Below are positions 1 through 64,000 of a stretch of DNA of 64,000 nt, one piece after another (position 1 is the stretch's first letter; the number at the start of each line of letters is the position of its first letter). Source of the stretch: Verrucomicrobiia bacterium (GTDB lineage: Bacteria; Verrucomicrobiota; Verrucomicrobiia; Limisphaerales; Fontisphaeraceae). The translations under genes and the position numbers were made by a program. The notes under the pieces were generated by a model that saw only the letters and a list, made by a program, of their open reading frames with translations, made no database searches and had not been told where the DNA came from. The DNA lies in NCBI GenBank assembly GCA_026414565.1, contig JAOAIT010000018.1, positions 124,001 to 188,000 on the forward strand. Reading direction: 5' to 3'.

Positions 1-1
1 G

Positions 2-481
2 GCGGCTGATCAGGCTCTGGTTGCGGTGCGGGCGGTGGGTCGAGCCCTGCCCGGCTTTGCCCCTCACGTGGAAAGGGCGGTGCAAAACCAGGCGTCCGCC
101 GGCAAAATTGATGTCACCACGGTTTTGAAGCAGGCCCAGGAAATGGCTGCCGTGGCAGCCCAGGAAGAAAAACGAAAAGAGGCAGAACGTGCGGTAACCA
201 CGGCCATGGCCCAGCAACCTGTGGCCAGCCCGGTACGCACGTTACCCGATGGCAAAGTCGAACTGCAAAACCTGGGCAACTATGCTGCGAGTGAACTGGC
301 GCGCGCAAATCAGTCCACCGCCAAACCCGCCCAGCCCTCGCTCGCCGTGGCCTCGGCCTCGGCAGCTTTCAAGGCGCCGGCCAAGGCGGTTTCTCCGGCA
401 AGTTTGAAAGTGCCCAGTCCGGAGCAGGTGAAATCGCAGGTGGACGATTTGGTCAGGCCCAACAACTATAATCGGCCTTGA
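2..481 (+). CDS. C-terminal part of an unrecognised Ala-rich protein (5' truncated by window edge)
   Basis: The frame is open from base 2 without a stop, so the gene starts upstream of the window; a GTG at 26 is only an internal candidate start. The visible 159 residues are rich in Ala, Val, Gln and Pro. A charged stretch around residues 43-65 (several Glu, Lys and Gln) looks helical and could be a short coiled coil, and the rest appears low-complexity and probably flexible. There is no membrane segment and no recognisable catalytic motif in the visible part. I do not recognise the family. Reality as a coding region is supported by the long open frame in phase with the window edge, not by homology. 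Confidence 0.55.
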   Translation, partial: AADQALVAVRAVGRALPGFAPHVERAVQNQASAGKIDVTTVLKQAQEMAAVAAQEEKRKEAERAVTTAMAQQPVASPVRTLPDGKVELQNLGNYAASELARANQSTAKPAQPSLAVASASAAFKAPAKAVSPASLKVPSPEQVKSQVDDLVRPNNYNRP

Positions 482-796
482 ACAGGCTATGGTGGGCGAT
501 GGCCATCTCTCACCTGAAACAAGTTCATGGCGGGGCCGGCGCCGGTTTCCGTTTTTTTCCTGTTCTGGCCTCTGCCAAGCTGCGCTGCACGGGTACTGAG
601 CATTTGCAACGGAGGGGCGCCGCGGACGGAAAACGATGCCGCAGCGGTCAGTGGCCGGGAAGCGCCCCTGGGAAGTGCGAAAGGCATCGTGCGCACCATG
701 CAACGCCAAACACGCATACAGGTTATGAAATCGGCAGGCCGGCAAAGTGCCCACGGTTTTTCAACCGTTTTTCACCGTTTTGAGTCATTCAGGCTT
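482..796. other. Intergenic region with T-rich stretches upstream of the first giant gene
   Basis: These 315 bases lie between the stop of the first gene and the chosen ATG of the giant gene. The giant gene's frame is open back to about 527 but the encoded residues there look random. A GC palindrome (ccggcgccgg near 537-546) precedes a run of seven T at about 551-558 and could be a weak terminator of the upstream gene, although it has no loop. Three T-tracts near 757-781 are described separately. No tRNA or convincing small gene is seen. Confidence 0.4.
753..781. promoter_or_regulatory. Three phased T-tracts in repeated 'accgttttt' units
   Basis: The motif (a)ccgttttt occurs in three near copies with T-tracts at 757-761, 768-772 and 778-781, spaced 11 and 10 bases, about one helical turn. 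Phased A/T tracts bend DNA, and the unit repetition could also be an operator. It ends about 15 bases before the proposed ATG at 797, so it could act on transcription or lie in a short leader. Function is inferred; no clear -35/-10 pair was recognised. Confidence 0.3.
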
Positions 797-3700
797 ATGA
801 ACCAATATGCTCGTTTGTGGGGGATGGGACTGGCTCTTGTCCTGGGAATTTTCCCAACCTCCGCCGTCGTGCCTGGGCCCGCACAAACAACGGTTAACAA
901 CACCACGCTGGTCATATCCGCCAACAGTCACGCCAGCGACACGGTCAGCGTCATCAACAACGGCCTGCTCAAAGGCAACGGCACTGTTGCCAATCTTTCT
1001 GTCAGCGCTACCGGACGGATCAATCCCGGCGCCAGTCCGGGGACGATTACGGTGGTGGGTGACGCCACTTGGGGGCCGGCTGGCATATACGAGTGGGAAA
1101 TCAATGATGCGCTCGGCACGGCGGGGGCAGACCCCGGTTGGGATTTGCTGCAGGTGGGCAACAATCTTAACATCACTGCAACACCAGCCAACCGCTTTGT
1201 GGTCAAAATTATTACCCTGAATGGTGGCTCCCCTGGCGCCATGGCCAACTTCAACAAACTGCAACCCTACACTTGGAAGATTGCCAGCGCCACCAACATT
1301 GTGGGATTCGCGCTCAACAAATTCATCTTGGACGTCTCCGGTGTGGTCAATGATTTCTCGGGAGGCGAATTTGCGCTGGTCCAGTCCGGCAATGACATCC
1401 TGGTTTGCTATTTTCCGAACCCTGTCATTACCGTGGGGCCGGGGGGCGATTATGCCTCCATTCAAGCCGCGGTGAATGACGCCCTTCCCCAGTCGGTAAT
1501 TCTCGTTTATGCCGACACCTACATAGAAAACGTAGCCATCAACAAGCCACTCACCCTGCTCGGCCCCAATTTTGGGAAGGCCGGCAGCAACCCGGGGCGG
1601 GGACCGGAAGCGGTGGTGATGTCCGCTGTAAATGACCCCGAGGATGCGGTCATCTTTGCCATTCTCGCCTCCAACGTGGTGGTGGACGGGTTTTACTTTG
1701 ATGGGGACAATCCGATGTTGACCGGCGGTTACACCGTCGGGACGGCCGATGTCAATGCCGCCGTGGGCATTCAAAACAGCACAAGCATCCTCAATCCATT
1801 CACCCAGGTGGAGCATGTCACAGTGCAAAACAATGTGTTTAAGAACTTCAGCTATGGCGGCATTTACCTGGAGGTAAATTATCTCTCCAGCCGCTCCTGG
1901 AATTACATCCGACACAATTATTTTGAGCAGCAATGGGAGGGGCTGCAGCTCTATGCCATCCACGCGGTAATTGACAGCAACGTCATGACCAATGTGGGGC
2001 GGGGGTTGAGCGTGCATGCGGTGGCAGCGGCGGCGGCGACGGGATTTAATCCGGCCATCAACAACAACACCATCACCCTGGGAGGGGGCGGGGTGTGGAA
2101 TCCCCTGGCCACCCGCAACGCGGGAATTTGGGTTAATTTCTTCCGGGGCGGGGCGCCGGCCTATGGGTTGACCAACAACGTCGTCCAGGCGCCGGTGGCG
2201 GTGTCCAATCCTTTATTTGGTTTCCTGGTGCAGGCGGTATTTGAGGGGCGGACGGTGACGCTAGCCAACAACCAGGTCCATGGTTTTGGTCATTTGGAGG
2301 CTGGCATGCACTTTTTGCACTGTGCCACGGACACGACCATTACGGTGCAAGGAGGAGAAATCAATAACGTTCAGATTGCGGGCATCCGGGGGGTGACCTA
2401 CGATCCTGGTTCCAGCACGACTACCACCACCAATCCGGTGAAAGTAGCCGTTGCTGGGACGGTCATTCGCCATGTGCCCGGCGGGGCCGGCGTGTTATTC
2501 AGCAATCCCACCTTAGATACCAGCAAGGCCGCAGCCCTGACCTTGCAGAGCGGAGTGGTCATTACCAACGCTGGGACAGGCATTGCCTTGCGGGGGCAGG
2601 GGGCCTCGCTCAGTTTGCCCGGAGCACTGCCGGTGCGTTTGGATGCAGTGGGAACCTACATTGATTTGCAAAGCAATGGAGGGACGGTACCGGTTTCCAA
2701 CGTGGATGCGACGCAGGTATTATTTGACGGGGTATTGGGGGTTGGGATGAGTGAGGCGCAGGGATTTGCGGTGGAGGACAAGGTGGGGCACAAGCTGGAC
2801 GAGGCGGGGCGGGGATTGGTGGTATGGCGGGCGGGGCATTATTATGTGACGACCAACAGTGGGAGCATTGCGCGGGCGGTGGGGCCGGCGGTGGGAGGGG
2901 ATGTGGTGCATGTGGCGGCGGGGGTGTATGCGGAGGCGGTGTACATCAATGAGGCGCTGGCGTTGGTGGGGCCGGGGGTGGTGAGCGGGGCGGTATTTAC
3001 GTATGAGGGGCAGGCGTTGGTGGTGAGCAACAATTTCTTTGGGGGGAGTGTGTTGGTGGTGACCAATGGGGCGGTGGTGAGCGGGGTGGGGACGGTGGGG
3101 GGGTTGCGGGTCAAGCGTGGGGGCGAGGTGCGGCCGGGGGCGAGTCCTGGGGTGCTGACGGTGGCGGGGGATGTGGAGTGGGCGGAGGACGGGGTGTATG
3201 AGTGGGAGATAGCCGATGCGACGGGGGGTGAGGGGGTGGGATGGGATTTGTTGCAGGTGGGGAACGATTTGCAGGTGACGGCGACGTTGGCCGATCCGCT
3301 GGTGTTGAAGGTGGTGGGGACGCCGGTGAATTTCAATCCGGCCAATGCGTACACCTGGCGGGTGGCGCAGGTGGGGGGGAGTTTGATTGGGTTTAGCGGG
3401 GGGAAGGTGGTTTTGGATTTGAGTGGTTTTGGGCATGCGTACACGGGGACGTTTGTGGTGGTGTCGGTGGGGAACGATGTGGTGGTGAAGTATTTGCCGA
3501 CGACGGGGGTGTTGACGGTGGATGCTGGGGGGGGCGGGGATTATTTTACGATTCAGGCGGCGGTGAATGCGGCGGCGCCGGGGAACACGATTATTGTGTA
3601 TCCTGGGGTGTATGTGGAGAATGTGACGAACATCAACAAGGCGAATTTGAAGTTGGTGGGGCCCAATGACGGGGTGGAGGGTTTTGGGGTGCGTGGGCCG

Positions 3701-6700
3701 GAGGCGGAGGTGCGGCCGGCGGTGAACGATCCGGTGTTTAGCGGGTTGTTTGAGGTGATGGCCAGCGGGGTGGAGGTGCGGGGGTTCAAGTTTGAGGGGG
3801 ACAATCCGTTGTTGAGCGGGGGTGAGGCGGTGGGCAGTGCGGATGCCAATGTGGCGGCGGGGGTGTACAACAGTGCCAATGTGGATCATGTGGTGGTGCG
3901 GGACAATGTGTTTCGGAATCTGGCGATGGCGGGGGTGTATTGGTACATTGACGACGGGTCGAATCGTTCGTGGAACTACATTGATCGGAACAAGTTTGAG
4001 CAGATGCGGGAGGGGGTGCAGGTGTATGGGATGCATGTGGGGGTGCGGCGGAATGTGATGGTGAATGTGGGGATGGGGGTGAGTGTGCATGGGGTGGCGG
4101 TGGCGTCGGACATGGGTTTTGTGTCGGAGGTGTCGCACAACGAGGTGGAGTTGGGGGCGGAGGATGTGTGGTATGTGGGGAACACGCGGACGGTGGGTTT
4201 GTGGGTGAACTATCGGCGGGGGGGTGCGCCGGAGCTGGTGGTGAGCAACAACGTGGTGCGGATGCCGGTGGGGGCGGTGGGTGAGTTGCAGGGGATTCAG
4301 TTGCAGACGGTGTTGGAGGGGCGGGTGGTGACGGTGGTGAGCAATGTGGTGGAGGGGATGGGTCATGGGGCTGTGGGGGTGTATGGGTTGAATTTGGCGC
4401 CGGGCACTGGGGTGGTGGTGCGTGGGGGGGTGGTGAGCGGGGTGAATGGGGCTGGGGTGCGGGTGGCGACGCATGATGGGGTGTGGGGGGATGCGGAGGT
4501 GCGGTTGGGGGTGGAGGGTTTGGCGGTGCGGGATGTGGTTGGGGGGCGTGGTTTGGAGGTTTTATCGTCGAATGTGGATCCGACCAAGGCGGCGAAGCTG
4601 GTGGTGCAGGGGGGTGTGGTGGTGAGCAATGCGGCGGTGGGGGTGTGGGTGAGCGGGGCGGGGGCGGAGGTGAGTTTTGCGGGGAGCAGTGCGGCCAATC
4701 TCCAGGCGGTGGGCAACTACATTGAACTGGCAAGCAACGGCTTCACCGTGCCCACGAATGATGTTCTCGCGGTGGAAGTCTTCTTTGATGGTGTTAAAGG
4801 GGATGCCATGACGCCGGCCCAGTTGTTCGCCACGGAAGACAAGATAACTCACAAGGTGGACGACGTGAATCGCGGGCTGGTGATTTGGAAGGATTTGCAT
4901 ACTTTTGTTACGCCGGCTGTCGGGAACATCCAGAATGGCGTGGACGCGGCGCCTTCGGAGCAGACACTGAACATCGCCGGGGGCACGTACAGTGGGAATG
5001 TGAATGTGGCGGATATTTTGGATGTTTCCATCGGCACGACCAATGCCACAGCCCAGGTAGTTCAGAACGGCGATCTGGCGTTAAATTCGTTCGCGCGATG
5101 GATGATTGAAATCAATGGCACCACCCCGGGTACTGATTTTGATCAGATCGTGGTTAATGGCGCCGTGGATTTGGGGGGGGCCGCTTTGTCGGCCAGGGTG
5201 ACGGTTGCCATTCCTCCCGCCACGGAATTAATCATCATTGCTAATGACGGCACGGACGCGGTCACCGGTACCTTCTCCGGCCTACCCAACTTGGCGCCCA
5301 TCACAATTGACGGGCAGGACTTTATTGTGCGCTACAATGGTGGTGACGGCAATGATGTGGTATTGCGGCGCGTTTTTCCCAATGTTGCCCCCACGTTGAT
5401 TGACAAGGTTGTCGTGTTGAATCCGCAGGCGGAAGACAGCCCGATGCCGGTGGGCGCAGTGGGGACCCCCATAACGACGTTGGTTAGTTTTGTGGGTTCG
5501 GGTGGCATTGAAAACGTGACCGATCCTGATAGCGGGGCGGTCACCGGCATTGCGGTGATCGGAGCGGACACCATGCACGGCACATGGTATTTCACCATTG
5601 ATGGAGGTGCCACATGGAATGCCCTGGGAGCTGTCAGTGGCACTTCAGCGCGCTTGTTGGCGGCCAATGCGGCAACCCGCCTGTATTTTGTGGGCAATCC
5701 GGATTGGAACGGCACACTCAGCAGCGCGTTGACTTTCCGCGCGTGGGATCAAACCTATGGGGTCAACGGGCAGGGGGGCGTGGACACATCCTACAACGGA
5801 TTGGATTCGGCCTTTTCCAGCCAGACCGACACTGCCGCCCTGGTGGTGTGGGAGGTCAATGATCCACCGGTGGCGGGCACCGATACCGCCGGCCCGGTGC
5901 TTGAGGACACGCCGCTGGTGTTTCCGGCTGCGCCGTTAATCTCCAATGATCTGCCTGCTCCACCCAGCGTAACGAATGAAAGCGGGCAGAGCTTGACGGT
6001 GGTGGGCGTGTTGGCCACCACCCTTTACGGCGGAACAGCCAGTTATTTCAGCGGAAACATTACCTATAACCCGCCGCCTAACTTCAACGGGACGGATGTG
6101 CTCTACTACCAGGTGCAGGACAATGGCACGAGCAATGGCTCACCCGATCCTAAGACGGCCATTGGGATGGTGTTAATCACGGTGACTCCAGATCCGGTGG
6201 ATGATTTGCGGCCGTATTTCTTCTACGCCGCCACGAACTTCCCGGCAGGGCTGGGCCCCCACAGCATCGCCGTGGGTGATTTTGATGGTGACTTCATTCT
6301 GGATCTGGCGGTGGCCAATTACAAGACCAACACCGTATCCATATTGCAGGGCAATGGAGCCGGCCATTTCAGTTTATTGAGCGTGGCCAGCGTGGGCACC
6401 AACCCCGCTGCGGTGGTGACGGCTGATTTCAACAACGATACCTTGCCCGATTTGGCGGTGGCCAATGATACCTCCAATAGCGTGACCGTTCTATTGAACC
6501 TGGGAGCGGCCAATTTTGCCGCAACGCATTATCCGGTGGGCTCCAATGCGTTTCATCTGGCTGTGGGCCTGTTCAACGGCGATGCATCACCAGACCTGGC
6601 GGTGGTGAGCTACCTGGAAAACAAGGTGCAAATTATGCTGAATAATGGGGATGGGACTTTCGCTGCGCCCACAAGTTATGCCGTGCAAGGCGGGCCGGTA

Positions 6701-8500
6701 TATGTGGCGGCGGGTCTGCTGAACGGGGATACCTATGTGGATTTGGCGGTGGTCAATTATTTGAGCAATTCCGTTAGCATACTCACCGGCAACGGCATGG
6801 GGGGCTTCAGCTTGAGCACCAACATCACCGTGGGCACGAGTCCAACGGCTTTGGCCCTGGCAGACATTGATAATGATGGTGATTTAGACTTGGTGGTGGT
6901 CAACGAGGGGGATGATACCGTACGGACGTTGTTCAACAACGGTAGCGGTCATTTTGTAACGGGGGCAAATTATTTGGTGGGCGACATGCCTTCGGCCGTG
7001 GTGGTGGCAGACATGAACGCGGACAGCAAACGGGACGTTGTCGTCGCCAATGCCGGGAGCAATTCGGTTTGGGTGCTGGTGGGTAACGGGATGGGTGGCT
7101 TTACCAATTACTACATCGAGGCGGCCACGGCGTTTGGAGTGGGCGATGAACCAGTGGCCCTGGCGTTGGGATTGTTCAATAATGACATTGATCCCGATAT
7201 TGCAGTTGCCAACTTCAGCAGTGACAATGTCAGCATCCTGCTCAATTCCACCCGGTTGAAAGCGTTCCCGCAGTCAGTAACGGTGCCGGAGGACCATCCG
7301 GGATACCCCATCACGCTCACGGGCTGGGGCAATCCCATCTCTTATGTGATTGTAGTGCCGCCGGTCAACGGCACGGTGGGCGGAGGGCCGCTGCCCAACC
7401 TGACTTACACGCCATTCCCGGCCTACAGCGGGCCGGATCAAATAGGTTTTGTGGTGACGGATGGTTATGGGCATACGTCAACAGTGGCGTACGTGACCAT
7501 CAATGTGGCAGACGTGAATGACCCGCCAACCTTTGACATCACCACCAATTTGATTGTGGTGGCGGAAGACTCGCCGTTGCTCACCTTCTATGGTTTTGCG
7601 TACAATATCTCGGTGGGGCCACCGAATGAAGCCGGCCAGATTTATCGGTTCATCACCAGCAACAACAACAGTGGTTTGTTCATCAGCCAGCCCACCGTGC
7701 GTTCCAGCGGCAATCTTGATTTCCGGCCGGCGCCCAATGCACACGGCTCGGCACTGGTGACCGTCTGGATGCAAGACAATGGCGGCACCAACAATGGCGG
7801 GTGGGACATTTCTGTGCCCAAGCAATTCACCATCCAGGTCACCAATGTTAACGATCCGCCAGTGGTCTTCCCGGCTTCGGTGGTCAGCCAGCGGGTGCCA
7901 GAGGATACGATCGCGGTCTTCACTTTGGGCTTGTTTGATCTGGAGTCACCAGCCAACACGCTTACTTTGACCGTGACGTCCACGAATCACGCCCTGTTGC
8001 CACCGGTGCCGCCGCACGTGACCTATACCTTTGATCATACCGGCACCAACATGCTGATTTCGTGCCTGCCGGTGACCAACATGCACGGCAAGACGGTGCT
8101 GACCTTTACGATCAGCGATGGCACCAACAGCACCTCCCGCACCACCACCCTCCAGGTGGATCCGGTAAATGACCCGCCGAGCTTTACCATTATCAGTAAT
8201 GTGATTAATTGGACGGGCACCGCCGGCACCTTCACCAGTACAAACTTTATCACTTCGTGGAGCGTGGGACCGCCCAATGAAAGCACGCAGACGCCGTATT
8301 GGTGGATTGTCAATACCAACACTGCGTTGTTCACATCGCAGCCGTTCATCAACAACACCACCAAGGCCTTCAGCTTCAAGCCGAAGACGGGAGTAACAGG
8401 AAGCGTCACGCTGGATCTGTATATGCGTGACAATGGCGGTGGCGCGGTGACCAATTATCAGTTTGGTCCGCTGCAATTGACCATCAATATCACGCCGTAA
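797..8500 (+). CDS. Giant exported protein: duplicated beta-helix modules, FG-GAP/VCBS repeats, cadherin-like domains (2567 aa)
   Basis: The ATG at 797 is chosen because it opens a clear signal peptide (MNQYARLWGMGLALVLGIF..., cleavage near residue 23-25); the frame is open further upstream but without signal-like sequence. About residues 42-660 and 744-1355 are two paralogous units, each with an autotransporter-type repeat (PGASPG..T..GD) followed by a parallel beta-helix with many Asn/Val/Gly turns. Residues about 1690-1800 are cadherin/VCBS-like, about 1808-2152 hold repeated D-x-D-x-D-G-x-x-D-L-A-V-A-N FG-GAP-type blades (for example near 6280-6310), and the C-terminus is again cadherin-like with repeated 'VNDPP' boundaries. 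There is no transmembrane anchor or sorting tail. Probably a secreted or surface adhesin-like or polymer-binding protein. The middle of the gene has a striking G-rich base composition (see separate entry). Function is inferred from fold types only. Confidence 0.85.
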   Translation: MNQYARLWGMGLALVLGIFPTSAVVPGPAQTTVNNTTLVISANSHASDTVSVINNGLLKGNGTVANLSVSATGRINPGASPGTITVVGDATWGPAGIYEWEINDALGTAGADPGWDLLQVGNNLNITATPANRFVVKIITLNGGSPGAMANFNKLQPYTWKIASATNIVGFALNKFILDVSGVVNDFSGGEFALVQSGNDILVCYFPNPVITVGPGGDYASIQAAVNDALPQSVILVYADTYIENVAINKPLTLLGPNFGKAGSNPGRGPEAVVMSAVNDPEDAVIFAILASNVVVDGFYFDGDNPMLTGGYTVGTADVNAAVGIQNSTSILNPFTQVEHVTVQNNVFKNFSYGGIYLEVNYLSSRSWNYIRHNYFEQQWEGLQLYAIHAVIDSNVMTNVGRGLSVHAVAAAAATGFNPAINNNTITLGGGGVWNPLATRNAGIWVNFFRGGAPAYGLTNNVVQAPVAVSNPLFGFLVQAVFEGRTVTLANNQVHGFGHLEAGMHFLHCATDTTITVQGGEINNVQIAGIRGVTYDPGSSTTTTTNPVKVAVAGTVIRHVPGGAGVLFSNPTLDTSKAAALTLQSGVVITNAGTGIALRGQGASLSLPGALPVRLDAVGTYIDLQSNGGTVPVSNVDATQVLFDGVLGVGMSEAQGFAVEDKVGHKLDEAGRGLVVWRAGHYYVTTNSGSIARAVGPAVGGDVVHVAAGVYAEAVYINEALALVGPGVVSGAVFTYEGQALVVSNNFFGGSVLVVTNGAVVSGVGTVGGLRVKRGGEVRPGASPGVLTVAGDVEWAEDGVYEWEIADATGGEGVGWDLLQVGNDLQVTATLADPLVLKVVGTPVNFNPANAYTWRVAQVGGSLIGFSGGKVVLDLSGFGHAYTGTFVVVSVGNDVVVKYLPTTGVLTVDAGGGGDYFTIQAAVNAAAPGNTIIVYPGVYVENVTNINKANLKLVGPNDGVEGFGVRGPEAEVRPAVNDPVFSGLFEVMASGVEVRGFKFEGDNPLLSGGEAVGSADANVAAGVYNSANVDHVVVRDNVFRNLAMAGVYWYIDDGSNRSWNYIDRNKFEQMREGVQVYGMHVGVRRNVMVNVGMGVSVHGVAVASDMGFVSEVSHNEVELGAEDVWYVGNTRTVGLWVNYRRGGAPELVVSNNVVRMPVGAVGELQGIQLQTVLEGRVVTVVSNVVEGMGHGAVGVYGLNLAPGTGVVVRGGVVSGVNGAGVRVATHDGVWGDAEVRLGVEGLAVRDVVGGRGLEVLSSNVDPTKAAKLVVQGGVVVSNAAVGVWVSGAGAEVSFAGSSAANLQAVGNYIELASNGFTVPTNDVLAVEVFFDGVKGDAMTPAQLFATEDKITHKVDDVNRGLVIWKDLHTFVTPAVGNIQNGVDAAPSEQTLNIAGGTYSGNVNVADILDVSIGTTNATAQVVQNGDLALNSFARWMIEINGTTPGTDFDQIVVNGAVDLGGAALSARVTVAIPPATELIIIANDGTDAVTGTFSGLPNLAPITIDGQDFIVRYNGGDGNDVVLRRVFPNVAPTLIDKVVVLNPQAEDSPMPVGAVGTPITTLVSFVGSGGIENVTDPDSGAVTGIAVIGADTMHGTWYFTIDGGATWNALGAVSGTSARLLAANAATRLYFVGNPDWNGTLSSALTFRAWDQTYGVNGQGGVDTSYNGLDSAFSSQTDTAALVVWEVNDPPVAGTDTAGPVLEDTPLVFPAAPLISNDLPAPPSVTNESGQSLTVVGVLATTLYGGTASYFSGNITYNPPPNFNGTDVLYYQVQDNGTSNGSPDPKTAIGMVLITVTPDPVDDLRPYFFYAATNFPAGLGPHSIAVGDFDGDFILDLAVANYKTNTVSILQGNGAGHFSLLSVASVGTNPAAVVTADFNNDTLPDLAVANDTSNSVTVLLNLGAANFAATHYPVGSNAFHLAVGLFNGDASPDLAVVSYLENKVQIMLNNGDGTFAAPTSYAVQGGPVYVAAGLLNGDTYVDLAVVNYLSNSVSILTGNGMGGFSLSTNITVGTSPTALALADIDNDGDLDLVVVNEGDDTVRTLFNNGSGHFVTGANYLVGDMPSAVVVADMNADSKRDVVVANAGSNSVWVLVGNGMGGFTNYYIEAATAFGVGDEPVALALGLFNNDIDPDIAVANFSSDNVSILLNSTRLKAFPQSVTVPEDHPGYPITLTGWGNPISYVIVVPPVNGTVGGGPLPNLTYTPFPAYSGPDQIGFVVTDGYGHTSTVAYVTINVADVNDPPTFDITTNLIVVAEDSPLLTFYGFAYNISVGPPNEAGQIYRFITSNNNSGLFISQPTVRSSGNLDFRPAPNAHGSALVTVWMQDNGGTNNGGWDISVPKQFTIQVTNVNDPPVVFPASVVSQRVPEDTIAVFTLGLFDLESPANTLTLTVTSTNHALLPPVPPHVTYTFDHTGTNMLISCLPVTNMHGKTVLTFTISDGTNSTSRTTTLQVDPVNDPPSFTIISNVINWTGTAGTFTSTNFITSWSVGPPNESTQTPYWWIVNTNTALFTSQPFINNTTKAFSFKPKTGVTGSVTLDLYMRDNGGGAVTNYQFGPLQLTINITP
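920..2780 (+). repeat. Repeat unit A of the giant protein
   Basis: Encodes the first copy of a roughly 2.1-kb module. It shares ordered landmarks with unit B: 'WDLLQVGN' (about 1140 and 3243), 'GGDYxSIQAAVN'-like (about 1443 and 3535), 'GDNP' followed by 'LSGG/LTGG' (about 1705 and 3800), 'RSWNYI' (about 1893 and 3966) and 'EDKVGHK/EDKITHK' (about 2775 and 4838). Base composition of this copy is ordinary up to about 2728. Confidence 0.8.
2728..4695 (+). other. G-rich compositional block inside the giant gene
   Basis: The coding strand becomes extremely G-rich here. Counted by eye, bases 2881-2940 have 37 G and 8 C in 60, and 4321-4380 have 35 G and 5 C, whereas 6241-6300 of the same gene have 19 G and 18 C. 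Codons GTG, GGG, GCG, TTG and CGG dominate, and many runs of four or more G occur. The block starts near the end of unit A and ends just before the matching point of unit B, so it is about one repeat period long. Confidence 0.85.
3026..4860 (+). repeat. Repeat unit B of the giant protein
   Basis: Second copy of the module, same landmark order as unit A at a spacing of about 2.06-2.11 kb. The protein similarity is obvious but nucleotide identity is low, because nearly every codon in this copy ends in G. A partial third module start (residues after 'LVIWKDLHTFVTPA') follows at about 4880-5090. Confidence 0.8.
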
Positions 8501-8521
8501 TTGCGCCTGGGAGCTTTGCTC

Positions 8522-8558
8522 AACCGCCACCGGACAAAAGGTTCGGGTGGCGGTTTTT
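8522..8558 (+). terminator. Strong intrinsic terminator of the first giant gene
   Basis: A perfect 10-bp inverted repeat, aaccgccacc (8522-8531) and ggtggcggtt (8546-8555), with a 14-base loop and a T-run overlapping its right arm (8554-8558), lies 21 bases after the giant gene stop. It also touches the stop codon of the convergent apbE-like gene, separating the two transcription units. Confidence 0.85.
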
Positions 8559-9615
8559 ATTGTAAGAGGAAACGGCCGAAGCGACGTGAAACAATTTCGT
8601 CGAGCCGGTCGGCCAATTTTCGTTGATACAGCAAGGCAGCCCCTTGAGATTCCGCCAATTCCAGTCCCCTGAGCGGCCCCAAAACACTGATGGCCGTGGC
8701 GAGTGCATCAGCCACCATGCCTTGTGGATGAATGACGGTGACCTGGCTTTGATCGGTCAGCCCCAGGCCGGTGAACGGGTTGACAATGTGGGAATACCTG
8801 CGGCCCTCCAAGACCACCGCCTGTTGCGCATCCCCGGAAGTCGCGACGGAGTGATGTCTGAGCAACAGCCTCCTAGGGGAAGTGGTGGGAGGAGCGTCAG
8901 GGTGAAGCCCGATTTCCACCTGCCAGCCTTTTTGCGCGGGCGGAGCGTCTGCTACAGAGGTGTCACCGCTGGCTGCCACCAGTGCACGAGTAATGCCGTA
9001 TCGTCGAAAAACCTTCAGTGCTTCATCGGCCGCAAACCCTTTGGCCAACCCGCCCAAGTCCAGTTTCATACGAGGGACCAGAAGCGTCGCGGTGCGTTTT
9101 GGGGGATCCAATCGTAATTTTTGATAACCCACCGCCTTTTGTGCTTCGGCCAGTTTTTCTGGTTCGGGCAGCCGATGAATTCGCCGGGCGCGCCGCCACA
9201 AACTAATGTAGGGGCCGGCGGTGATATCGAAAGCGCCGGCGCTGAGGCGGGCCATGCGCTGGGCCTCCCGGAGCACCTGCCATAATTCCGGACTTACTTT
9301 AACGGGGCGCCCAGAGCCGGCGGTGCGATTTAGCTGGGTCAGTTCGCTGTCCTCCTCGTAATCGCTGAGGAGTGTATTGAGATGGGCAATTCGCGCCATG
9401 ACGGCTTGAGCGGCCTCCTCTCCATGGGCCTGGCTAGATGCATAGCAAAGGATCCGGAAAGGCACCCCCATTTGCGGCCTTTCAAACTCATAACGATGGA
9501 GGGCCCCAGCGGGGGAGCGGTGGGCGCAACCGCCGATGGCGAAGGGCAGACCCGCCAACAGAGAACTGCCGCAGATTAAAAAACAGCGGCGGTTGATGGC
9601 GCGCTCTGGATTCAT
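8557..9615 (-). CDS. ApbE-family FAD:protein FMN transferase, exported lipoprotein
   Basis: ApbE proteins attach FMN from FAD to threonine residues of exported or membrane flavoproteins such as NqrB/C and RnfG. The 352-aa length fits the family. Visible signatures are 'MGVPFRI' near residue 49, 'LDLGGLAKGFAAD' near residue 180, a 'SGD' turn, 'HIVNPFTG' near residue 280 and 'ADALATA' near residue 304. The N-terminus carries 'NRRCFL', which fits a twin-arginine motif, followed by a hydrophobic stretch and a lipobox-like 'AIGGC', so export and lipidation are likely. The start overlaps the end of the upstream PfkB gene by 4 bases, so the two are co-transcribed. No obvious flavinylation target is encoded in this window; complex I is not a known ApbE substrate. 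Confidence 0.88.
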   Translation of the reverse strand: MNPERAINRRCFLICGSSLLAGLPFAIGGCAHRSPAGALHRYEFERPQMGVPFRILCYASSQAHGEEAAQAVMARIAHLNTLLSDYEEDSELTQLNRTAGSGRPVKVSPELWQVLREAQRMARLSAGAFDITAGPYISLWRRARRIHRLPEPEKLAEAQKAVGYQKLRLDPPKRTATLLVPRMKLDLGGLAKGFAADEALKVFRRYGITRALVAASGDTSVADAPPAQKGWQVEIGLHPDAPPTTSPRRLLLRHHSVATSGDAQQAVVLEGRRYSHIVNPFTGLGLTDQSQVTVIHPQGMVADALATAISVLGPLRGLELAESQGAALLYQRKLADRLDEIVSRRFGRFLLQ

Positions 9616-10631
9616 TCTGATTTCAGCAAGGGCAGAATTTCCTGGGGGGTAGCAGTGCCAGTGACTCCCAGTTTATGAATGACGACGGAAGCCGCTGCGG
9701 CGGCAATTTCCAGAGCTTCGCGGAGGGTGGCCCCGGCAGCCATGGCACAGAGCAAATTGGCAGTCACCGCATCCCCGGCACCCACGATGTCTATGGGGCC
9801 GCGCGTGGGCAAGGCCGGTTGATGGCAAACCTGGCCGTCCGGCGTTGCGCCCAGTAGGCCGGCTTCGGCCAGCGTAACGAAAACGGGCTGGCTGGTTTCA
9901 CGGGCGAAAGCCCGGGCCATCTCCGTGCACTCATCCAGAGAAATGGTCTTTGGCGCACCCACCAAGGCTAGGAATTCCTGGCGGTTCATTTTGAAAAAAA
10001 CCTTGGGGTAGCCGCGCAGGCCTCGGCGGCTGTCGGCCATGATGGGCAATTCTGGATGCTGCCGCTGGAGCCGGGCAACGGCCTCCAACACGCGCGGCCC
10101 GATCACCCCGGTCTCGGCCTGATCCGTTTGTTCCAGGAGCACCATGCCCTCTACCTGCGGGCCGATTTCCAGGACGGCTGCCGCCAGTTTTTGTTGCAGC
10201 TCTTGCGGTGTGGCTGTCCAGTTTTTACTGTCCAACCGGTTCAGTTCGCGAGGCGGTTTGCCCGGTTCAATGACCAACGGCTTGCAATAGGTAAAAGTGC
10301 GCCGTAAGGGGGTCTCCATCAAATAATTCAAACGCACATGGGGAAGCTGGCTCAAGGCCCGGCGCAGTTCAAAGCCCTCGCCGTCCAGGCCGTGGAAACC
10401 GATGGGATAAACCTCTGCTCCCAGAGCACATAGGTTGTTTAGCACCGTGCCCGCACCGCCTGGTTCAGCGCGCACACGGGTGACATTGTACACAGACAGG
10501 CCGGTTTCGAGGGAGGTTTCCTGAAGAGAGGGATCTATTTCCAGGTAGCGATCCAAACAGAAATCCCCCACCACGGCGAAGCGAAGCTGCCGGTAGCGGG
10601 CCACCAAAGCCTGGAAGCGATCAGCATTCAC
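9612..10631 (-). CDS. PfkB-family carbohydrate kinase (heptose-kinase-like, RfaE1-type)
   Basis: A ribokinase-fold sugar kinase, 339 aa. The substrate-side Gly-rich segment 'EPGGAGTVLNN' is at residues about 56-66 and the PfkB signature 'DIVGAGDAV' at about 281-289, with Asp287 as the expected catalytic base. The closest well-known relatives are RfaE1/HldE N-terminal kinase domains that phosphorylate heptose 7-phosphate at C1. There is no fused nucleotidyltransferase domain. It is followed by apbE (4-base overlap) and preceded, after 151 bases, by an unrecognised protein, a HAD phosphatase and tyrS on the same strand. Kinase plus HAD phosphatase recalls the kinase/phosphatase steps of ADP-heptose synthesis; the substrate is inferred and could be another sugar phosphate or nucleoside. 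Confidence 0.8.
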   Translation of the reverse strand: MNADRFQALVARYRQLRFAVVGDFCLDRYLEIDPSLQETSLETGLSVYNVTRVRAEPGGAGTVLNNLCALGAEVYPIGFHGLDGEGFELRRALSQLPHVRLNYLMETPLRRTFTYCKPLVIEPGKPPRELNRLDSKNWTATPQELQQKLAAAVLEIGPQVEGMVLLEQTDQAETGVIGPRVLEAVARLQRQHPELPIMADSRRGLRGYPKVFFKMNRQEFLALVGAPKTISLDECTEMARAFARETSQPVFVTLAEAGLLGATPDGQVCHQPALPTRGPIDIVGAGDAVTANLLCAMAAGATLREALEIAAAAASVVIHKLGVTGTATPQEILPLLKSE

Positions 10632-10782
10632 AAACGAACGCCCTGCATAGTAGGGCTGTCACAAGCCCTTGCCAAGTCAAGGGATGCTGGCACGGTGGGA
10701 ATCAGCCATGTCACGCGTTTTGTCTGCGCAGCCAGCGGCCATGAAGCATTGCCGGGGGCATTTGCGTTCCGCGGGCGTTCCC
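10632..10782. other. 151-bp intergenic gap, no feature recognised
   Basis: Lies between the stop of the unrecognised 373-aa gene and the start of the PfkB kinase, both on the minus strand. Small inverted segments exist (for example agggct/agccct near 10650) but none is followed by a T-run on the minus strand, and no promoter hexamers were recognised. It may hold an internal promoter. Confidence 0.3.
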
Positions 10783-11904
10783 TCATTCATCCGCACCGCT
10801 TTCCTGATTTAGTGTCCAGAGCAGGTTGTGCAGGAAAAGAATATTGTCACATTGCACATACTGCATGGTGCCCCCCATGCGGGAGAAACTCTTCATAAAA
10901 CGGAGGTAATAGGCCGGATGATCTTTGGGCGGTTCGCCCATGGACCAGTCCCAGCCGCCATTGTCCTGCAAATCCACGACAAAAATCCGGTGATCGCGAA
11001 TGATGGGCAGGCCCTCCTGAAGCCGCAGGTTGTTCACACAGCTCAGGCTCTTTTCGAAAACCTGAGGGGCCATGACGGAGGAGCCGATGGACAGAACCAC
11101 CCCTCCGGTAAGGTCGGCCACGGAACCCGAAAATATTTGAAAGTCAATCTGAGCAGCCCGGCCGATGGCTGCGCCATTGAACATGGGATGATTGGTGATG
11201 ATGTCGTAACCAATCCCCGGGTGGACGGTGGCGGGAATGCCCAGCCGTCTGGCCTGGCCGAAAATGGAGTTGTGTTTCCAGGGGTGCCGCAGGGCATGCA
11301 GCCCGTCATGCAGACGATGTTGAAGCATGGCCTGGAGCAATTCGGCGCGGGCCGGTGTGGCGGGATGGTCCGGCTGGCGGGCTATGGCGGAAGCAAGCTC
11401 TGATACCGGTGGCAAGGAAACGCCGTCTTCCTGGATTAAACGACCCACGGCGGCCCCGAACCCCAAGTTGTCCAATCCCCCTGCGAGAAGGGCGAGGTGG
11501 AGGAACCGCCCGGTTTCCTGCCAGGCGCCGAAGCACCCGGCGGCCACGTTGGCGGCGACATTTTCAGTGGAATAACCATGACTGGCAAACTCCCAGTCGT
11601 GGATCACGGTGGCGCCGTTGGTGGCCACATGGGTGATCCAGTTCTGGTACATTAACGCATTCACGAGGAGGGCACCGCCATTTTTTACCAGATGGGCGCC
11701 ACTCATTAACACGACCGCCGCCCGGCGCTGCCGGGCCGCCATGATGCTGTGAGCGCATTGATCAACGGCCTTGCGCACCTCGGGCGTGCAGGGCGGAGGC
11801 GGGGCATCTGGATTCACCAAGACATCACTCAGCCGGGCCAGGCTGTTGCGCAGATGCAGCGGATAAACTCGCAGTTTGTGCCAGTCTAACTTTTTTGGCG
11901 CCAT
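10783..11904 (-). CDS. Conserved protein of unknown function, Rossmann-like, near sugar kinase and HAD phosphatase
   Basis: 373 aa, soluble, no signal peptide. Recognisable conserved-looking blocks are 'SGAHLVKNGG' near residue 68, 'THVATNGATVIHDWE' near residue 91, 'LGIPATVHPGIGYDI' near residue 226 followed by 'NHPMFNGAAIG', and 'IGSSVMAPQVFEKSL' near residue 287. The alternation of Gly-rich turns with short beta strands suggests a nucleotide- or sugar-phosphate-binding Rossmann-type fold, perhaps distantly deoxyhypusine-synthase-like. I recall similar proteins next to RfaE1-type kinases in other phyla but cannot verify this here. It starts 15 bases after the HAD gene, so the two are one operon. 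The context suggests an isomerase- or epimerase-like role on a phosphosugar; this is inference. Confidence 0.7.
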   Translation of the reverse strand: MAPKKLDWHKLRVYPLHLRNSLARLSDVLVNPDAPPPPCTPEVRKAVDQCAHSIMAARQRRAAVVLMSGAHLVKNGGALLVNALMYQNWITHVATNGATVIHDWEFASHGYSTENVAANVAAGCFGAWQETGRFLHLALLAGGLDNLGFGAAVGRLIQEDGVSLPPVSELASAIARQPDHPATPARAELLQAMLQHRLHDGLHALRHPWKHNSIFGQARRLGIPATVHPGIGYDIITNHPMFNGAAIGRAAQIDFQIFSGSVADLTGGVVLSIGSSVMAPQVFEKSLSCVNNLRLQEGLPIIRDHRIFVVDLQDNGGWDWSMGEPPKDHPAYYLRFMKSFSRMGGTMQYVQCDNILFLHNLLWTLNQESGADE

Positions 11905-11919
11905 AATATTTCCTTAAAA

Positions 11920-12774
11920 TTAACGTGAGCCAAATAAGATTTCCAGCAACAAATCAGGTTCACGATAATCTGGAATAACAACGTCCGCCCCCACCCCCAG
12001 CAACCGCTGCCGTTTCCACTCATCCACCCGCCCCGAGCCGTTATGGGCTTCATCGCTGGCCACGGCTACGGCCAAACCGCCCACTTCATGGGTGTTTTGA
12101 ATTTCCACGTAGCCATCCCCGAAAGAAAGCAGGTGTCGTCCGCTGATGCAGTTTTCTGCCAGAATCCGGTCAATGACCATTTTCTTGGAAAAATTCTGGT
12201 AATCATCCAGTGCCCCGTAAATGCGGCCTTCAAAATAGGAGTCAATTTTGAGCAGGCGAGCCTCGCGCCACACAAAAGGCTCGTCGGTGCCACTGGCCAG
12301 ATACAATTTCAGGCCACGCTCACAAAGCTTTTCCAGCAGCGGCCGCGCTCCATGGACGAGCCAGTCATCCGGAAGAAATCGGCCGGAGGCCAGACCCTCA
12401 ATGCGCTGCTGGATGCGAGCTTCGAGCCGCCGCAGGTACTCGTGTTTGTACCAAAGCGGATCACGGGGCTGGCCGCCACGTTCGCGCACCCGTTCGGCAA
12501 ACTGAATCATCTGGTAAATGGTCTGTTTACCATTGAGGCGCATGATGTCGTCCAACAAAAGCTGGCGTACGGCGTCCTCGCTTTCCCCGCTTGGTCGGGG
12601 GAGCATTTCCATGAACATGGGCAGCATCACGGCAGGCCAGCCCTCACGAATGAGCGACAAAGTGCCGTCAAAATCGAAGAGCACATGCCGGATCTCCGGG
12701 CGCGGTGCAAAACCTTCGCGCAGTTCAATATGAGGGGCCGGGCCGCGCCGGGTGGCAGGCAGTGACTGGGTCAT
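11920..12774 (-). CDS. HAD-superfamily phosphatase
   Basis: 284 aa. Motif I 'LFDFDGTLS' at about residues 32-40 supplies the nucleophile Asp34 and acid/base Asp36; motif II is the 'LASGTDE' segment near residue 160, and 'LSFGDGYVEI' near residue 218 fits motif IV with its acidic residue. A helical cap domain of roughly 100 residues lies between motifs I and II, as in beta-phosphoglucomutase- and phosphoglycolate-phosphatase-like HADs. Its ATG shares one base with the tyrS stop codon, so it is translationally coupled to tyrS. With the neighbouring kinase-like gene it may dephosphorylate a sugar phosphate; the substrate is not evident from sequence. Confidence 0.82.
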   Translation of the reverse strand: MTQSLPATRRGPAPHIELREGFAPRPEIRHVLFDFDGTLSLIREGWPAVMLPMFMEMLPRPSGESEDAVRQLLLDDIMRLNGKQTIYQMIQFAERVRERGGQPRDPLWYKHEYLRRLEARIQQRIEGLASGRFLPDDWLVHGARPLLEKLCERGLKLYLASGTDEPFVWREARLLKIDSYFEGRIYGALDDYQNFSKKMVIDRILAENCISGRHLLSFGDGYVEIQNTHEVGGLAVAVASDEAHNGSGRVDEWKRQRLLGVGADVVIPDYREPDLLLEILFGSR

Positions 12775-14054
12775 TATTGAAAGACGAGGATGACGTAATT
12801 TTTTTTGCCTTTGCGGAGCAGCAGGAATTGATCGAAGAGCAAATCACCGCCTGTCAAATGCCGGTGCACATCGGCAGTTCTTACGTTGTTGAGGTAAATG
12901 CCGCCGCTTTCGATGTCTTTGCGTGCCTGGCTTTTGGAGGAGCTCAGGCCGGAGGCAACAACGGCTTCCACCAACGGCCATCCCTGGCCCTGAAGCAGAG
13001 TGCACGGCACCTCGCGGGTGGGTGCTTCCCCCAGAATCTCCCGGAAGGTTGCAGCCGAAATGCCCGTCAGGTCTCCGCCGAACAACACCTCGCTGGCACG
13101 GACGGCTTCCTGGGCGGCGGACGCTCCGTGGATCAATTCCGTCATAGCCCAAGCCAAAGCCCGGTGGGCCTCCCGTGCGCCAGGGTTGGCCAGGTGCTTC
13201 TGCTCGAGCACTTCAATTTCTTCCCGGCGCAGAAAAGTAAAATACTTCAAGTAGCGAATAACGTCACGGTCATCCGTGCGAATCCAGAACTGGTAGAAAC
13301 GATAGACGCTGGTCTTTTGGGGGTCCAAGTAGACGGCTCCGCTTAACGATTTTCCAAATTTTGAGCCATCGGCATTGGTGATGAGGGGAAGAGTGAGGCC
13401 AAAGAGGGTGACGCCCAGTTTTTTGCGGGCGAGGTCAATGCCGGCGGTGATATTGCCCCATTGGTCACTGCCGCCGATCTGCAGCTCGCAGTTTAATTCG
13501 CGGCGCAAGTGATAAAAATCGTACGCCTGCAGAAGCATGTAGCTGAACTCCGTATAGCTGATGCCGCTGTCGCGATCCTCCATGCGGGCGCGCACACTTT
13601 CCTTGGCAATCATGGCGTTGACAGAAAAGTGTTTGCCGACATCACGCAGGAAGTCCAAAAAAGTTATAGGCCCCATCCAGTCGGCATTATCCACCAGCCG
13701 CGCCGGGTTGCCGGCTACGCCGAAATCCAGCAAACGCTTGAGCTGCTCTTTGATGCAGGCGATGTTGTGAGCGATAGCTTCGCGCGACAAAAGCTGGCGT
13801 TCCTGGGTTTTGCCACTGGGATCGCCAATGCAGCCGGTGGCGCCACCAGCGAGAGCAATGGGGTGATGCCCTGCCAGTTGAAAGCGCCGCAGGGCCAGCA
13901 GGGGCACCAGATTGCCGACATGCAGGCTGTCCGCCGTCGGATCAAATCCGCAGTAAAGCGTGATTGGGCCACGGGCCAGGCGTTCCTGGAGGCCAGGCAG
14001 ATCGGTACAATCGGCCATCAATCCGCGCCATTGCAAATCTTCCAAAATATTCAT
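12774..14054 (-). CDS. tyrS: Tyrosine--tRNA ligase
   Basis: Class I aminoacyl-tRNA synthetase charging tRNA-Tyr. The ATG at 14054 (MNILEDLQWRG...) is chosen since the extra 10 residues of the upstream start do not resemble the family; the product is then 426 aa, as usual. The HIGH-type motif reads 'HVGN' at residues 45-48 and the KMSKS-type loop 'KFGKS' at 232-236, both normal TyrRS variants. The tyrosine-binding and dimer region includes 'QIGGSDQWGNI' near 192-202. A C-terminal S4 RNA-binding domain (about 360-426) contains 'SSSKSQARKDIESGGI'. No T-box or other leader is visible in the short gap to the upstream hybrid kinase gene. Confidence 0.97.
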   Translation of the reverse strand: MNILEDLQWRGLMADCTDLPGLQERLARGPITLYCGFDPTADSLHVGNLVPLLALRRFQLAGHHPIALAGGATGCIGDPSGKTQERQLLSREAIAHNIACIKEQLKRLLDFGVAGNPARLVDNADWMGPITFLDFLRDVGKHFSVNAMIAKESVRARMEDRDSGISYTEFSYMLLQAYDFYHLRRELNCELQIGGSDQWGNITAGIDLARKKLGVTLFGLTLPLITNADGSKFGKSLSGAVYLDPQKTSVYRFYQFWIRTDDRDVIRYLKYFTFLRREEIEVLEQKHLANPGAREAHRALAWAMTELIHGASAAQEAVRASEVLFGGDLTGISAATFREILGEAPTREVPCTLLQGQGWPLVEAVVASGLSSSKSQARKDIESGGIYLNNVRTADVHRHLTGGDLLFDQFLLLRKGKKNYVILVFQ

Positions 14055-14126
14055 GGCGCCGGATTGTGCGGACAAAACACCCACGCCTGCAATCAGAAAT
14101 CTGCCGGCTCGATCTGGCGGTTTTAT

Positions 14127-16457
14127 TCAGGGTAGGGGGCCCTGCTCGGCGGGATGATTCAGCACGCGGCGGACATGGTTGGCCAGTTCGCGCACCGAGT
14201 AAGGCTTGGGGATAAATTCCGATATGCCCAGGTCATATAACCCCTGCGTAAGTTTTTCCTCGCCGTATCCGGTGCACACCAGAATGGGAAGGTTGGGGCG
14301 CAGGGCTTTCAACGCTTGAACCAGCGCGAGCCCGTCCATGTTGGGCATGATGAGATCGGTGATGACCAGATGCACAGGCTCCTGAATTTCCTGAAGCAGA
14401 TCGAGCGCCTCGGCTCCGTCACGCGCCGTCAATACGCGATAATTGGAGCGCGTTAAAAAGGTGGTGGCCAGTTCACGGACGTTGGCCTCGTCATCCACGA
14501 AAAGGATCAGTTCACCCTTGCCCGGCGGTGGCAACGGCGGGGGCGGTGGCAACGGCGCATCCGCCTGCTGAGCAGCCGGGAAATAAATATCAAAACGGGT
14601 GCCGCGCCCCAGCTCGCTATGCACCATGATGAACCCCTGATGATTGCGCACGATGCCGAGAACGGTGGAGAGCCCCAGCCCCGTGCCCTTTCCGGGGGCC
14701 TTGGTGGTAAAGAAGGGATCAAATATGCGGCCAATTATCTCAGGCGGAATGCCGCTACCCGTATCCTCCACTGTCCATCGAATGTAACTGCCTGGCCGGG
14801 CTTCGGGATGGGCGGGCAACTGCTCGGCGGTCAATTCAACATTCATGGCTGAGAGCGTTAGCTGGCCGCCTTGAGGCATGGCATCGCGGGCGTTCACGCA
14901 AAGATTAATTAACACCTGATGGAGTTGCGTGGGATTGCCATGGATCAGATGCAAGTCGCGGGGGCTGGTAACCCGGGTGGTAATGGACTTGGGAAAAGTT
15001 TCGCGCAAAATGTTTTCCACTTCCTTGAAGAGATGGCGGGTTTGCACCGCCAATTTTTCCCCCTGAATTCCGCGGGTAAACGTGAGGATCTGATTGACAA
15101 TGCCGGCACCCCGGCGGGCGCTGGATTCCATCACCTCCAACAAGCTGCGGCTTTCCCCCTCGGGCAAGGTGTCTTTGAGGATGCTGGTGCCCATGAGGAT
15201 GGGGGAGAGGATGTTGTTGAGATCATGGGCGATGCCGCCGGCCAGTTGGCCAATGCCATCCAGGCGTTGCGCGCGTAAAAATTGGGCCTCGAGCTGTTTC
15301 TTTTCGGTGATGTCCGTGTCAATGACGAGGATGGCTTTGGGCTGCCCCATGGCATCGCGCACCAAAGACCAGCGGCTGGCCACCACGACTTCCCTACGGT
15401 CTTTGGTCAGGTGCCGCAGTTCCCCCTGCCATTGTCCCTGCCGCCACAGGTCTTCGAGGCGCTGATGAAACTCATCGGAGTGTGAAGCAAACAGTTCACT
15501 GGCGGAGTGCCCCGTGGCTTCCTGGGCGGTCCAACCGTAAATGCGCTCGGCGCCCTTGTTCCAATATTGGATGCGGCCCTGCAAATCACGCACCAGAATG
15601 GCCTCGTGCGCCAGGTCCAGCAGTTCGGCTTGTGCGCGAACGCGTTCTTCAGCCCGCTTTTGCTCCGTGACGTCCCATTGCAATCCCTGAATGCCAATTA
15701 CCTCCCCGTGGGCGTCGCAAACCGGCGTTTTGATGCAATGATAGAACCTTTTCTGGCCCTCGGGCGTGGTTACCTCCTCAATGGACTCAATGGTGGTATG
15801 ACGATGGATGACCACACGGTCCTCGGCAGCCTTCCGTGAGGCTTCAGACGGGGCGAACAAATCGGCGTCTGTTTTGCCCACTACTTCCTCCAGCGAACGG
15901 CCCAGATCATGACAAAAGCGCTGGTTGGCAAAAGTGAAGCGGCCCTGAACATCCTTGCGATACAGGTGGACCGGCAGATTGTCCACGAGGCTGTGATAAA
16001 GCGCCACAAAATTGCGGTGGCTTTCCTCGGCATTTTTGCGGGCGGTAACATCCAGATGGCTGACGAGAACGTATAAATGACCGTCGCTGTGGAAGGCTCG
16101 GGCGCACATCCACAACCAGCACGCGGTTTGTACACCCTGCCATAGCAGTTCAATGCGTCCTTCGGTGACCGGATTCTGCAGGACGGCAGCGATCTGGCGT
16201 TGCCAAAGGGAAGCGGCCGGGCCGGTGGCGCGGGTCAAAAGGGTAAAATAATCATCGGCTTCGCCATTAAGCGGTAAAGTCCATCCCAGTTTATTCAGCA
16301 GGCGATGCCAGGTTCGATTGGCGCGCATGATCCGGCCATCCGTGCCGATGACCACCACGGCGGTATCCAGAACTTCCAGCGCATCCTCGCAGAGCCTGTG
16401 GGACTCAACGGACGCATCCGTTGAATGAGTGCTGGTGAAGGAGGAGGACATGCTCAT
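14127..16457 (-). CDS. Hybrid PAS sensor histidine kinase with C-terminal receiver
   Basis: 776 aa from the ATG at 16457, which overlaps the stop of the preceding kinase by 4 bases (ATGA); an alternative ATG lies at 16475. Three PAS regions (about 25-140, 145-270, 275-395) precede a HisKA domain with '[13 protein letters not shown]' (phospho-acceptor His), and an ATPase domain with the N-box '[14 protein letters not shown]', 'DTGSGI' and 'GKGTGLGL'. A proline-rich linker near residue 640 leads to a receiver domain with '[10 protein letters not shown]' and the phospho-acceptor in '[12 protein letters not shown]'. No transmembrane segments, so it is a cytoplasmic sensor. Together with the next four genes it forms one signalling array. 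All catalytic motifs look intact. Confidence 0.92.
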
Positions 16458-18370
16458 AGGCTTGGCGTCTGGCAAAAGGCTTCAGAAGCGGCGGGCGCCG
16501 CCGTCCACGCAGGGCAGCGCTGCAACGGCAGATACAAATAAAAAGTAGTGCCTCGCCCCGGCTCGGTCTCGACTTCGATAAAGCCACCCGCCTGGTGCAT
16601 GATGTTTTGGACGATGGCCAGGTCCCACCTGGCGCCCTGCCCGGCGGTATGGGTGGTGTAAAATGGTTCAAAAATATGGGCCAGATGTTCCGGCGCCATA
16701 CCGCAGCCGGTGTCGCGCACGGTACAACGCATCCAGCCATCGGCCGCACGAGCTGCGGCTTTTGAGGCCTGAGCGTCCGAGAGTGTAATGGGAGTATTGG
16801 TCAAGGTTAGAGTGCCCCCTTGGGGCATCGCCTTCAGGGCGTTCACACACAGAATTAGCAACAATTGGTGAGCGCGCACACGCTCCATTCGTACGGGCAG
16901 GGGCAAGGCGGCAGGCATTACACGACATTCTACCTGGCGACCGTGGATGCGCTGGAATATTTGGGCAGCTTCCTGCAGTATGACATTGAAGTCCACCGGC
17001 GCCTCGGGTTCGCACAGGGGCCGGCTCAAGGCTGAAAGTTGTTGCGCCAGGGTGAGGGCCTGTGCGACGGCTGCTTGCATCCGTTGAAAACGGGCTTGAG
17101 TCTCGGGTGCCGCTGCTTGAGGGAATGCCTCGAGTTCGCGGCTCATAGCTTGCAGAAATTCGTTGAAACCGTGAGCCACGCCGGCAGTCAGGGCCCGGGT
17201 CATCTCGACCTTTTCTGCTTGTGCGAATTGTTCCAGTAATTGATGCAGGCTGGTTTGATCCGTCACCAGGTACAGCAGCCCTTCCACCTGATCCTGCACC
17301 CGCCACGGACAAATGCGCACAAACCAGTGGCGCCCCTCGGCTCCCGCCCAACGGAACTGGCAGGAATTGCCGGTTTGCAAGACTTCCTGGAAACAACGCC
17401 GCAATTCCGCCTGACGCTGGGCATCGGTCACCGATTCCAACAGGGAATCACCCACCCGAGGGGGGCGCGACCAGCGCAGTCCGCCGTGATCGGGGGGCAG
17501 GCGCTTCCAACCCTCATTGAAATGGAGGAGGCGGAATTGGGTGTCGGTGGCGTAAAGAGCGGCATCGAGGCTGTTCAGAATGCTGCGGGTGAAGGCGGAC
17601 TCACGCTGCAATTCCTGTTGCACCCGGCGCATCTGGGTGATGTCACGCTCGAAGCTGACACAGCCCAGGAAACCGCCTTTGCGGTCAAAAATGGGGGCGA
17701 GGCTGACCGAGGCGAGGTAAGTGCTGCCATCGTTGCGCACGTTGACAAATTCGCCCTGCCACTCCCTGCCTGCCCGCACCTGCTCGCGGCAGGCCTGCCA
17801 CTGAGCTTCCTGGCCGGCGGCGCGTAAGAAATCAGCGGGGCGGCCCAAGGCTTCCTCAATGCTGTAACCCGTGTCGCGCAAAAAGGAGGGATTGACGAAG
17901 ACGAGGCGAAATTCGACATCGGTGAGAAATACCACATCGGGGGTGGCATCCATGGCGGTGACCAGCCGTTGCACATGGCTTTCCATGCGCCAGCGGCGGG
18001 TGGCATCGCGGATGGTCACCAGGGAGAAGCCCTGGCCCAGAGGAGTGATTTGTAAATCAGCCAGGAGACTGATTTGTCCCTCCACCATCAGGGCCACGGC
18101 GGGCAGGGTAACCTGACTGCCAACGTGCTGCTGCAGCAGGGCGGCCACGCGGGCGGCGGCGGTGGAGGTTAACATCTGGTACAAGTTGGGCAGGGAGTCT
18201 TCCTTGCCACTCAAGCCGAGCATGCGAATGGCCGTGCGATTGGCCTCCTGAATGGTGCCATCGCTGGCGTACACCAGTTGCGCGTCCTCGGATTCGTTGA
18301 ACAAACAGCGCCACCACCGTTCATACGGCGGCGGCTGACTGGTGCGCATGATGGATGACGGCGTTTTCAT
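16454..18370 (-). CDS. PAS sensor histidine kinase with degenerate ATP-lid motif
   Basis: 638 aa from the ATG at 18370, just after the stop of the upstream HD-GYP gene (gap 5 bases); a TTG at 18382 would overlap that stop. Three PAS-like regions (about 15-115, 130-255, 265-380) precede a HisKA-like segment with 'GVAHGFNEFL' (usually GIAHDFNN). The ATPase domain keeps the N-box Asn in 'CVNALKAMPQGG', 'DTGCGM' and 'IFEPFYTT', but the G2 box reads 'GQGARWDLA' instead of the expected GKGTGLGLA. Such a change should weaken ATP-lid function, so this may be a weak kinase, a phosphatase or a regulatory partner of the neighbouring kinases. Cytoplasmic, no membrane segments. Confidence 0.88.
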   Translation of the reverse strand: MKTPSSIMRTSQPPPYERWWRCLFNESEDAQLVYASDGTIQEANRTAIRMLGLSGKEDSLPNLYQMLTSTAAARVAALLQQHVGSQVTLPAVALMVEGQISLLADLQITPLGQGFSLVTIRDATRRWRMESHVQRLVTAMDATPDVVFLTDVEFRLVFVNPSFLRDTGYSIEEALGRPADFLRAAGQEAQWQACREQVRAGREWQGEFVNVRNDGSTYLASVSLAPIFDRKGGFLGCVSFERDITQMRRVQQELQRESAFTRSILNSLDAALYATDTQFRLLHFNEGWKRLPPDHGGLRWSRPPRVGDSLLESVTDAQRQAELRRCFQEVLQTGNSCQFRWAGAEGRHWFVRICPWRVQDQVEGLLYLVTDQTSLHQLLEQFAQAEKVEMTRALTAGVAHGFNEFLQAMSRELEAFPQAAAPETQARFQRMQAAVAQALTLAQQLSALSRPLCEPEAPVDFNVILQEAAQIFQRIHGRQVECRVMPAALPLPVRMERVRAHQLLLILCVNALKAMPQGGTLTLTNTPITLSDAQASKAAARAADGWMRCTVRDTGCGMAPEHLAHIFEPFYTTHTAGQGARWDLAIVQNIMHQAGGFIEVETEPGRGTTFYLYLPLQRCPAWTAAPAASEAFCQTPSL

Positions 18371-18375
18371 GAGCC

Positions 18376-19638
18376 TTAACAATACACCAGCAACGTTTGG
18401 TGAATGGGACTGACCCGGTGGTGGTTTTTCAGCTTGTCTATGGCCAGCTCCGTCAGGCGTTGCCCCTCCGGGATGAGCAACAGCCCATTGGCGGTGTAAA
18501 TGCCGCGGGCCACCACCATGCCGGGCCGCAGCTCGGAGAGCAGCACCTCGCGCTCCTTGCGGGGCACCGTGGCCTTGGGCAGGCTGCGCAGGAAAACGCG
18601 CACGGCTTCAGGATCATACTGGGTGCCACTGCCGCGCTTGATGGCGTCCACCGCCTCCAGATCCCCGTGAATACACTCCGCGAAGCCCACGGCGACGGCC
18701 AGCAAACGCGCCAGCCAGGGGATGGCTTCGCCCGCCAGGCCGTCGGGATAGCCCTGACCGTCATAACGCTCGTGATGCGCCCGAATCAGCAACCCCACCT
18801 CCTGGAGACTGTGCACAAAACTGGCCAGCTCCTGGCCCAGGACCGGGTGCTGGTGAATCAGGGCGCGTTCCTCGGGAGTCAGGGTTTCGGGAGCTTCCTG
18901 CCAGCGTTTGATGATGCGGCGGGGGACGCCCACCAGCCCGATATCATGCAGCCAGGCGGCCACCTCGAGGGATTGTTTCTGCTCGGCCGGCAGTTGCAGG
19001 TTGGACGCCATGGCCGTGCATACCTGATAGGCCCGTCGTGCCTGGCTGCCCAGTGCCGGATAAAAGGTCTGCATGGTGTGCAGACACAGTTCGATCATCC
19101 GCTGCAGGTTTTGTTCCAGCGCGCGGTTCTGTTCCTCCACCCGTTGCACCTGTTCCTTCAAGGAAGCATTGAGCTGCCGCAGTTGCTCATTCATGGCCAG
19201 GGTGGTGGCCTGCAGCACGGCGTTGCGGCAAATCAGCTCGTACCGCTGAACGGCATTTTTAACCGTGGCCAGGAGCTCTTCGCGCAACCAGGGTTTGACG
19301 ATGAAACGGTAGATTTCGCCTTTATTGATGGCATCAATCACCGTGTTCAGATCCAGGACGGCGGTGATGAGAATGCGCGTGGCGTCAGGCTGGATTTTCT
19401 TGACCTCGGCCAGCATTTCCAGCCCGGTCAGGCCGGGCATTTGTTGATCGGTAATAATGACGGAAAAGGGGGTGGACTTGAGGATTTCCAATGCCGTCAT
19501 GGCATTGTTGGCGGTGACCACTTCATAGCCCTCCCGGCGCAAGGTTTCCTGAAGGGCCACCAGGACGATTTCCTCATCATCCACCACCAGCAGACGATGC
19601 AAAGCCGGCTCCGGGACATGGGGAGTGATCTCGCTCAT
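18376..19638 (-). CDS. Response regulator with HD-GYP-type output domain
   Basis: 420 aa. Receiver domain at about 14-128 with 'VVDDEEIV' and phospho-acceptor Asp in 'IITDQQMPGLTG'. A helical coiled segment (about 130-200) leads to an HD-GYP domain, a family that hydrolyses cyclic di-GMP. The motif set is partly degenerate: 'LHDIGLVGVP' has Leu where the catalytic Lys of HDIGK is expected, 'AHHERYDGQGYP' is canonical, but the later segment reads 'AVAVGFAECIHGD' where 'AVADAFDAM' with a metal-binding Asp is usual. About 60 extra residues follow the HD-GYP domain. Its start overlaps the upstream kinase stop by 4 bases. Likely a phosphorylation-controlled cyclic di-GMP enzyme or sensor. Confidence 0.9.
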   Translation of the reverse strand: MSEITPHVPEPALHRLLVVDDEEIVLVALQETLRREGYEVVTANNAMTALEILKSTPFSVIITDQQMPGLTGLEMLAEVKKIQPDATRILITAVLDLNTVIDAINKGEIYRFIVKPWLREELLATVKNAVQRYELICRNAVLQATTLAMNEQLRQLNASLKEQVQRVEEQNRALEQNLQRMIELCLHTMQTFYPALGSQARRAYQVCTAMASNLQLPAEQKQSLEVAAWLHDIGLVGVPRRIIKRWQEAPETLTPEERALIHQHPVLGQELASFVHSLQEVGLLIRAHHERYDGQGYPDGLAGEAIPWLARLLAVAVGFAECIHGDLEAVDAIKRGSGTQYDPEAVRVFLRSLPKATVPRKEREVLLSELRPGMVVARGIYTANGLLLIPEGQRLTELAIDKLKNHHRVSPIHQTLLVYC

Positions 19639-21602
19639 AAGCGCCCCTCCGCTTGGGGATGCAGCAGGTTGTGCATCCGGTTCAACGTCGTGGCCGTCCT
19701 CAAATCCTCCGTGATGACCAGGTCGGCCCGGTTCAGGAAGGCGGTGTCCATTTCATCCAGATTCCGGCCCACCACATGGAGAATGGTTTTTTCATGCTGC
19801 CGGTTGGCCTGCATCCACGCCAACAGATCGCCCACCCAGCCCGATTCCTGGCCGCAAAGCAATACGACTCCGGCAAAGCGGGCCACCACGGAAGTTAACA
19901 TTTCCCGTGCCTGCTCCGCCGAGGCGGCGGTCACCACGGAATAGCCGTTCTGGCGCAACAACTCGGCGGCAGCCTGAGTCTGGGCGGGCAGGTCGCCCAC
20001 CACCAACAAACGCATGGGGGCCTTCTGGGCCTTCTGTCGTTCGGCCTCGGTGAAATCCGCCTCCGGAAGCCAGATGCGGAAGGTGCTGCCCTTGCCCTCC
20101 ACAGACTCCACCGAGATGGCGCCGTGATGTCTTTCCACAAATAAACGCGCGTTATACAGGCCCAGCCCGGAACCTTTGTTGGCCGATTTGGTGGAGAAAA
20201 AGGGGTCGAAAATCAGCGGTAACACCGAGGATTTAATGCCGCAACCGGTATCGCTGACACTGAGGCAGACACAAGGGCCGCGAGGGATTGTGCCCACCGC
20301 AACCTCATGCGCCGGCATGGAGGCGTGGCGGCAGGTCTCAAGAGTGAGCGTGCCCCCCTGGGGCATGGCTTCCGCAGCGTTCAAGGCCAGATTGACCACC
20401 ACCTGCCGAAATTCCACGGGATCCACGTAAATGGGCAGTTGGCCCTCTGACCACCTCGACTTGACCTGGACCCGACGCGAAACCACCTTGGCCAGCAAAT
20501 CCTGCAGATCAGCCATCAGCGCATTGAGATCCTCGTAGCTGCGTTCACCAATCTTTCCATGCTGAAGGCGCATGATGCGCTGCACCAAGTGCGTGGCCTG
20601 CCGGGTGCTGTTTTGGATCAATTTGACGTACTCCCGGCAGGGATGCTGGTTCTCCTCCAACTGCACTCCCAAGGTTTCAGTCAGCGAATGGATGCCAGCC
20701 ATCAAGTTGCTAAAATCATGGGCCAATCCCATCATCAGGACACTCAAGGCCTCTTTCCAGGAAGCCGTGGTGAGGCGATTCTCGGCGATGGTCTGCCGGG
20801 TGATGTCGAGCCACACGCCTTCATAACCCAGCACCAAGCCCTGCTCAGTCAAGACCGGCTGCCGATGCTCAAGAATGTAGAAGACCCGCCCGCTTTGCTG
20901 ATGGCGGAGACGGAAGGTGGTAGTAACGGGTTGACCGGAAGCGGCCGCCTGGCGGATTTGCTGGCGCAGCTCCTCCACATCCGCCTCGTGAATGACCTGC
21001 CAGAAACGCCCCGGTTGAACGCGCCATTCAGCCAGAGGCACACCGGTCAGGATTTCCATCTGGGGGCTGATAAAGGAAAAGGAAAAATCAGCACGCTGAC
21101 TGTAAATGATACCTGGCCAATGATGCATCAGATGATGCAAACGCGCCTCGGCCCTTGCCATGCGCATGAACATTTGGCGGCGGGCCTCCTCGGAGCGGAG
21201 CTGTTCATCCCAAGCGCCCTCGGCCAGTTCATTCAGCGGCGGAAGCGTGGAAGAGAGCCGGACGAAACACAACTCCTCATGCCGTGCAGATTCCAACACC
21301 AGCCAATGGGGGGGATGGTTTTTCCTGGCACAAAGCAGCAGCCGGTCAAAGGGCAGCCGGCGTTTTTCCCAGTCGCATAAAGGCGCCTCCCAATCCGGGA
21401 ATAATTGAACGAGAACCGACCGCAGGGAATGGGGGCGGACCTTGTCCTGGGGCAGTCCCAGCCAGTTCATCAGCTCGGGACTGGCCGAAAGGATAAGGCC
21501 ATCCGCATTGATTACGGCTGTCCCGTGCTCCAACCATCCCAACGGCAAATCCAAGCCCGCCTGCCGCGGGAGTATGTTCAAGTCTTTGGTCTCGGCGTTC
21601 AT
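19635..21602 (-). CDS. PAS sensor histidine kinase with C-terminal pseudo-receiver
   Basis: 655 aa. The ATG at 21602 is preferred over the upstream in-frame start at 21689 since a purine-rich site (gggaagg) sits 6 bases before it and the extra 29 residues look non-coding. Two PAS regions (about 15-110 and 145-275) precede HisKA with 'LAHDFSNLMAG' and an ATPase domain with 'LNAAEAMPQGG', 'DTGCGI' and 'GSGLGLYNARLF', all intact. The C-terminal 115 residues look like a receiver ('MRLLVVGDLPAQTQ...') but the expected phospho-acceptor Asp region reads 'VVLLCGQESGW', without Asp, so it is probably a phosphorylation-independent pseudo-receiver. It starts the four-gene, tightly overlapping part of the signalling array. 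Confidence 0.9.
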   Translation of the reverse strand: MNAETKDLNILPRQAGLDLPLGWLEHGTAVINADGLILSASPELMNWLGLPQDKVRPHSLRSVLVQLFPDWEAPLCDWEKRRLPFDRLLLCARKNHPPHWLVLESARHEELCFVRLSSTLPPLNELAEGAWDEQLRSEEARRQMFMRMARAEARLHHLMHHWPGIIYSQRADFSFSFISPQMEILTGVPLAEWRVQPGRFWQVIHEADVEELRQQIRQAAASGQPVTTTFRLRHQQSGRVFYILEHRQPVLTEQGLVLGYEGVWLDITRQTIAENRLTTASWKEALSVLMMGLAHDFSNLMAGIHSLTETLGVQLEENQHPCREYVKLIQNSTRQATHLVQRIMRLQHGKIGERSYEDLNALMADLQDLLAKVVSRRVQVKSRWSEGQLPIYVDPVEFRQVVVNLALNAAEAMPQGGTLTLETCRHASMPAHEVAVGTIPRGPCVCLSVSDTGCGIKSSVLPLIFDPFFSTKSANKGSGLGLYNARLFVERHHGAISVESVEGKGSTFRIWLPEADFTEAERQKAQKAPMRLLVVGDLPAQTQAAAELLRQNGYSVVTAASAEQAREMLTSVVARFAGVVLLCGQESGWVGDLLAWMQANRQHEKTILHVVGRNLDEMDTAFLNRADLVITEDLRTATTLNRMHNLLHPQAEGRL

Positions 21603-21923
21603 CGAAAGCCTTCCCGACTTTTCGACGGCGACCCCTTCCCCCCCAGCCGGCAAAGGACGGTGCCCTTTGCGAAGGCAGGGTGGCGACACGTCGCCACCTA
21701 GCTATCGGCGGATGGGACGGCCGTCTTAAGTCTTTTTTACGACCGAATCATGCCCCAACGGCTGTTTGGCTGCAACGTGTTAGTCGCCGGAAGAGCGGCA
21801 TGAAAAGGGCGCCGCAGGCCCGGGGCAGGCGGGTTGAACAATCCAGACGATTGCCAGCACACCGGACCGCCCCAAGTTTCTTAAAGCGCTTCAGGAGGCT
21901 TGGTTGGACTAAACGTCCCGGGG
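21603..21923. other. 321-bp gap within the signalling array, holding two adjacent hairpins
   Basis: Separates the receiver-HDOD gene from the following PAS kinase, both on the minus strand. Two perfect inverted repeats lie at 21650-21670 and 21679-21698 (separate entry). The rest is GC-rich with no convincing open frame or RNA gene. The length suggests the kinase gene has its own promoter here. Confidence 0.4.
21650..21698. repeat. Pair of short perfect inverted repeats
   Basis: First: gcaaagg (21650-21656) and cctttgc (21664-21670) with a 7-base loop. Second: ggtggcgac (21679-21687) and gtcgccacc (21690-21698) with only 2 bases between arms. Neither is followed by a T-run on either strand, so a simple intrinsic terminator is unlikely; a REP-like element, an operator or a structured leader of the downstream kinase is possible. 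Confidence 0.5.
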
Positions 21924-23150
21924 TTAGTTGGGTGTCTGCCGATCCCGTTGGTGGAAAAGCGCCTGCCAGCGGGGCAGATGCTGCTCCAGTCCGCATTCGC
22001 GCAAATAGGCCTCATCCAGAGGCACTGAGAGTTGCAGGGAGTCATGGGCATGCGAGGCTCCGACAATAGCCTGGGCGACATGCAAGCCCGTCAAAGCATT
22101 CAGACCGCGGTTGGCCGAGCTTGAGGGCCGATATTGAAAACCGATGGCTTCCGTGATTTGGACCGGCAACCCCCACAAGCCCATCAAGTAGGCGCCAACC
22201 TCCGCATGGGTGATGCCCAGGGCTTTGTGTTCCACTTCGGGAAGCGGATGGCGAGATCGGACGGCCTCGCTCAACAGCCCGGCGTAGGTCTCTTTCAAGG
22301 TGGTGGCCAACACGAGACATCCCACGCCCCGGAGCAGGCCGGCGGTAAAGGCGGCCTCCTGTTCTGGCGTCTCCGCTGAATCCACCGCCAGAAGATTCCG
22401 CGCCAAGGTGCCTACCACCAGGCTTTCATAATAGAGCTTGTGGGCATCCAAGCCGGGGTAGTCTTTGACATCGAAACAGGAAAAAACCTTCATGGAAAGC
22501 GCCAGGGCGCGCACTGTGCCCACGCCAAGAAGCTGGACAGCCTCGGTAACGTCACGAACGGGCTGCGAAAAGCCAAAGAAGGCCGAGTTCACCAATTGCA
22601 GCAGGCGTGCCGTCATGCCGGCATCGCGGCAGACAAAAGAAGCAATTTGTTCGGGGGTGGAATACGGGGTTTGTAATTCATCAAGCACCCGGAAAAATAG
22701 ATCAGGCAGGGAAGGCAGAGAACGGATTTTGCCGGCCATTTCCTTGATCCATGGCTCATGGATGTGTGCCTGCAGGTCAAAGATGCGGGCCAAGGTGTTT
22801 TGCAGAGTTTTGACATTGCACGGCTTGCTGAGCCATTGATGAACCGAGCCGATGCTTTGCAACACCCGCTCCTGCTCGGTGTAGCCGGTGAGCACCACCC
22901 GCGCAGTGGCCGGATGACGTTGCTGGACTTCTGCCAAGAATTGGGCGCCACTCATCTCTGGCATGCGCATGTCGGTGACGACGATGTCATAGGCTTGGTT
23001 TTGCATCATTTCCAGCGCCTTGGGGCCGCTCTCGGCGACTTCGACTTCCCATTGCGGGGAAGCGCGTCGGAGGGCGGTCTGGTACACATTGAGCACCATG
23101 CGCTCGTCGTCCACCAAGAGCACCCGTTTTTTCTGTGTTGGTTCAGACAT
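21924..23150 (-). CDS. Response regulator with HDOD output domain
   Basis: 408 aa. Receiver domain at about 8-122 with 'LLVDDERMV' and the phospho-acceptor in 'VVTDMRMPEMSG'. The HDOD domain (about 140-340) contains 'IRSLPSLPDLFFRVL' and 'QLVNSAFFGF' followed by 'AVQLLGVGTVRAL', typical of HDOD proteins. HDOD domains look like HD phosphohydrolases that have lost the metal-binding residues and usually act as protein- or nucleotide-binding outputs in stress, motility or adhesion control. It is the promoter-proximal gene of the array on the minus strand, divergent from the 3892-aa exported protein across 219 bases. Confidence 0.92.
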   Translation of the reverse strand: MSEPTQKKRVLLVDDERMVLNVYQTALRRASPQWEVEVAESGPKALEMMQNQAYDIVVTDMRMPEMSGAQFLAEVQQRHPATARVVLTGYTEQERVLQSIGSVHQWLSKPCNVKTLQNTLARIFDLQAHIHEPWIKEMAGKIRSLPSLPDLFFRVLDELQTPYSTPEQIASFVCRDAGMTARLLQLVNSAFFGFSQPVRDVTEAVQLLGVGTVRALALSMKVFSCFDVKDYPGLDAHKLYYESLVVGTLARNLLAVDSAETPEQEAAFTAGLLRGVGCLVLATTLKETYAGLLSEAVRSRHPLPEVEHKALGITHAEVGAYLMGLWGLPVQITEAIGFQYRPSSSANRGLNALTGLHVAQAIVGASHAHDSLQLSVPLDEAYLRECGLEQHLPRWQALFHQRDRQTPN

Positions 23151-23369
23151 AGTTAAACGGTTTGAGCGAGATTCTTGTTGAAGCCCGCCATGTTTTACAT
23201 CGGCAGTGGGGTAAAAACCTTAAGAAGCTGCAGAAGTATTCTCGTAATACAAGCCATTAACTTGGCAATCATTATGCTGAATAAGGAGCGTCGTTGTGGC
23301 GTCACAGAGCAGACGACGCAAGCAGCTTTATAAAGTTGCAAGTGCTTGATTAGAATTAAATTACGTACC
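23151..23369. other. Divergent intergenic region between the HDOD regulator and the second giant gene
   Basis: 219 bases, clearly more AT-rich than the flanking genes, and expected to hold promoters for both directions. An 18-base near-palindrome lies at 23322-23339. No promoter hexamer pair was recognised with confidence. Confidence 0.45.
23322..23339. promoter_or_regulatory. Near-perfect 18-bp palindrome, candidate operator
   Basis: gcagctttataaagttgc is self-complementary except for one pair of positions. It is centred about 40 bases upstream of the proposed ATG at 23370 and contains a TATAAA-like core, so it could overlap a -10 region and act as a regulator binding site. Function is inferred from symmetry and position. 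Confidence 0.35.
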
Positions 23370-26300
23370 ATGAAACGTGTTAAGATGTGGTGGAAGGGGT
23401 TGTTTTTGTTTCTGGGGATGGCGATTTGTGCGTCAAATTTACGCGCAGGAAGTGGACTTTTTTTTAACGGAACTGACACTTATGTAACCTTTGGTGTAGC
23501 CGTGCCTCCGCTGGGATTGTCCAATTTTACCTTGGAGGTGTGGTTCAAATGGGAGGGTGGGGGACAGGTGGCAAGCAGCGGTTCTGGGGGTGTTCAGGCT
23601 ATTCCGTTGCTTGCCAAAGGTCGTGGAGAAGCCGACGGGGACAACCGCGATTGCAACTACTTTCTGGGCATCCATCCAGACCAACGCGTGTTGGCGGCTG
23701 ACCTGGAGAATTTCGCCAACGGCGGGAATCACCCGGTTTTAGGGGTAACACCGATCACGACCGGAGTTTGGCATCATGCTGCGGTGACGTATGATGGATC
23801 GCAATGGGCGGTTTATCTCAACGGACGCCTGGAAAGAACCTTGTTGGTCGGGCAAACGCCGCGCTATGACAGCATTCAGCATGCCTCTCTAGGAAGCGCC
23901 TTGACCTCCCAAGGGGTACCCTCGGGTTTTTTTCAAGGGGTTTTGGACGAAGCCCGAATTTGGAACTATGCGCGTACGGGCAGCGTTATTTCCAATGAGA
24001 TGACTCAAACCATTGCCTTGGCGCCGGGGTTGGTGGCGCGCTGGGCGTTGGATGAGGGGGCAGGGAACCTGGTGTTGGATTCGTCGGGCAACAATGTGAC
24101 AGGCCAAATTATGGGTGCCGTCACATGGGTGGAGGGCTATCCTTTTGTGGAGACTGGCACAGCATGGGTGGCCTTTAACGACCATCTAGCAGGCCCTGGA
24201 ACGCACACCAATACCACTGCCTGGAATGTGTTTAATGGTTTTAATAATTCCCCCACCAATCGCGGTAATTTACGCAATATAGAGACAGGTGCAGTGTTGC
24301 CGGTGGTTTTAACCATCACCAATCTCAATGCCAGTCCCGGCACAGCAGCGGGTGCCCCGGCCGTGGGCACGCCAGCCTACGAAGTTTTCAATAGTTTTGT
24401 GGATTTTGGAACCACTGATAATTATCATTCAATCCTTCTGGCGGGCAACTCGGTGGTGGCCCATGTCTTTACCGGCCTTAATCCGCAGCGGCGCTACAAT
24501 TTTCACGGTACTGCCATCCGGGGCAACGCCAGCTATACTACCCGTTATTCACTGTTTGAACTGGATGGCGCCAATTCCTATACTGCAGCCCACACCTCCA
24601 ATGCTCTAACCTCCGCTCATTTGCCGGGCCAGATTGCGGCCAACCAGGTGGCCATTAACACGGGGTTTAACACCTCGGGAGATATGTGTGTGTGGCTAAA
24701 TATTGATCCGGGACCCGATGGCAGCATCACCATCTACTCCCGCAAATACACCGGCACGCTCCCGGGGGGGCAACAGGCGGACACCGCCAACAGTTCCTAC
24801 GCGCTGGCGGCCATACGCCTGGAGGAAATTGCGGGCGGCCTTACCGTGGCCATTACCAATCCCTTGGATGGAGCGCAATTTGAAGCCCCCGTTCACCTGC
24901 GCATGGATGCCGCAGTGTCCGGCAGGGCCACCAACGTCGTGTTTTATGTGAACAACAGCCGGCTGGGGGCGGTGTCCGCCGCGCCTTATTCACAAATATG
25001 GAGCAATGCGCTGATTGGCACCCACCAATTGTTGGCGGTGGCCTTTGACACCCGCGGCAATGCCTACACTTCGGCAGCGGTAAGGGTGGTAGTGCGTCCT
25101 CAACCAACCAACGCTGTACCTCCCGCCATTGCACAAATCATCCCCTCGCCGGGCGCTTCTCTGGCCATGATTTCCAATGTCACCGTGACCTTTACTGAGC
25201 CGGTGATTGGGGTGGATGCCAATGATTTGTTTGCCAACCGAATGCCGGCGGTCCGGGTGGTTGGCGGCCCCACGCAATACACGTTCACCTTTGCGGACAT
25301 GCCGCCCGGGCCGGTTAATCTTGAATGGGCGGTAAATCACGAAATACGCGACGTGGGGACGCCCACCTACTTTTTTGACGGCCAGCCCACGTGGTCTTAC
25401 ACCATCATGGACGTTACGCCGCCGGCCATTGTCAATCGCACGCCGGTCTCCGGGGCATGGGCCACCAATCTGATTTCCGCCACGGTCACCTTTAACGAGC
25501 CGGTATTGGGAGTGGATGCTGGCGACTTGTTGGTGAACGGCCAGGCCGCCTTCAGAGTGAGCGGCGGGAACACCAATTTCACATTTTGGTTCGAAATGCC
25601 TCCGGTATTAAGCGCGGTTCAATTTACCTGGGCCGCGGGCCACGGCATAACCGACATGGCGGGCAATCCACTGGCTGCCAGTTCTGTGAATGAACCATGG
25701 ACGGTGGTTCACGGTTTGCCCGCGGTGGAATTGGTGGCTTCCAATGCGGTGTATCGGTTTTTCCGCGGATATGGAGAAGCATCCAACCCTGTCCAGGCAT
25801 GGCGGGCACTGAACTTTGATGACAGTGCCTGGGAAAGCGGCCCGGCGCCGTTTTATTATGAAAACCAGCCCGGGAGCGCCACAGCATACACCGGCAATAC
25901 AGCGCTGCTCGACATGTATGGAGGTTATACCTGTCTTTATATGCGGCGGATTTTTCAGGTGCCCAACCCTGCCGTGATTGCCATGGCCATGGCTCGCGGC
26001 CGGGCTGATGATGGCTATGTGCTGTATTTGAATGGGGTGGACATCGGCCGGCATAACATGCCGGCGGGCGACCTGGCCTTTAACACTCGCCCTGCAGGCG
26101 GGGCGGTGGCTGAGCCGCCCACCAACAATTTCTTTGTGATTTCCACCAATTTGCTGCAGGCCGGCTCGAATATCCTGGCCGTCCAGGCCTTCAACGATCA
26201 AGTGACCAGCAGCGATTTTCTTATTGATGTGGATGTGACAGCCTACCTCAATGACCCCGCCCTGCAACCCCCACGGATTCTGAACCTGACGCCGCCGCCG

Positions 26301-29300
26301 GGCGAAGTTTATGAACTGACCAACGTCTTGGTCCGTTTTTCGCGTCCCGTCACCGGTGTGATTGCGGGAGACTTGCTGATCAACAGCGTGCCTGCCAGCA
26401 GCGTGGTGGGCAGCAATGAATTGTATGAGTTTCGCTTTACCCGTCCTCCCTTCGGCACGGTGACTTTGAGCTGGCGCACGACGCATCAGATACGCGACCT
26501 GGCCAGCCCGCCCAATCCCATGATTCCCGCTAGGGCATATACTTATTCCCTGGTCAATCCTAATGCCCCCTTCATTGTGGGACAAACACCTCCTGCCGGA
26601 GCGGAGGTGGTTAATGAATTGACACAAGTGGAGGTTATTTTCAGCCGGGGCGTCACCGGGGTGGACGCCGGGGATTTGCTGGTCAACGGCGTGCCCGCCA
26701 CCGGATTGAGCGGCGGTGGAGATCGTTATGTTTTTACCTTTTCTCAGCCCAGTTATGGCACGGTGAACCTGTCGTGGGCTGAAAATCATGGCATTAGATC
26801 GGCGAGCAATCCGGCCGATGCCTTTGATGGTCTGCGAGCAGGCAATCGCTGGCAATACACGCTGGTGGACCGCCTGCCGCCGGTGATTCGCGAACTGACT
26901 CCACCCGCCGGGGCGACAGTGTCCAATTTAACCGAAGTTACGGTTCGATTTAGCGAACCCGTGCAGGGGGTGGATGCTGCGGATTTACTCATCAACGGCA
27001 TGCCGGCCGGCTCTGTAAATGGGGGCGGAGCAATTTATACCTTCTCCTTTCCGGCCCAGAACGGCACGCTGTTGCAATTCACCTGGCGGCAGGGACACGG
27101 CATCAGAGACCTGGCAATTACAGCCAATGCTTTTAATGCCACCGCACCGGGAGCAACGTGGACTTATTATTCCCTGGATAAAACCCCCCCCGTGGTAACG
27201 CAGGTAACGCCCTTCATGGGAGGCACCATCTGCGATTTAAGCACGATTGAGGTAACCTTCAGCGAGGCGGTGCAGGGGGTAACGGCGGATGATCTGTTGC
27301 TCAATGGCCAGCCGGCAGTGGCCGTGCGGGGAGCGGAGGCCGGACCATATCGCTTTACGTTTAATCCGCCAGCGGTGGGGCCGGTTTCGGTGAGTTGGAA
27401 TCCGGCGCATGGCATTGCTGATTTGGCCAATCCACCCAATCCCTTCCTTGGCGAGGGATGGAGTTACCATTATCAACCGCAGGCTTCATTCGCCGGCCGG
27501 GTCGTTATTAATGAAATCATGTACCACCCCGCCTCGGAAAACTCCGCCGAGGAATTCATCGAAATCCACAACGTGACCAGCCAGGCCATCTCGTTGGCCG
27601 GATGGCGTTTTACGCGCGGCATTGATTTTGATTTTACCAGTCAAGTGCTGCCGGCGCGTGGTTTTTTGGTGGTGTCGGCCGACACCAACGCTTTCCTGGC
27701 CAAGTATCCGGGGGTGACCAATGTGGTGGGCAATTGGCGGGGACGCCTGAGTAATAATGGCGAGGAGATTCTCTTGCGAGATGCCTGTGGAAACGTGGTG
27801 GATTCAGTTACCTACAGTCCCGATGGCGAGTGGGGCATACGTCAGCGTGGCCCCAATGATCAAGGGTACTATGGATGGGAATGGTTCGCGGCGCATGATG
27901 GGTGGCGGCTTAATACGTACACAGGCCAGATCGAGGGCAATCGGTCGCTGGAGTTGGTGAATCCTGCGCTGCCACGAGAATTTGGGCAGAACTGGCAGGC
28001 CAGCCAGCCGCAAGGAGGAACGCCCGGCGCGGCCAACTCTGTTGCCAGGACCAACACCGCCCCGGTGATTACGGGGGTGCAACACGCTCCGGCAGTGCCC
28101 AAGCCGTCCGACAACGTGGTGGTCATGGCCCGGGTGGCTGACGAGCAACCGCAAAATATGCAGGTGATAGTGTTTTATCGCAACCATACCACCACCTCCC
28201 CCACCAATTGGAATACGGAGGTCATGTATGATGACGGGTTGCACCGGGATGGCGTTGCCGGCGATGGCTGGTTTGCAGCCATTCTTCCACCCCAAACCAA
28301 TGGGACGATCATCGAGTATTACGTGCAGGCCACGGACAGTTTGAATCAGACGCGCACCTGGCCGGCGCCGGCCCGCCAGTTGACCGGCACTAATCCTGAA
28401 TTTGCCCAGACCGCCAATGCCCTTTATCAGGTGGACGACAACTTGGCGCCCGCCGGGCTGGCGCAGGCGGACCAACCATTCTTCCGGCTTATTATGACGG
28501 GCAGCGAGCGGCAGCAATTCGCCGACTTAAGCGCCAACGCCTACAACAGTGACGCGGAGATGAATGCCACCCTGATTACTTGGGATGCAGGCGGGTGGGA
28601 ATTGCGGCACAACGTGGGGGTGCGGATACGCGGAGCAGGATCACGCAGCCGCCAAGTAAAAAACTGGCGGGTCAATCTTCCCGCTGATCGGCGATGGAAA
28701 GGCCTGACGGAGATCAATTTGAATGCGCAGCACATCGATCTGCAACTGATCGGGGCCGTGCTTTCATCCCTGGTCGAACTGCCGGCCGCCCAAGGGTATC
28801 CGGTTCAGGTCCGGCTTAACGGGTTGAACCTCGCGCGCAGTGCAGCGCCTGACGCTTCCCGCGGGGATGGGTATGGGTCGTACTTGCTGCTCACGCCGCT
28901 CAATGGGGAATGGGCCGAGAACCTGCTGCCCCACAATAGTGGTGGCAATGTTTACCGTGGCTCACGTTATCCTTGGACGGCCAACCTGGATTACCGCGGC
29001 ACCAATTATCAGACCTATATCAACCTGGGCTACTCCAAGGCCTCCAATCAGAGCGAAAATGACTGGAGTGACCTGTTTGCCTTGACGGCAGCATTGAATA
29101 ACGCCACGCCCGACGATGCCCTCTATGCAGCGATCGTGCGAAGCAACGCCAATGTGGAGTTGTTCATGCGCTACTTCGCGTTGTGCAATTTTATCAACTA
29201 CAATGAAAGTTCCATGTGCAACGGTGTGGGGGATGACTATGCGATGTACCGGGGGGTGGCGGATCCCCGGTTTATTTTGCTGCCGCATGATTATGACACC

Positions 29301-32300
29301 ATTCTGGGGTTGGGGGACAACGACCGGATGCCGGATCCTTCAGTGAGCATTTGGCGCATGGTGGATGCGCCGCGCAGCACCGACCCCACCATGCGAGCCA
29401 ATTACCTGCAGCGGTTCATGCGGCATCCGGAGTTTGCGGCGGTTTATCTTCGCGAGCAGCAACGTCTGCTGGATGGCGTCATGCGGCCCGATATTTTTAA
29501 TGCGGTGGTCCGGCAGTGGCTGGGGGGTTGGGCGGATCCAGGGCGGATGGCGCAGATGACCAATTTTGTGGCCCAACGCCGCGCCATAGTGCAGAGCCAG
29601 ATTCCCACCAACAACCTGGTCAACATAGGCCTGAGCAGCAACCAAGGCTATTATTACTCCTCCTCCGCCAATGTGAACTTAACCGGCCAGGCCAACGCGT
29701 TGAGGGTGACAACCGTGCGAGTCAACGGCACGGCGGCCAGTTACACCGTGTGGAATGGACAATGGCAGGGGACCGTCACGCTGCAACCAGGAATTAACCA
29801 GGTGGTGGTGCAGTGGCTGGACGCCAGCCAGCGTGAGGTGCAGCGCACCAACTTCATGGTTTGGTACGACAGCGGAACCACGCGGAATGTCGCGGGCACG
29901 CTGGCCGTCAACACGCTATGGAGCGCCGCGCAAGGCCCCTATCGAGTAACCTCTGATGTGACGGTACCCGAAGGCGTCACGCTGACCATCCAAGCCGGAA
30001 CTACGGTTTATTTTGACAGCGGAGCGCGGCTGGTTGTGAACGGACGGTTACTGGCCGAGGGCACTGACACACAGCGCATCACCTTCACCCGTGTGCCCGG
30101 TTCCTCGGCCACCTGGGGTGGATTGCGTATCAATGGCAGCACTACTTCTCCAGAATGCCGGATTGCTTACGCGCATTTCGAGTTCAACGGCGCGGCGGCC
30201 ATCACGGCCGACCGGGCTACAGTGTGGCTTGATCATTTAACCTTCGGCACCACCAATCAACGTTACCTCAACCTGGACAATGGGTGTTCATTTATTGTGA
30301 GTTATTGCGTTTTTCCTGCGCCTGCGGTGGATCTCGAGCCGGTGCATGGCACCGGCGGCATCAAACCGGGGGGCCGTGGCTTGTTTTATCGCAACTATTT
30401 TGGCGCCGTCACGGGCTACAATGACACGGTGGATTTCACCGGCGGCAAGCGTCCCGGCCCCATTCTGGAGTTTATTGAAAACGTTTTCATGGGTAGCGGG
30501 GATGACTTGTTGGACCTGGACGGGACAGATGCCCACGTGGAAGGCAACCTATTCCTGCATGGCCATCGGAATGGTTCGCCCGACACCGCAAGCGCGATTA
30601 GCGGCGGGCGGGATGGGGTGAATACTTCGGAAATTACCATTGTGCGCAATATATTCTATGATTGCGATCACGTGGCGCTGGCCAAAGAAGGAAATTATTA
30701 CCGCATCATGCAAAATACGGTGGTGCGACAAACCCGCCAAGGAGGGGTGGACACGGCCTCTGGGGTGGTTTGCCTTGCCGATGCGGGTACGACCGAGGGT
30801 GCTGGGGTCTATTTGGAAGGCAATATCATCCATGATGCCGAGGCCCTGGCCCGGAATGTGACCTCAGCCGTGGTAATTTATACCAACAACCTGCTGCCCA
30901 CGGCATGGACGGGGCAGGGGGGTGGCAACCTGGTGGCCGCTTCCGGATTGAAGCGCATCCCCAACCTTTCTGAAACCTACTTCCGCTCCTGGGAAGAGGC
31001 GCAGGTAATGTGGCAATGGTTCAGTCTGGCGGCGGATTCTCCAGCGCGTGGGCGTGGTACCTATGGAATTGACCTAGGCGCCAACATTCCCCCCGGGCCC
31101 GTTCTACAACCTGTGCCGGGCGAAATCAGCCTGCGCCAGTTCAACCTGGGGGTCGGCGGTGCCGGCTTAAATGCCTACCGGTTCCGTTTGGACGGCGAGG
31201 GCTTCAGCGCAGAAGCTTACCCCCTAAGCCAGCCGATTACGCTTAACAATCTGAATGACGGCATGCACACCCTGGAAGTCATGGCCCAGGACAGCGCAGG
31301 CATCTGGCGCTCGCAACAGATCGCTTCAGTGACATTCATGGTCAGTCCATCGGCCGTGCCCATTCAGATAAGCGAGGTGCTTGCAGCCAATCGCCAGGCA
31401 TGGATATGGCACGGCAGCACACCAGATGTTATTGAACTGTACAATGCCGGTCCCGCCACCGTGGATTTGGGTGGTTTGCGCTTAACGGACGACCCGGCAA
31501 ATCCTGGAAAGTTTACCTTCCCCCAAGGAACACTTCTCCCGCCGGGGAGTTATTTGCTGGTATACGCAGACGACCGTTTCAATCTGCCAGGATTACACAC
31601 CGGGTTTGCGTTGGACCAAAATGGCGAGGGGGTTTACTTATTTGACTCCCTGTCCCGTGGGGGGCGCCTGCTCGATGCCGTGGAATTCGGATTTCAGCTT
31701 CCTGACCTGAGCATTGCGCGGCTCCCGGGCGGCCAATGGAATCTGGCGCAACCCACATTGGGCGGCCCCAATCGCGGTGTCCTTCTGGGGGCAGCCCAGG
31801 TTTTGCGTTTGAATGAATGGCTGGCCAGGCCATTAAACGGACCGGACTTCATCGAGATTTACAATCCTTCGACGATGCCGGTGGCCTTGGGCGGGTTGTA
31901 TTTAACGGATAATTTGGTGGGCTGGCCGAATCGGCACCGGATTCGCCCGTTGAGCTTCATTGCGCCCTATGGTTATGCCGTGTATGAGGCGGATGGCGAC
32001 GTTGCCGCCGGACCGTGGCATTTGAATTTCTCGTTGAGCAGCGAGCAAGGCATGGTGGCCCTGGTTAATGAACAGTTGCAGGTCATTGATGCTGTGGTTT
32101 ATGGGCCGCAACCGGCGGGGCAGTCCCAGGGACGCTCGCCCAATGGCGCGCCCAATATCATACGCCTCGCGCAACCGACGCCAGGTTCAGGGAATCCTTT
32201 GGACGTGGCACCGCAATTTCAAACCATCACCCTGATTAATTTCACAAACGTCTGGCGTTATGAACAGTCCGGAACCAACCTGGGCACGGCCTGGCGGGAG

Positions 32301-35048
32301 GCGGCCTATGATGACAGTGCGTGGCCTGTCGGCCGCGCTTTGTTGGCCGGCGCCACCACCGGCACCTTGCCTGAATATGGCGGCGTGCCGGTGAACACAC
32401 CGTTGACCATTGTGACAGATAAACGCACGTTCTATTTCCGCACCACTTTCCTCGTGCCCACCAACGTTTTGGTGACCAGCTTGCAGATTCGCCATGTGCT
32501 GGATGACGGCGCGGTTTTCTATGTGAACGGCCGGGAAACCATGCGCTATAATATGCCCACCGGGGAAGTCACTTATTTAACTTTCGCAGAAACCGCCATC
32601 AGCACCGCCGGCATGGTTGGTCCGTCCGAGTTTCCCATGATTGGCTTGCGACCGGGTATTAATGTGCTGGCGGTGGAGGTGCACCAGGCGTCGTCAACCA
32701 GTTCTGACCTGGTCATGGGGATGGAACTTGTGGCTGTATTGCAGACCAATACCAGCAGCGGCCCGTCGCTGGTGTTGAATGAGGTGATGGCGGACAACCT
32801 GAGTTACACCAACGCCGACGGCTCCATCACAGACTGGATTGAACTCCGCAACCTCTCCGCACAAACGCTGGACTTGTCTGGCCTGAGTCTGACGGACGAC
32901 CCGGCCACCCCACAGCGCTGGGTCTTTCCGACGGGCGTCAGTTTGCCGCCGTTTAGTTATCTGGTGGTGCTTTGTGATAACAGCCGCCCGGCCTCCACCA
33001 ATTTTGGCCCCCTGCTCAATACCGGCTTTGGGCTGTCCGCCGCGGGTGACGGAGTTTACTTGTATGATCGTCCTGAAAATGGGGGTGCCCTGTTGCAATC
33101 CGTGGTTTTCGGGTTGCAAGCAGCGGATTACGCCTTGGGGCGTGAACCGGACGGAGTAGGGGCATGGCGGCTTGTCTTGCCCACCCCCGGCAGAGCCAAC
33201 CTTCCAGCCACGCTGGGAGCCCCGGCCATGCTGCGGATCAATGAGTGGATGCCGCGACCGGCTTCCGGGGATGATTGGTTTGAAATCTACAACCCGGGGG
33301 CTCAACCTGTGGAATTGAGCGGCATGTATCTCACGGACAATCTGGGCAACCCCACCAAACATCGCCTGCCGCCGCTGTCCTTTATCGGCGCGCAAGGTTC
33401 AGGTTATCGGGTGTTTTATGCGGATAATAACCTCGCGGCCGGCGCCAACCATGTGAATTTCCGGCTGGACAACACCCGCGAGGCCATTGGTCTGGCAGAC
33501 ACCAATGGCGTGTTGGTGGATGCCATATCCTACGAGTTTCCCGAGAACGGCGTGGCCGAAGGACGATTCCCCGACGGCAGCGCGCTGATGGTGCGTTTTC
33601 CGGATTCGGCGTCTCCGGGAGAGGCGAATTACCGGCGCCTGACCAATGTGGTCATCAGTGAGGTGCTGGCCAATTCCGGCGAGAATTTCGAAGATGCCAT
33701 CGAGCTGCAAAATATTAGCTCCGAGCCGGTGGACATCAGCGGGTGGTGGCTGAGCGACAGCCGCAACAACCTGATGAAATTCCGCATACCAAATGAGACC
33801 ATCCTGTCCCCCGGTGGATTCGTGGTGTTCTACGAGTATCAGTTTAATGCCAATCCGGATGACGAAAACAGCTTTGCCATTTCTTCCTGGGGGGAGGACA
33901 TCTATCTGAGCGCCGCCAACAGCAATGGCCTGACCGGCTGGCGGACGTCGGTGGATTTCGGTCCGTCGGCGCCTAACACCACGCTCGCCCGTTATATTTT
34001 AAGCACCGGAGAAAAAGAATTTGTGGCCGCCGCGGCGCGCACTTTGGGCCGGGATAATCCGGTGTCGGTGGTGGATTTCCGGCAGGGGAGGGGCGCTTCC
34101 AATGCGCCACCGCAGGTGGGGCCGCTGGCCATCACGCAAATCATGTTCCAACCGCCCCTTCTGGGCACCAACGACAACACACGGGATGAGTATCTTGAGA
34201 TTCGCAATCTTACCTCGCAACCGCAGCCGTTGTTTGATCCTCTGCGGCCGACCAATACCTGGCGCTTGCGCAATGGCGTGGACTTTGATTTCCCACCGGT
34301 CACCCTGCCGCCGCAGGGCGTTTTATTGGTGGTGGGATTTGACCCGGTCAACAATCCGCAAATGCTGGCTGAATTCCGCGCGGTGTACAATCTCCGGCCG
34401 GGCGTGGTCATTCTTGGTCCCTGGTCCGGCAAACTGGCCAATGATGGTGAAACCCTTGAATTGAAGCGCCCCGGGGAACCGGACACCAATGGCGTGCCCT
34501 ATTATCTGGTGGAAAAGATTCGCTATTCCGACCGGGCGCCCTGGCCTTTGATACCCGGCGGCAGCGGGCTGGCTCTGCATCGCCTTAATCCTGCGGGTTA
34601 CGGCAATGAGCCAACCAATTGGATGGCTGCGCCGCCAATGCCTGCCTATCAGCCCACCGGCGACGCCGATGGCGATGGCATACCAGACGAGTGGGAGCTG
34701 GCCAACGGTCTGAATCCCAATGATGCCGGCGATGCGATGGCAGATGGTGACGGGGATGGCATGAGCAATTTGCAGGAGTACCTTGCCGGGACCAATCCTC
34801 GCGATGCCTCCAGCGTATTTCGCTTCGATTGGGCGGCCAGGGATCAAACAAGCGGCGGATTGTGGTTGCAATTTATCGCCGTGGCCCAGCGAAGCTACAC
34901 CATTCAATTCCGCAGTGCCTTGGGGCAGGGGACTTGGCAGAAATACATGGACATTGCACCTGCCCCCACCAATCGGGCCTTGCGCCTGCTGCTGCCCAAC
35001 GGCGGCGGACAACAATATTATCGGTTGACCACGCCCATGCAGCCGTAA
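23370..35048 (+). CDS. Giant exported LamG / Ig-like / CotH / beta-helix / multi-LTD protein (3892 aa)
   Basis: The ATG at 23370 opens a signal peptide (MKRVKMWWKGLFLFLGMAI..., cleavage near residue 26); a TTG 24 bases upstream would only lengthen it. Approximate order: LamG-like lectin fold 27-245; Ig-like 490-575; six SbsA-type Ig-like repeats ('PVxGVDAxDLLVNG') 580-1367, interrupted by a galactose-binding-like domain 784-964; lamin-tail domain (LTD) 1377-1557 ('INEIMYHP'); CotH-type kinase domain about 1700-2090 with 'VRIRGAGSRSR' and 'LPHDYDTILG'; beta-helix 2173-2544; LTDs near 2665, 2810, 3134, 3283, 3423 and 3583, with a second galactose-binding-like domain at 2950-3127; a DGDG calcium-binding repeat at 3760-3815. 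Domain content fits a secreted or surface polymer-binding protein carrying a possible kinase. No cell-anchor motif is seen. Confidence 0.9.
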   Translation: MKRVKMWWKGLFLFLGMAICASNLRAGSGLFFNGTDTYVTFGVAVPPLGLSNFTLEVWFKWEGGGQVASSGSGGVQAIPLLAKGRGEADGDNRDCNYFLGIHPDQRVLAADLENFANGGNHPVLGVTPITTGVWHHAAVTYDGSQWAVYLNGRLERTLLVGQTPRYDSIQHASLGSALTSQGVPSGFFQGVLDEARIWNYARTGSVISNEMTQTIALAPGLVARWALDEGAGNLVLDSSGNNVTGQIMGAVTWVEGYPFVETGTAWVAFNDHLAGPGTHTNTTAWNVFNGFNNSPTNRGNLRNIETGAVLPVVLTITNLNASPGTAAGAPAVGTPAYEVFNSFVDFGTTDNYHSILLAGNSVVAHVFTGLNPQRRYNFHGTAIRGNASYTTRYSLFELDGANSYTAAHTSNALTSAHLPGQIAANQVAINTGFNTSGDMCVWLNIDPGPDGSITIYSRKYTGTLPGGQQADTANSSYALAAIRLEEIAGGLTVAITNPLDGAQFEAPVHLRMDAAVSGRATNVVFYVNNSRLGAVSAAPYSQIWSNALIGTHQLLAVAFDTRGNAYTSAAVRVVVRPQPTNAVPPAIAQIIPSPGASLAMISNVTVTFTEPVIGVDANDLFANRMPAVRVVGGPTQYTFTFADMPPGPVNLEWAVNHEIRDVGTPTYFFDGQPTWSYTIMDVTPPAIVNRTPVSGAWATNLISATVTFNEPVLGVDAGDLLVNGQAAFRVSGGNTNFTFWFEMPPVLSAVQFTWAAGHGITDMAGNPLAASSVNEPWTVVHGLPAVELVASNAVYRFFRGYGEASNPVQAWRALNFDDSAWESGPAPFYYENQPGSATAYTGNTALLDMYGGYTCLYMRRIFQVPNPAVIAMAMARGRADDGYVLYLNGVDIGRHNMPAGDLAFNTRPAGGAVAEPPTNNFFVISTNLLQAGSNILAVQAFNDQVTSSDFLIDVDVTAYLNDPALQPPRILNLTPPPGEVYELTNVLVRFSRPVTGVIAGDLLINSVPASSVVGSNELYEFRFTRPPFGTVTLSWRTTHQIRDLASPPNPMIPARAYTYSLVNPNAPFIVGQTPPAGAEVVNELTQVEVIFSRGVTGVDAGDLLVNGVPATGLSGGGDRYVFTFSQPSYGTVNLSWAENHGIRSASNPADAFDGLRAGNRWQYTLVDRLPPVIRELTPPAGATVSNLTEVTVRFSEPVQGVDAADLLINGMPAGSVNGGGAIYTFSFPAQNGTLLQFTWRQGHGIRDLAITANAFNATAPGATWTYYSLDKTPPVVTQVTPFMGGTICDLSTIEVTFSEAVQGVTADDLLLNGQPAVAVRGAEAGPYRFTFNPPAVGPVSVSWNPAHGIADLANPPNPFLGEGWSYHYQPQASFAGRVVINEIMYHPASENSAEEFIEIHNVTSQAISLAGWRFTRGIDFDFTSQVLPARGFLVVSADTNAFLAKYPGVTNVVGNWRGRLSNNGEEILLRDACGNVVDSVTYSPDGEWGIRQRGPNDQGYYGWEWFAAHDGWRLNTYTGQIEGNRSLELVNPALPREFGQNWQASQPQGGTPGAANSVARTNTAPVITGVQHAPAVPKPSDNVVVMARVADEQPQNMQVIVFYRNHTTTSPTNWNTEVMYDDGLHRDGVAGDGWFAAILPPQTNGTIIEYYVQATDSLNQTRTWPAPARQLTGTNPEFAQTANALYQVDDNLAPAGLAQADQPFFRLIMTGSERQQFADLSANAYNSDAEMNATLITWDAGGWELRHNVGVRIRGAGSRSRQVKNWRVNLPADRRWKGLTEINLNAQHIDLQLIGAVLSSLVELPAAQGYPVQVRLNGLNLARSAAPDASRGDGYGSYLLLTPLNGEWAENLLPHNSGGNVYRGSRYPWTANLDYRGTNYQTYINLGYSKASNQSENDWSDLFALTAALNNATPDDALYAAIVRSNANVELFMRYFALCNFINYNESSMCNGVGDDYAMYRGVADPRFILLPHDYDTILGLGDNDRMPDPSVSIWRMVDAPRSTDPTMRANYLQRFMRHPEFAAVYLREQQRLLDGVMRPDIFNAVVRQWLGGWADPGRMAQMTNFVAQRRAIVQSQIPTNNLVNIGLSSNQGYYYSSSANVNLTGQANALRVTTVRVNGTAASYTVWNGQWQGTVTLQPGINQVVVQWLDASQREVQRTNFMVWYDSGTTRNVAGTLAVNTLWSAAQGPYRVTSDVTVPEGVTLTIQAGTTVYFDSGARLVVNGRLLAEGTDTQRITFTRVPGSSATWGGLRINGSTTSPECRIAYAHFEFNGAAAITADRATVWLDHLTFGTTNQRYLNLDNGCSFIVSYCVFPAPAVDLEPVHGTGGIKPGGRGLFYRNYFGAVTGYNDTVDFTGGKRPGPILEFIENVFMGSGDDLLDLDGTDAHVEGNLFLHGHRNGSPDTASAISGGRDGVNTSEITIVRNIFYDCDHVALAKEGNYYRIMQNTVVRQTRQGGVDTASGVVCLADAGTTEGAGVYLEGNIIHDAEALARNVTSAVVIYTNNLLPTAWTGQGGGNLVAASGLKRIPNLSETYFRSWEEAQVMWQWFSLAADSPARGRGTYGIDLGANIPPGPVLQPVPGEISLRQFNLGVGGAGLNAYRFRLDGEGFSAEAYPLSQPITLNNLNDGMHTLEVMAQDSAGIWRSQQIASVTFMVSPSAVPIQISEVLAANRQAWIWHGSTPDVIELYNAGPATVDLGGLRLTDDPANPGKFTFPQGTLLPPGSYLLVYADDRFNLPGLHTGFALDQNGEGVYLFDSLSRGGRLLDAVEFGFQLPDLSIARLPGGQWNLAQPTLGGPNRGVLLGAAQVLRLNEWLARPLNGPDFIEIYNPSTMPVALGGLYLTDNLVGWPNRHRIRPLSFIAPYGYAVYEADGDVAAGPWHLNFSLSSEQGMVALVNEQLQVIDAVVYGPQPAGQSQGRSPNGAPNIIRLAQPTPGSGNPLDVAPQFQTITLINFTNVWRYEQSGTNLGTAWREAAYDDSAWPVGRALLAGATTGTLPEYGGVPVNTPLTIVTDKRTFYFRTTFLVPTNVLVTSLQIRHVLDDGAVFYVNGRETMRYNMPTGEVTYLTFAETAISTAGMVGPSEFPMIGLRPGINVLAVEVHQASSTSSDLVMGMELVAVLQTNTSSGPSLVLNEVMADNLSYTNADGSITDWIELRNLSAQTLDLSGLSLTDDPATPQRWVFPTGVSLPPFSYLVVLCDNSRPASTNFGPLLNTGFGLSAAGDGVYLYDRPENGGALLQSVVFGLQAADYALGREPDGVGAWRLVLPTPGRANLPATLGAPAMLRINEWMPRPASGDDWFEIYNPGAQPVELSGMYLTDNLGNPTKHRLPPLSFIGAQGSGYRVFYADNNLAAGANHVNFRLDNTREAIGLADTNGVLVDAISYEFPENGVAEGRFPDGSALMVRFPDSASPGEANYRRLTNVVISEVLANSGENFEDAIELQNISSEPVDISGWWLSDSRNNLMKFRIPNETILSPGGFVVFYEYQFNANPDDENSFAISSWGEDIYLSAANSNGLTGWRTSVDFGPSAPNTTLARYILSTGEKEFVAAAARTLGRDNPVSVVDFRQGRGASNAPPQVGPLAITQIMFQPPLLGTNDNTRDEYLEIRNLTSQPQPLFDPLRPTNTWRLRNGVDFDFPPVTLPPQGVLLVVGFDPVNNPQMLAEFRAVYNLRPGVVILGPWSGKLANDGETLELKRPGEPDTNGVPYYLVEKIRYSDRAPWPLIPGGSGLALHRLNPAGYGNEPTNWMAAPPMPAYQPTGDADGDGIPDEWELANGLNPNDAGDAMADGDGDGMSNLQEYLAGTNPRDASSVFRFDWAARDQTSGGLWLQFIAVAQRSYTIQFRSALGQGTWQKYMDIAPAPTNRALRLLLPNGGGQQYYRLTTPMQP

Positions 35049-35059
35049 TGCTGGGCCGG

Positions 35060-35109
35060 CACCCTGGTCAGAAGCTAGAAACTTGCCTTCTCATTGGAGT
35101 GCCAGGGTG
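35060..35109 (+). other. Two-tier stem-loop between the giant gene and the dihaem gene
   Basis: caccctgg (35060-35067) pairs with ccagggtg (35102-35109), and inside it agaag (35070-35074) pairs with cttct (35087-35091). No T-run follows directly, so it is more likely an mRNA-processing or stability structure, or a weak terminator, than a strong intrinsic terminator. Confidence 0.35.
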
Positions 35110-35146
35110 GCGAAGGTTGTATTTTCTCCCTGAATGAGGTAAGTAA

Positions 35147-37516
35147 TTGCTGATGCGCCCAACATTTTCATGCCTAGCAACTGGCAGTCTGCTTCTTTAC
35201 CTGGTGCTGCTCCAGGGAGTGACAGCAGCACCAGGTCAAAGCAACACTCAGGCGCTGCTCAATGTTGCCGGCCAATCACCGCCCCTGACCGCGGAAGAGG
35301 CGGGAGTGGAGGAAATCATCTTTGTCAAACGAAAGCCCTACTCCTCGGACCACTACTACACCGACATCAACAATGGCACCCGGCCGGACCGGTTTGTACC
35401 GGAAAATGGCATTTACATTTTCAACCTGCGCACCCGGCAGGTGCGGCCGGTGGTGACAGCGGCACAAATGCCCGGCGGCCGGGGATTGGTGGGCAAGATC
35501 AGCTTGTCTTTTGATGCCCGAAAGGTGGTGTTTGATTTTCGCGAGCACCCTGACGCCGGCTTTCGCATTTGGGAGGTGGGCGTGGATGGAACGGGTTTGC
35601 GGCAGGTCTCTTTTCCTCCGCCGGATGAGTCAGAAAAAGTGGCGCGGTGGGCGCCCGGCTGGCACACGGACGATATACATCCGGCCTACCTGGCGGACGG
35701 ACGCATCATTTTCTCCTCCACCAGAAATGAGCACACCGTTTTATGTGGCGGCAGTTCGCATCTGGTGGCGCCCGGTCTGCATCGCATGAATGCGGATGGC
35801 TCGGGTGTGGAGCAGCTTACCCGCAGTCCGGTCAGCGAATTTTGCCCCCTGCTTATGGCCGATGGTCGCGTCATGTACCATCGCTGGGAATATATAGACA
35901 AAGGGGCGCGCGTGGCCAAAACCATTTGGTCCATGAATCCTGATGGAGGTCGCTCGCAGGAATTGTTTGGTTTGGCGGAGGACACGACGACGGTGTACAT
36001 GTATCCCCAACCCCTGCCGGGAGACGAGCACCGGTTGGTTTGCGTGGGAACGTGTCATTTTCCCCAAGGGGGCTGCGTTGGGGCCGTCCTGTTGGTGGAC
36101 TACGGGCGGGGGGTGCGGGTGCGGGGCCCGGATCCGGATCAGCCGGATTACCGCCAGTGGGATGAGCGTTTTGCGGTGGTCAATCTGACGCCCCATGTAT
36201 TCATTCAACGCCGCTCCGAGCCAGGATGGCATTTTCGGCTGGCGGATGGAAAGTTTGTGCACGATCGCAGCGGGCAAAGCGGCCACCTGTACACCCATCC
36301 TTATCCGTTAAATGCCCGACAGTTTTTGGTCTCGTTCAAGTACAATCCCGCCCATCACTACCAAAATGTGCCCAACGCCTACGCGATTTATGCGCTGGAC
36401 ACCGACGGCCGGCATCGCGAGGTGTACACGGACCCGCAGTTGTCCTGCTGGCACCCGTTGCCGTTGCGCCCACAACCGGTGCCGCCGGTGATCCACACTT
36501 GGCGCGACACCATCCTAGCCTCCCGGACACAGGCGGTTTGCCTGGTGGCGAATGTCTATCAAGGCATGGAAGGCGTGGCCCCCGGCACGGTCAAATGGCT
36601 GCGCATCAATGAAGCGTTGCCGCGGTATTGGAGCACCGGCCGGCGCTGGACGCCGTCACTCAGCAGTTCGGAATGGAAGGCCGCGTTGTGGCCGCGTGTG
36701 CAATGGGGGGTGGTGCCCGTGGAACGCGACGGTTCGGCCCACTTCGTGGTGCCCGCAAACCGCAGCATCTTCCTGCAGGCCTTGGACGCAGACTTTCGTG
36801 AGATTCAGCGCGAACGCACCTATGTGCATTATGCGCCAGGAGAAACACGCTCCTGCACGGGCTGCCACGGGCAGGGGCATCATACGCCGGTCACTTCCGC
36901 CCAAACTGTACCTTTGGCAGCCCTGCGGCCGCCCAGCCTGCCCCAACCGCAGCCCTGTGATTTGGTTGAAAATGGCGGTGATGGGAAGGCGGGGCAGGTC
37001 ATTCATTATCCCGCGGATATTCAGCCCATCTGGGACAGGAAATGTGTATCCTGCCATGGTGCCCAATCCCCGGCGGGGGGGTTGCGGCTAACAGGCGAGC
37101 CAACATTGTTCTACAACACCTCCTACGAGGAACTGGCTCGCAAGGAACTAGCCGGTCCGTTGATTTCTGAATTCTTATCATTTAATAAAGGGGATCAGGG
37201 CAATTATAATGGAGCCTACCTCCCCCCGAAAAGCCTGGGCAGCCACGCCAGTGCGTTGGTGGCCCTGTTGACACAACCAAACCATCCCAAGAATGCCCGA
37301 GACGATCACTCCCAGATGTTAACCCCGATGGAGCTTATGGTGGTTTGCCGGTGGGTGGACAGTAATTACCAGTTTTATGGGACTTATTTTGGGCGGCATC
37401 ATGTGCGCTGGCGTGAGGCAGACCCCGCCAAACCAGAATACGATCCGGCGGACTGGCGGCGCAAAGCCACATTTGAGGAGGCCATTAGCTTTCTGGCCCC
37501 GGCATGGCACCGTTAA
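35147..37516 (+). CDS. Exported PD40 propeller protein with two c-type haem motifs (hydrazine-synthase-alpha-like domain)
   Basis: 789 aa from a TTG at 35147, which has a gaggt site at a good distance of 6 bases; an ATG at 35153 is the alternative. A hydrophobic N-terminus ('LLLYLVLLQGVTA') is a signal peptide. The central part resembles PD40/TolB-type propeller blades ('GRIIFSSTRNE', 'MNADGSGVEQLT', 'YAIYALDTDG') of the kind grouped with the hydrazine synthase alpha middle domain. Two CXXCH motifs bind haem c: 'CTGCH' near residue 570 and 'CVSCH' near 632, the latter in a cytochrome-c-like domain also found in planctomycete and verrucomicrobial proteins. The organism need not be an anammox bacterium; this is a widespread family of unknown redox role. 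It follows the giant gene by 98 bases and may be co-transcribed. Confidence 0.85.
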   Translation: MLMRPTFSCLATGSLLLYLVLLQGVTAAPGQSNTQALLNVAGQSPPLTAEEAGVEEIIFVKRKPYSSDHYYTDINNGTRPDRFVPENGIYIFNLRTRQVRPVVTAAQMPGGRGLVGKISLSFDARKVVFDFREHPDAGFRIWEVGVDGTGLRQVSFPPPDESEKVARWAPGWHTDDIHPAYLADGRIIFSSTRNEHTVLCGGSSHLVAPGLHRMNADGSGVEQLTRSPVSEFCPLLMADGRVMYHRWEYIDKGARVAKTIWSMNPDGGRSQELFGLAEDTTTVYMYPQPLPGDEHRLVCVGTCHFPQGGCVGAVLLVDYGRGVRVRGPDPDQPDYRQWDERFAVVNLTPHVFIQRRSEPGWHFRLADGKFVHDRSGQSGHLYTHPYPLNARQFLVSFKYNPAHHYQNVPNAYAIYALDTDGRHREVYTDPQLSCWHPLPLRPQPVPPVIHTWRDTILASRTQAVCLVANVYQGMEGVAPGTVKWLRINEALPRYWSTGRRWTPSLSSSEWKAALWPRVQWGVVPVERDGSAHFVVPANRSIFLQALDADFREIQRERTYVHYAPGETRSCTGCHGQGHHTPVTSAQTVPLAALRPPSLPQPQPCDLVENGGDGKAGQVIHYPADIQPIWDRKCVSCHGAQSPAGGLRLTGEPTLFYNTSYEELARKELAGPLISEFLSFNKGDQGNYNGAYLPPKSLGSHASALVALLTQPNHPKNARDDHSQMLTPMELMVVCRWVDSNYQFYGTYFGRHHVRWREADPAKPEYDPADWRRKATFEEAISFLAPAWHR

Positions 37517-37523
37517 ATGTGAA

Positions 37524-38657
37524 TTAACGAAAGAGCCGGGGGGCCAGCTCGGCAAGATAACTCCGCCACACTGGCCACGTGTGACCGCCCTCCGTCAATA
37601 CCCACTCATGGCGTATGCCCAAAGACTGGAGGTTGGCCACGAAGTCCTGGTTCATTTTAATGAGGAAATCGCTGCGCCCGCAGGCAATCCATAAAAGTTT
37701 CAGCCGGCGATTGGTTAGTTCCGGTTTTTCCAGGGCGGATTTGATGGCTTCACGAGAGGGGGTGGCCGAGCTGAATCCGCCAACCCACCCAAAAATATCC
37801 GTGTGATTCAAACCGATGGTCAGGGCCTGCCCGCCCCCCATGCTGAGGCCCACCAGCGCACGGCTCGCCGCCTCCTTGCGGACGCGGTAATTCGATTCGA
37901 TAAACGGCATGACCTCCTCCAGCAAATCACGCTCAAAAAGAGCCGTGTTATTGGTTAGTCCTCCCATCATAGACGTCGCGGCATGACCGTCCATCATCAC
38001 GATGAGCATGGGCTTGGCACGTTTTTGGGCGATGAGGTTGTCCAGAATCCAATGGGCCTTGCCGTGCACGGTCCAAGTGGCGTGATTGTCCCCCATGCCA
38101 TGCTGCAGGTAAAGGACGGGGTATTTGGAGCGGTTTTGCTCATAATCGGGCGGTGTGTACACCACCAGTTCGCGCAACCGGTCCAGTGGTTTGGACCAAT
38201 AGGTATGATGCCGCACCGTGCCATGGGGCACCGGCTGGTAATCAAAGATTTGTGGGGGCTGCCCGGGAATGTGCAGGATGCTGGTGCGCGGCTCGCGCAT
38301 GGGTTTGATGGCGGGATTGCCCGGATCGATCATACTCAAACCATCCACCGAGAAGCTGTACTCATAGATGCCCGGCTCCAGTGGCCCGACCGTCACGCTC
38401 CACACACCATTGGTGTTGCGTTGCAGAGAAGCCCGGCCATTGGCCCATTGACCATTCACCACCACTTCCGTGGCTCGGGGGGCTGCCAGCCGGAAGGTGA
38501 CCGTGCGATCGGGTTGAATTTCAGGCGATCGCACCGCCATGGGAAACCGGCGCGGTGGCGGATTGGTGGGGGCCGGTTCGGCAGCCCAGAGCGCGTGCAA
38601 AGTCAAGCTCAGCAGGCCGATCGTCAACCAGGGGGGGGTAGCGAGGGTGGTTTTCAT
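37524..38657 (-). CDS. Exported esterase D/enterochelin-esterase-like alpha/beta hydrolase with N-terminal E-set domain
   Basis: 377 aa from the ATG at 38657, chosen because it opens the signal peptide (MKTTLATPPWLTIGLLSLTL...). Residues about 40-125 resemble the CBM48/E-set Ig-like domain ('VNGQWANG', 'YEYSFSVDG'). The esterase domain (about 130-375) contains 'YLQHGMGDNHATW', the nucleophile Ser near residue 271 in 'GLSMGGG', an acidic residue in 'CGRSDF' and the catalytic His in 'EGGHTW'. Enzymes with this architecture include feruloyl/acetyl-xylan esterases that deacylate plant polysaccharides. It converges with the dihaem gene with only 7 bases between stops. The natural substrate is inferred. 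Confidence 0.9.
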   Translation of the reverse strand: MKTTLATPPWLTIGLLSLTLHALWAAEPAPTNPPPRRFPMAVRSPEIQPDRTVTFRLAAPRATEVVVNGQWANGRASLQRNTNGVWSVTVGPLEPGIYEYSFSVDGLSMIDPGNPAIKPMREPRTSILHIPGQPPQIFDYQPVPHGTVRHHTYWSKPLDRLRELVVYTPPDYEQNRSKYPVLYLQHGMGDNHATWTVHGKAHWILDNLIAQKRAKPMLIVMMDGHAATSMMGGLTNNTALFERDLLEEVMPFIESNYRVRKEAASRALVGLSMGGGQALTIGLNHTDIFGWVGGFSSATPSREAIKSALEKPELTNRRLKLLWIACGRSDFLIKMNQDFVANLQSLGIRHEWVLTEGGHTWPVWRSYLAELAPRLFR

Positions 38658-38804
38658 GGGGTTATCGCATTTTGGCAAAACAAGGACCATGGTTATTGAG
38701 TTCTCCTCAACATGACGCAGCAACTGGCAACTTGGTTACAACCCGGTGCCATTTCCTGTCAGACAACCGGCGGGACAGGAGGAAAAACCGTTGCCTGAGT
38801 GCCT

Positions 38805-40343
38805 TCAGGGAGCGGAGGCCTGAATCGCATACAGGTGCGTCTGGCTACCGATGTAAAGAACACCGTTGGCAACAATGGGAGTGGAGTAGATGGGAGCGTG
38901 CAGGTTGGTTTCGTGCAGAATTTTCTTCTCCCGCGTGGCCGACAAGATCACCAGGTCTCCATCCTCATCTCCCAGATAGACTTTGCCATCGGCCACCAAG
39001 GTGGACCCCCAGACATGGGCTTTCATGTCGTGCTTCCAGACCAGCTTGCCGGTGGCCGATTCCAGACAATAAAGAAAGCCGGAAAAATCGGCGATGAACA
39101 GCAGGCCGGTGTCGGGATCAAGGGAAGCCGTGGATAAACTGCGCTGAATCTCCTTGAAGTCCCAAACCAGCTTGCCGGTGCGGGCGTCCACACAGATAAG
39201 CCGGCCCACGCCTTCGCCATTCTCCGGGTCCTGGCCGGTGGCGACATACACCTTGCCATCGTGAAAGATGGGCGTGGCGCAGAATTCGCTGGGGCCTTCC
39301 GGATCAGGGTACTTGACCGGCTGGCCGTTGCGCTCTTTGTATTCCGGCGGATTGCCATCCACAGCCCACAACTTGCGCAGGCCAGATCCCTGGGCATCTT
39401 GAAGGGGGCGCGCATCAAAGCCATACAGGAAACCGTCGCCGGCGGCGAAGAAAACCTGCCATTGGCCTTGAACCAAGCCCGCAGAAGGCGAGCTCCATTG
39501 GCTGTGATAGAGACGATAGCCAATTTGCTCACGATCCTCGGCAACGAGGCGTCCGGTGCGTTTGTCCAGCACAATCAAGCTGGGGGACTTGGGGGAAACG
39601 ACAAAAAGTTTGTTCCAGTCCTTGGCATTGGAAGTGCAGACATAGAGGTAATCCCCAAGCAGCAGGACGGAGCAGTTGGCGGCATTGTGGGGGAAAACCC
39701 CCAATTCGTCCCGCATGTCATAAATCCACACAATATCGGCGTCCTGGCCGCCCACCGGCGTGGGTGGGCGCATCGGGCCGGCGAAGTACTGTCCCTCGTT
39801 GGTAAAGGGGCCGGTGTTGCCGGCACGCAGTCCCTCGGTGGTAAGGCACATGACTTCACAACGGGTGGTGACGAGGTATATGCGGTTACTTTCGACGGTG
39901 GGCGAGGAGAGCAGGCCAAGGCCTTCCCAATCACTCACCTTGCCGGCTTCCAGCTTGGGAATGACCAGTTGCCAAAGAAACGCTCCGGTTTTTTCCTCCA
40001 AGGCAAGCAGGATGCTGCGGTCTCCTTGGTGCACGGGGTTGCGGGGGAATTCATTGTTGGTCCCTACAAACACCCTGCCGCCGGACACGACGGGATTGCC
40101 ATAGGCCTGACTGCCCAGGCGGACCACCCAGCGCACGTTTTTGGTGGTGGCCATATCCACTTCCTCGGTGCCGGTTTTGTACTGGCCCGGTTCAAAGCTG
40201 GCGGGGAGGTTTTTAGCCGGAGAATACATATTGCGTCCGGGCAGGGGGCCACCCCAGGCCGGCCAGTCCTGGGCCAGCGGGCGGCTGGCCCCAGCCGCAA
40301 ACAGGCACAAGGCCATCATGAGCCAGGCGTCACTGCGCATCAT
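38805..40343 (-). CDS. Exported PQQ-type beta-propeller protein
   Basis: 512 aa from the ATG at 40343, which opens a signal peptide (MMRSDAWLMMALCLFAAG..., cleavage near residue 24). The rest consists of repeated WD-like PQQ blades, each with a hydrophobic strand and a G-K-L-V-W or similar turn: 'YGNPVVSGGRVFVGTNN', 'ARTGKLVWDFK', 'SATGKLVWKHD', 'VWGSTLVADGKVYLGDEDG' and 'YSTPIVANGVLYIGS'. Such proteins in this phylum usually accompany exported enzymes. No haem motif and no dehydrogenase active site were recognised, so a scaffolding or BamB-like role is possible as well as a quinoprotein role. The esterase gene follows 147 bases downstream on the same strand. Confidence 0.88.
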   Translation of the reverse strand: MMRSDAWLMMALCLFAAGASRPLAQDWPAWGGPLPGRNMYSPAKNLPASFEPGQYKTGTEEVDMATTKNVRWVVRLGSQAYGNPVVSGGRVFVGTNNEFPRNPVHQGDRSILLALEEKTGAFLWQLVIPKLEAGKVSDWEGLGLLSSPTVESNRIYLVTTRCEVMCLTTEGLRAGNTGPFTNEGQYFAGPMRPPTPVGGQDADIVWIYDMRDELGVFPHNAANCSVLLLGDYLYVCTSNAKDWNKLFVVSPKSPSLIVLDKRTGRLVAEDREQIGYRLYHSQWSSPSAGLVQGQWQVFFAAGDGFLYGFDARPLQDAQGSGLRKLWAVDGNPPEYKERNGQPVKYPDPEGPSEFCATPIFHDGKVYVATGQDPENGEGVGRLICVDARTGKLVWDFKEIQRSLSTASLDPDTGLLFIADFSGFLYCLESATGKLVWKHDMKAHVWGSTLVADGKVYLGDEDGDLVILSATREKKILHETNLHAPIYSTPIVANGVLYIGSQTHLYAIQASAP

Positions 40344-40453
40344 GCCGTTAAGGTAGCAACCTTCCACAGTTCGGCTCAATGATTATCCATTCCCGTCCCG
40401 GCAGTGCCGCGGCATTTGACAGGGAAGGCGGCGTCTTTTAGGTTTGCCGCACG

Positions 40454-40768
40454 ATGTTGCGCGGCAAAAAGCTCGGTATTCTGATTTCGACACGTCCCGA
40501 TCAGCCCGGTTTCCATCACGGCCTCGGTTTGGCTGAAGCGGCGCTGGCAGTGGGCGTGGATGTTTATATGTATTGCATTGATGATGCGGTGGTGGGTGTG
40601 GGGGATGCGCGGTTGCAGGAATTGAAGCAGCGTGGGCTCAAGCTCTATGCCTGCGCGTATGGGGCGCAACGACGCAACCTACCCATGAGCGATCTGGCCA
40701 TTTTTGCTGGTTTAACCGTGGTCAGTGATTTGATGGCGGGGACGGATCGTTTTGTGAGTTTTAATTGA
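40454..40768 (+). CDS. DsrE/TusD-like sulfur-relay family protein
   Basis: 104 aa, no signal peptide. The fold signature is an N-terminal strand 'KLGILISTRP', a Gly-rich 'HHGLGLAEAALAVGVDVYMYC' region and 'LKLYACAYGAQRRNL' with Cys67 in the position of the DsrE/TusD sulfur-accepting cysteine. DsrE-family proteins accept persulfide sulfur and hand it on in tRNA thiolation or in sulfur oxidation. It starts the three-gene run of DsrE/F/H-like proteins. Start is ATG at 40454, divergent from the PQQ-type gene across 110 bases. Confidence 0.8.
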   Translation: MLRGKKLGILISTRPDQPGFHHGLGLAEAALAVGVDVYMYCIDDAVVGVGDARLQELKQRGLKLYACAYGAQRRNLPMSDLAIFAGLTVVSDLMAGTDRFVSFN

Positions 40769-40772
40769 GGCC

Positions 40773-41123
40773 ATGAAACCGAGCGTGCTTTTCATCATCA
40801 AAGGAGATCCGCGAACCAGTCATCGCCCCGCGGAAGCCATCCGCATTGCGGCGGGCGTGGGGACGTGGAAAAAAGTGGACATCACGGTCTATTTACATGG
40901 CCCTGCCGTTCTGGCGCTGGGCGAATTTGTCGATGAACTGGTGGACGAGGACAATTACACCCGGTATCTGCCCATTATCGGCGAGTTCGGCCGGCCGGTT
41001 TATGTGCAGGCGGGCGAGCCCTGCTTGAGCGAGATTGAACCGGCCACGTTGCCGTATGAGGCGATTGATGACCGGCGGCTGGCCGAATTGGCGGCCGCAC
41101 ATTCCAGCGTGGTTTATTTTTAA
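40773..41123 (+). CDS. DsrE/DsrF-like small protein
   Basis: 116 aa. It has the same strand-helix pattern ('VLFIIKGDPRTSHRPAEAIRIAAGVG', 'VDITVYLHGPAVLAL') as DsrE-type proteins, and a single Cys near residue 83 in 'AGEPCLSEIE', not at the usual position. It starts 4 bases after the preceding gene stop, and its stop shares one base with the next start, so the three are co-translated. It may be the DsrF/TusC-like partner of a heteromultimer; assignment is by context and fold pattern, not by strong motif. Confidence 0.65.
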   Translation: MKPSVLFIIKGDPRTSHRPAEAIRIAAGVGTWKKVDITVYLHGPAVLALGEFVDELVDEDNYTRYLPIIGEFGRPVYVQAGEPCLSEIEPATLPYEAIDDRRLAELAAAHSSVVYF

Positions 41124-41308
41124 TGGTTATGCGGAAAGTGCTGCATCTATTGACGCGTCCCGAGGAGACCTGGCCTGCCCGTTTTATCGAGCTGGAAAAG
41201 AGCCTCCCGAATACCGAACATGAGGTCATGGATCTGCGGTCGGGCACACCTGATTATCGCGCGGTGGTGGAGAGGATTTTTTCCTCGGATTCAGTGCAGG
41301 TGTGGTGA
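41123..41308 (+). CDS. DsrH/TusB-like small protein
   Basis: 61 aa from the ATG at 41123, which overlaps the preceding stop codon (TAATG). The N-terminus 'VMRKVLHLLTRP' resembles the start of DsrH/TusB proteins. It contains no Cys, so a direct persulfide carrier role is unlikely. It is shorter than typical TusB (about 95 aa). Next to a DsrE- and a DsrF-like gene it is best read as the third member of a small complex. Confidence is limited by length. Confidence 0.55.
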   Translation: MVMRKVLHLLTRPEETWPARFIELEKSLPNTEHEVMDLRSGTPDYRAVVERIFSSDSVQVW

Positions 41309-43116
41309 AGCCACGATCATCCTCCTCCATCATGCCTGAGGCATCCCCGTCCTTCATGAATTCCACCGCCGGCTGGGCCACGTCAGCCACCTCTGGAGGG
41401 CAGGGATCCCCTTTCTGGTGGTTGATGCGGGTGAATCTGCTCCAAGGATGGCGCCGACTGGCATCCATTGGCACACAATCCAAATTGCTCACCAGCCTGA
41501 TATTCGCTTTTGTGGGCGGTTATTTGGGCCTGGCATACTGGCTTTTTTATCGCGGATTAAAATTCGCCGGACATTTCCCCGGCCTGGGGGCGCTCCTGGT
41601 GGAGCGCTTGTGGTACTTGTTATTTGCATTACTTTTCATTCTGCTGTTGTTCAGCAATCTGGTCATCAGTTACACCAACTTGTTCAAGAATCGGGAGACG
41701 GCTTTTCTGCTGACGTTACCGCTGACGCCACAACAGATTTTTCAATGGAAATTTGTGGAGTCCGTCACTCTGGCGTCCTGGGCCTTTGTGTTTCTTGTGG
41801 CGCCGTTGGTGGCGGCTTTTGGCATCACCCGCGGCGTGGAGTGGCATTTTTATCCGGTGGCGGCCCTGCTTATGGTGATGCTCATCATCCTGCCGGGGGT
41901 AGCGGGCGCCTGGCTGGCCATTGGGCTGGCTCAGTACCTGGAGCGCCGCACTTTTCAGATTCTGTTATTGGGAGGGGCGCTGGTTTTGTTGACGGCCGCC
42001 TATTTTTATTTGCAACCGCAGACGTTGCCGCAGGAGTCCACGGACACCCGGGTCTTGGTGGTCATGGACCGGATGTTGTCGCGCACCCGTTTTGCCGAGC
42101 TGTTTTTCCTGCCCAGCTACTGGATTGCCACCGGCGTGTTGAACTGGGCCGATGGAGCGCTTTCGTCCGCCCTGTTTTTCTCGCTGGTGTTGCTCAGTCA
42201 CGTGCTCTTCTGGTCGCTGCTGACTTTTTCTTCGGTGGGCCAGCCTTTTTATAATGCCGCCAGCGCCGTGCAAAGCCGCGGCAGTGTATTTGGCCAGTGG
42301 GAATGGTTCAGGAATTGGTCGCGTCACAGGCGTCGTCTTCACTGGCAGACCGGCTTTTTGGAGCGTTTTTTTGGGGGATGGCGCTTTCTGCCATGCGATG
42401 TGCGGGCCATGGTGGTCAAGGATTTGCGGATGTTCTGGCGCGACACCACACAATGGGGCCAGACCATCATGCTCTTCGGGCTGCTGGGGGTCTATGTGTT
42501 GAACTTGCGACACTTCACCAATCAGCTCGGCAATCCGTTCTGGGTCCACCTCGTTTCCTATCTCAATCTTGGGGCCTGCGCGCTGAATCTGGCCACCCTG
42601 ACCACCCGTTTTGTCTTTCCGCAATTTTCGCTGGAGGGCAAGCGCATGTGGATTGTGGGGATGGCGCCCATGGGTTTGCTCAAGGTATTGCAGGTCAAGT
42701 ATTGGATGGCGAGCCTTGGCTCGTGGCTTTTAACGTTGGGGTTGATGGCGCTATCCTGCCACATGTTGAACCTGCCATGGGAGCGGACCATGCACTTTTA
42801 TGCGGTGGTGACGGTCATGACCTTTGTACTCAACAGTCTGGCGGTGGGATTGGGCGCTTTGTTTCCGAATTTCAAGGAGGACCACCCGGGAAAAATCGTG
42901 AACGGTTTTGGGGGCACCTTGTGCCTGGTGCTGAGTTTTGTGTACATTCTGGTATCCGTGGTGCTGCTGGCGGCAGGCTCCCCTTGGGCGCCTGCGTCTT
43001 TGAGTGTGCCCTGGCTGCAGGGATGGAGCTGGGGAGCGTTTGTCATCCTCTCCATTTTTTTGGGCTGGTTGCCGTTGCGGCTGGCCCGGCGGCGTTTGGC
43101 CACTTTTGAGCTTTAA
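41302..43116 (+). CDS. Polytopic membrane protein, ABC-exporter-permease-like
   Basis: 604 aa from a GTG at 41302 that overlaps the end of the DsrH-like gene; an ATG at 41332 or 41356 is possible. After a polar N-terminus of about 50 residues there are about 12 hydrophobic segments in two groups, separated by a cytoplasmic loop around residues 320-400 with a 'MVVKDLRMFWRD' element as seen in ABC-2-type exporters. Hydrophobic pattern, for example 'LWYLLFALLFILLLFS' and 'VLNSLAVGLGALFPNF', fits a putative ABC exporter permease. No ATP-binding subunit is encoded in this window. The overlap with the DsrE/F/H-like genes suggests a shared function such as export of a sulfur-containing compound, which is inference. 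Confidence 0.72.
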   Translation: MVKPRSSSSIMPEASPSFMNSTAGWATSATSGGQGSPFWWLMRVNLLQGWRRLASIGTQSKLLTSLIFAFVGGYLGLAYWLFYRGLKFAGHFPGLGALLVERLWYLLFALLFILLLFSNLVISYTNLFKNRETAFLLTLPLTPQQIFQWKFVESVTLASWAFVFLVAPLVAAFGITRGVEWHFYPVAALLMVMLIILPGVAGAWLAIGLAQYLERRTFQILLLGGALVLLTAAYFYLQPQTLPQESTDTRVLVVMDRMLSRTRFAELFFLPSYWIATGVLNWADGALSSALFFSLVLLSHVLFWSLLTFSSVGQPFYNAASAVQSRGSVFGQWEWFRNWSRHRRRLHWQTGFLERFFGGWRFLPCDVRAMVVKDLRMFWRDTTQWGQTIMLFGLLGVYVLNLRHFTNQLGNPFWVHLVSYLNLGACALNLATLTTRFVFPQFSLEGKRMWIVGMAPMGLLKVLQVKYWMASLGSWLLTLGLMALSCHMLNLPWERTMHFYAVVTVMTFVLNSLAVGLGALFPNFKEDHPGKIVNGFGGTLCLVLSFVYILVSVVLLAAGSPWAPASLSVPWLQGWSWGAFVILSIFLGWLPLRLARRRLATFEL

Positions 43117-43118
43117 TT

Positions 43119-43928
43119 ATGAGCAACTTGCCACAAGGCGTGGTGTTGATCACCGGCGCTTCCAGCGGGATTGGCGCGGAGTATGCGCGGCAACTGGCCC
43201 GCCGAGGCCATGCGTTGGTATTGGTGGCACGCCGGCGCGAGCGCATGGAGACGCTGGCGCAGGAGCTGCGTCAAAAGCATGGGGTTGCCGTCGAATGCCT
43301 GACGGCTGACCTGGCGGAGGAGGCCGGCCAGCAAACCGTGGAAAAAAGACTATTATCCGAACCACCTGTGGGGTGGCTGATCAATAACGCGGGGTTTGGT
43401 TCGGGGGGGCTCTACCATGAAACTAAAGCGCCCAAGCAGATGGCCATGATTGAGGTGCACGTCAAGGCCCCAGCACGGCTCATCCGGGCGGTGTTGCCCG
43501 CGATGGTCCAGCGGCGGCAAGGTGTGATCATCAACGTGGCCTCCATTGCGGCCTTTGCGATGGTTCCCACCAGTGCCATGTATAGCTCCACCAAGTTGTG
43601 GATGGTGGGATTTACCAAGGCCCTGGCAGCAGAGCTGGAGGGCTCAGGGGTGCGTGTCCAGGCTTTGTGCCCGGGCTTCACCCATACCGAGTTTCATGAC
43701 ACGGAGGAATATCGCGACTTCAACCGCAAGGTGGTGCCGTCGTTCTGTTGGATGCACGCCGCGGAAGTGGTGGCACAATCTCTGCGCGCCTTGGAGCGAG
43801 GGTCCGGGGTTTTTATCCCCGGCTGGTTTAACCGGCTCATGGTGCTGGGCATGAAAATGCCCGGCGTGCAACTCTTGGGGAAATGGTATGCGCGGCGGCG
43901 ATGGCAGCGTCCACCCGGTAGAACTTAG
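43119..43928 (+). CDS. Short-chain dehydrogenase/reductase (SDR)
   Basis: 269 aa. Classical SDR motifs: cofactor-binding 'TGASSGIG' at residues 12-19, 'NNAG' at 89-92 and the catalytic set Ser142, Tyr155, Lys159 ('AMYSSTK'). The positively charged 'ARRRER' near residue 37 after the second strand favours NADP(H). The substrate is unknown; the C-terminus '[19 protein letters not shown]' is typical of DltE-type/short-chain reductases. It begins 2 bases after the permease stop, so it ends the operon. Its last four bases overlap the end of convergent metH. Confidence 0.93.
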
Positions 43929-46900
43929 TGGGGCCGTCCGCAGGCGCAGCCGGCCGTGGAGGGGGTCGCAGGAGCCGGAGGATAATTGAGATAAGGTCCC
44001 AGCCATTTTTCCACCTCTTGCAGGGTCATGCCCTTACGAAGGTGGTAATCAAGCACCTGGTCGCGATCTAATTTGCCCACGCCAAAGTATTTGGCTTGCG
44101 GGTGGGCAAAGTAAAGTCCGCTGACACTGCTGGCCGGCCACATGGCGCCGCTTTCTGTCAGGCGAATGCCGGTGCGCTCTTCCACTTGCAGCAGCCGCCA
44201 CAGCGTCCACTTTTCACTGTGATCCGGGCAGGCCGGGTAGCCTGCCGCTGGACGAATGCCGCGGTAACGCTCCCGAATCAAGTCTTCCTGGGAAAGCTGT
44301 TCGTGCCGGCCGTATCCCCAATCCCGCCGCGCCTTTTGATGCAGGTATTCGGCAAAGGCCTCAGCCAAACGATCCGACAGGGCTTCCAGCAAGATGGCAC
44401 TGTAATCGTCATGCGCGGCCTTGAAGGCCTGGACTCGTTCATGGGTCTCATGGCCGGCGGTTACGGCAAAAGCGCCCAGGTAATCCCGCCTGCCGGTTTC
44501 CCGGGGGGCAAGGTAATCCGCCAGACAGTGATTAAACTGTCCATCAGGTTTTTCCATTTGCTGGCGCAGGAAACAAAAGCGGGCCACCTCGCGAGCCGGG
44601 TCCTCTGGTGAAAACACAATGACATCGTCCCCCGCACGGTTGGCCGGGAAAAAGCCATAGACCCCCCTCGGCTGCAGCCACTTTTCTTGAATGATTTTTT
44701 CCAACATGGCCTGCGCATCGGCGTAAAGCTCGCGCGCGCGCGGTCCCACGGTCGGATCATCCAAAATGGCCGGGAAACGGCCCCGCAGCTCCCAAGCGTG
44801 AAAGAAGGGCGACCAGTCAATATATGGCACCAAATCACTCACGCTGACGCTTAGATCACAAGGTGGCAGAGCCGATGCTGGGCCAAGGGTGCGCACTCCG
44901 AGGAACTCGGGAACGGGGATGTCCACCTGTTCCCAATCGAACACCGGCGCCCGGCGCCGGGCTTCGGCCAAGGGTAACAGATGGGCGCGATGACCGCCAT
45001 ACTCCTGCCGCAGGCGCTCGTAGTCGGCACGCAGGGCATGGAGAAATATTTCCCGCTGTTCCGGATTCAGCAGACTGCCCAACACCGGCACGGCGCGCGA
45101 AGCATCGAGGACATGCACTACGGCCCCGTGATACACCGGCGCAATCTTCACCGCCGTGTGGGCTTTGCTGGTGGTGGCGCCTCCAATCAGGAGCGGCAGT
45201 TGCATGCCGGTGCGTTCCATTTCTCGCGCCACATGCACCATTTCATCGAGAGACGGTGTGATGAGGCCGCTTAAACCAATTGCATCCACTTTCTCCCTGG
45301 CCGCCGTTTCGAGGATTTTCTCGCACGGGGTCATGACACCCAGGTCTATTACCTCGTAGTGATTGCACGCGAGAACTACGCCGACGATATTCTTGCCGAT
45401 GTCATGGACATCCCCTTTGACGGTGGCCAGCAGCACTTTGCCCTGGGGGCGGCCCTCACCCGCGGCCTTCTCGGCCTCCATGAACGGTTGCAAGTAGGCG
45501 ACCGCCTTTTTCATGACCCGGGCGCTTTTAACCACCTGGGGCAGAAACATGCGCCCACTGCCAAACAAATCGCCCACCACGTTCATGCCAGCCATCAGCG
45601 GGCCCTCAATGACAGCGAGCGGCCGGCCCAGTTTCTGGCGGGCCTCCTCCACATCTTTTTCGATGTAATCGGTGATCCCGTGAATCAGAGCGTGTTTCAG
45701 GCGCTCTTCCACGGGCGTCTGCCGCCAGGCCGCTTCAGCTTCCGCCGGGTTGTTATCCTTGGGCCGAAGCTGGGCGGCGTAGGCAATGAGCCGCTCCGTG
45801 GCATCCGGTCGGCGGTTGAGCAGGACATCCTCGACGCGTTCACGCAGTTCGGCCGGTATGTCTTCGTACACCGCCAACATGCCGGCATTCACGATGCCCA
45901 TGTCCAGCCCGGCCCGAACCGCGTGATAGAGGAAAGCCGAGTGCATGGCTTCGCGGACCACATTCTGGCCGCGAAAACTGAAGGAGACGTTGCTGATGCC
46001 CCCGCTGGTTTTGGCCAGGGGCAGGTTTTGTTTGATCCAACGCACCGCCTCGATGAAGGCCACGCCATAATTGGCGTGTTCCTCCATGCCAGTGCCAACC
46101 GTCAGCACATTGGGGTCGAAAATGATGTCTTGCGGAGGGAAATGTGCCTGTTCCGTGAGCAGTCGGTAGGCGCGGGCGCAAACGCTGATTTTTCGTTCAA
46201 ACGTGTCCGCCTGACCCTGTTCATCAAAGGCCATGACCACCACGGCCGCGCCATAGCGGCGGATGAGGCGGGCCTGCTCCAGGAATTTCTCCTCGCCTTC
46301 CTTGAGGCTGATGGAATTGACCACCCCTTTGCCCTGGAGGCATTTCAGGCCGGCCTCAATGACACTCCACTTCGAGCTATCAATCATGACCGGCACGCGC
46401 GCCACCTCCGGTTCGGCCGCCACCAGTTGCAGGAAATGGGTCATGGCCCGCTCGGCGTCCAGCAAACCCTCGTCCATGTTGACGTCAATGATTTGCGCAC
46501 CATTTTCCACCTGCTGGCGGGCGATGTTGACCGCTTCTTCAAACTGGTTTTCACGAATGAGTTTGGCGAACTTGGGCGAGCCGGTGACATTGGTGCGCTC
46601 ACCGATGTTGATGAAATTGCTTTCCGGACGGACGACCAGTTCATCCAGCCCGCTGAGATGGAGATAAGTGTCGGGAGCCGGGGGCCGGCGGGGTGGGAGG
46701 TCTTGCACCGCCCGGGCGATGGCCCGGATGTGGTCCGGGGTGGTGCCGCAACAGCCGCCGACCAGATTCAGCCATCCATTGCGCGCCCACTCAGCCAGTT
46801 GAGGAGCCAGTGTTTCCGGCGTTTCCGGAAAGCCGGTGGGGAGCAGGGGGTTGGGCAGGCCGGCATTGGGATAGGCGCTGAGAAAAACCGGGGCCATTTG

Positions 46901-47710
46901 CGCCAGCTCCTCAATCAACGGCCGCATCTCCCGCGGCCCCAAGGCACAATTCATGCCCACGCTGAGAAGCGGCACGTGGGAAATGGAAGTCCAGAAGGCG
47001 CCGACCGTCTGGCCGGTGACACCGCGATTGCTGCCAGCCTGAATAAAAGTGACCGACGCCATCAGCGGCAGACGGAGGCCGCGCTCATCAAACAATTTTT
47101 GCAGGGCGAAGAAGGCGGCTTTGGCATTGAGCGTGTCAAAGATGGTCTCCACCAGAAAAACATCCACCCCCCCATCAAGCAGGCCCCGAGCCTGTTCGTA
47201 ATAGGCCGCCACCAGTTCATCGTAGGAAACGGCACGGGAAGCGGCGTTGTGCACATCGGTGCCAAGCGATGCCGTGCGCGTGGTGGGGCCGAGCGCGCCG
47301 GCCACCCAGCAGGGACGGTCAGGGTGTCGCTGCATGAAGGCATCGGCGGCGCGTCGGGCACAAAGAGCGCCGGCCAAATTGATGTCGTAAGCGTAGGCTT
47401 CCATGCCGTAATCAGCCAGGGAGATGGCCTGGGCATTGAAGGTGTTGGTCTCAATGAGATCGGCACCGGCTTCCAGATAAGCGGTATGGATGGATTCCAC
47501 GATAGCCGGGGCGGTTAGATTCAGCAGGTCATTCAACCCCTTCAAGGGCCGCGGCCACGTGGCAAAACGGGAGCCACGATAGACGGCCTCGTCCAGCTTG
47601 CGCATCTGGATCATGGTGCCCATGGCGCCGTCAATGATGACAATGCGCCGCTGGAGCAGGCGGGCCAGCTCCTGTCCTCGCGTGGTGGTGCCGGCAAAAG
47701 CAAGGCTCAT
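43925..47710 (-). CDS. metH: Cobalamin-dependent methionine synthase
   Basis: 1261 aa, close to the usual 1200-1250. It transfers the methyl group of 5-methyltetrahydrofolate to homocysteine through cobalamin. Domain order is the normal one: homocysteine-binding domain (about 1-335) with zinc ligands Cys254 and Cys320-321 ('VGGCCG'), pterin-binding domain (about 350-620), cobalamin cap and binding domains (about 640-890) with the B12 signature '[11 protein letters not shown]' near residue 768, and the S-adenosylmethionine reactivation domain (about 930-1240). The C-terminus adds a short tail '[10 protein letters not shown]' with two cysteines. A promoter candidate lies directly upstream and there is no room for a cobalamin riboswitch. 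Convergent overlap of 4 bases with the SDR gene. Confidence 0.98.
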
Positions 47711-47719
47711 ATACGGCTG

Positions 47720-47747
47720 ATATTAGCACAAGTCCCCATAATGTAAA
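47720..47747 (-). promoter_or_regulatory. Candidate metH promoter with extended -10
   Basis: On the minus strand a TTTACA hexamer (47742-47747), 16-base spacer and TAATAT (47720-47725) preceded by TG make a plausible sigma-70 promoter. The -10 element ends 9 bases before the metH ATG, so the predicted transcript would have almost no leader. Evidence is by eye only. Confidence 0.35.
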
Positions 47748-47795
47748 TATCAATTTATCCTGATATGATGATATGTTGGTCTCTGATCATGGAAA

Positions 47796-47828
47796 ATAAA
47801 AAACGCCCCGCCGAATCCCGACGGGGCG
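47796..47828 (-). terminator. Intrinsic terminator of the small exported gene
   Basis: On the minus strand, a 9-base stem (cgccccgtc / ggcggggcg, with one G-T wobble) with a 7-base loop is followed by T6 and more T-rich sequence. It lies just downstream of the 132-aa gene and separates it from metH. Confidence 0.85.
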
Positions 47829-47854
47829 GAGCAGGGTGCTAGCACCCTGGGAAG

Positions 47855-48253
47855 TTAGCGGGCCTGCTGGCGGGCGGCCTTCTTTTCCGCCTGGGCCTCA
47901 TTCCGGGCTTTTTCCCACTTGGCGTATTGCTCCGGCGTCAAAATCTCCTTCAGTTTGTCAGCCAGACCTTGCTGCGCTTCACGCAGTTTGGCCGCCTTGT
48001 CGAGCTTGCTGAGCGAAGCATCCTGCCGGATCTGCTTCAATTTCTCCTTTTGTTCCTGCAGGAGCGTCTTGACCTTGGCCTTTTGGTCGGCGGTCAGATC
48101 CAGCTCTACCCCCAATTCCTTGAGTTTCTGGGCGGCTTTGGGTTTTGCAGCCGGTTCCGCTGGCGTGTCTGCGGCCAGCACTGGCGAAGCGGCCAACAGC
48201 CCCAAGGCCAGACTGGCACCCCAACACCAAATCAACGATTTATGCTTCATCAT
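47855..48253 (-). CDS. Small exported Spy/CpxP-like periplasmic protein
   Basis: 132 aa with a clear signal peptide (MMKHKSLIWCWGASLALGLL..., cleavage after 'VLAA' near residue 28). The mature part is highly charged and helical, with two 'LTxxQ'-like elements: 'LTADQKAKVKTLLQEQ' near residue 53 and 'LTPEQYAKWEKA' near residue 105. This pattern is seen in Spy/CpxP-type periplasmic chaperones and stress-response proteins. It has its own promoter region, an SD-like gagga about 10 bases before the start and a strong terminator. Function is inferred from the motif pattern. Confidence 0.72.
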   Translation of the reverse strand: MMKHKSLIWCWGASLALGLLAASPVLAADTPAEPAAKPKAAQKLKELGVELDLTADQKAKVKTLLQEQKEKLKQIRQDASLSKLDKAAKLREAQQGLADKLKEILTPEQYAKWEKARNEAQAEKKAARQQAR

Positions 48254-48277
48254 ATCACGTTATTCCTCACACTTTTC

Positions 48278-48309
48278 ATGGTCAGTCACTGGTTGACCAT
48301 CAGCCAGTG
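48278..48309. promoter_or_regulatory. Two interleaved inverted repeats between the divergent small exported gene and asd
   Basis: atggtca (48278-48284) pairs with tgaccat (48294-48300), and cactgg (48287-48292) pairs with ccagtg (48304-48309). The two helices cannot form at the same time. The elements lie 25-56 bases upstream of the exported gene's start. They could be overlapping operators for a dimeric regulator, or alternative RNA folds. Confidence 0.35.
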
Positions 48310-48445
48310 CCCCATTCATTCCAATTGACGCGGGCGGCGGGCGAAGTGTTACCATTTTTTGCCTCCGGATGGTCGCCCCGATTTTCCTGATTTCTGCTAT
48401 TTACAGATTGACAGTTTATTTTATAGTCGCCGCTCGTTTATTGTG

Positions 48446-49459
48446 ATGATTATGCGCAATTCTCTGCATGTTGCCGTAGTCGGCGCGACGGGAGCCGTCG
48501 GCGTCGAGATGGTCAAGACTTTGGAACGCCGCCAATTCCCGGTGGCCAGACTGACCTTGCTGGCCTCGGCCCGCTCGGTGGGCAAAACGCTGAAGTATCG
48601 CGGTGAAGATATGCCGGTGACGGAATTGAAAAAGGACTCCTTCAAAGGGGTGGACATTGCCTTGTTCAGCGCCGGCAGCAGCATTTCCAAGGAGTATGCG
48701 CCCCTGGCTGCCGCGGCTGGCTGCGTGGTGGTGGACAATTCAAGCTGCTTTCGCATGGATGACCAGGTGCCGCTGGTGGTGCCGGAGATCAATGCCGCCG
48801 ATGTCAAACTGCACAAGGGCATCATTGCCAATCCCAACTGCACCACCGCCATCACGCTTATGGCCCTGTACCCGCTGCACGCGGCATTTGGCTGCACACG
48901 CATTTTTGCCTCCAGCTATCAGGCCGTGTCCGGCACCGGGGCCAAGGCCATCGAAGAACTGCGGCGCCAGGTGAATCAGATCGTGAAGGGCGATCCCGTC
49001 ACCAAAGAAGTGTACCCGCATCAAATTGCCTTCAATGTGCTGCCGCATGTGGATTCGTTTCTGCCCAACGGCTACACCAAGGAGGAGATGAAGATGCAGA
49101 ACGAGGGCCGCAAAATCATGCATCATCCCACTTTCCGGGCCAGCGTCACCTGCGTGCGCGTGCCGGTTTACCGGGCGCATTCCGTGGCCGTTAGCGCGGA
49201 GTTTGAAAAGCCGGTCACTGTGGCGGCCGCGCGGGAGGTGCTGAGCCGGGCCCCCGGTCTGGACGTGGTGGATGACCCGGAAAACAAGAAATACCCCATG
49301 CCGTTGTTCACCGCCGAGAAGGACAACTGCGAGGTGGGCCGCCTGCGCCAGGATTGCGCTTTGGACAACGGCCTCTGTTTCTGGGTTTCGGGAGACCAGT
49401 TGTTGAAGGGGGCGGCACTCAACGCCGTGCAGATCGCGGAGGAACTGCTCAAGCTATAG
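48446..49459 (+). CDS. asd: Aspartate-semialdehyde dehydrogenase
   Basis: Converts aspartyl phosphate to aspartate semialdehyde with NADPH, the shared step to lysine/diaminopimelate, threonine and methionine. 337 aa from the ATG at 48446 (48452 is equally possible); the frame is open further upstream without family-like sequence. The cofactor-binding start is 'VVGATGAVGVEM' near residue 11, the nucleophile is Cys132 in 'NPNCTT', 'SSYQAVSGTGAKA' follows at about 155, and the conserved basic/His region is 'VPVYRAHS'. It is divergent from the small exported gene and followed by a strong terminator, so it appears monocistronic. Confidence 0.97.
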   Translation: MIMRNSLHVAVVGATGAVGVEMVKTLERRQFPVARLTLLASARSVGKTLKYRGEDMPVTELKKDSFKGVDIALFSAGSSISKEYAPLAAAAGCVVVDNSSCFRMDDQVPLVVPEINAADVKLHKGIIANPNCTTAITLMALYPLHAAFGCTRIFASSYQAVSGTGAKAIEELRRQVNQIVKGDPVTKEVYPHQIAFNVLPHVDSFLPNGYTKEEMKMQNEGRKIMHHPTFRASVTCVRVPVYRAHSVAVSAEFEKPVTVAAAREVLSRAPGLDVVDDPENKKYPMPLFTAEKDNCEVGRLRQDCALDNGLCFWVSGDQLLKGAALNAVQIAEELLKL

Positions 49460-49493
49460 ACATAGCGGCTCGGGGTTGGTCGGAGCAACCGCC

Positions 49494-49523
49494 GGCTGAG
49501 GCATCCCTGCCTCAGCCTTTTTT
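49494..49523 (+). terminator. Strong intrinsic terminator of asd
   Basis: A perfect 10-bp stem ggctgaggca / tgcctcagcc (49494-49503 and 49508-49517) with a tccc loop, directly followed by seven T. It isolates asd from the complex I operon. Confidence 0.92.
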
Positions 49524-49738
49524 ATTTTTCCACCCCATCGGCTCATTTCATGACCTGGCTCAAGGCGTGGGCGGCGGCGGCAGCTTAAGTTTCTGTGGCA
49601 AGGCTCCTCGGCCTGGGGCCTTCCGGTGGGGGCGTTATAAGTATTTAGAAAGTATTAAAACAGATGAATAAGTGTTACTGTTATCAGAAATAAGTTGATT
49701 AAAATGTAAACTGATGGATATTTGCTCTGACGGGTTGT
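49524..49738. promoter_or_regulatory. Upstream region of the complex I operon
   Basis: 215 bases between the asd terminator and nuoA. The last 100 bases (about 49640-49735) are markedly AT-rich compared with the flanking genes and are the likely promoter region of the nuo operon. No -35/-10 pair or strong ribosome-binding site was recognised with confidence. Confidence 0.4.
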
Positions 49739-50143
49739 ATGGGCAAAACTTATTATCTCGACCTGGTGTATCTGGCGGCTTTCGCCTTCGGGGGGTTGTT
49801 GTTCGCCCTGGCCCCGGTGGTGCTGGGGAAGCTGCTGTCGGCCCGGCACACGCGGCAATCGGCCAATAAAACCGGCCAGTTTGTGGAGTGTGGCATGGAT
49901 CCCATTGGCGATGCCTGGATTCGCTACAGTGCGGTGTATTATTTGTATGCCTTGATTTTTGTGGCCTTCGCTGTGGATGTGCTCTTTTTGATTCCGGTCG
50001 CGCTGGTGTATGACCGCGAATTTGCCTGGCGCGATCTGGTGGAGGTGCTGCTTTTTGTGGGGATCCTGTCCCTGGTCATTGTGTACGCCTGGAAGAAAGG
50101 AATTTTTGAATGGACCCGGAAGTCCAGTGCTCCCAGATCGTGA
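49739..50143 (+). CDS. nuoA: NADH-quinone oxidoreductase subunit A
   Basis: 134 aa membrane subunit of complex I. Three hydrophobic segments are visible (about residues 8-32, 66-90 and 98-118). The conserved region between the first two contains '[11 protein letters not shown]', matching the NuoA 'YECGxxP...' motif, and '[13 protein letters not shown]', a typical second helix with its acidic residue. It begins the complex I operon; its end overlaps nuoB by 34 bases, so the two are translationally coupled. Confidence 0.95.
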
Positions 50144-50628
50144 AGTTTGCCCGGCTGGAGGACCTGCTGGCCCTTGGACGAGCCAACTCGTTGTGGCCAT
50201 TGACTTTCGGACTGGCCTGCTGCGCCATCGAGATGATGGCCGCGGGGGCCTCGCGCTTTGATCTGGCGCGCTTTGGAGCCGAGGTGTTTCGCCCCTCCCC
50301 GCGGCAGGCCGATGTCATGATCGTGGCCGGGACCATTACCAAAAAAATGGCGCCGGCGGTAAAGACGTTGTACGACCAGATGCCAGAGCCGAAGTGGGTG
50401 ATTGCCATGGGCAATTGTGCCATTTCCGGCGGGCCGTTCGTGTACCCCGGCCAATATTCCGTGGTGGAGGGGGTGGACAAACTGTTTCCTGTGGACGTGT
50501 ACATTCCCGGCTGTCCGCCGCGACCGGAAGCGCTGATCGAGGGGATTTTAGCGTTGGAAAAGAAACTGACCGGCAAACGGCGATGGCCGGAGGTTAAGCC
50601 GCCGCCGGCCTCGGAGCCGGTGGCCTAA
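50110..50628 (+). CDS. nuoB: NADH-quinone oxidoreductase subunit B
   Basis: 172 aa. It carries the N2 [4Fe-4S] cluster, the last one before quinone, with ligands Cys37, Cys38, Cys103 and Cys135 in 'LACCAIE', 'GNCAISGG' and '[10 protein letters not shown]'. Length is usual. It overlaps nuoA, and nuoC follows 11 bases later. The presence of intact N2 ligands shows the quinone-reducing Q-module is functional in principle. Confidence 0.97.
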
Positions 50629-50639
50629 ACAATTTAATT

Positions 50640-51119
50640 ATGAGCATAAATAATACTAATACACCAAAGGAGGTGGCGTCCCCCCTGCGACCAGGGGTGC
50701 ATCCTTTGGCCCATCTCGCCCTTCCTTTTGAGGCGGTGGATTATCATCGCCGCGGCGTTCATTTCGAGGCGCAAGTGGAGCCTGCGCAGGTGGTGCTGGC
50801 TGCGGTGCTCATGGATCAGGAGGGCTTTGCCCTGGATGCGGTAACCGGAGTGGACTGGCCGCAGGACAATCAGATGGAGGTGATTTATGATTACTTCCAT
50901 CCGGCACTGGGCTGGCGGGCGGCGGTACGGACGCGAGTTTCCCGGGGTTTGCCGGAGGTGCCCTCCATTTCCGCAATCTTTCCCGGCGCGAACTGGCATG
51001 AGCGCGAAGCCTGGGAATTTTTTGGCATTCACTTTACCGGGCATCCCAACCTGACGCCCTTGTTGTTGCCCGATGACGCGGACTACCACCCCTTGCGGAA
51101 AGACTTTGCGGCTGCATGA
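50640..51119 (+). CDS. nuoC: NADH-quinone oxidoreductase subunit C
   Basis: 159 aa Q-module subunit, separate from NuoD as in most bacteria. The signature '(A)NWHEREAWEFFGIHFTGHPNL' region around residues 115-140 is the family hallmark (WHERE-type motif), and the C-terminus 'DADYHPLRKDF' fits. It is shorter than the 200-aa E. coli-type domain at the N-terminus. The stop overlaps the nuoD ATG by 4 bases. Confidence 0.95.
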   Translation: MSINNTNTPKEVASPLRPGVHPLAHLALPFEAVDYHRRGVHFEAQVEPAQVVLAAVLMDQEGFALDAVTGVDWPQDNQMEVIYDYFHPALGWRAAVRTRVSRGLPEVPSISAIFPGANWHEREAWEFFGIHFTGHPNLTPLLLPDDADYHPLRKDFAAA

Positions 51120-52249
51120 CGCCTGCTGAGGCCATTGAGGCCGCCCGCCGGGCGGGGAACGAAACCTTCATTCTCAACCTGGGGCCGCAGCATCCGGCCA
51201 CCCACGGCGTGTTGCGCATCAAGTTGACGATGGATGGCGAGTACATTTTGCGGGCTGAACCTGTTGCCGGGTACATCCATCGGATGCACGAAAAGATGGG
51301 GGAAAATCGTACCTGGGCCCAATACCTCCCCAACACCAGCCGCATTGATTATCTCTCCGCCATGACCTACACCCATGCCTATGTAGCGGCGGTGGAGCGG
51401 GCGGCGGGCATTGAAGTGCCACGACGGGCAGAGTTTATTCGCGTCATCACTTCCGAATTGAACCGCATTTCCAGTCACCTGGTGTGGTTTGGCGCCTTTT
51501 TGCTGGACCTGGGCGGCTTTACGCCGCTGCTGTATGCTTTTGATGACCGGGAAAAAATTCTGGACATGCTGGAGGCCATCACCGGCTCGCGGTTGACCTA
51601 CTGTTATTATCGTTTTGGCGGGGTGTACAATGATGTGGATGACGCCTTTTTAAGCGCGGCCCGGGATTTTGTGCCATACATGCGCGAGCGTCTGAAAATG
51701 TATGAAACCCTGGTGACCGAAAACCTCATCCTGCGCAAGCGCCTGGAGGGCATTGGCCCCATCAGCAAAAAGATGTGCCAAAAGTATGGTGCCACCGGGC
51801 CGGTCATGCGCGGCTCCGGCATAGCTTATGATGTGCGGCGCATGGAGCCTTACTCGGTGTACCCGGAATTGGAGTTTGATATTCCCAATTATCCAGAGGG
51901 GGACTGCATGGCCCGTTATCGGGTGCGGATGGAGGAAATGGCGCAAAGTCTGCGCATCATAGAACAGGCTGTAGCCATGATTCCTGCCGGGCCATTTCAA
52001 ACGCCGGGAGTGCCCCGCGCACTCAAACCGCCGCCGGGCGACTATTGTTTTGCGGTCGAGGCGGCCCGCGGACGTCTGCTGGTGCGGATTGTCAGCGACG
52101 GCAAGGAAATGCCCTATCGGGTGCGCTGGCGCACCCCGTCCTTTTGCAACATCACGCTCTTTGAGGAAGCCAGCCGCGGCATGATGCTGGCGGATGCGCT
52201 GGCCTTATTGGGCAGCCTGGATCTGGTAATTCCGGATATTGATCGCTAA
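51116..52249 (+). CDS. nuoD: NADH-quinone oxidoreductase subunit D
   Basis: 377 aa 49-kDa-type Q-module subunit that forms the quinone pocket with NuoB. It contains the conserved 'GPQHPATHGVLR' near residues 23-34, with the His residues lining the quinone site, 'NRISSHLVW' near 117, and the C-terminal 'DGKEMPYRVRWRTPSF' and 'SLDLVIPDIDR', typical for the family. Length is somewhat below the 400 residues common in the family. It follows nuoC with a 4-base overlap and precedes nuoH by 2 bases. Confidence 0.97.
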   Translation: MTPAEAIEAARRAGNETFILNLGPQHPATHGVLRIKLTMDGEYILRAEPVAGYIHRMHEKMGENRTWAQYLPNTSRIDYLSAMTYTHAYVAAVERAAGIEVPRRAEFIRVITSELNRISSHLVWFGAFLLDLGGFTPLLYAFDDREKILDMLEAITGSRLTYCYYRFGGVYNDVDDAFLSAARDFVPYMRERLKMYETLVTENLILRKRLEGIGPISKKMCQKYGATGPVMRGSGIAYDVRRMEPYSVYPELEFDIPNYPEGDCMARYRVRMEEMAQSLRIIEQAVAMIPAGPFQTPGVPRALKPPPGDYCFAVEAARGRLLVRIVSDGKEMPYRVRWRTPSFCNITLFEEASRGMMLADALALLGSLDLVIPDIDR

Positions 52250-52251
52250 AA

Positions 52252-53241
52252 ATGAGTCTCCCAGAACCCATACGCCTCATGGCTTACCTGTTCGGCCTTA
52301 TGGCCTTTGTGGGGCTGAATGCTGCGTATCTGGTTTGGGCCGAGCGCAAAGGTTCCGGCCGCTTTCAACGCCGGCTGGGGCCAACGGAGGCGGGGTTTGC
52401 CGGCTTGTTGCAGCCCATAGCCGACAGTATCAAGCTGCTTACCAAACAACTCCTGGTACCGCCCACCGTGGATGGGGTGTTGTTCCGCACCGCCCCCCTG
52501 CTGGTCATTATTCCGGCCATGGTCAGCCTGGCGGTCATTCCCTTCAGCGACTCGCTGCTGGCGCGCAACATTCATTTGGGATTGCTGGTGGTCTTTTCCT
52601 TCGGCTCCATCCACGTGCTGGCAGTGATGTTGGCCGGGTGGGCATCACGCAACAAATACGCCATCATCTCCGCCGCGCGGGTGGTATCGCAAAATGTGGC
52701 CTACGAAATCCCCATGCTTTTGGTGGTCATTACCCTGCTCATGAGCACCGGCACCACGAACCTGGTGGAAATTGTGCAGCAACAGGCCGGTCCATTTTGG
52801 AAGTGGAACATTTTCCGCCTGGATCACAATCCTCTCGCCCCGGTGACGTTTCTGGTGTTCTACATTTGCATGCTGGCGGAAACCAACCGGGCCCCTTTTG
52901 ACATGGCGGAGGCGGAAAGCGAGCTGGTGGCGGGCGCCATAACCGAATACTCCGGTATGGGCTTCGGGGTTTTCTTCATCGGAGAGTACGCCAACGTGCT
53001 GGTGGGTTGCGCCCTGGCCACCTTGCTCTTTCTGGGGGGCTGGCAAAGTCCCATCGGGATTTTGCCTGGAGCCTTTTGGTTTTTGCTCAAAATGTATGTG
53101 CTGATTTTTGCCGTCATGTGGGTGCGCTGGACGTTTCCCCGCACCCAATTCTACACGTTATTGAACCTGTCGTGGAAAGTGCTGATCCCCATTTCGCTGG
53201 GGACGCTGGTGCTGACCGCCATCACTTTGAAACTGTTTTAA
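52252..53241 (+). CDS. nuoH: NADH-quinone oxidoreductase subunit H
   Basis: 329 aa, about eight transmembrane helices. The hallmark cytoplasmic loop 'NRAPFDMAEAESELVAG' with the acidic cluster (near residues 207-225) and 'EYSGMGFGVFFIGEY' are present. NuoH anchors the Q-module to the membrane arm and forms the entrance of the quinone channel and the start of the proton path. No residue oddities were noticed. Confidence 0.97.
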   Translation: MSLPEPIRLMAYLFGLMAFVGLNAAYLVWAERKGSGRFQRRLGPTEAGFAGLLQPIADSIKLLTKQLLVPPTVDGVLFRTAPLLVIIPAMVSLAVIPFSDSLLARNIHLGLLVVFSFGSIHVLAVMLAGWASRNKYAIISAARVVSQNVAYEIPMLLVVITLLMSTGTTNLVEIVQQQAGPFWKWNIFRLDHNPLAPVTFLVFYICMLAETNRAPFDMAEAESELVAGAITEYSGMGFGVFFIGEYANVLVGCALATLLFLGGWQSPIGILPGAFWFLLKMYVLIFAVMWVRWTFPRTQFYTLLNLSWKVLIPISLGTLVLTAITLKLF

Positions 53242-53248
53242 TGATGCC

Positions 53249-53794
53249 ATGAAAAGCGCCCATGATTTCTGGAAGGGATGCCTAAGCCTCTGGGCGGGGC
53301 TGCGGGTGACCTTGCGCGAGTTCTTCAAGCCCCCGGTCACCGAGCAATACCCCTACGAGGCGCCCCAGATCCCTCCACGTTTTCGCGGGCACATCGAGCT
53401 GGTGCGCGATCCCAAAACAGGCGAACCGATTTGCTTTGCCTGCAAGGCCTGCGAGAAAGTCTGCCCCAGCGACTGCATCGTGGTGGAGGGGGAGAAAAAG
53501 CCGGGCGCCAAACGCAAATCGGTGACCGTGTTCAAACTGGATTTTACCAAGTGCAGTTTGTGTGGCTCCTGCATCGAGGCCTGCAAAAGCGGCGCCATTC
53601 GTTTTTCCAAAGATTACAACTTGGCCGGCTTCTCCCGGGAGGAGTTTATCATGGACCTTTTCAAGCGTCTGGAGGAAGAAGCCCAAAACCAGCCGCCCGC
53701 ACCGCCGCCCCAGCATGAGCCTGGGGCGGAGGCGCGAGCGCCAGCGAAGACGCCGGATGTGGTCGTGGTCACAGTAGAAGGGCAGGGGAGGTAA
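53249..53794 (+). CDS. nuoI: NADH-quinone oxidoreductase subunit I
   Basis: 181 aa ferredoxin-like subunit with two [4Fe-4S] clusters. The first motif is Cys62, Cys65, Cys68, Cys72 with a second-cluster Cys76; the other is Cys102, Cys105, Cys108, Cys112. The second motif is followed by Lys-Ser instead of the common Pro. The N-terminal 35 residues are the usual membrane-associated amphipathic part. A Pro/Ala-rich C-terminal tail of about 35 residues is longer than in typical NuoI. It directly follows nuoH; its stop shares a base with the nuoJ start. Confidence 0.96.
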   Translation: MKSAHDFWKGCLSLWAGLRVTLREFFKPPVTEQYPYEAPQIPPRFRGHIELVRDPKTGEPICFACKACEKVCPSDCIVVEGEKKPGAKRKSVTVFKLDFTKCSLCGSCIEACKSGAIRFSKDYNLAGFSREEFIMDLFKRLEEEAQNQPPAPPPQHEPGAEARAPAKTPDVVVVTVEGQGR

Positions 53795-54345
53795 TGGCTG
53801 TGCTGGGCATGTTGGGTGAAGGTGCCGCCGAGCTGAGCATCGCGGCCCTGTTCTGGTTTTTCGTCGTGCTGGCTGCGGGAGGGGCGCTGATTGCAGTGCT
53901 GACCACCCGGGTGATTCGCAGTGTTTGTGGACTGGCCATTTGTTGTCTGGGACTGGCCGGTCTTTATTATTATCTGCACAGCCCGTTTCTGGCGCTGATG
54001 GAAGTGCTCATCTACATCGGCGCCGTCTGTGTCACCATTGTCTTTGCCATCATGCTGGCTGAGCCGGATGAGCCCCCGCCGGCGCCCCGCACGCGGGCCA
54101 CCTGGGTATGGGCCATGCTGATGCTGGTGCCGGCGTTTGGGGTGTTTCTGCTGCTCAGTCACCTCAGTCTGGCCGGACCCTGGCCTGCCCTGGGCGAGAC
54201 GCGGGCTGACGATTCCCTCAAAGCGGTGGGGCTGGCTCTTCTGACGAAATACTGTCTGGCGTTTGAGCTGATTTCGCTGGTGCTGCTGGCCGCCATTCTG
54301 GGGGCGCTGGTGGTGGCGCGCGAAGGGCGCACAAGAGAACACTGA
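53794..54345 (+). CDS. nuoJ: NADH-quinone oxidoreductase subunit J
   Basis: 183 aa, about five hydrophobic segments, matching the NuoJ pattern, with 'LEVLIYIGAVCVTIVFAIML'-type third helix (here 'MEVLIYIGAVCVTI', near residue 70). It begins within the nuoI stop codon. NuoJ's third helix is important for coupling between the Q-module and the antiporter-like subunits. Nothing unusual was noticed. Confidence 0.94.
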   Translation: MAVLGMLGEGAAELSIAALFWFFVVLAAGGALIAVLTTRVIRSVCGLAICCLGLAGLYYYLHSPFLALMEVLIYIGAVCVTIVFAIMLAEPDEPPPAPRTRATWVWAMLMLVPAFGVFLLLSHLSLAGPWPALGETRADDSLKAVGLALLTKYCLAFELISLVLLAAILGALVVAREGRTREH

Positions 54346-54346
54346 T

Positions 54347-54664
54347 ATGCCCGCTTATCAAAAACCCGAAGTTTATCTGGTATTGGCGGCTTTTCTGCTG
54401 GCCGCCGGTATCTTTGGCCTGTTGCGCCGGCGTACGCTGGTGGGGATGCTCATCTCCGGAGAGCTGATCTTTTCCGCTGCGGCGCTCAATTTTGTGGCGC
54501 TCAATCACTTTCATGCGCCGGAACCGGCGCAAGGCCAGATTTTTGTGTTGTTCATCATGGGGTTGGCGGCTGCCGAGGTGTCCATTGCCCTGAGCATCAT
54601 TATTGCGGTGTATCGCAATTACCGCTCCATTCAGACGCGCGACCTCACCGATTTGAAGGGATAA
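54347..54664 (+). CDS. nuoK: NADH-quinone oxidoreductase subunit K
   Basis: 105 aa with three transmembrane helices, the usual size. Conserved acidic positions are present, including Glu in 'LISGELIFSAAALNF' (helix 2) and 'GLAAAEVSIALSIIIAVYRN' (helix 3). It follows nuoJ with a 1-base gap. NuoK connects NuoH/J to the antiporter-like subunits. Confidence 0.95.
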   Translation: MPAYQKPEVYLVLAAFLLAAGIFGLLRRRTLVGMLISGELIFSAAALNFVALNHFHAPEPAQGQIFVLFIMGLAAAEVSIALSIIIAVYRNYRSIQTRDLTDLKG

Positions 54665-54670
54665 CCGGTC

Positions 54671-56146
54671 ATGGAAAGCGCCCACGATGTCCGGCTGTTA
54701 TTAGCCCTGCTGGCCCCCCTGTTGGGAGCGGGGCTGGTGCTGTTGAACCGCCAGCATCCCAACCGGCGTGAAGCCGGCTCGCTGGTGGCGGCCGTGGCGT
54801 TGCTGGCCATCACTTTGTCGCTGCTGCCGGAAATCAAGGCGGACCGCAAACTGGTCTATACTCTTTTTTCCTTGCTGCCGGGGCTGAGCATCAGCCTGCG
54901 CGCGGATGCCTTGTCCATGCTTTTTGCCGTCACAGCCTCCGCCTTGTGGGTGGTCACCGTTTTTTATTCCGCGGGTTACATGCGGGGTCTGCGTGAGCAT
55001 GCCCAGACACGCTTCAATGTGTGTTTTGCGCTGGCTTTGTTTGGGGCCATCGGCTGCGCCTTCGCGGATAATTTGCTCACCCTGTATCTCTTTTACGAAA
55101 TCATCAGCATCACCACCTATCCCCTGGTGGCCCATCATCAGGATGAGGAAGGATATACAGGCGGTAAAAAGTATCTGACCTATCTGACTCTGACGGCCAA
55201 AGGTCTGGTGCTGCCCGCCATGGCTGCAATCTATGCACTAACCGGCACATTGGACTTTGCCGACAACATCCGGCCCGGTATCTTGCCAGCAGACACCTCG
55301 CGGCTGGTCTTTACATTCTTATATGTCGCCTGCCTGCTGGGATTCGCCAAAAACGGCATCATGCCTCTTCATCATTGGCTGCCCGGGGCCATGGTGGCTC
55401 CGACGCCGGTGAGCGCCTTGCTGCACGCTGTGGCGGTGGTCAAGGCAGGCGTGTTTGCCACGGTACGCGTCATGTTGCACGTATTTGGCACGGAGCGGAT
55501 GGAGGCTTTTGGTCTGGGACTGCCCACGGCGTATTTTGTGGCCATTACGATTGTTGCGGCCTCAGTCATCGCCCTCAGTCAGGACAACTTGAAATTGCGG
55601 CTGGCCTACTCGACCGTGAGCCAGTTGTCGTATATTATTTTAGGGGTGGCCTTGTTGACCCCTGCCGCCATCGAAGGGGGGCTGGTCCATATTGCCAACC
55701 ATGCGTTCTCCAAAATTACACTCTTCTTCTGCGCGGGCGCGATCTATGTCGCCACTCACAAAAAAAACATCTCTGAGATGGCCGGGCTGGGCCGTGCGAT
55801 GCCTGTAACCTTTGGGGCATTTGCAATTGCTTCACTCAGCATGATCGGAGCGCCCCCCGTGGCGGGTTTTGTCACCAAGTGGAATCTGCTTCTGGGTGCA
55901 TGGGATGCGAAGTCCGTCCTCATCATCGTCGTGTTATTGGCGAGCACACTTTTGAACGCAGCCTATTTCGTGCCGGTTGTCTATCAAGCCTTCTTTCGTG
56001 CCTTCCCGGAAGGCGAGACTCAACCCCATGTCCGCGAGGCCCACCCGGCGATGGTGGTGCCGTTGGCGATTACCGCCGGAGTGTCGGTGGTCCTTGGGTG
56101 TTACCCTGATTTCTTCATGCGCCTGACGCAGGCGGTGCTGCCATGA
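54671..56146 (+). CDS. Antiporter-like complex I subunit (NuoL/MrpD-type, no lateral helix)
   Basis: 491 aa, about 14 transmembrane segments. Key residues of the proton channel are present: Glu in 'LYLFYEIISITTYPLVAHH' (helix 5), Lys in 'GFAKNGIMPLHHWLP' and a second Lys in 'VAVVKAGVF' (helices 7-8), and 'HAFSKITLFF' (helix 12). The C-terminus stops at about helix 14, with no lateral helix as seen in NuoL, so it resembles MrpD or NuoM rather than NuoL. It is the first of four antiporter-like genes in the operon and starts 6 bases after nuoK. The extra copy is the main reason to suspect a higher pumping stoichiometry. Confidence 0.88.
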   Translation: MESAHDVRLLLALLAPLLGAGLVLLNRQHPNRREAGSLVAAVALLAITLSLLPEIKADRKLVYTLFSLLPGLSISLRADALSMLFAVTASALWVVTVFYSAGYMRGLREHAQTRFNVCFALALFGAIGCAFADNLLTLYLFYEIISITTYPLVAHHQDEEGYTGGKKYLTYLTLTAKGLVLPAMAAIYALTGTLDFADNIRPGILPADTSRLVFTFLYVACLLGFAKNGIMPLHHWLPGAMVAPTPVSALLHAVAVVKAGVFATVRVMLHVFGTERMEAFGLGLPTAYFVAITIVAASVIALSQDNLKLRLAYSTVSQLSYIILGVALLTPAAIEGGLVHIANHAFSKITLFFCAGAIYVATHKKNISEMAGLGRAMPVTFGAFAIASLSMIGAPPVAGFVTKWNLLLGAWDAKSVLIIVVLLASTLLNAAYFVPVVYQAFFRAFPEGETQPHVREAHPAMVVPLAITAGVSVVLGCYPDFFMRLTQAVLP

Positions 56147-56403
56147 AACTGGTCCAACTCATTGAATGGTTAAGGGCGCGCTTGCGCCTGGTGATCAAGG
56201 TCTGTTTGGGCGTGCTGGCGACGTTGGTGGTTTTGGACGCCCTGCCGGCCATCGTGGACAAGAGCCACGCCCACACGGAGGTGGAAAAGTGGCCGGGGTT
56301 CTGGGCGGTTTTCGGGTTTGTTGGATGCGTCTTTCTAATCGTGGCATCCAAGGCCTTTGGCAAGCTGGGCATCATGCGGGAGGAGGATTACTACGATGAG
56401 TAA
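56143..56403 (+). CDS. Small membrane protein between two antiporter-like subunits
   Basis: 86 aa, ATG overlapping the preceding stop by 4 bases, and overlapping the next start by 8 bases. Two hydrophobic segments ('IKVCLGVLATLVVLDALPAIV' at about 19-38 shortened here, and 'GFWAVFGFVGCVFLIVASKAFG' pattern at about 52-72) with a loop rich in His and Glu. It is not a NuoK homologue by eye. I do not recognise the family; the position makes it a likely accessory subunit of the extended membrane arm. Confidence 0.85.
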   Translation: MKLVQLIEWLRARLRLVIKVCLGVLATLVVLDALPAIVDKSHAHTEVEKWPGFWAVFGFVGCVFLIVASKAFGKLGIMREEDYYDE

Positions 56404-58183
56404 TTTCTGGCTGCATCCCGCCCTCATTCTGGTTTTAGGCGCGCTGGCTCTGCCCTGGATTCCGGCGCGGGCACGCAAGCTCTGGCTGCTGGCGGTGCCG
56501 CTGCTGACGTTCTGGCGGGTGGCCCAACTTACACCGGGCGTGCAGGGGGAGCTGGGATTTTTGCAGTGGACACTGGTGTTTGGGCGTGTGGATGCGCTGA
56601 GTCAGATCTTCGGTTACATCATGGGGTTGGTGTGTGTCATAGCCACGCTCTATGGCCTGCACGTCCAGGAGGCTGGCCAGCACAGCGCAGCATGGTTTTA
56701 TGCCGCCGGCTCCCTGGGGGTCATTTATGCGGGGGATTTTCTGACTTTGTTTGTGTTTTGGGAGCTGATGGCCTTTGCGTCGGTTTTTTTGATTTGGTAC
56801 CGGCGTGAGCCTCGTGCCTTGGCGTCTGGTTTCCGATATCTATTGGTACACGTGGCCGGCGGTTTGTCCTTGCTGGCTGGCATTGTTTTGCATCATGGCG
56901 CCACAGGCAGCCTGGCATTTGAGTCGTTTCCTGCCAGTCAGGGGAATGCAGCGGGCTGGCTAATTTTGGCAGGATTTCTTTTGAATGCGGCCGTGCCGCC
57001 CTTGCATGCCTGGCTGCCGGATGCCTACGCTGAAGGCACATTCAATGGTTCGGTCTTTCTGTCCGCTTTGACCACCAAGACTGCGGTGTATGCCTTGTGC
57101 CGCGGGTTTGCGGGGTGGGAGATACTCGTGCCGTTGGGGGTCATCATGGCTTTGTACGGCGTGGTTTATGCAGTTTTGGAAAATGACTGCCGCCGCCTGC
57201 TGGCCTATCACATCATCAGTCAGGTGGGGTACATGGTGGCAGGGGTGGGCATGGGCACGGCCATGGCCATCAATGGCGCGTGCGCTCATGCCTTTGCCCA
57301 CATTCTCTACAAGGGCTTGCTGTTTATGGGATGTGGCGCAGTCTTGCACATGACCGGGGAGAGCCGCTTTACGGGCCTTGGGGGATTGTACAAGAAGATG
57401 CCCTGGACTTTCTTGTTTACTTTAATAGGTGGCTTGTCCATTTCAGCGTTTCCCTTGTTTAGCGGCTTCGTGAGCAAATCCATGATTGTGGCCGCGGGAT
57501 TTCAAGAGCACCGCCTCTGGGCGGCTTATTTGTTAATGCTGGCCTCGGTGGGTACGTTTCTGCATACCGGGCTGAAGGTGCCATACTTTATCTGGTTTGG
57601 ACAAAACCGCTGCCGTGCGGAGACGTGGCAGCGCGCTACGGATCCGCCATGGAACATGAACGCAGCTATGGCCATTGCCGCATTCCTCTGCATTTTCATC
57701 GGTGTTTACACTCCCTATCTCTACAATATGCTGCCTCATCAAGCGGCGGTGGCCAGCTATCATCCTTACACGGCTTATCACGTTTCGGAGACGCTGCTGG
57801 TGCTCTTGTTCACAGCGGTGGGATTCTTTCTTTTGCTCAAGAAACTCGAACCCACCCCCACCGTCAGTTTGGACCTGGACTGGTTCTATCGCATGGCTGG
57901 GCGCGCCTTCTTACGGCTGGCCGAGGGGCCCGTGCAACGGGCCGACGCCTGGGTGGGGACACTTTATCAAAACCTCGGTCTGGCCGGTTTGATGCGCACG
58001 GCGCGGCTCACGGGGCAATTTGATCAGCGCGTCATTGATGGCGCCGTGGATGGCCTGGCGGCAGCCGTTGCGGCTGTAGGAGCGCGGATGCGAATGATTC
58101 AACGCGGGCACTTACAGGAAAGCCTCGCGCTGGCTTTCGCGGCTGCAGCGGTGCTGCTGCTTTTATTCCTCTGGTTCTGGTAA
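56396..58183 (+). CDS. Antiporter-like complex I subunit with NuoL-like C-terminal extension (MrpD-type)
   Basis: 595 aa from the ATG at 56396 (MSNFWLHP...), overlapping the 86-aa gene by 8 bases. The channel Glu is present in 'TLFVFWELMAFASVF'. The helix-7 region reads 'LLNAAVPPLHAWLPDAY' where a Lys is usual (Asn instead), as in some Na+/H+ antiporter-D-like proteins. After the 14-helix core an amphipathic stretch (about 490-575) with 'QRVIDGAVDGLAAA' and 'MIQRGHLQESLAL' leads to a final membrane helix, closely like the lateral helix of NuoL. This is therefore the NuoL-equivalent distal subunit, although its core is MrpD-like. Confidence 0.87.
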   Translation: MSNFWLHPALILVLGALALPWIPARARKLWLLAVPLLTFWRVAQLTPGVQGELGFLQWTLVFGRVDALSQIFGYIMGLVCVIATLYGLHVQEAGQHSAAWFYAAGSLGVIYAGDFLTLFVFWELMAFASVFLIWYRREPRALASGFRYLLVHVAGGLSLLAGIVLHHGATGSLAFESFPASQGNAAGWLILAGFLLNAAVPPLHAWLPDAYAEGTFNGSVFLSALTTKTAVYALCRGFAGWEILVPLGVIMALYGVVYAVLENDCRRLLAYHIISQVGYMVAGVGMGTAMAINGACAHAFAHILYKGLLFMGCGAVLHMTGESRFTGLGGLYKKMPWTFLFTLIGGLSISAFPLFSGFVSKSMIVAAGFQEHRLWAAYLLMLASVGTFLHTGLKVPYFIWFGQNRCRAETWQRATDPPWNMNAAMAIAAFLCIFIGVYTPYLYNMLPHQAAVASYHPYTAYHVSETLLVLLFTAVGFFLLLKKLEPTPTVSLDLDWFYRMAGRAFLRLAEGPVQRADAWVGTLYQNLGLAGLMRTARLTGQFDQRVIDGAVDGLAAAVAAVGARMRMIQRGHLQESLALAFAAAAVLLLLFLWFW

Positions 58184-59683
58184 ATGCCTGAATTGATTTA
58201 CAACAATGGATTTCCCTGGTTGAGCGTGCTGATTTTCAGTCCGCTGGCAGCCTTGACGGTGTTGCTGCTCTTGCCGGGAGAACGGGCGCAACGCTGGTGG
58301 ACGCTGCTGTTCACCAGCGCGGCGTGCGTGGTTTCGTGGGCTTTGTATTTCCAATTCAACACGCAAACCGCGGCATTTCAGTTGGTCGAGCGGCACCCCT
58401 GGATTTCACCCTGGCGCATTTACTACACCGTTGGCGTAGATGGCCTCAGTCTGTGGTTGGTTCTGTTAACCACCCTGGTTATGCCGCTGTGCGTGCTGGC
58501 CTCATGGGCCTACATTCAGACCCGCGTCAAAGAGTTCCTCGCCTCCCTTCTGCTGATGGAGACTGCGATGCTGGGGGTTTTTTGCGCGCTGGATTTTGTG
58601 CTCTTTTTTGTCTTTTGGGAGGCCATGTTGATCCCCATGGCCCTGATTGTCGGGGTATGGGGTGGCCCGCGTAAAATTTATGCTGCCTTGAAGTTTTTTG
58701 TTTATACGATGGCGGGGTCGGTATTCTTATTGGTGGCCATCATTGCGTTGTATCTCAAGACAGGATCATTTCACATCCCGGATCTCATGAATCGCGGCTT
58801 CGATGCCCCCTTTCAATTCTGGGTGTTTTTGGCGTTTTTCATATCTTTCGCCATCAAAGTGCCCATGTTTCCCTTCCACACGTGGTTGCCGGCTGCCCAT
58901 GTCGAGGCCCCCACGGCCGGCAGTGTGCTGCTGGCCAGCATCCTGCTCAAGATGGGCACCTATGGTTTCGTTCGTTTCAGCCTGCCCATCACTCCGCACG
59001 CCGCCCAGGTTTTTGCCCCAGCCATTCAATGGCTCTCCGTGGTGGCGATCATCTATGGCGGCCTGACCGCTCTGGCGCAAACCGACATGAAGAAATTGGT
59101 GGCCTACTCCAGCGTGGGGCACATGGGTTTCGTCACGTTAGGAATTTTCACCTTTACCAGCGGGGGATTGGAAGGAGCAATGTTGCAAATGATCAATCAC
59201 GGGATCACCACGGGGGCTTTGTTTATTGGGGTGGGATTGTTGTACGAGCGCCTGCATACCCGGGAAATGAACGCGGCGGCTGGATTGGGGAAATACATGC
59301 CCATTTTTATCACTGCCTTTGGCGTGTTTGCCCTGTCCAGCATGGCCTTTCCAGGGACCAATAGCTTTGTCGGCGAGTTTCTGGTTTTAAGCTCGGCTTT
59401 TGCGTCTGTGCCGGTGGTGGCGGTGGCGGCTGTGCCGGGAGTCGTCATTGCCGCGGCTTACCTTTTGCGGCTGCTGCAGCGCTTGGCGTGGGGGGGCACG
59501 CAAAACCCTGATCACACGGGCCTCAGGGATTTGGATTGGCGTGAAGTTCTGGCTTTATTGCCGCTGTTTATTTTAGTGTTTTGGCTGGGGTTAAAACCCG
59601 GGCCTTTTGTGGAAGCCATGCGGCCCAGCTTGGTGCTCCTGCTTCAGCAAGTTAAAGCCGGGATGCCTGTGCCCGGATTGTAG
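58184..59683 (+). CDS. nuoM: NADH-quinone oxidoreductase subunit M
   Basis: 499 aa, 14 transmembrane segments. Typical NuoM features include 'YTVGVDGLSLWLVLLTTL', the channel Glu in 'FFVFWEAMLIPMALIVG', Lys in 'AIKVPMFPFHTWLPAAHVEAPTAGS' (split here: AIKVPMFPFHTWLP, then AAHVEAP) and 'LVAYSSVGHMGFV'. It follows the NuoL-like gene with no gap. All expected charged residues for proton translocation are present. Confidence 0.96.
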   Translation: MPELIYNNGFPWLSVLIFSPLAALTVLLLLPGERAQRWWTLLFTSAACVVSWALYFQFNTQTAAFQLVERHPWISPWRIYYTVGVDGLSLWLVLLTTLVMPLCVLASWAYIQTRVKEFLASLLLMETAMLGVFCALDFVLFFVFWEAMLIPMALIVGVWGGPRKIYAALKFFVYTMAGSVFLLVAIIALYLKTGSFHIPDLMNRGFDAPFQFWVFLAFFISFAIKVPMFPFHTWLPAAHVEAPTAGSVLLASILLKMGTYGFVRFSLPITPHAAQVFAPAIQWLSVVAIIYGGLTALAQTDMKKLVAYSSVGHMGFVTLGIFTFTSGGLEGAMLQMINHGITTGALFIGVGLLYERLHTREMNAAAGLGKYMPIFITAFGVFALSSMAFPGTNSFVGEFLVLSSAFASVPVVAVAAVPGVVIAAAYLLRLLQRLAWGGTQNPDHTGLRDLDWREVLALLPLFILVFWLGLKPGPFVEAMRPSLVLLLQQVKAGMPVPGL

Positions 59684-59698
59684 AGACAAACGGTTCTA

Positions 59699-61114
59699 AT
59701 GCTGTCCTTCATCACATCTTACCTGCCTGAGCTGGTGCTGCTGGCCGGAGCGCTGGCCTTGTTTTTGGTGACCTTGGGTGAACGGCAGGGCAAGCTTGCC
59801 CGGCGTGTTGCACTAGGGGTGGCTCTGGCCACCATCCTGGGTTCCGTCGTGGCACTGCCGGCGGAAAACTTGCTTTTCGATGGCGCCTATCGGGTGGACG
59901 GTTTCTCGCAAATTCTCAAGCTGTTTCTGGCGTTGGGACTTTTTCTATCCCTATTGGCGGCAGGCGGTTTGCAGGACATTCCGGCTGACTTTCGCCCAGA
60001 ATTTTATTTATTCACCGTCCTGAGCGGATTTGGCCTGGTCACACTGGTAAGCTGTGTGGATGTGCTTACACTGGTGGTGGCTTTGCAGATGGCGTCGTTT
60101 CCTCTGTATCTTCTGGTGCCGCTGCGACGCGAACGTGAGGGCCAGCGCGCCCAGATGGAGTCCGCCGCCAAATACATTATGTTTGGCATCGCCGCCAATG
60201 GCATCATGTTGTTTGGGCTGAGTTATCTTTATGGCATCACAGGGGCCACCGCCTTGCCGGCTTTAATGCAAAAGCTGCGTCCTTTTGCGGAATCCCCGCT
60301 GGCCCTGGCCGGTCTAACGCTGACCTGTTGCGGACTTTTTTACAAGCTGGCCGTGTTTCCTTTCCATTTCTGGACGCCGGACGTCTATCAGGGCTCCTCC
60401 AACGAATCCGCGGCCATCATCGCGTCATTGCCCAAACTCGGCGCGGTGGCCGTTTTAGCGCGTCTGACGGCCCTGGCCACCCCGGATAACCCCCGTTTTG
60501 CCCTGCTGCTGGCGGTGCTGGCCGCGGCCTCCATGTTTTATGGCAACCTGGCCGCTTTGGTGCAGACAGACCTCAAACGGTTGCTGGGCTTCAGCGGCAT
60601 TGCTCACGCCGGCTACACGGTGGTGGGCTTGGTGGCATTGGATCGGGATGGCCGCGCCGCCGCCTTATACTATCTCTTTGCCTATCTCTTCATGATCCTG
60701 GCCTGCTTCGTGGTAATATGCGGCGTTTCCCGGGAAGGGCGCAACGTGGCCCTGGGAGAGTTGGCCGGACTGCATCGGCGCTCGCCCCTGTTGGCCTGGA
60801 CCCTTTTAGTGGGCGTGTTCGGCCTGGCAGGAGTGCCGCCGCTGGCGGGGTTTATTGGGAAGCTGGCCCTTCTCAAGGCGGCACTGGCTCAAGGGTGGTT
60901 GTGGCTGGTGGTGCTCACGGTCATCAACAGCGCCATCGCCATCTACTACTACTTGCTGCTAATCCGCGAGGCGTTCTTCCGGGAGGCCGATAACTCCGCC
61001 CCGTTGGAATTAGATGCTTCGGCCACCTGGCTTTGTTGGTTGCTCACCCTGGGCATTCTCGCCCTTGGAGTGTTCCCCGGCCGAATTCTCGCGCTGTTGA
61101 GCATGGTGGTCTAG
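59699..61114 (+). CDS. nuoN: NADH-quinone oxidoreductase subunit N
   Basis: 471 aa, about 14 transmembrane segments. NuoN features include Lys in 'GLFYKLAVFPFHFWTPDVYQG' (here 'YKLAVFPFHFWTPDVYQG' near residue 220), 'SSNESAAIIASLPKLGAV' and 'TDLKRLLGFSGIAHAGY'. It starts 15 bases after nuoM and closes the operon, with a T-rich hairpin at the stop codon. No nuoE, nuoF or nuoG is present in the operon. Confidence 0.96.
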   Translation: MLSFITSYLPELVLLAGALALFLVTLGERQGKLARRVALGVALATILGSVVALPAENLLFDGAYRVDGFSQILKLFLALGLFLSLLAAGGLQDIPADFRPEFYLFTVLSGFGLVTLVSCVDVLTLVVALQMASFPLYLLVPLRREREGQRAQMESAAKYIMFGIAANGIMLFGLSYLYGITGATALPALMQKLRPFAESPLALAGLTLTCCGLFYKLAVFPFHFWTPDVYQGSSNESAAIIASLPKLGAVAVLARLTALATPDNPRFALLLAVLAAASMFYGNLAALVQTDLKRLLGFSGIAHAGYTVVGLVALDRDGRAAALYYLFAYLFMILACFVVICGVSREGRNVALGELAGLHRRSPLLAWTLLVGVFGLAGVPPLAGFIGKLALLKAALAQGWLWLVVLTVINSAIAIYYYLLLIREAFFREADNSAPLELDASATWLCWLLTLGILALGVFPGRILALLSMVV

Positions 61115-61128
61115 GCCACCGTTTTTTT
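61105..61128 (+). terminator. Short intrinsic terminator at the end of the complex I operon
   Basis: ggtggt (61105-61110) pairs with ggccacc (61115-61120 arm), with one G-T wobble and a 4-base loop that includes the nuoN stop codon, followed by a run of seven T at 61122-61128. The T-run touches the end of the convergent exonuclease gene. Confidence 0.5.
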
Positions 61129-61669
61129 ATGCCAATCGCCACTTCACCGGCACTTTAACCTTTTTGCCGGTGTTGTCGAAATACCACACATGCTGATGGG
61201 CGCCACCGTATTCATGCAGGAGGCGGGTCAGTTTGACATCGTAGCAGCAATACTCCGCAATTTCCAAGAGCTTGCCCTGCTTGAACCATTCCAAGGCCTG
61301 CATGCCTTCGCTGGTTTTTTTCACGCCCAAGGTGGCCGCAGCGACATCGTCCAAGGGCAAACGGCGGTTGGTTACGGCCTGTAATTCCAAAAGCAAATCC
61401 AGGGAGGGCACCTGCCGCAAATCCATCGGGGTGTAGGCATGCAACACCTCGTAGTCAAACCGCTCATGGTTGTATCCCACCACCAAATCCGCGCGCAGCA
61501 GCTCCTTGATCAACTGATCCACCTGCGACTCGAGGAATATTTTGTACTCGCCGGCGGCGGTGCTGTAGATCACCCCCACACTCATGCGCATGTCCCCAAT
61601 CTTGTGCCATCCGCCCACTTCCTCGGCGGATTTCTGCGTCTCCACATCCAGATAGACGATATTCTTCAT
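61127..61669 (-). CDS. DEDDy-type 3'-5' exonuclease-like protein (RNase H fold)
   Basis: 180 aa from the ATG at 61669 (MKNIVYLDVETQK...), preferred over an upstream start at 61690 as it begins at the first strand of the fold. Motif I is 'YLDVET' (Asp8, Glu10), motif II is 'GYNHERFDYEVL' (Asp72), and motif III is 'AEYCCYDVKLT', where Tyr140 and Asp144 fit the YxxxD of DEDDy enzymes. This gives the full set of metal-binding acidic residues expected. It is much shorter than polymerase-associated exonucleases and has no extra domain. Possible roles are RNA or DNA end trimming; substrate unknown. Convergent with the complex I operon. Confidence 0.78.
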   Translation of the reverse strand: MKNIVYLDVETQKSAEEVGGWHKIGDMRMSVGVIYSTAAGEYKIFLESQVDQLIKELLRADLVVGYNHERFDYEVLHAYTPMDLRQVPSLDLLLELQAVTNRRLPLDDVAAATLGVKKTSEGMQALEWFKQGKLLEIAEYCCYDVKLTRLLHEYGGAHQHVWYFDNTGKKVKVPVKWRLA

Positions 61670-61780
61670 CGCCCCGCTGTTGTACGCCAACCAGGCCGGC
61701 TGCCAATCCTATTTTGCCAGGAGTTCAGGCCGCTTTTATTTGCTCGCGCGCCCCCGGAAAAAACCATAAACCTGCAGATT

Positions 61781-64000
61781 ATGAAACGTCACTGCATCTG
61801 CTGGTTGGTGGCTTTTCTGTTTCAGGCCGGCCTGGGGGGGCTTGCGGGCGCCCCGCTCCTGCCGGTCTATGATCTGACCCGGCCGGATGAAGCCCGGCAA
61901 TGGCAGGGTCCCCACCATATTACTCAGCTTGAGCCAACGGCGGAAGGATTGCGCATGCACCTTGCGGGCAAAGATCCTTATATTCACAGCCCACCTCGTG
62001 ATTTTCCTGCCGGCCAGATGCTATGGGCCATACTGCGCCTCAAATCTTCCTCCGGCGGTCTGGCGCAGTTGTTCTTTTTCGATCGCCACGCCACCGAGGA
62101 GCAGTCGCGCCGCTTTATGGTTCCCCAAGGCCAATGGACCGAGGTGCGTTTGCCCCTGCCGGCATTGGGGCCGCAATATCGTTTTCGTTTGGATCCACCC
62201 GGTGACTCCGGCGAGGCCATCCTCGCTTCGCTCCGCTTTGAACCACGGGCCGAGTTCACCCCCCCTCCACGCCAGTGGCAACCGCCGGCTGCCGGCCGCC
62301 GCATGGTGCTCAAATCCGGTCAGGTGGAATGGTGGGATGCCCCGGACTCACAATGGGGCGGCGAGATGCGTGTGAACGGGCAAGTCATGGCCTATGCGCA
62401 TCCCCGCCTCCAGATTGCTTACGTGCATGAACTGAAACAGCATTGGCTCAACATCCCATCACCTCAGGTGGACCTATCCCGCGCCGGTTACCGGCTGGAG
62501 GCTACATGGAAAGACCCCCGCGGAGCGAACTGGCGCTATGTTCAGCACTTTCGCAGTGGTCTGACGGACGTGATCGAGGTACACACCATGTTGGAAACCT
62601 CGCAAGACACTGAGGTGCTGTATGCCCCAATGTTCCTGCTGTTCCCCGGCGAAGGGAGCTTTGGCACCAACAAAAGCCAGGCACTTTTCGCGGGATTGGA
62701 ATATCTGGAAAATGAATCCAGCAGTTCCGAGGCGGACATCATCGGCCCGGAATCACGCCGCCAGGTGCCGGCCAATCACAAAATCACCTTCCCGCTCATG
62801 GCAATCCAGATGCACAGCCGTTATGTGGCTCTGGCTTACGACCGCCATCTTTCCTTCAGCGCCGTGTTTGACTCTCCTGACCGCCTCTATGGCAGCGGCG
62901 GCCACGTCATGGGCGTAATATGGCCGGAGTCGGATGGAGCCAACCGGCCGGAGGGGAGCCTGGTACCCCATTTTCCCCGATTGTTGCGGGCCGGCCAAAA
63001 AGTTGAATGCAGCCTGCGTTTGCTGGGAGGGCGCGGCGAGACGGTGATCCCGGCGGTGCAACAGTATGTGGCTCTTCATGGCCTTCCGGCCTATGCCAAG
63101 AATTACTTGGACTTGACCGCTTATGAGGAGCTGGCGTCCCTGGGATGGCTGCGCTCCAAAGCGCGGGAAGGCAACCGCTATCGTCATGCCGTCTGGCCGG
63201 GCTTTAATGCCCAACCCGCCGCCGACGCGGCCTTGTACATGACCTGGCTGGGTCGTCGGGCCTCACATTTCTCCACGGAACTTCACGCGGCCGCAAAGGA
63301 GGCGCTGGCTTTGGTGCCGCCGCAGAATTACTACCATTCCGCCGTCAGTCACGTGCGCAGCCCGGCCACGCCTCTGGTATTCGGCCATGTAGGGGAGAAT
63401 GTGGCCACGGCACGCGCGTATGCCGCCGGCCTGCTCAAGCGCCTGGGAGATGATTATGTCATTCGTTACCGGCCACAATCGGGAGGCACCGATTATGCCC
63501 GGACATATTGGACAAATCATGCCAACGGCCTGACCTTTCAACCCCTGGCGGAAGCCCTCGAAGCTGCCGCCTTTTGCGGCGATCGCGAGCTGACGGCCCG
63601 CGCCCTAGCCGCGTTGCGCGCCCAACAACGCTACCAAAACGGTGTTCCCCGGGGAGCGCAAACCTGGGAGATCCCGTTGCACACCCCCGATATTCTGGCC
63701 TCAGCCCATCTGGTAAAAGCCTATGTCCTGGGCTACGAGCTGAGTGGAGATCCCGCCTTTTTGGAGCAGGCGCGCTATTGGGCGTGGACGGGTATTCCTT
63801 TTGTTTATTTGGTCCAACCCACTCTCGGAGAAGTGGGCATCTACAACACCATTGCGGTGCTGGGCGCAACGAGCTGGAAGGCACCCGTCTGGTTTGGCCA
63901 GCCGGTGCAATGGTGCGGGCTGGTCTATGCTGACGCGCTCTATCGGCTGGCCGAAGTGGACCCGCAGGGGCTTTGGCGCAAGGTCGCCGAGGGGATCACG
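61781..64000 (+). CDS. Large exported protein, 3' end outside the window (at least 740 aa)
   Basis: An ATG at 61781 opens a frame with no stop to the window end (740 codons). The N-terminus (MKRHCICWLVAFLFQAGLGG...) is a signal peptide, cleaved near residue 24. The first 420 or so residues are rich in beta-strand-like, aromatic segments ('GQWTEVRLPLPALG', 'YGSGGHVMGVIWPE'), perhaps carbohydrate-binding-like domains. The second half is richer in helices ('AYEELASLGWLRSK', 'LTARALAALRAQQRY', 'ILASAHLVKAYVLGYELS'), similar to alpha/alpha-barrel glycosidases or polysaccharide lyases. I do not recognise a family or catalytic site. It is the only long feature in its stretch, in phase with good codon use. 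Confidence 0.8.
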   Translation, partial: MKRHCICWLVAFLFQAGLGGLAGAPLLPVYDLTRPDEARQWQGPHHITQLEPTAEGLRMHLAGKDPYIHSPPRDFPAGQMLWAILRLKSSSGGLAQLFFFDRHATEEQSRRFMVPQGQWTEVRLPLPALGPQYRFRLDPPGDSGEAILASLRFEPRAEFTPPPRQWQPPAAGRRMVLKSGQVEWWDAPDSQWGGEMRVNGQVMAYAHPRLQIAYVHELKQHWLNIPSPQVDLSRAGYRLEATWKDPRGANWRYVQHFRSGLTDVIEVHTMLETSQDTEVLYAPMFLLFPGEGSFGTNKSQALFAGLEYLENESSSSEADIIGPESRRQVPANHKITFPLMAIQMHSRYVALAYDRHLSFSAVFDSPDRLYGSGGHVMGVIWPESDGANRPEGSLVPHFPRLLRAGQKVECSLRLLGGRGETVIPAVQQYVALHGLPAYAKNYLDLTAYEELASLGWLRSKAREGNRYRHAVWPGFNAQPAADAALYMTWLGRRASHFSTELHAAAKEALALVPPQNYYHSAVSHVRSPATPLVFGHVGENVATARAYAAGLLKRLGDDYVIRYRPQSGGTDYARTYWTNHANGLTFQPLAEALEAAAFCGDRELTARALAALRAQQRYQNGVPRGAQTWEIPLHTPDILASAHLVKAYVLGYELSGDPAFLEQARYWAWTGIPFVYLVQPTLGEVGIYNTIAVLGATSWKAPVWFGQPVQWCGLVYADALYRLAEVDPQGLWRKVAEGIT

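Follow-up and report, generated by a model that had tools for sequence, protein, structure and literature searches.

The closest described relative of the operon analyzed here is the green complex I of rhizobia (Degli Esposti and Martinez Romero, 2016, as summarized in PMC9040806 and PMC7415380), whose genes on two rhizobial plasmids, from Sinorhizobium and Rhizobium, follow the order J-K-X-small-Y-M-N-A-B-C-D-E-F-G. Further relatives are 2M complex I (Chadwick et al., 2018, as summarized in PMC6606698 and PMC7117926) and the 11-subunit complex I, for which ferredoxin or PFOR is the suspected electron donor (PMC11238625).

The window, i.e., the whole 64,000-nucleotide stretch of DNA that was analyzed, is from a Verrucomicrobiia bacterium and carries a complex I operon that an earlier note, made from the sequence alone, had described as an arrangement it did not recognize. 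Two MrpD-like subunits with a small gene are, however, the arrangement of rhizobial green complex I. The X-S-Y-M-N arm is known, NCBIfam models for X and Y exist, and the operon is an EFG-less variant.

Gene Content of the Operon

The operon has the order nuoA-B-C-D-H-I-J-K-X-S-Y-M-N and spans positions 49739-61114 on the + strand. X, S, and Y designate the genes for the 491-, 86-, and 595-aa products between nuoK and nuoM. The genes are as follows:

49739..50143, + strand: nuoA; NCBIfam nuoA matches
50110..50628, + strand: nuoB; TIGR01957 with 234.8 bits, above the cut-off of 142.7
50640..51119, + strand: nuoC, separate from nuoD; TIGR01961 with 96.4 bits, below the cut-off of 122.45, and operon position
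51116..52249, + strand: nuoD of the Q-module, 377 aa; NF004739 with 448.5 bits, above the cut-off of 360, and NuoD tree
52252..53241, + strand: nuoH; NF004741 with 320 bits, above the cut-off of 305
53249..53794, + strand: nuoI, two 4Fe-4S clusters; Fer4 matches
53794..54345, + strand: nuoJ; PF00499
54347..54664, + strand: nuoK; PF00420
54671..56146, + strand: X, NuoL/MrpA-type antiporter-like subunit without lateral helix; NF006236 with 774.8 bits, above the cut-off of 663, TM8 His, model, and tree
56143..56403, + strand: S, small protein between X and Y; 93 homologs, alignment, and dN/dS of 0.125
56396..58183, + strand: Y, MrpD-like subunit, 595 aa from ATG, with lateral helix, TM16, and Asn197; NF009310 with 743 bits, above the cut-off of 564, alignment, and model
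58184..59683, + strand: nuoM; TIGR01972 with 589 bits, TM7 Lys present, TM12 Glu as in NuoM
59699..61114, + strand: nuoN; TIGR01770 with 332.9 bits against a cut-off of 332.6

NuoB, NuoD, NuoH, NuoM, and NuoN exceed at least one curated NCBIfam cut-off, and NuoI, NuoJ, and NuoK were assigned via Pfam domains. NuoA and NuoC score below cut-off, yet all of their matches are to NuoA and NuoC families. The antiporter domain PF00361 matches X, Y, M, and N with 161-267 bits each, in agreement with the four antiporter-type subunits counted in the earlier note, and all 13 genes lie where that note had placed them. Homologs of NuoE, NuoF, and NuoG were not found in the 64-kb window, which bears out their reported absence from the operon; the operon lacks the NuoEFG of canonical 14-subunit complex I and holds the full set of the 11-subunit family (nuoABCDHIJK plus M and N).

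Compared with a complete genome of the same genus (G288), dN/dS ranges from 0.008 to 0.125 over all 13 genes and is 0.037 for Y. These low values, which indicate purifying selection, together with a gene order kept in dozens of genomes, exclude chance open reading frames and pseudogenes. In NuoN of this operon, the TM5 glutamate is replaced by Gln (VVALQM), a substitution found in 2 of 75 NuoN sequences.

Subunit Identity and Key Residues of X and Y

Alignment of X revealed the TM5 Glu, the TM7 Lys (87/87), the TM8 His typical of NuoL and MrpA (87/87), the TM11 Lys, and the TM12 Lys. In Y, the TM5 Glu and the TM12 Lys are present, and Asn occupies the position of the TM7 Lys in all 94 sequences, among them those from rhizobia and from Mrp contexts; in the window Y, this residue is Asn197. 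Mutants of E. coli have established that the TM7 lysine is important for pumping.

A phylogeny of the four antiporter subunits, proposed as a check in the earlier note, placed X near NuoL/MrpA and Y in a clade of its own. X is sister to the clade holding NuoL and MrpA, with support of 94/86, just below threshold; the separate clade of Y has full support, M and N are true NuoM and NuoN, and X and Y sequences from an Mrp context are nested within the complex I-context clades. The description of both subunits as MrpD-like therefore holds for Y, whereas the TM8 His and the tree mark X as NuoL/MrpA-like. Structure comparison gave tied matches for the fold of Y, with Z 43.8 to NuoL (8e9g_L; rmsd 9.5 over 527) and Z 43.2 to MrpD (7qru_D; rmsd 2.4 over 441).

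Since Y has Asn instead of the TM7 Lys in 94/94 sequences, four equal pumps are not assured, and the higher ion pumping expected in the earlier note becomes doubtful. We tentatively consider that X-S-Y may be a portable distal module in which Y serves as an ion gate or another coupling element (e.g., for Na+), which would give a complex with four antiporter-like subunits and no extra proton.

Length of the Lateral Helix

AlphaFold modeled a single continuous helix at residues 496-568 of Y (73 residues; mean pLDDT 88.3 for the model and 55-84 along the helix) and no lateral helix in X (pLDDT 88.5), as the earlier note had proposed for both proteins. For comparison between families, helix length was anchored by motif and counted from the initial D-x-x-Y to the Gly preceding TM16. 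Measured in this way, the lateral helix has 51-53 residues in canonical NuoL (31/31), 77 residues in 2M NuoL (6/6), and 77-79 residues in Y from complex I operons (84 untruncated sequences), with 77 in the window Y. The helix of Y shows the extension by about 25 residues known from 2M complex I, and 77 residues is the length expected for spanning four antiporter-like subunits. Two independent routes to four antiporter-like subunits have arrived at equal helix length. MAFFT did not bring the initial motif of Y into register with that of NuoL.

The tail of Mrp-context Y proteins comprises 77-80 residues, does not contain the IDGxVDG motif, and has more prolines. With tails of similar length in both contexts, length by itself does not set complex I apart and is weaker as proof of complex I membership.

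Proposed Architecture and Electron Donor

S has two membrane stretches, predicted by eye, and a conserved HAHT...EDYYD motif. It matched no family in Pfam or NCBIfam, and lies between X and Y in every locus in which both are complete.

In our view, the operon probably encodes an EFG-less complex I, i.e., a ferredoxin- or other-carrier:quinone oxidoreductase, with the green membrane arm, in which H-J-K would be followed by N-M-X-Y, the helix of Y would run back along these four subunits, and S would probably sit at the X/Y junction. We infer that all four antiporter-like subunits belong to one complex in the order N-M-X-Y. Reduced ferredoxin, or a different soluble carrier, would most likely deliver electrons to NuoI, from which they would reach quinone at the NuoB/D/H site; this transfer would drive N, M, and X, with Y as the terminal subunit that holds the helix.

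The genome contains three 2-oxoacid:ferredoxin oxidoreductase loci, which suggests that reduced ferredoxin is probably available. Clustering of the flanking open reading frames of related loci revealed no conserved donor gene beside the operon: the clusters were antisense artefacts or lineage-level neighbors (murC-, rimP-, nusA-, and infB-like, as judged by eye), and molybdopterin/NuoG-like or GltD-like proteins flank only a few loci. The claim of a non-standard donor stands as a reading of a sequence with no NADH module, and ferredoxin is a plausible candidate for this role.

The same architecture could also work in reverse and spend the ion-motive force to reduce ferredoxin with electrons from quinol. 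Such a direction was proposed for two other enzymes, the EFG-less 2M complex I of Nitrospira and Complex_I_3 of Manganitrophaceae with its five pumps (PMC9040806, PMC6606698), but these precedents are carbon fixers that use the reductive TCA cycle, and we regard reverse operation as unlikely here.

NADH Input Module in the Genome and in Related Loci

The genome (4.3 Mb, 71 contigs, 97% complete) yielded 18 antiporter-domain matches and, by gene content, three complex I sets: a canonical one, an EFG-less 2M complex I, and the operon in the window. The canonical set is split between contig C44 (B, C, D, E) and contig C4 (F, G, H-N), and their complementary gene content suggests that both parts form one canonical enzyme. 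NuoF is found once in the genome, on contig C4 beside NuoG and the canonical H-N; NuoE follows NuoD on contig C44. The EFG-less 2M complex I is encoded on contig C9 (L034, 229001-249000) in the order A B C D I H J K L M M N.

A second PF01512 gene, on contig C38, was rejected as NuoF, as it is RnfC/PduS-like and adjoins a BMC shell gene. The one-contig genome G288 has two PF01512 genes, and the only NuoF accompanied by NuoG lies in its canonical cluster; a second NuoEFG hidden in assembly gaps was rejected as far as this genome permits.

Several other loci of the genome were observed in passing. The RnfC/PduS-like gene and the adjacent shell gene on contig C38 (L039, 7570-9609) likely mark a bacterial microcompartment locus. 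Three further sets of NuoD-, NuoB-, and antiporter-like genes on contigs C44, C38, and C53 (L037, L038, L040) probably encode a group 4 hydrogenase or related enzymes, and a further set resembles an Mrp antiporter. At the position of the TM7 lysine, the canonical NuoM of the genome (L035:1941-3497, contig C4) carries Leu. The same replacement, mostly within ILVSLWPFH, occurs in the canonical NuoM of all relatives examined (L137-L166), and the second NuoM of 2M complexes likewise has Leu at TM7; the two copies from the genome are sisters in the tree.

A genome scan detected 80 related loci, nearly all from Verrucomicrobiota or Deltaproteobacteria/Desulfobacterota by title, and most of those that are long enough have the order A-B-C-D-H-I-J-K-X-S-Y-M-N. 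Most related loci show no adjacent EFG set. In L115, E, F, and G are immediate neighbors of the operon; near L119 and L131-L133, there is a gene for a NuoG-like or molybdopterin protein; the L059 and L109 contigs carry NuoE/F-like genes, and the L080 contig a NuoG-like one. In the NuoD tree, the sampled EFG-less operons group together with 100/100 support, and rhizobial NuoD as well as the NuoD of L133 and L119 lie outside this clade. The exception is the NuoD of L090 (Desulfocapsa), which lies on a long separate branch.

These data bear on the alternative that the complex borrows the canonical NuoEFG and, as green complex I does in rhizobia, oxidizes NADH and reduces quinone with four antiporter-like subunits in its membrane arm. 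One NuoEFG set is indeed present in the genome, and the rhizobial relatives carry EFG in their operon. However, the only NuoF and NuoG of the genome adjoin the canonical HIJKLMN, adjacent EFG is missing in most members of the clade, and the EFG-less NuoD clade is apart from rhizobial and EFG-associated NuoDs, so that we judge such borrowing to be quite improbable.

Distribution and Portability of X-S-Y

Among 288 genomes sampled from the phylum, 13 have a match above cut-off to NF009310, the family of Y; so do 8 of 58 near relatives, whereas the 14 controls have none. The order K-M-X-S-Y-N was found in L090 and in L096 (Desulfobia); the NuoD of L090 is divergent, as though a different complex I had acquired an X-S-Y module.

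X-S-Y accompanies Mrp-type genes in several genomes, some of them from Desulfobacterota (L053, L054, L097, L098, L099, L103, L106). Five of these loci (L054, L097, L098, L103, and L106) combine X-S-Y with an MrpD-like gene and have no complex I gene. Four loci (L053, L099, L106, and L103) yielded one Mrp partner apiece, namely MnhB, E, F, and G. X-S-Y acts like a portable cassette that extends to Mrp antiporter operons, and the NuoD tree together with the X/Y tree suggests that it has been combined with different redox arms, EFG-less ones as in the window and EFG-bearing ones as in rhizobia and some Desulfobacterota.

It is very improbable that X-S-Y of the window is an Mrp-type cation/proton antiporter in its own right, sharing no more than a transcript with a shorter complex I: X-S-Y does occur with MnhB/E/F/G in operons of other genomes, but here the operon would be left without any NuoL, MnhB/C/E/F/G are missing among its genes, and Y has the complex I-type helix with the IDGxVDG motif that Mrp-context Y proteins lack. 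The earlier note had named a nuoEFG set elsewhere, combined with X as part of a separate Mrp antiporter, as the finding that would count against its reading. The first half is found, though in an apparently separate canonical complex I, and X lies outside any Mrp operon in the genome.

Comparison With Known Complexes

An EFG-less complex I with four antiporter-like subunits bears on how low-potential electrons enter the respiratory chains of anaerobes. It also provides a natural case for asking whether every antiporter-like subunit contributes one translocated ion and what role the lateral helix has. Helix length follows the number of subunits, with 52 residues for three and 77 for four, and as Y lacks a lysine regarded as central to pumping, the number of pumps may be separable from that of subunits.

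Mrp antiporters share X-S-Y in some of their operons and resemble the core of Y in MrpD, whereas the operon in the window has redox subunits; MnhB/C/E/F/G partners were not found among its genes. The 11-subunit complex I likewise combines ABCDHIJK with antiporter subunits, does without NuoEFG, and has ferredoxin as suspected or known donor, but it has three antiporter subunits (L, M, N) compared with four here (PMC11238625). In Complex_I_3 of Candidatus Manganitrophaceae, two green-type MrpD-like subunits also replace NuoL; unlike the enzyme described here, it has five antiporter-like subunits, including two NuoM, and an extra 26-residue insertion in the lateral helix (PMC9040806). The 2M complex I, as outlined in the sources cited above, agrees in its four antiporter-like subunits, in its 77-residue helix, and in that EFG can be missing, but it has a second NuoM in addition to NuoL. 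Here, a single NuoM gene is present and X-S-Y takes the place of NuoL.

Green complex I, as far as those sources describe it, shares the J-K-X-small-Y-M-N order including the small gene, as well as two MrpD-like subunits in place of NuoL, and the window X and Y exceed the cut-offs of NF006236 and NF009310. The rhizobial operon ends with ABCDEFG and keeps the NADH module, whereas the operon in the window begins with ABCDHIJK and has neither NuoEFG nor a NuoD of the rhizobial type, its NuoD falling into another clade. Given the missing EFG and the separate NuoD clade, we class this complex as a variant that shares the green membrane arm.
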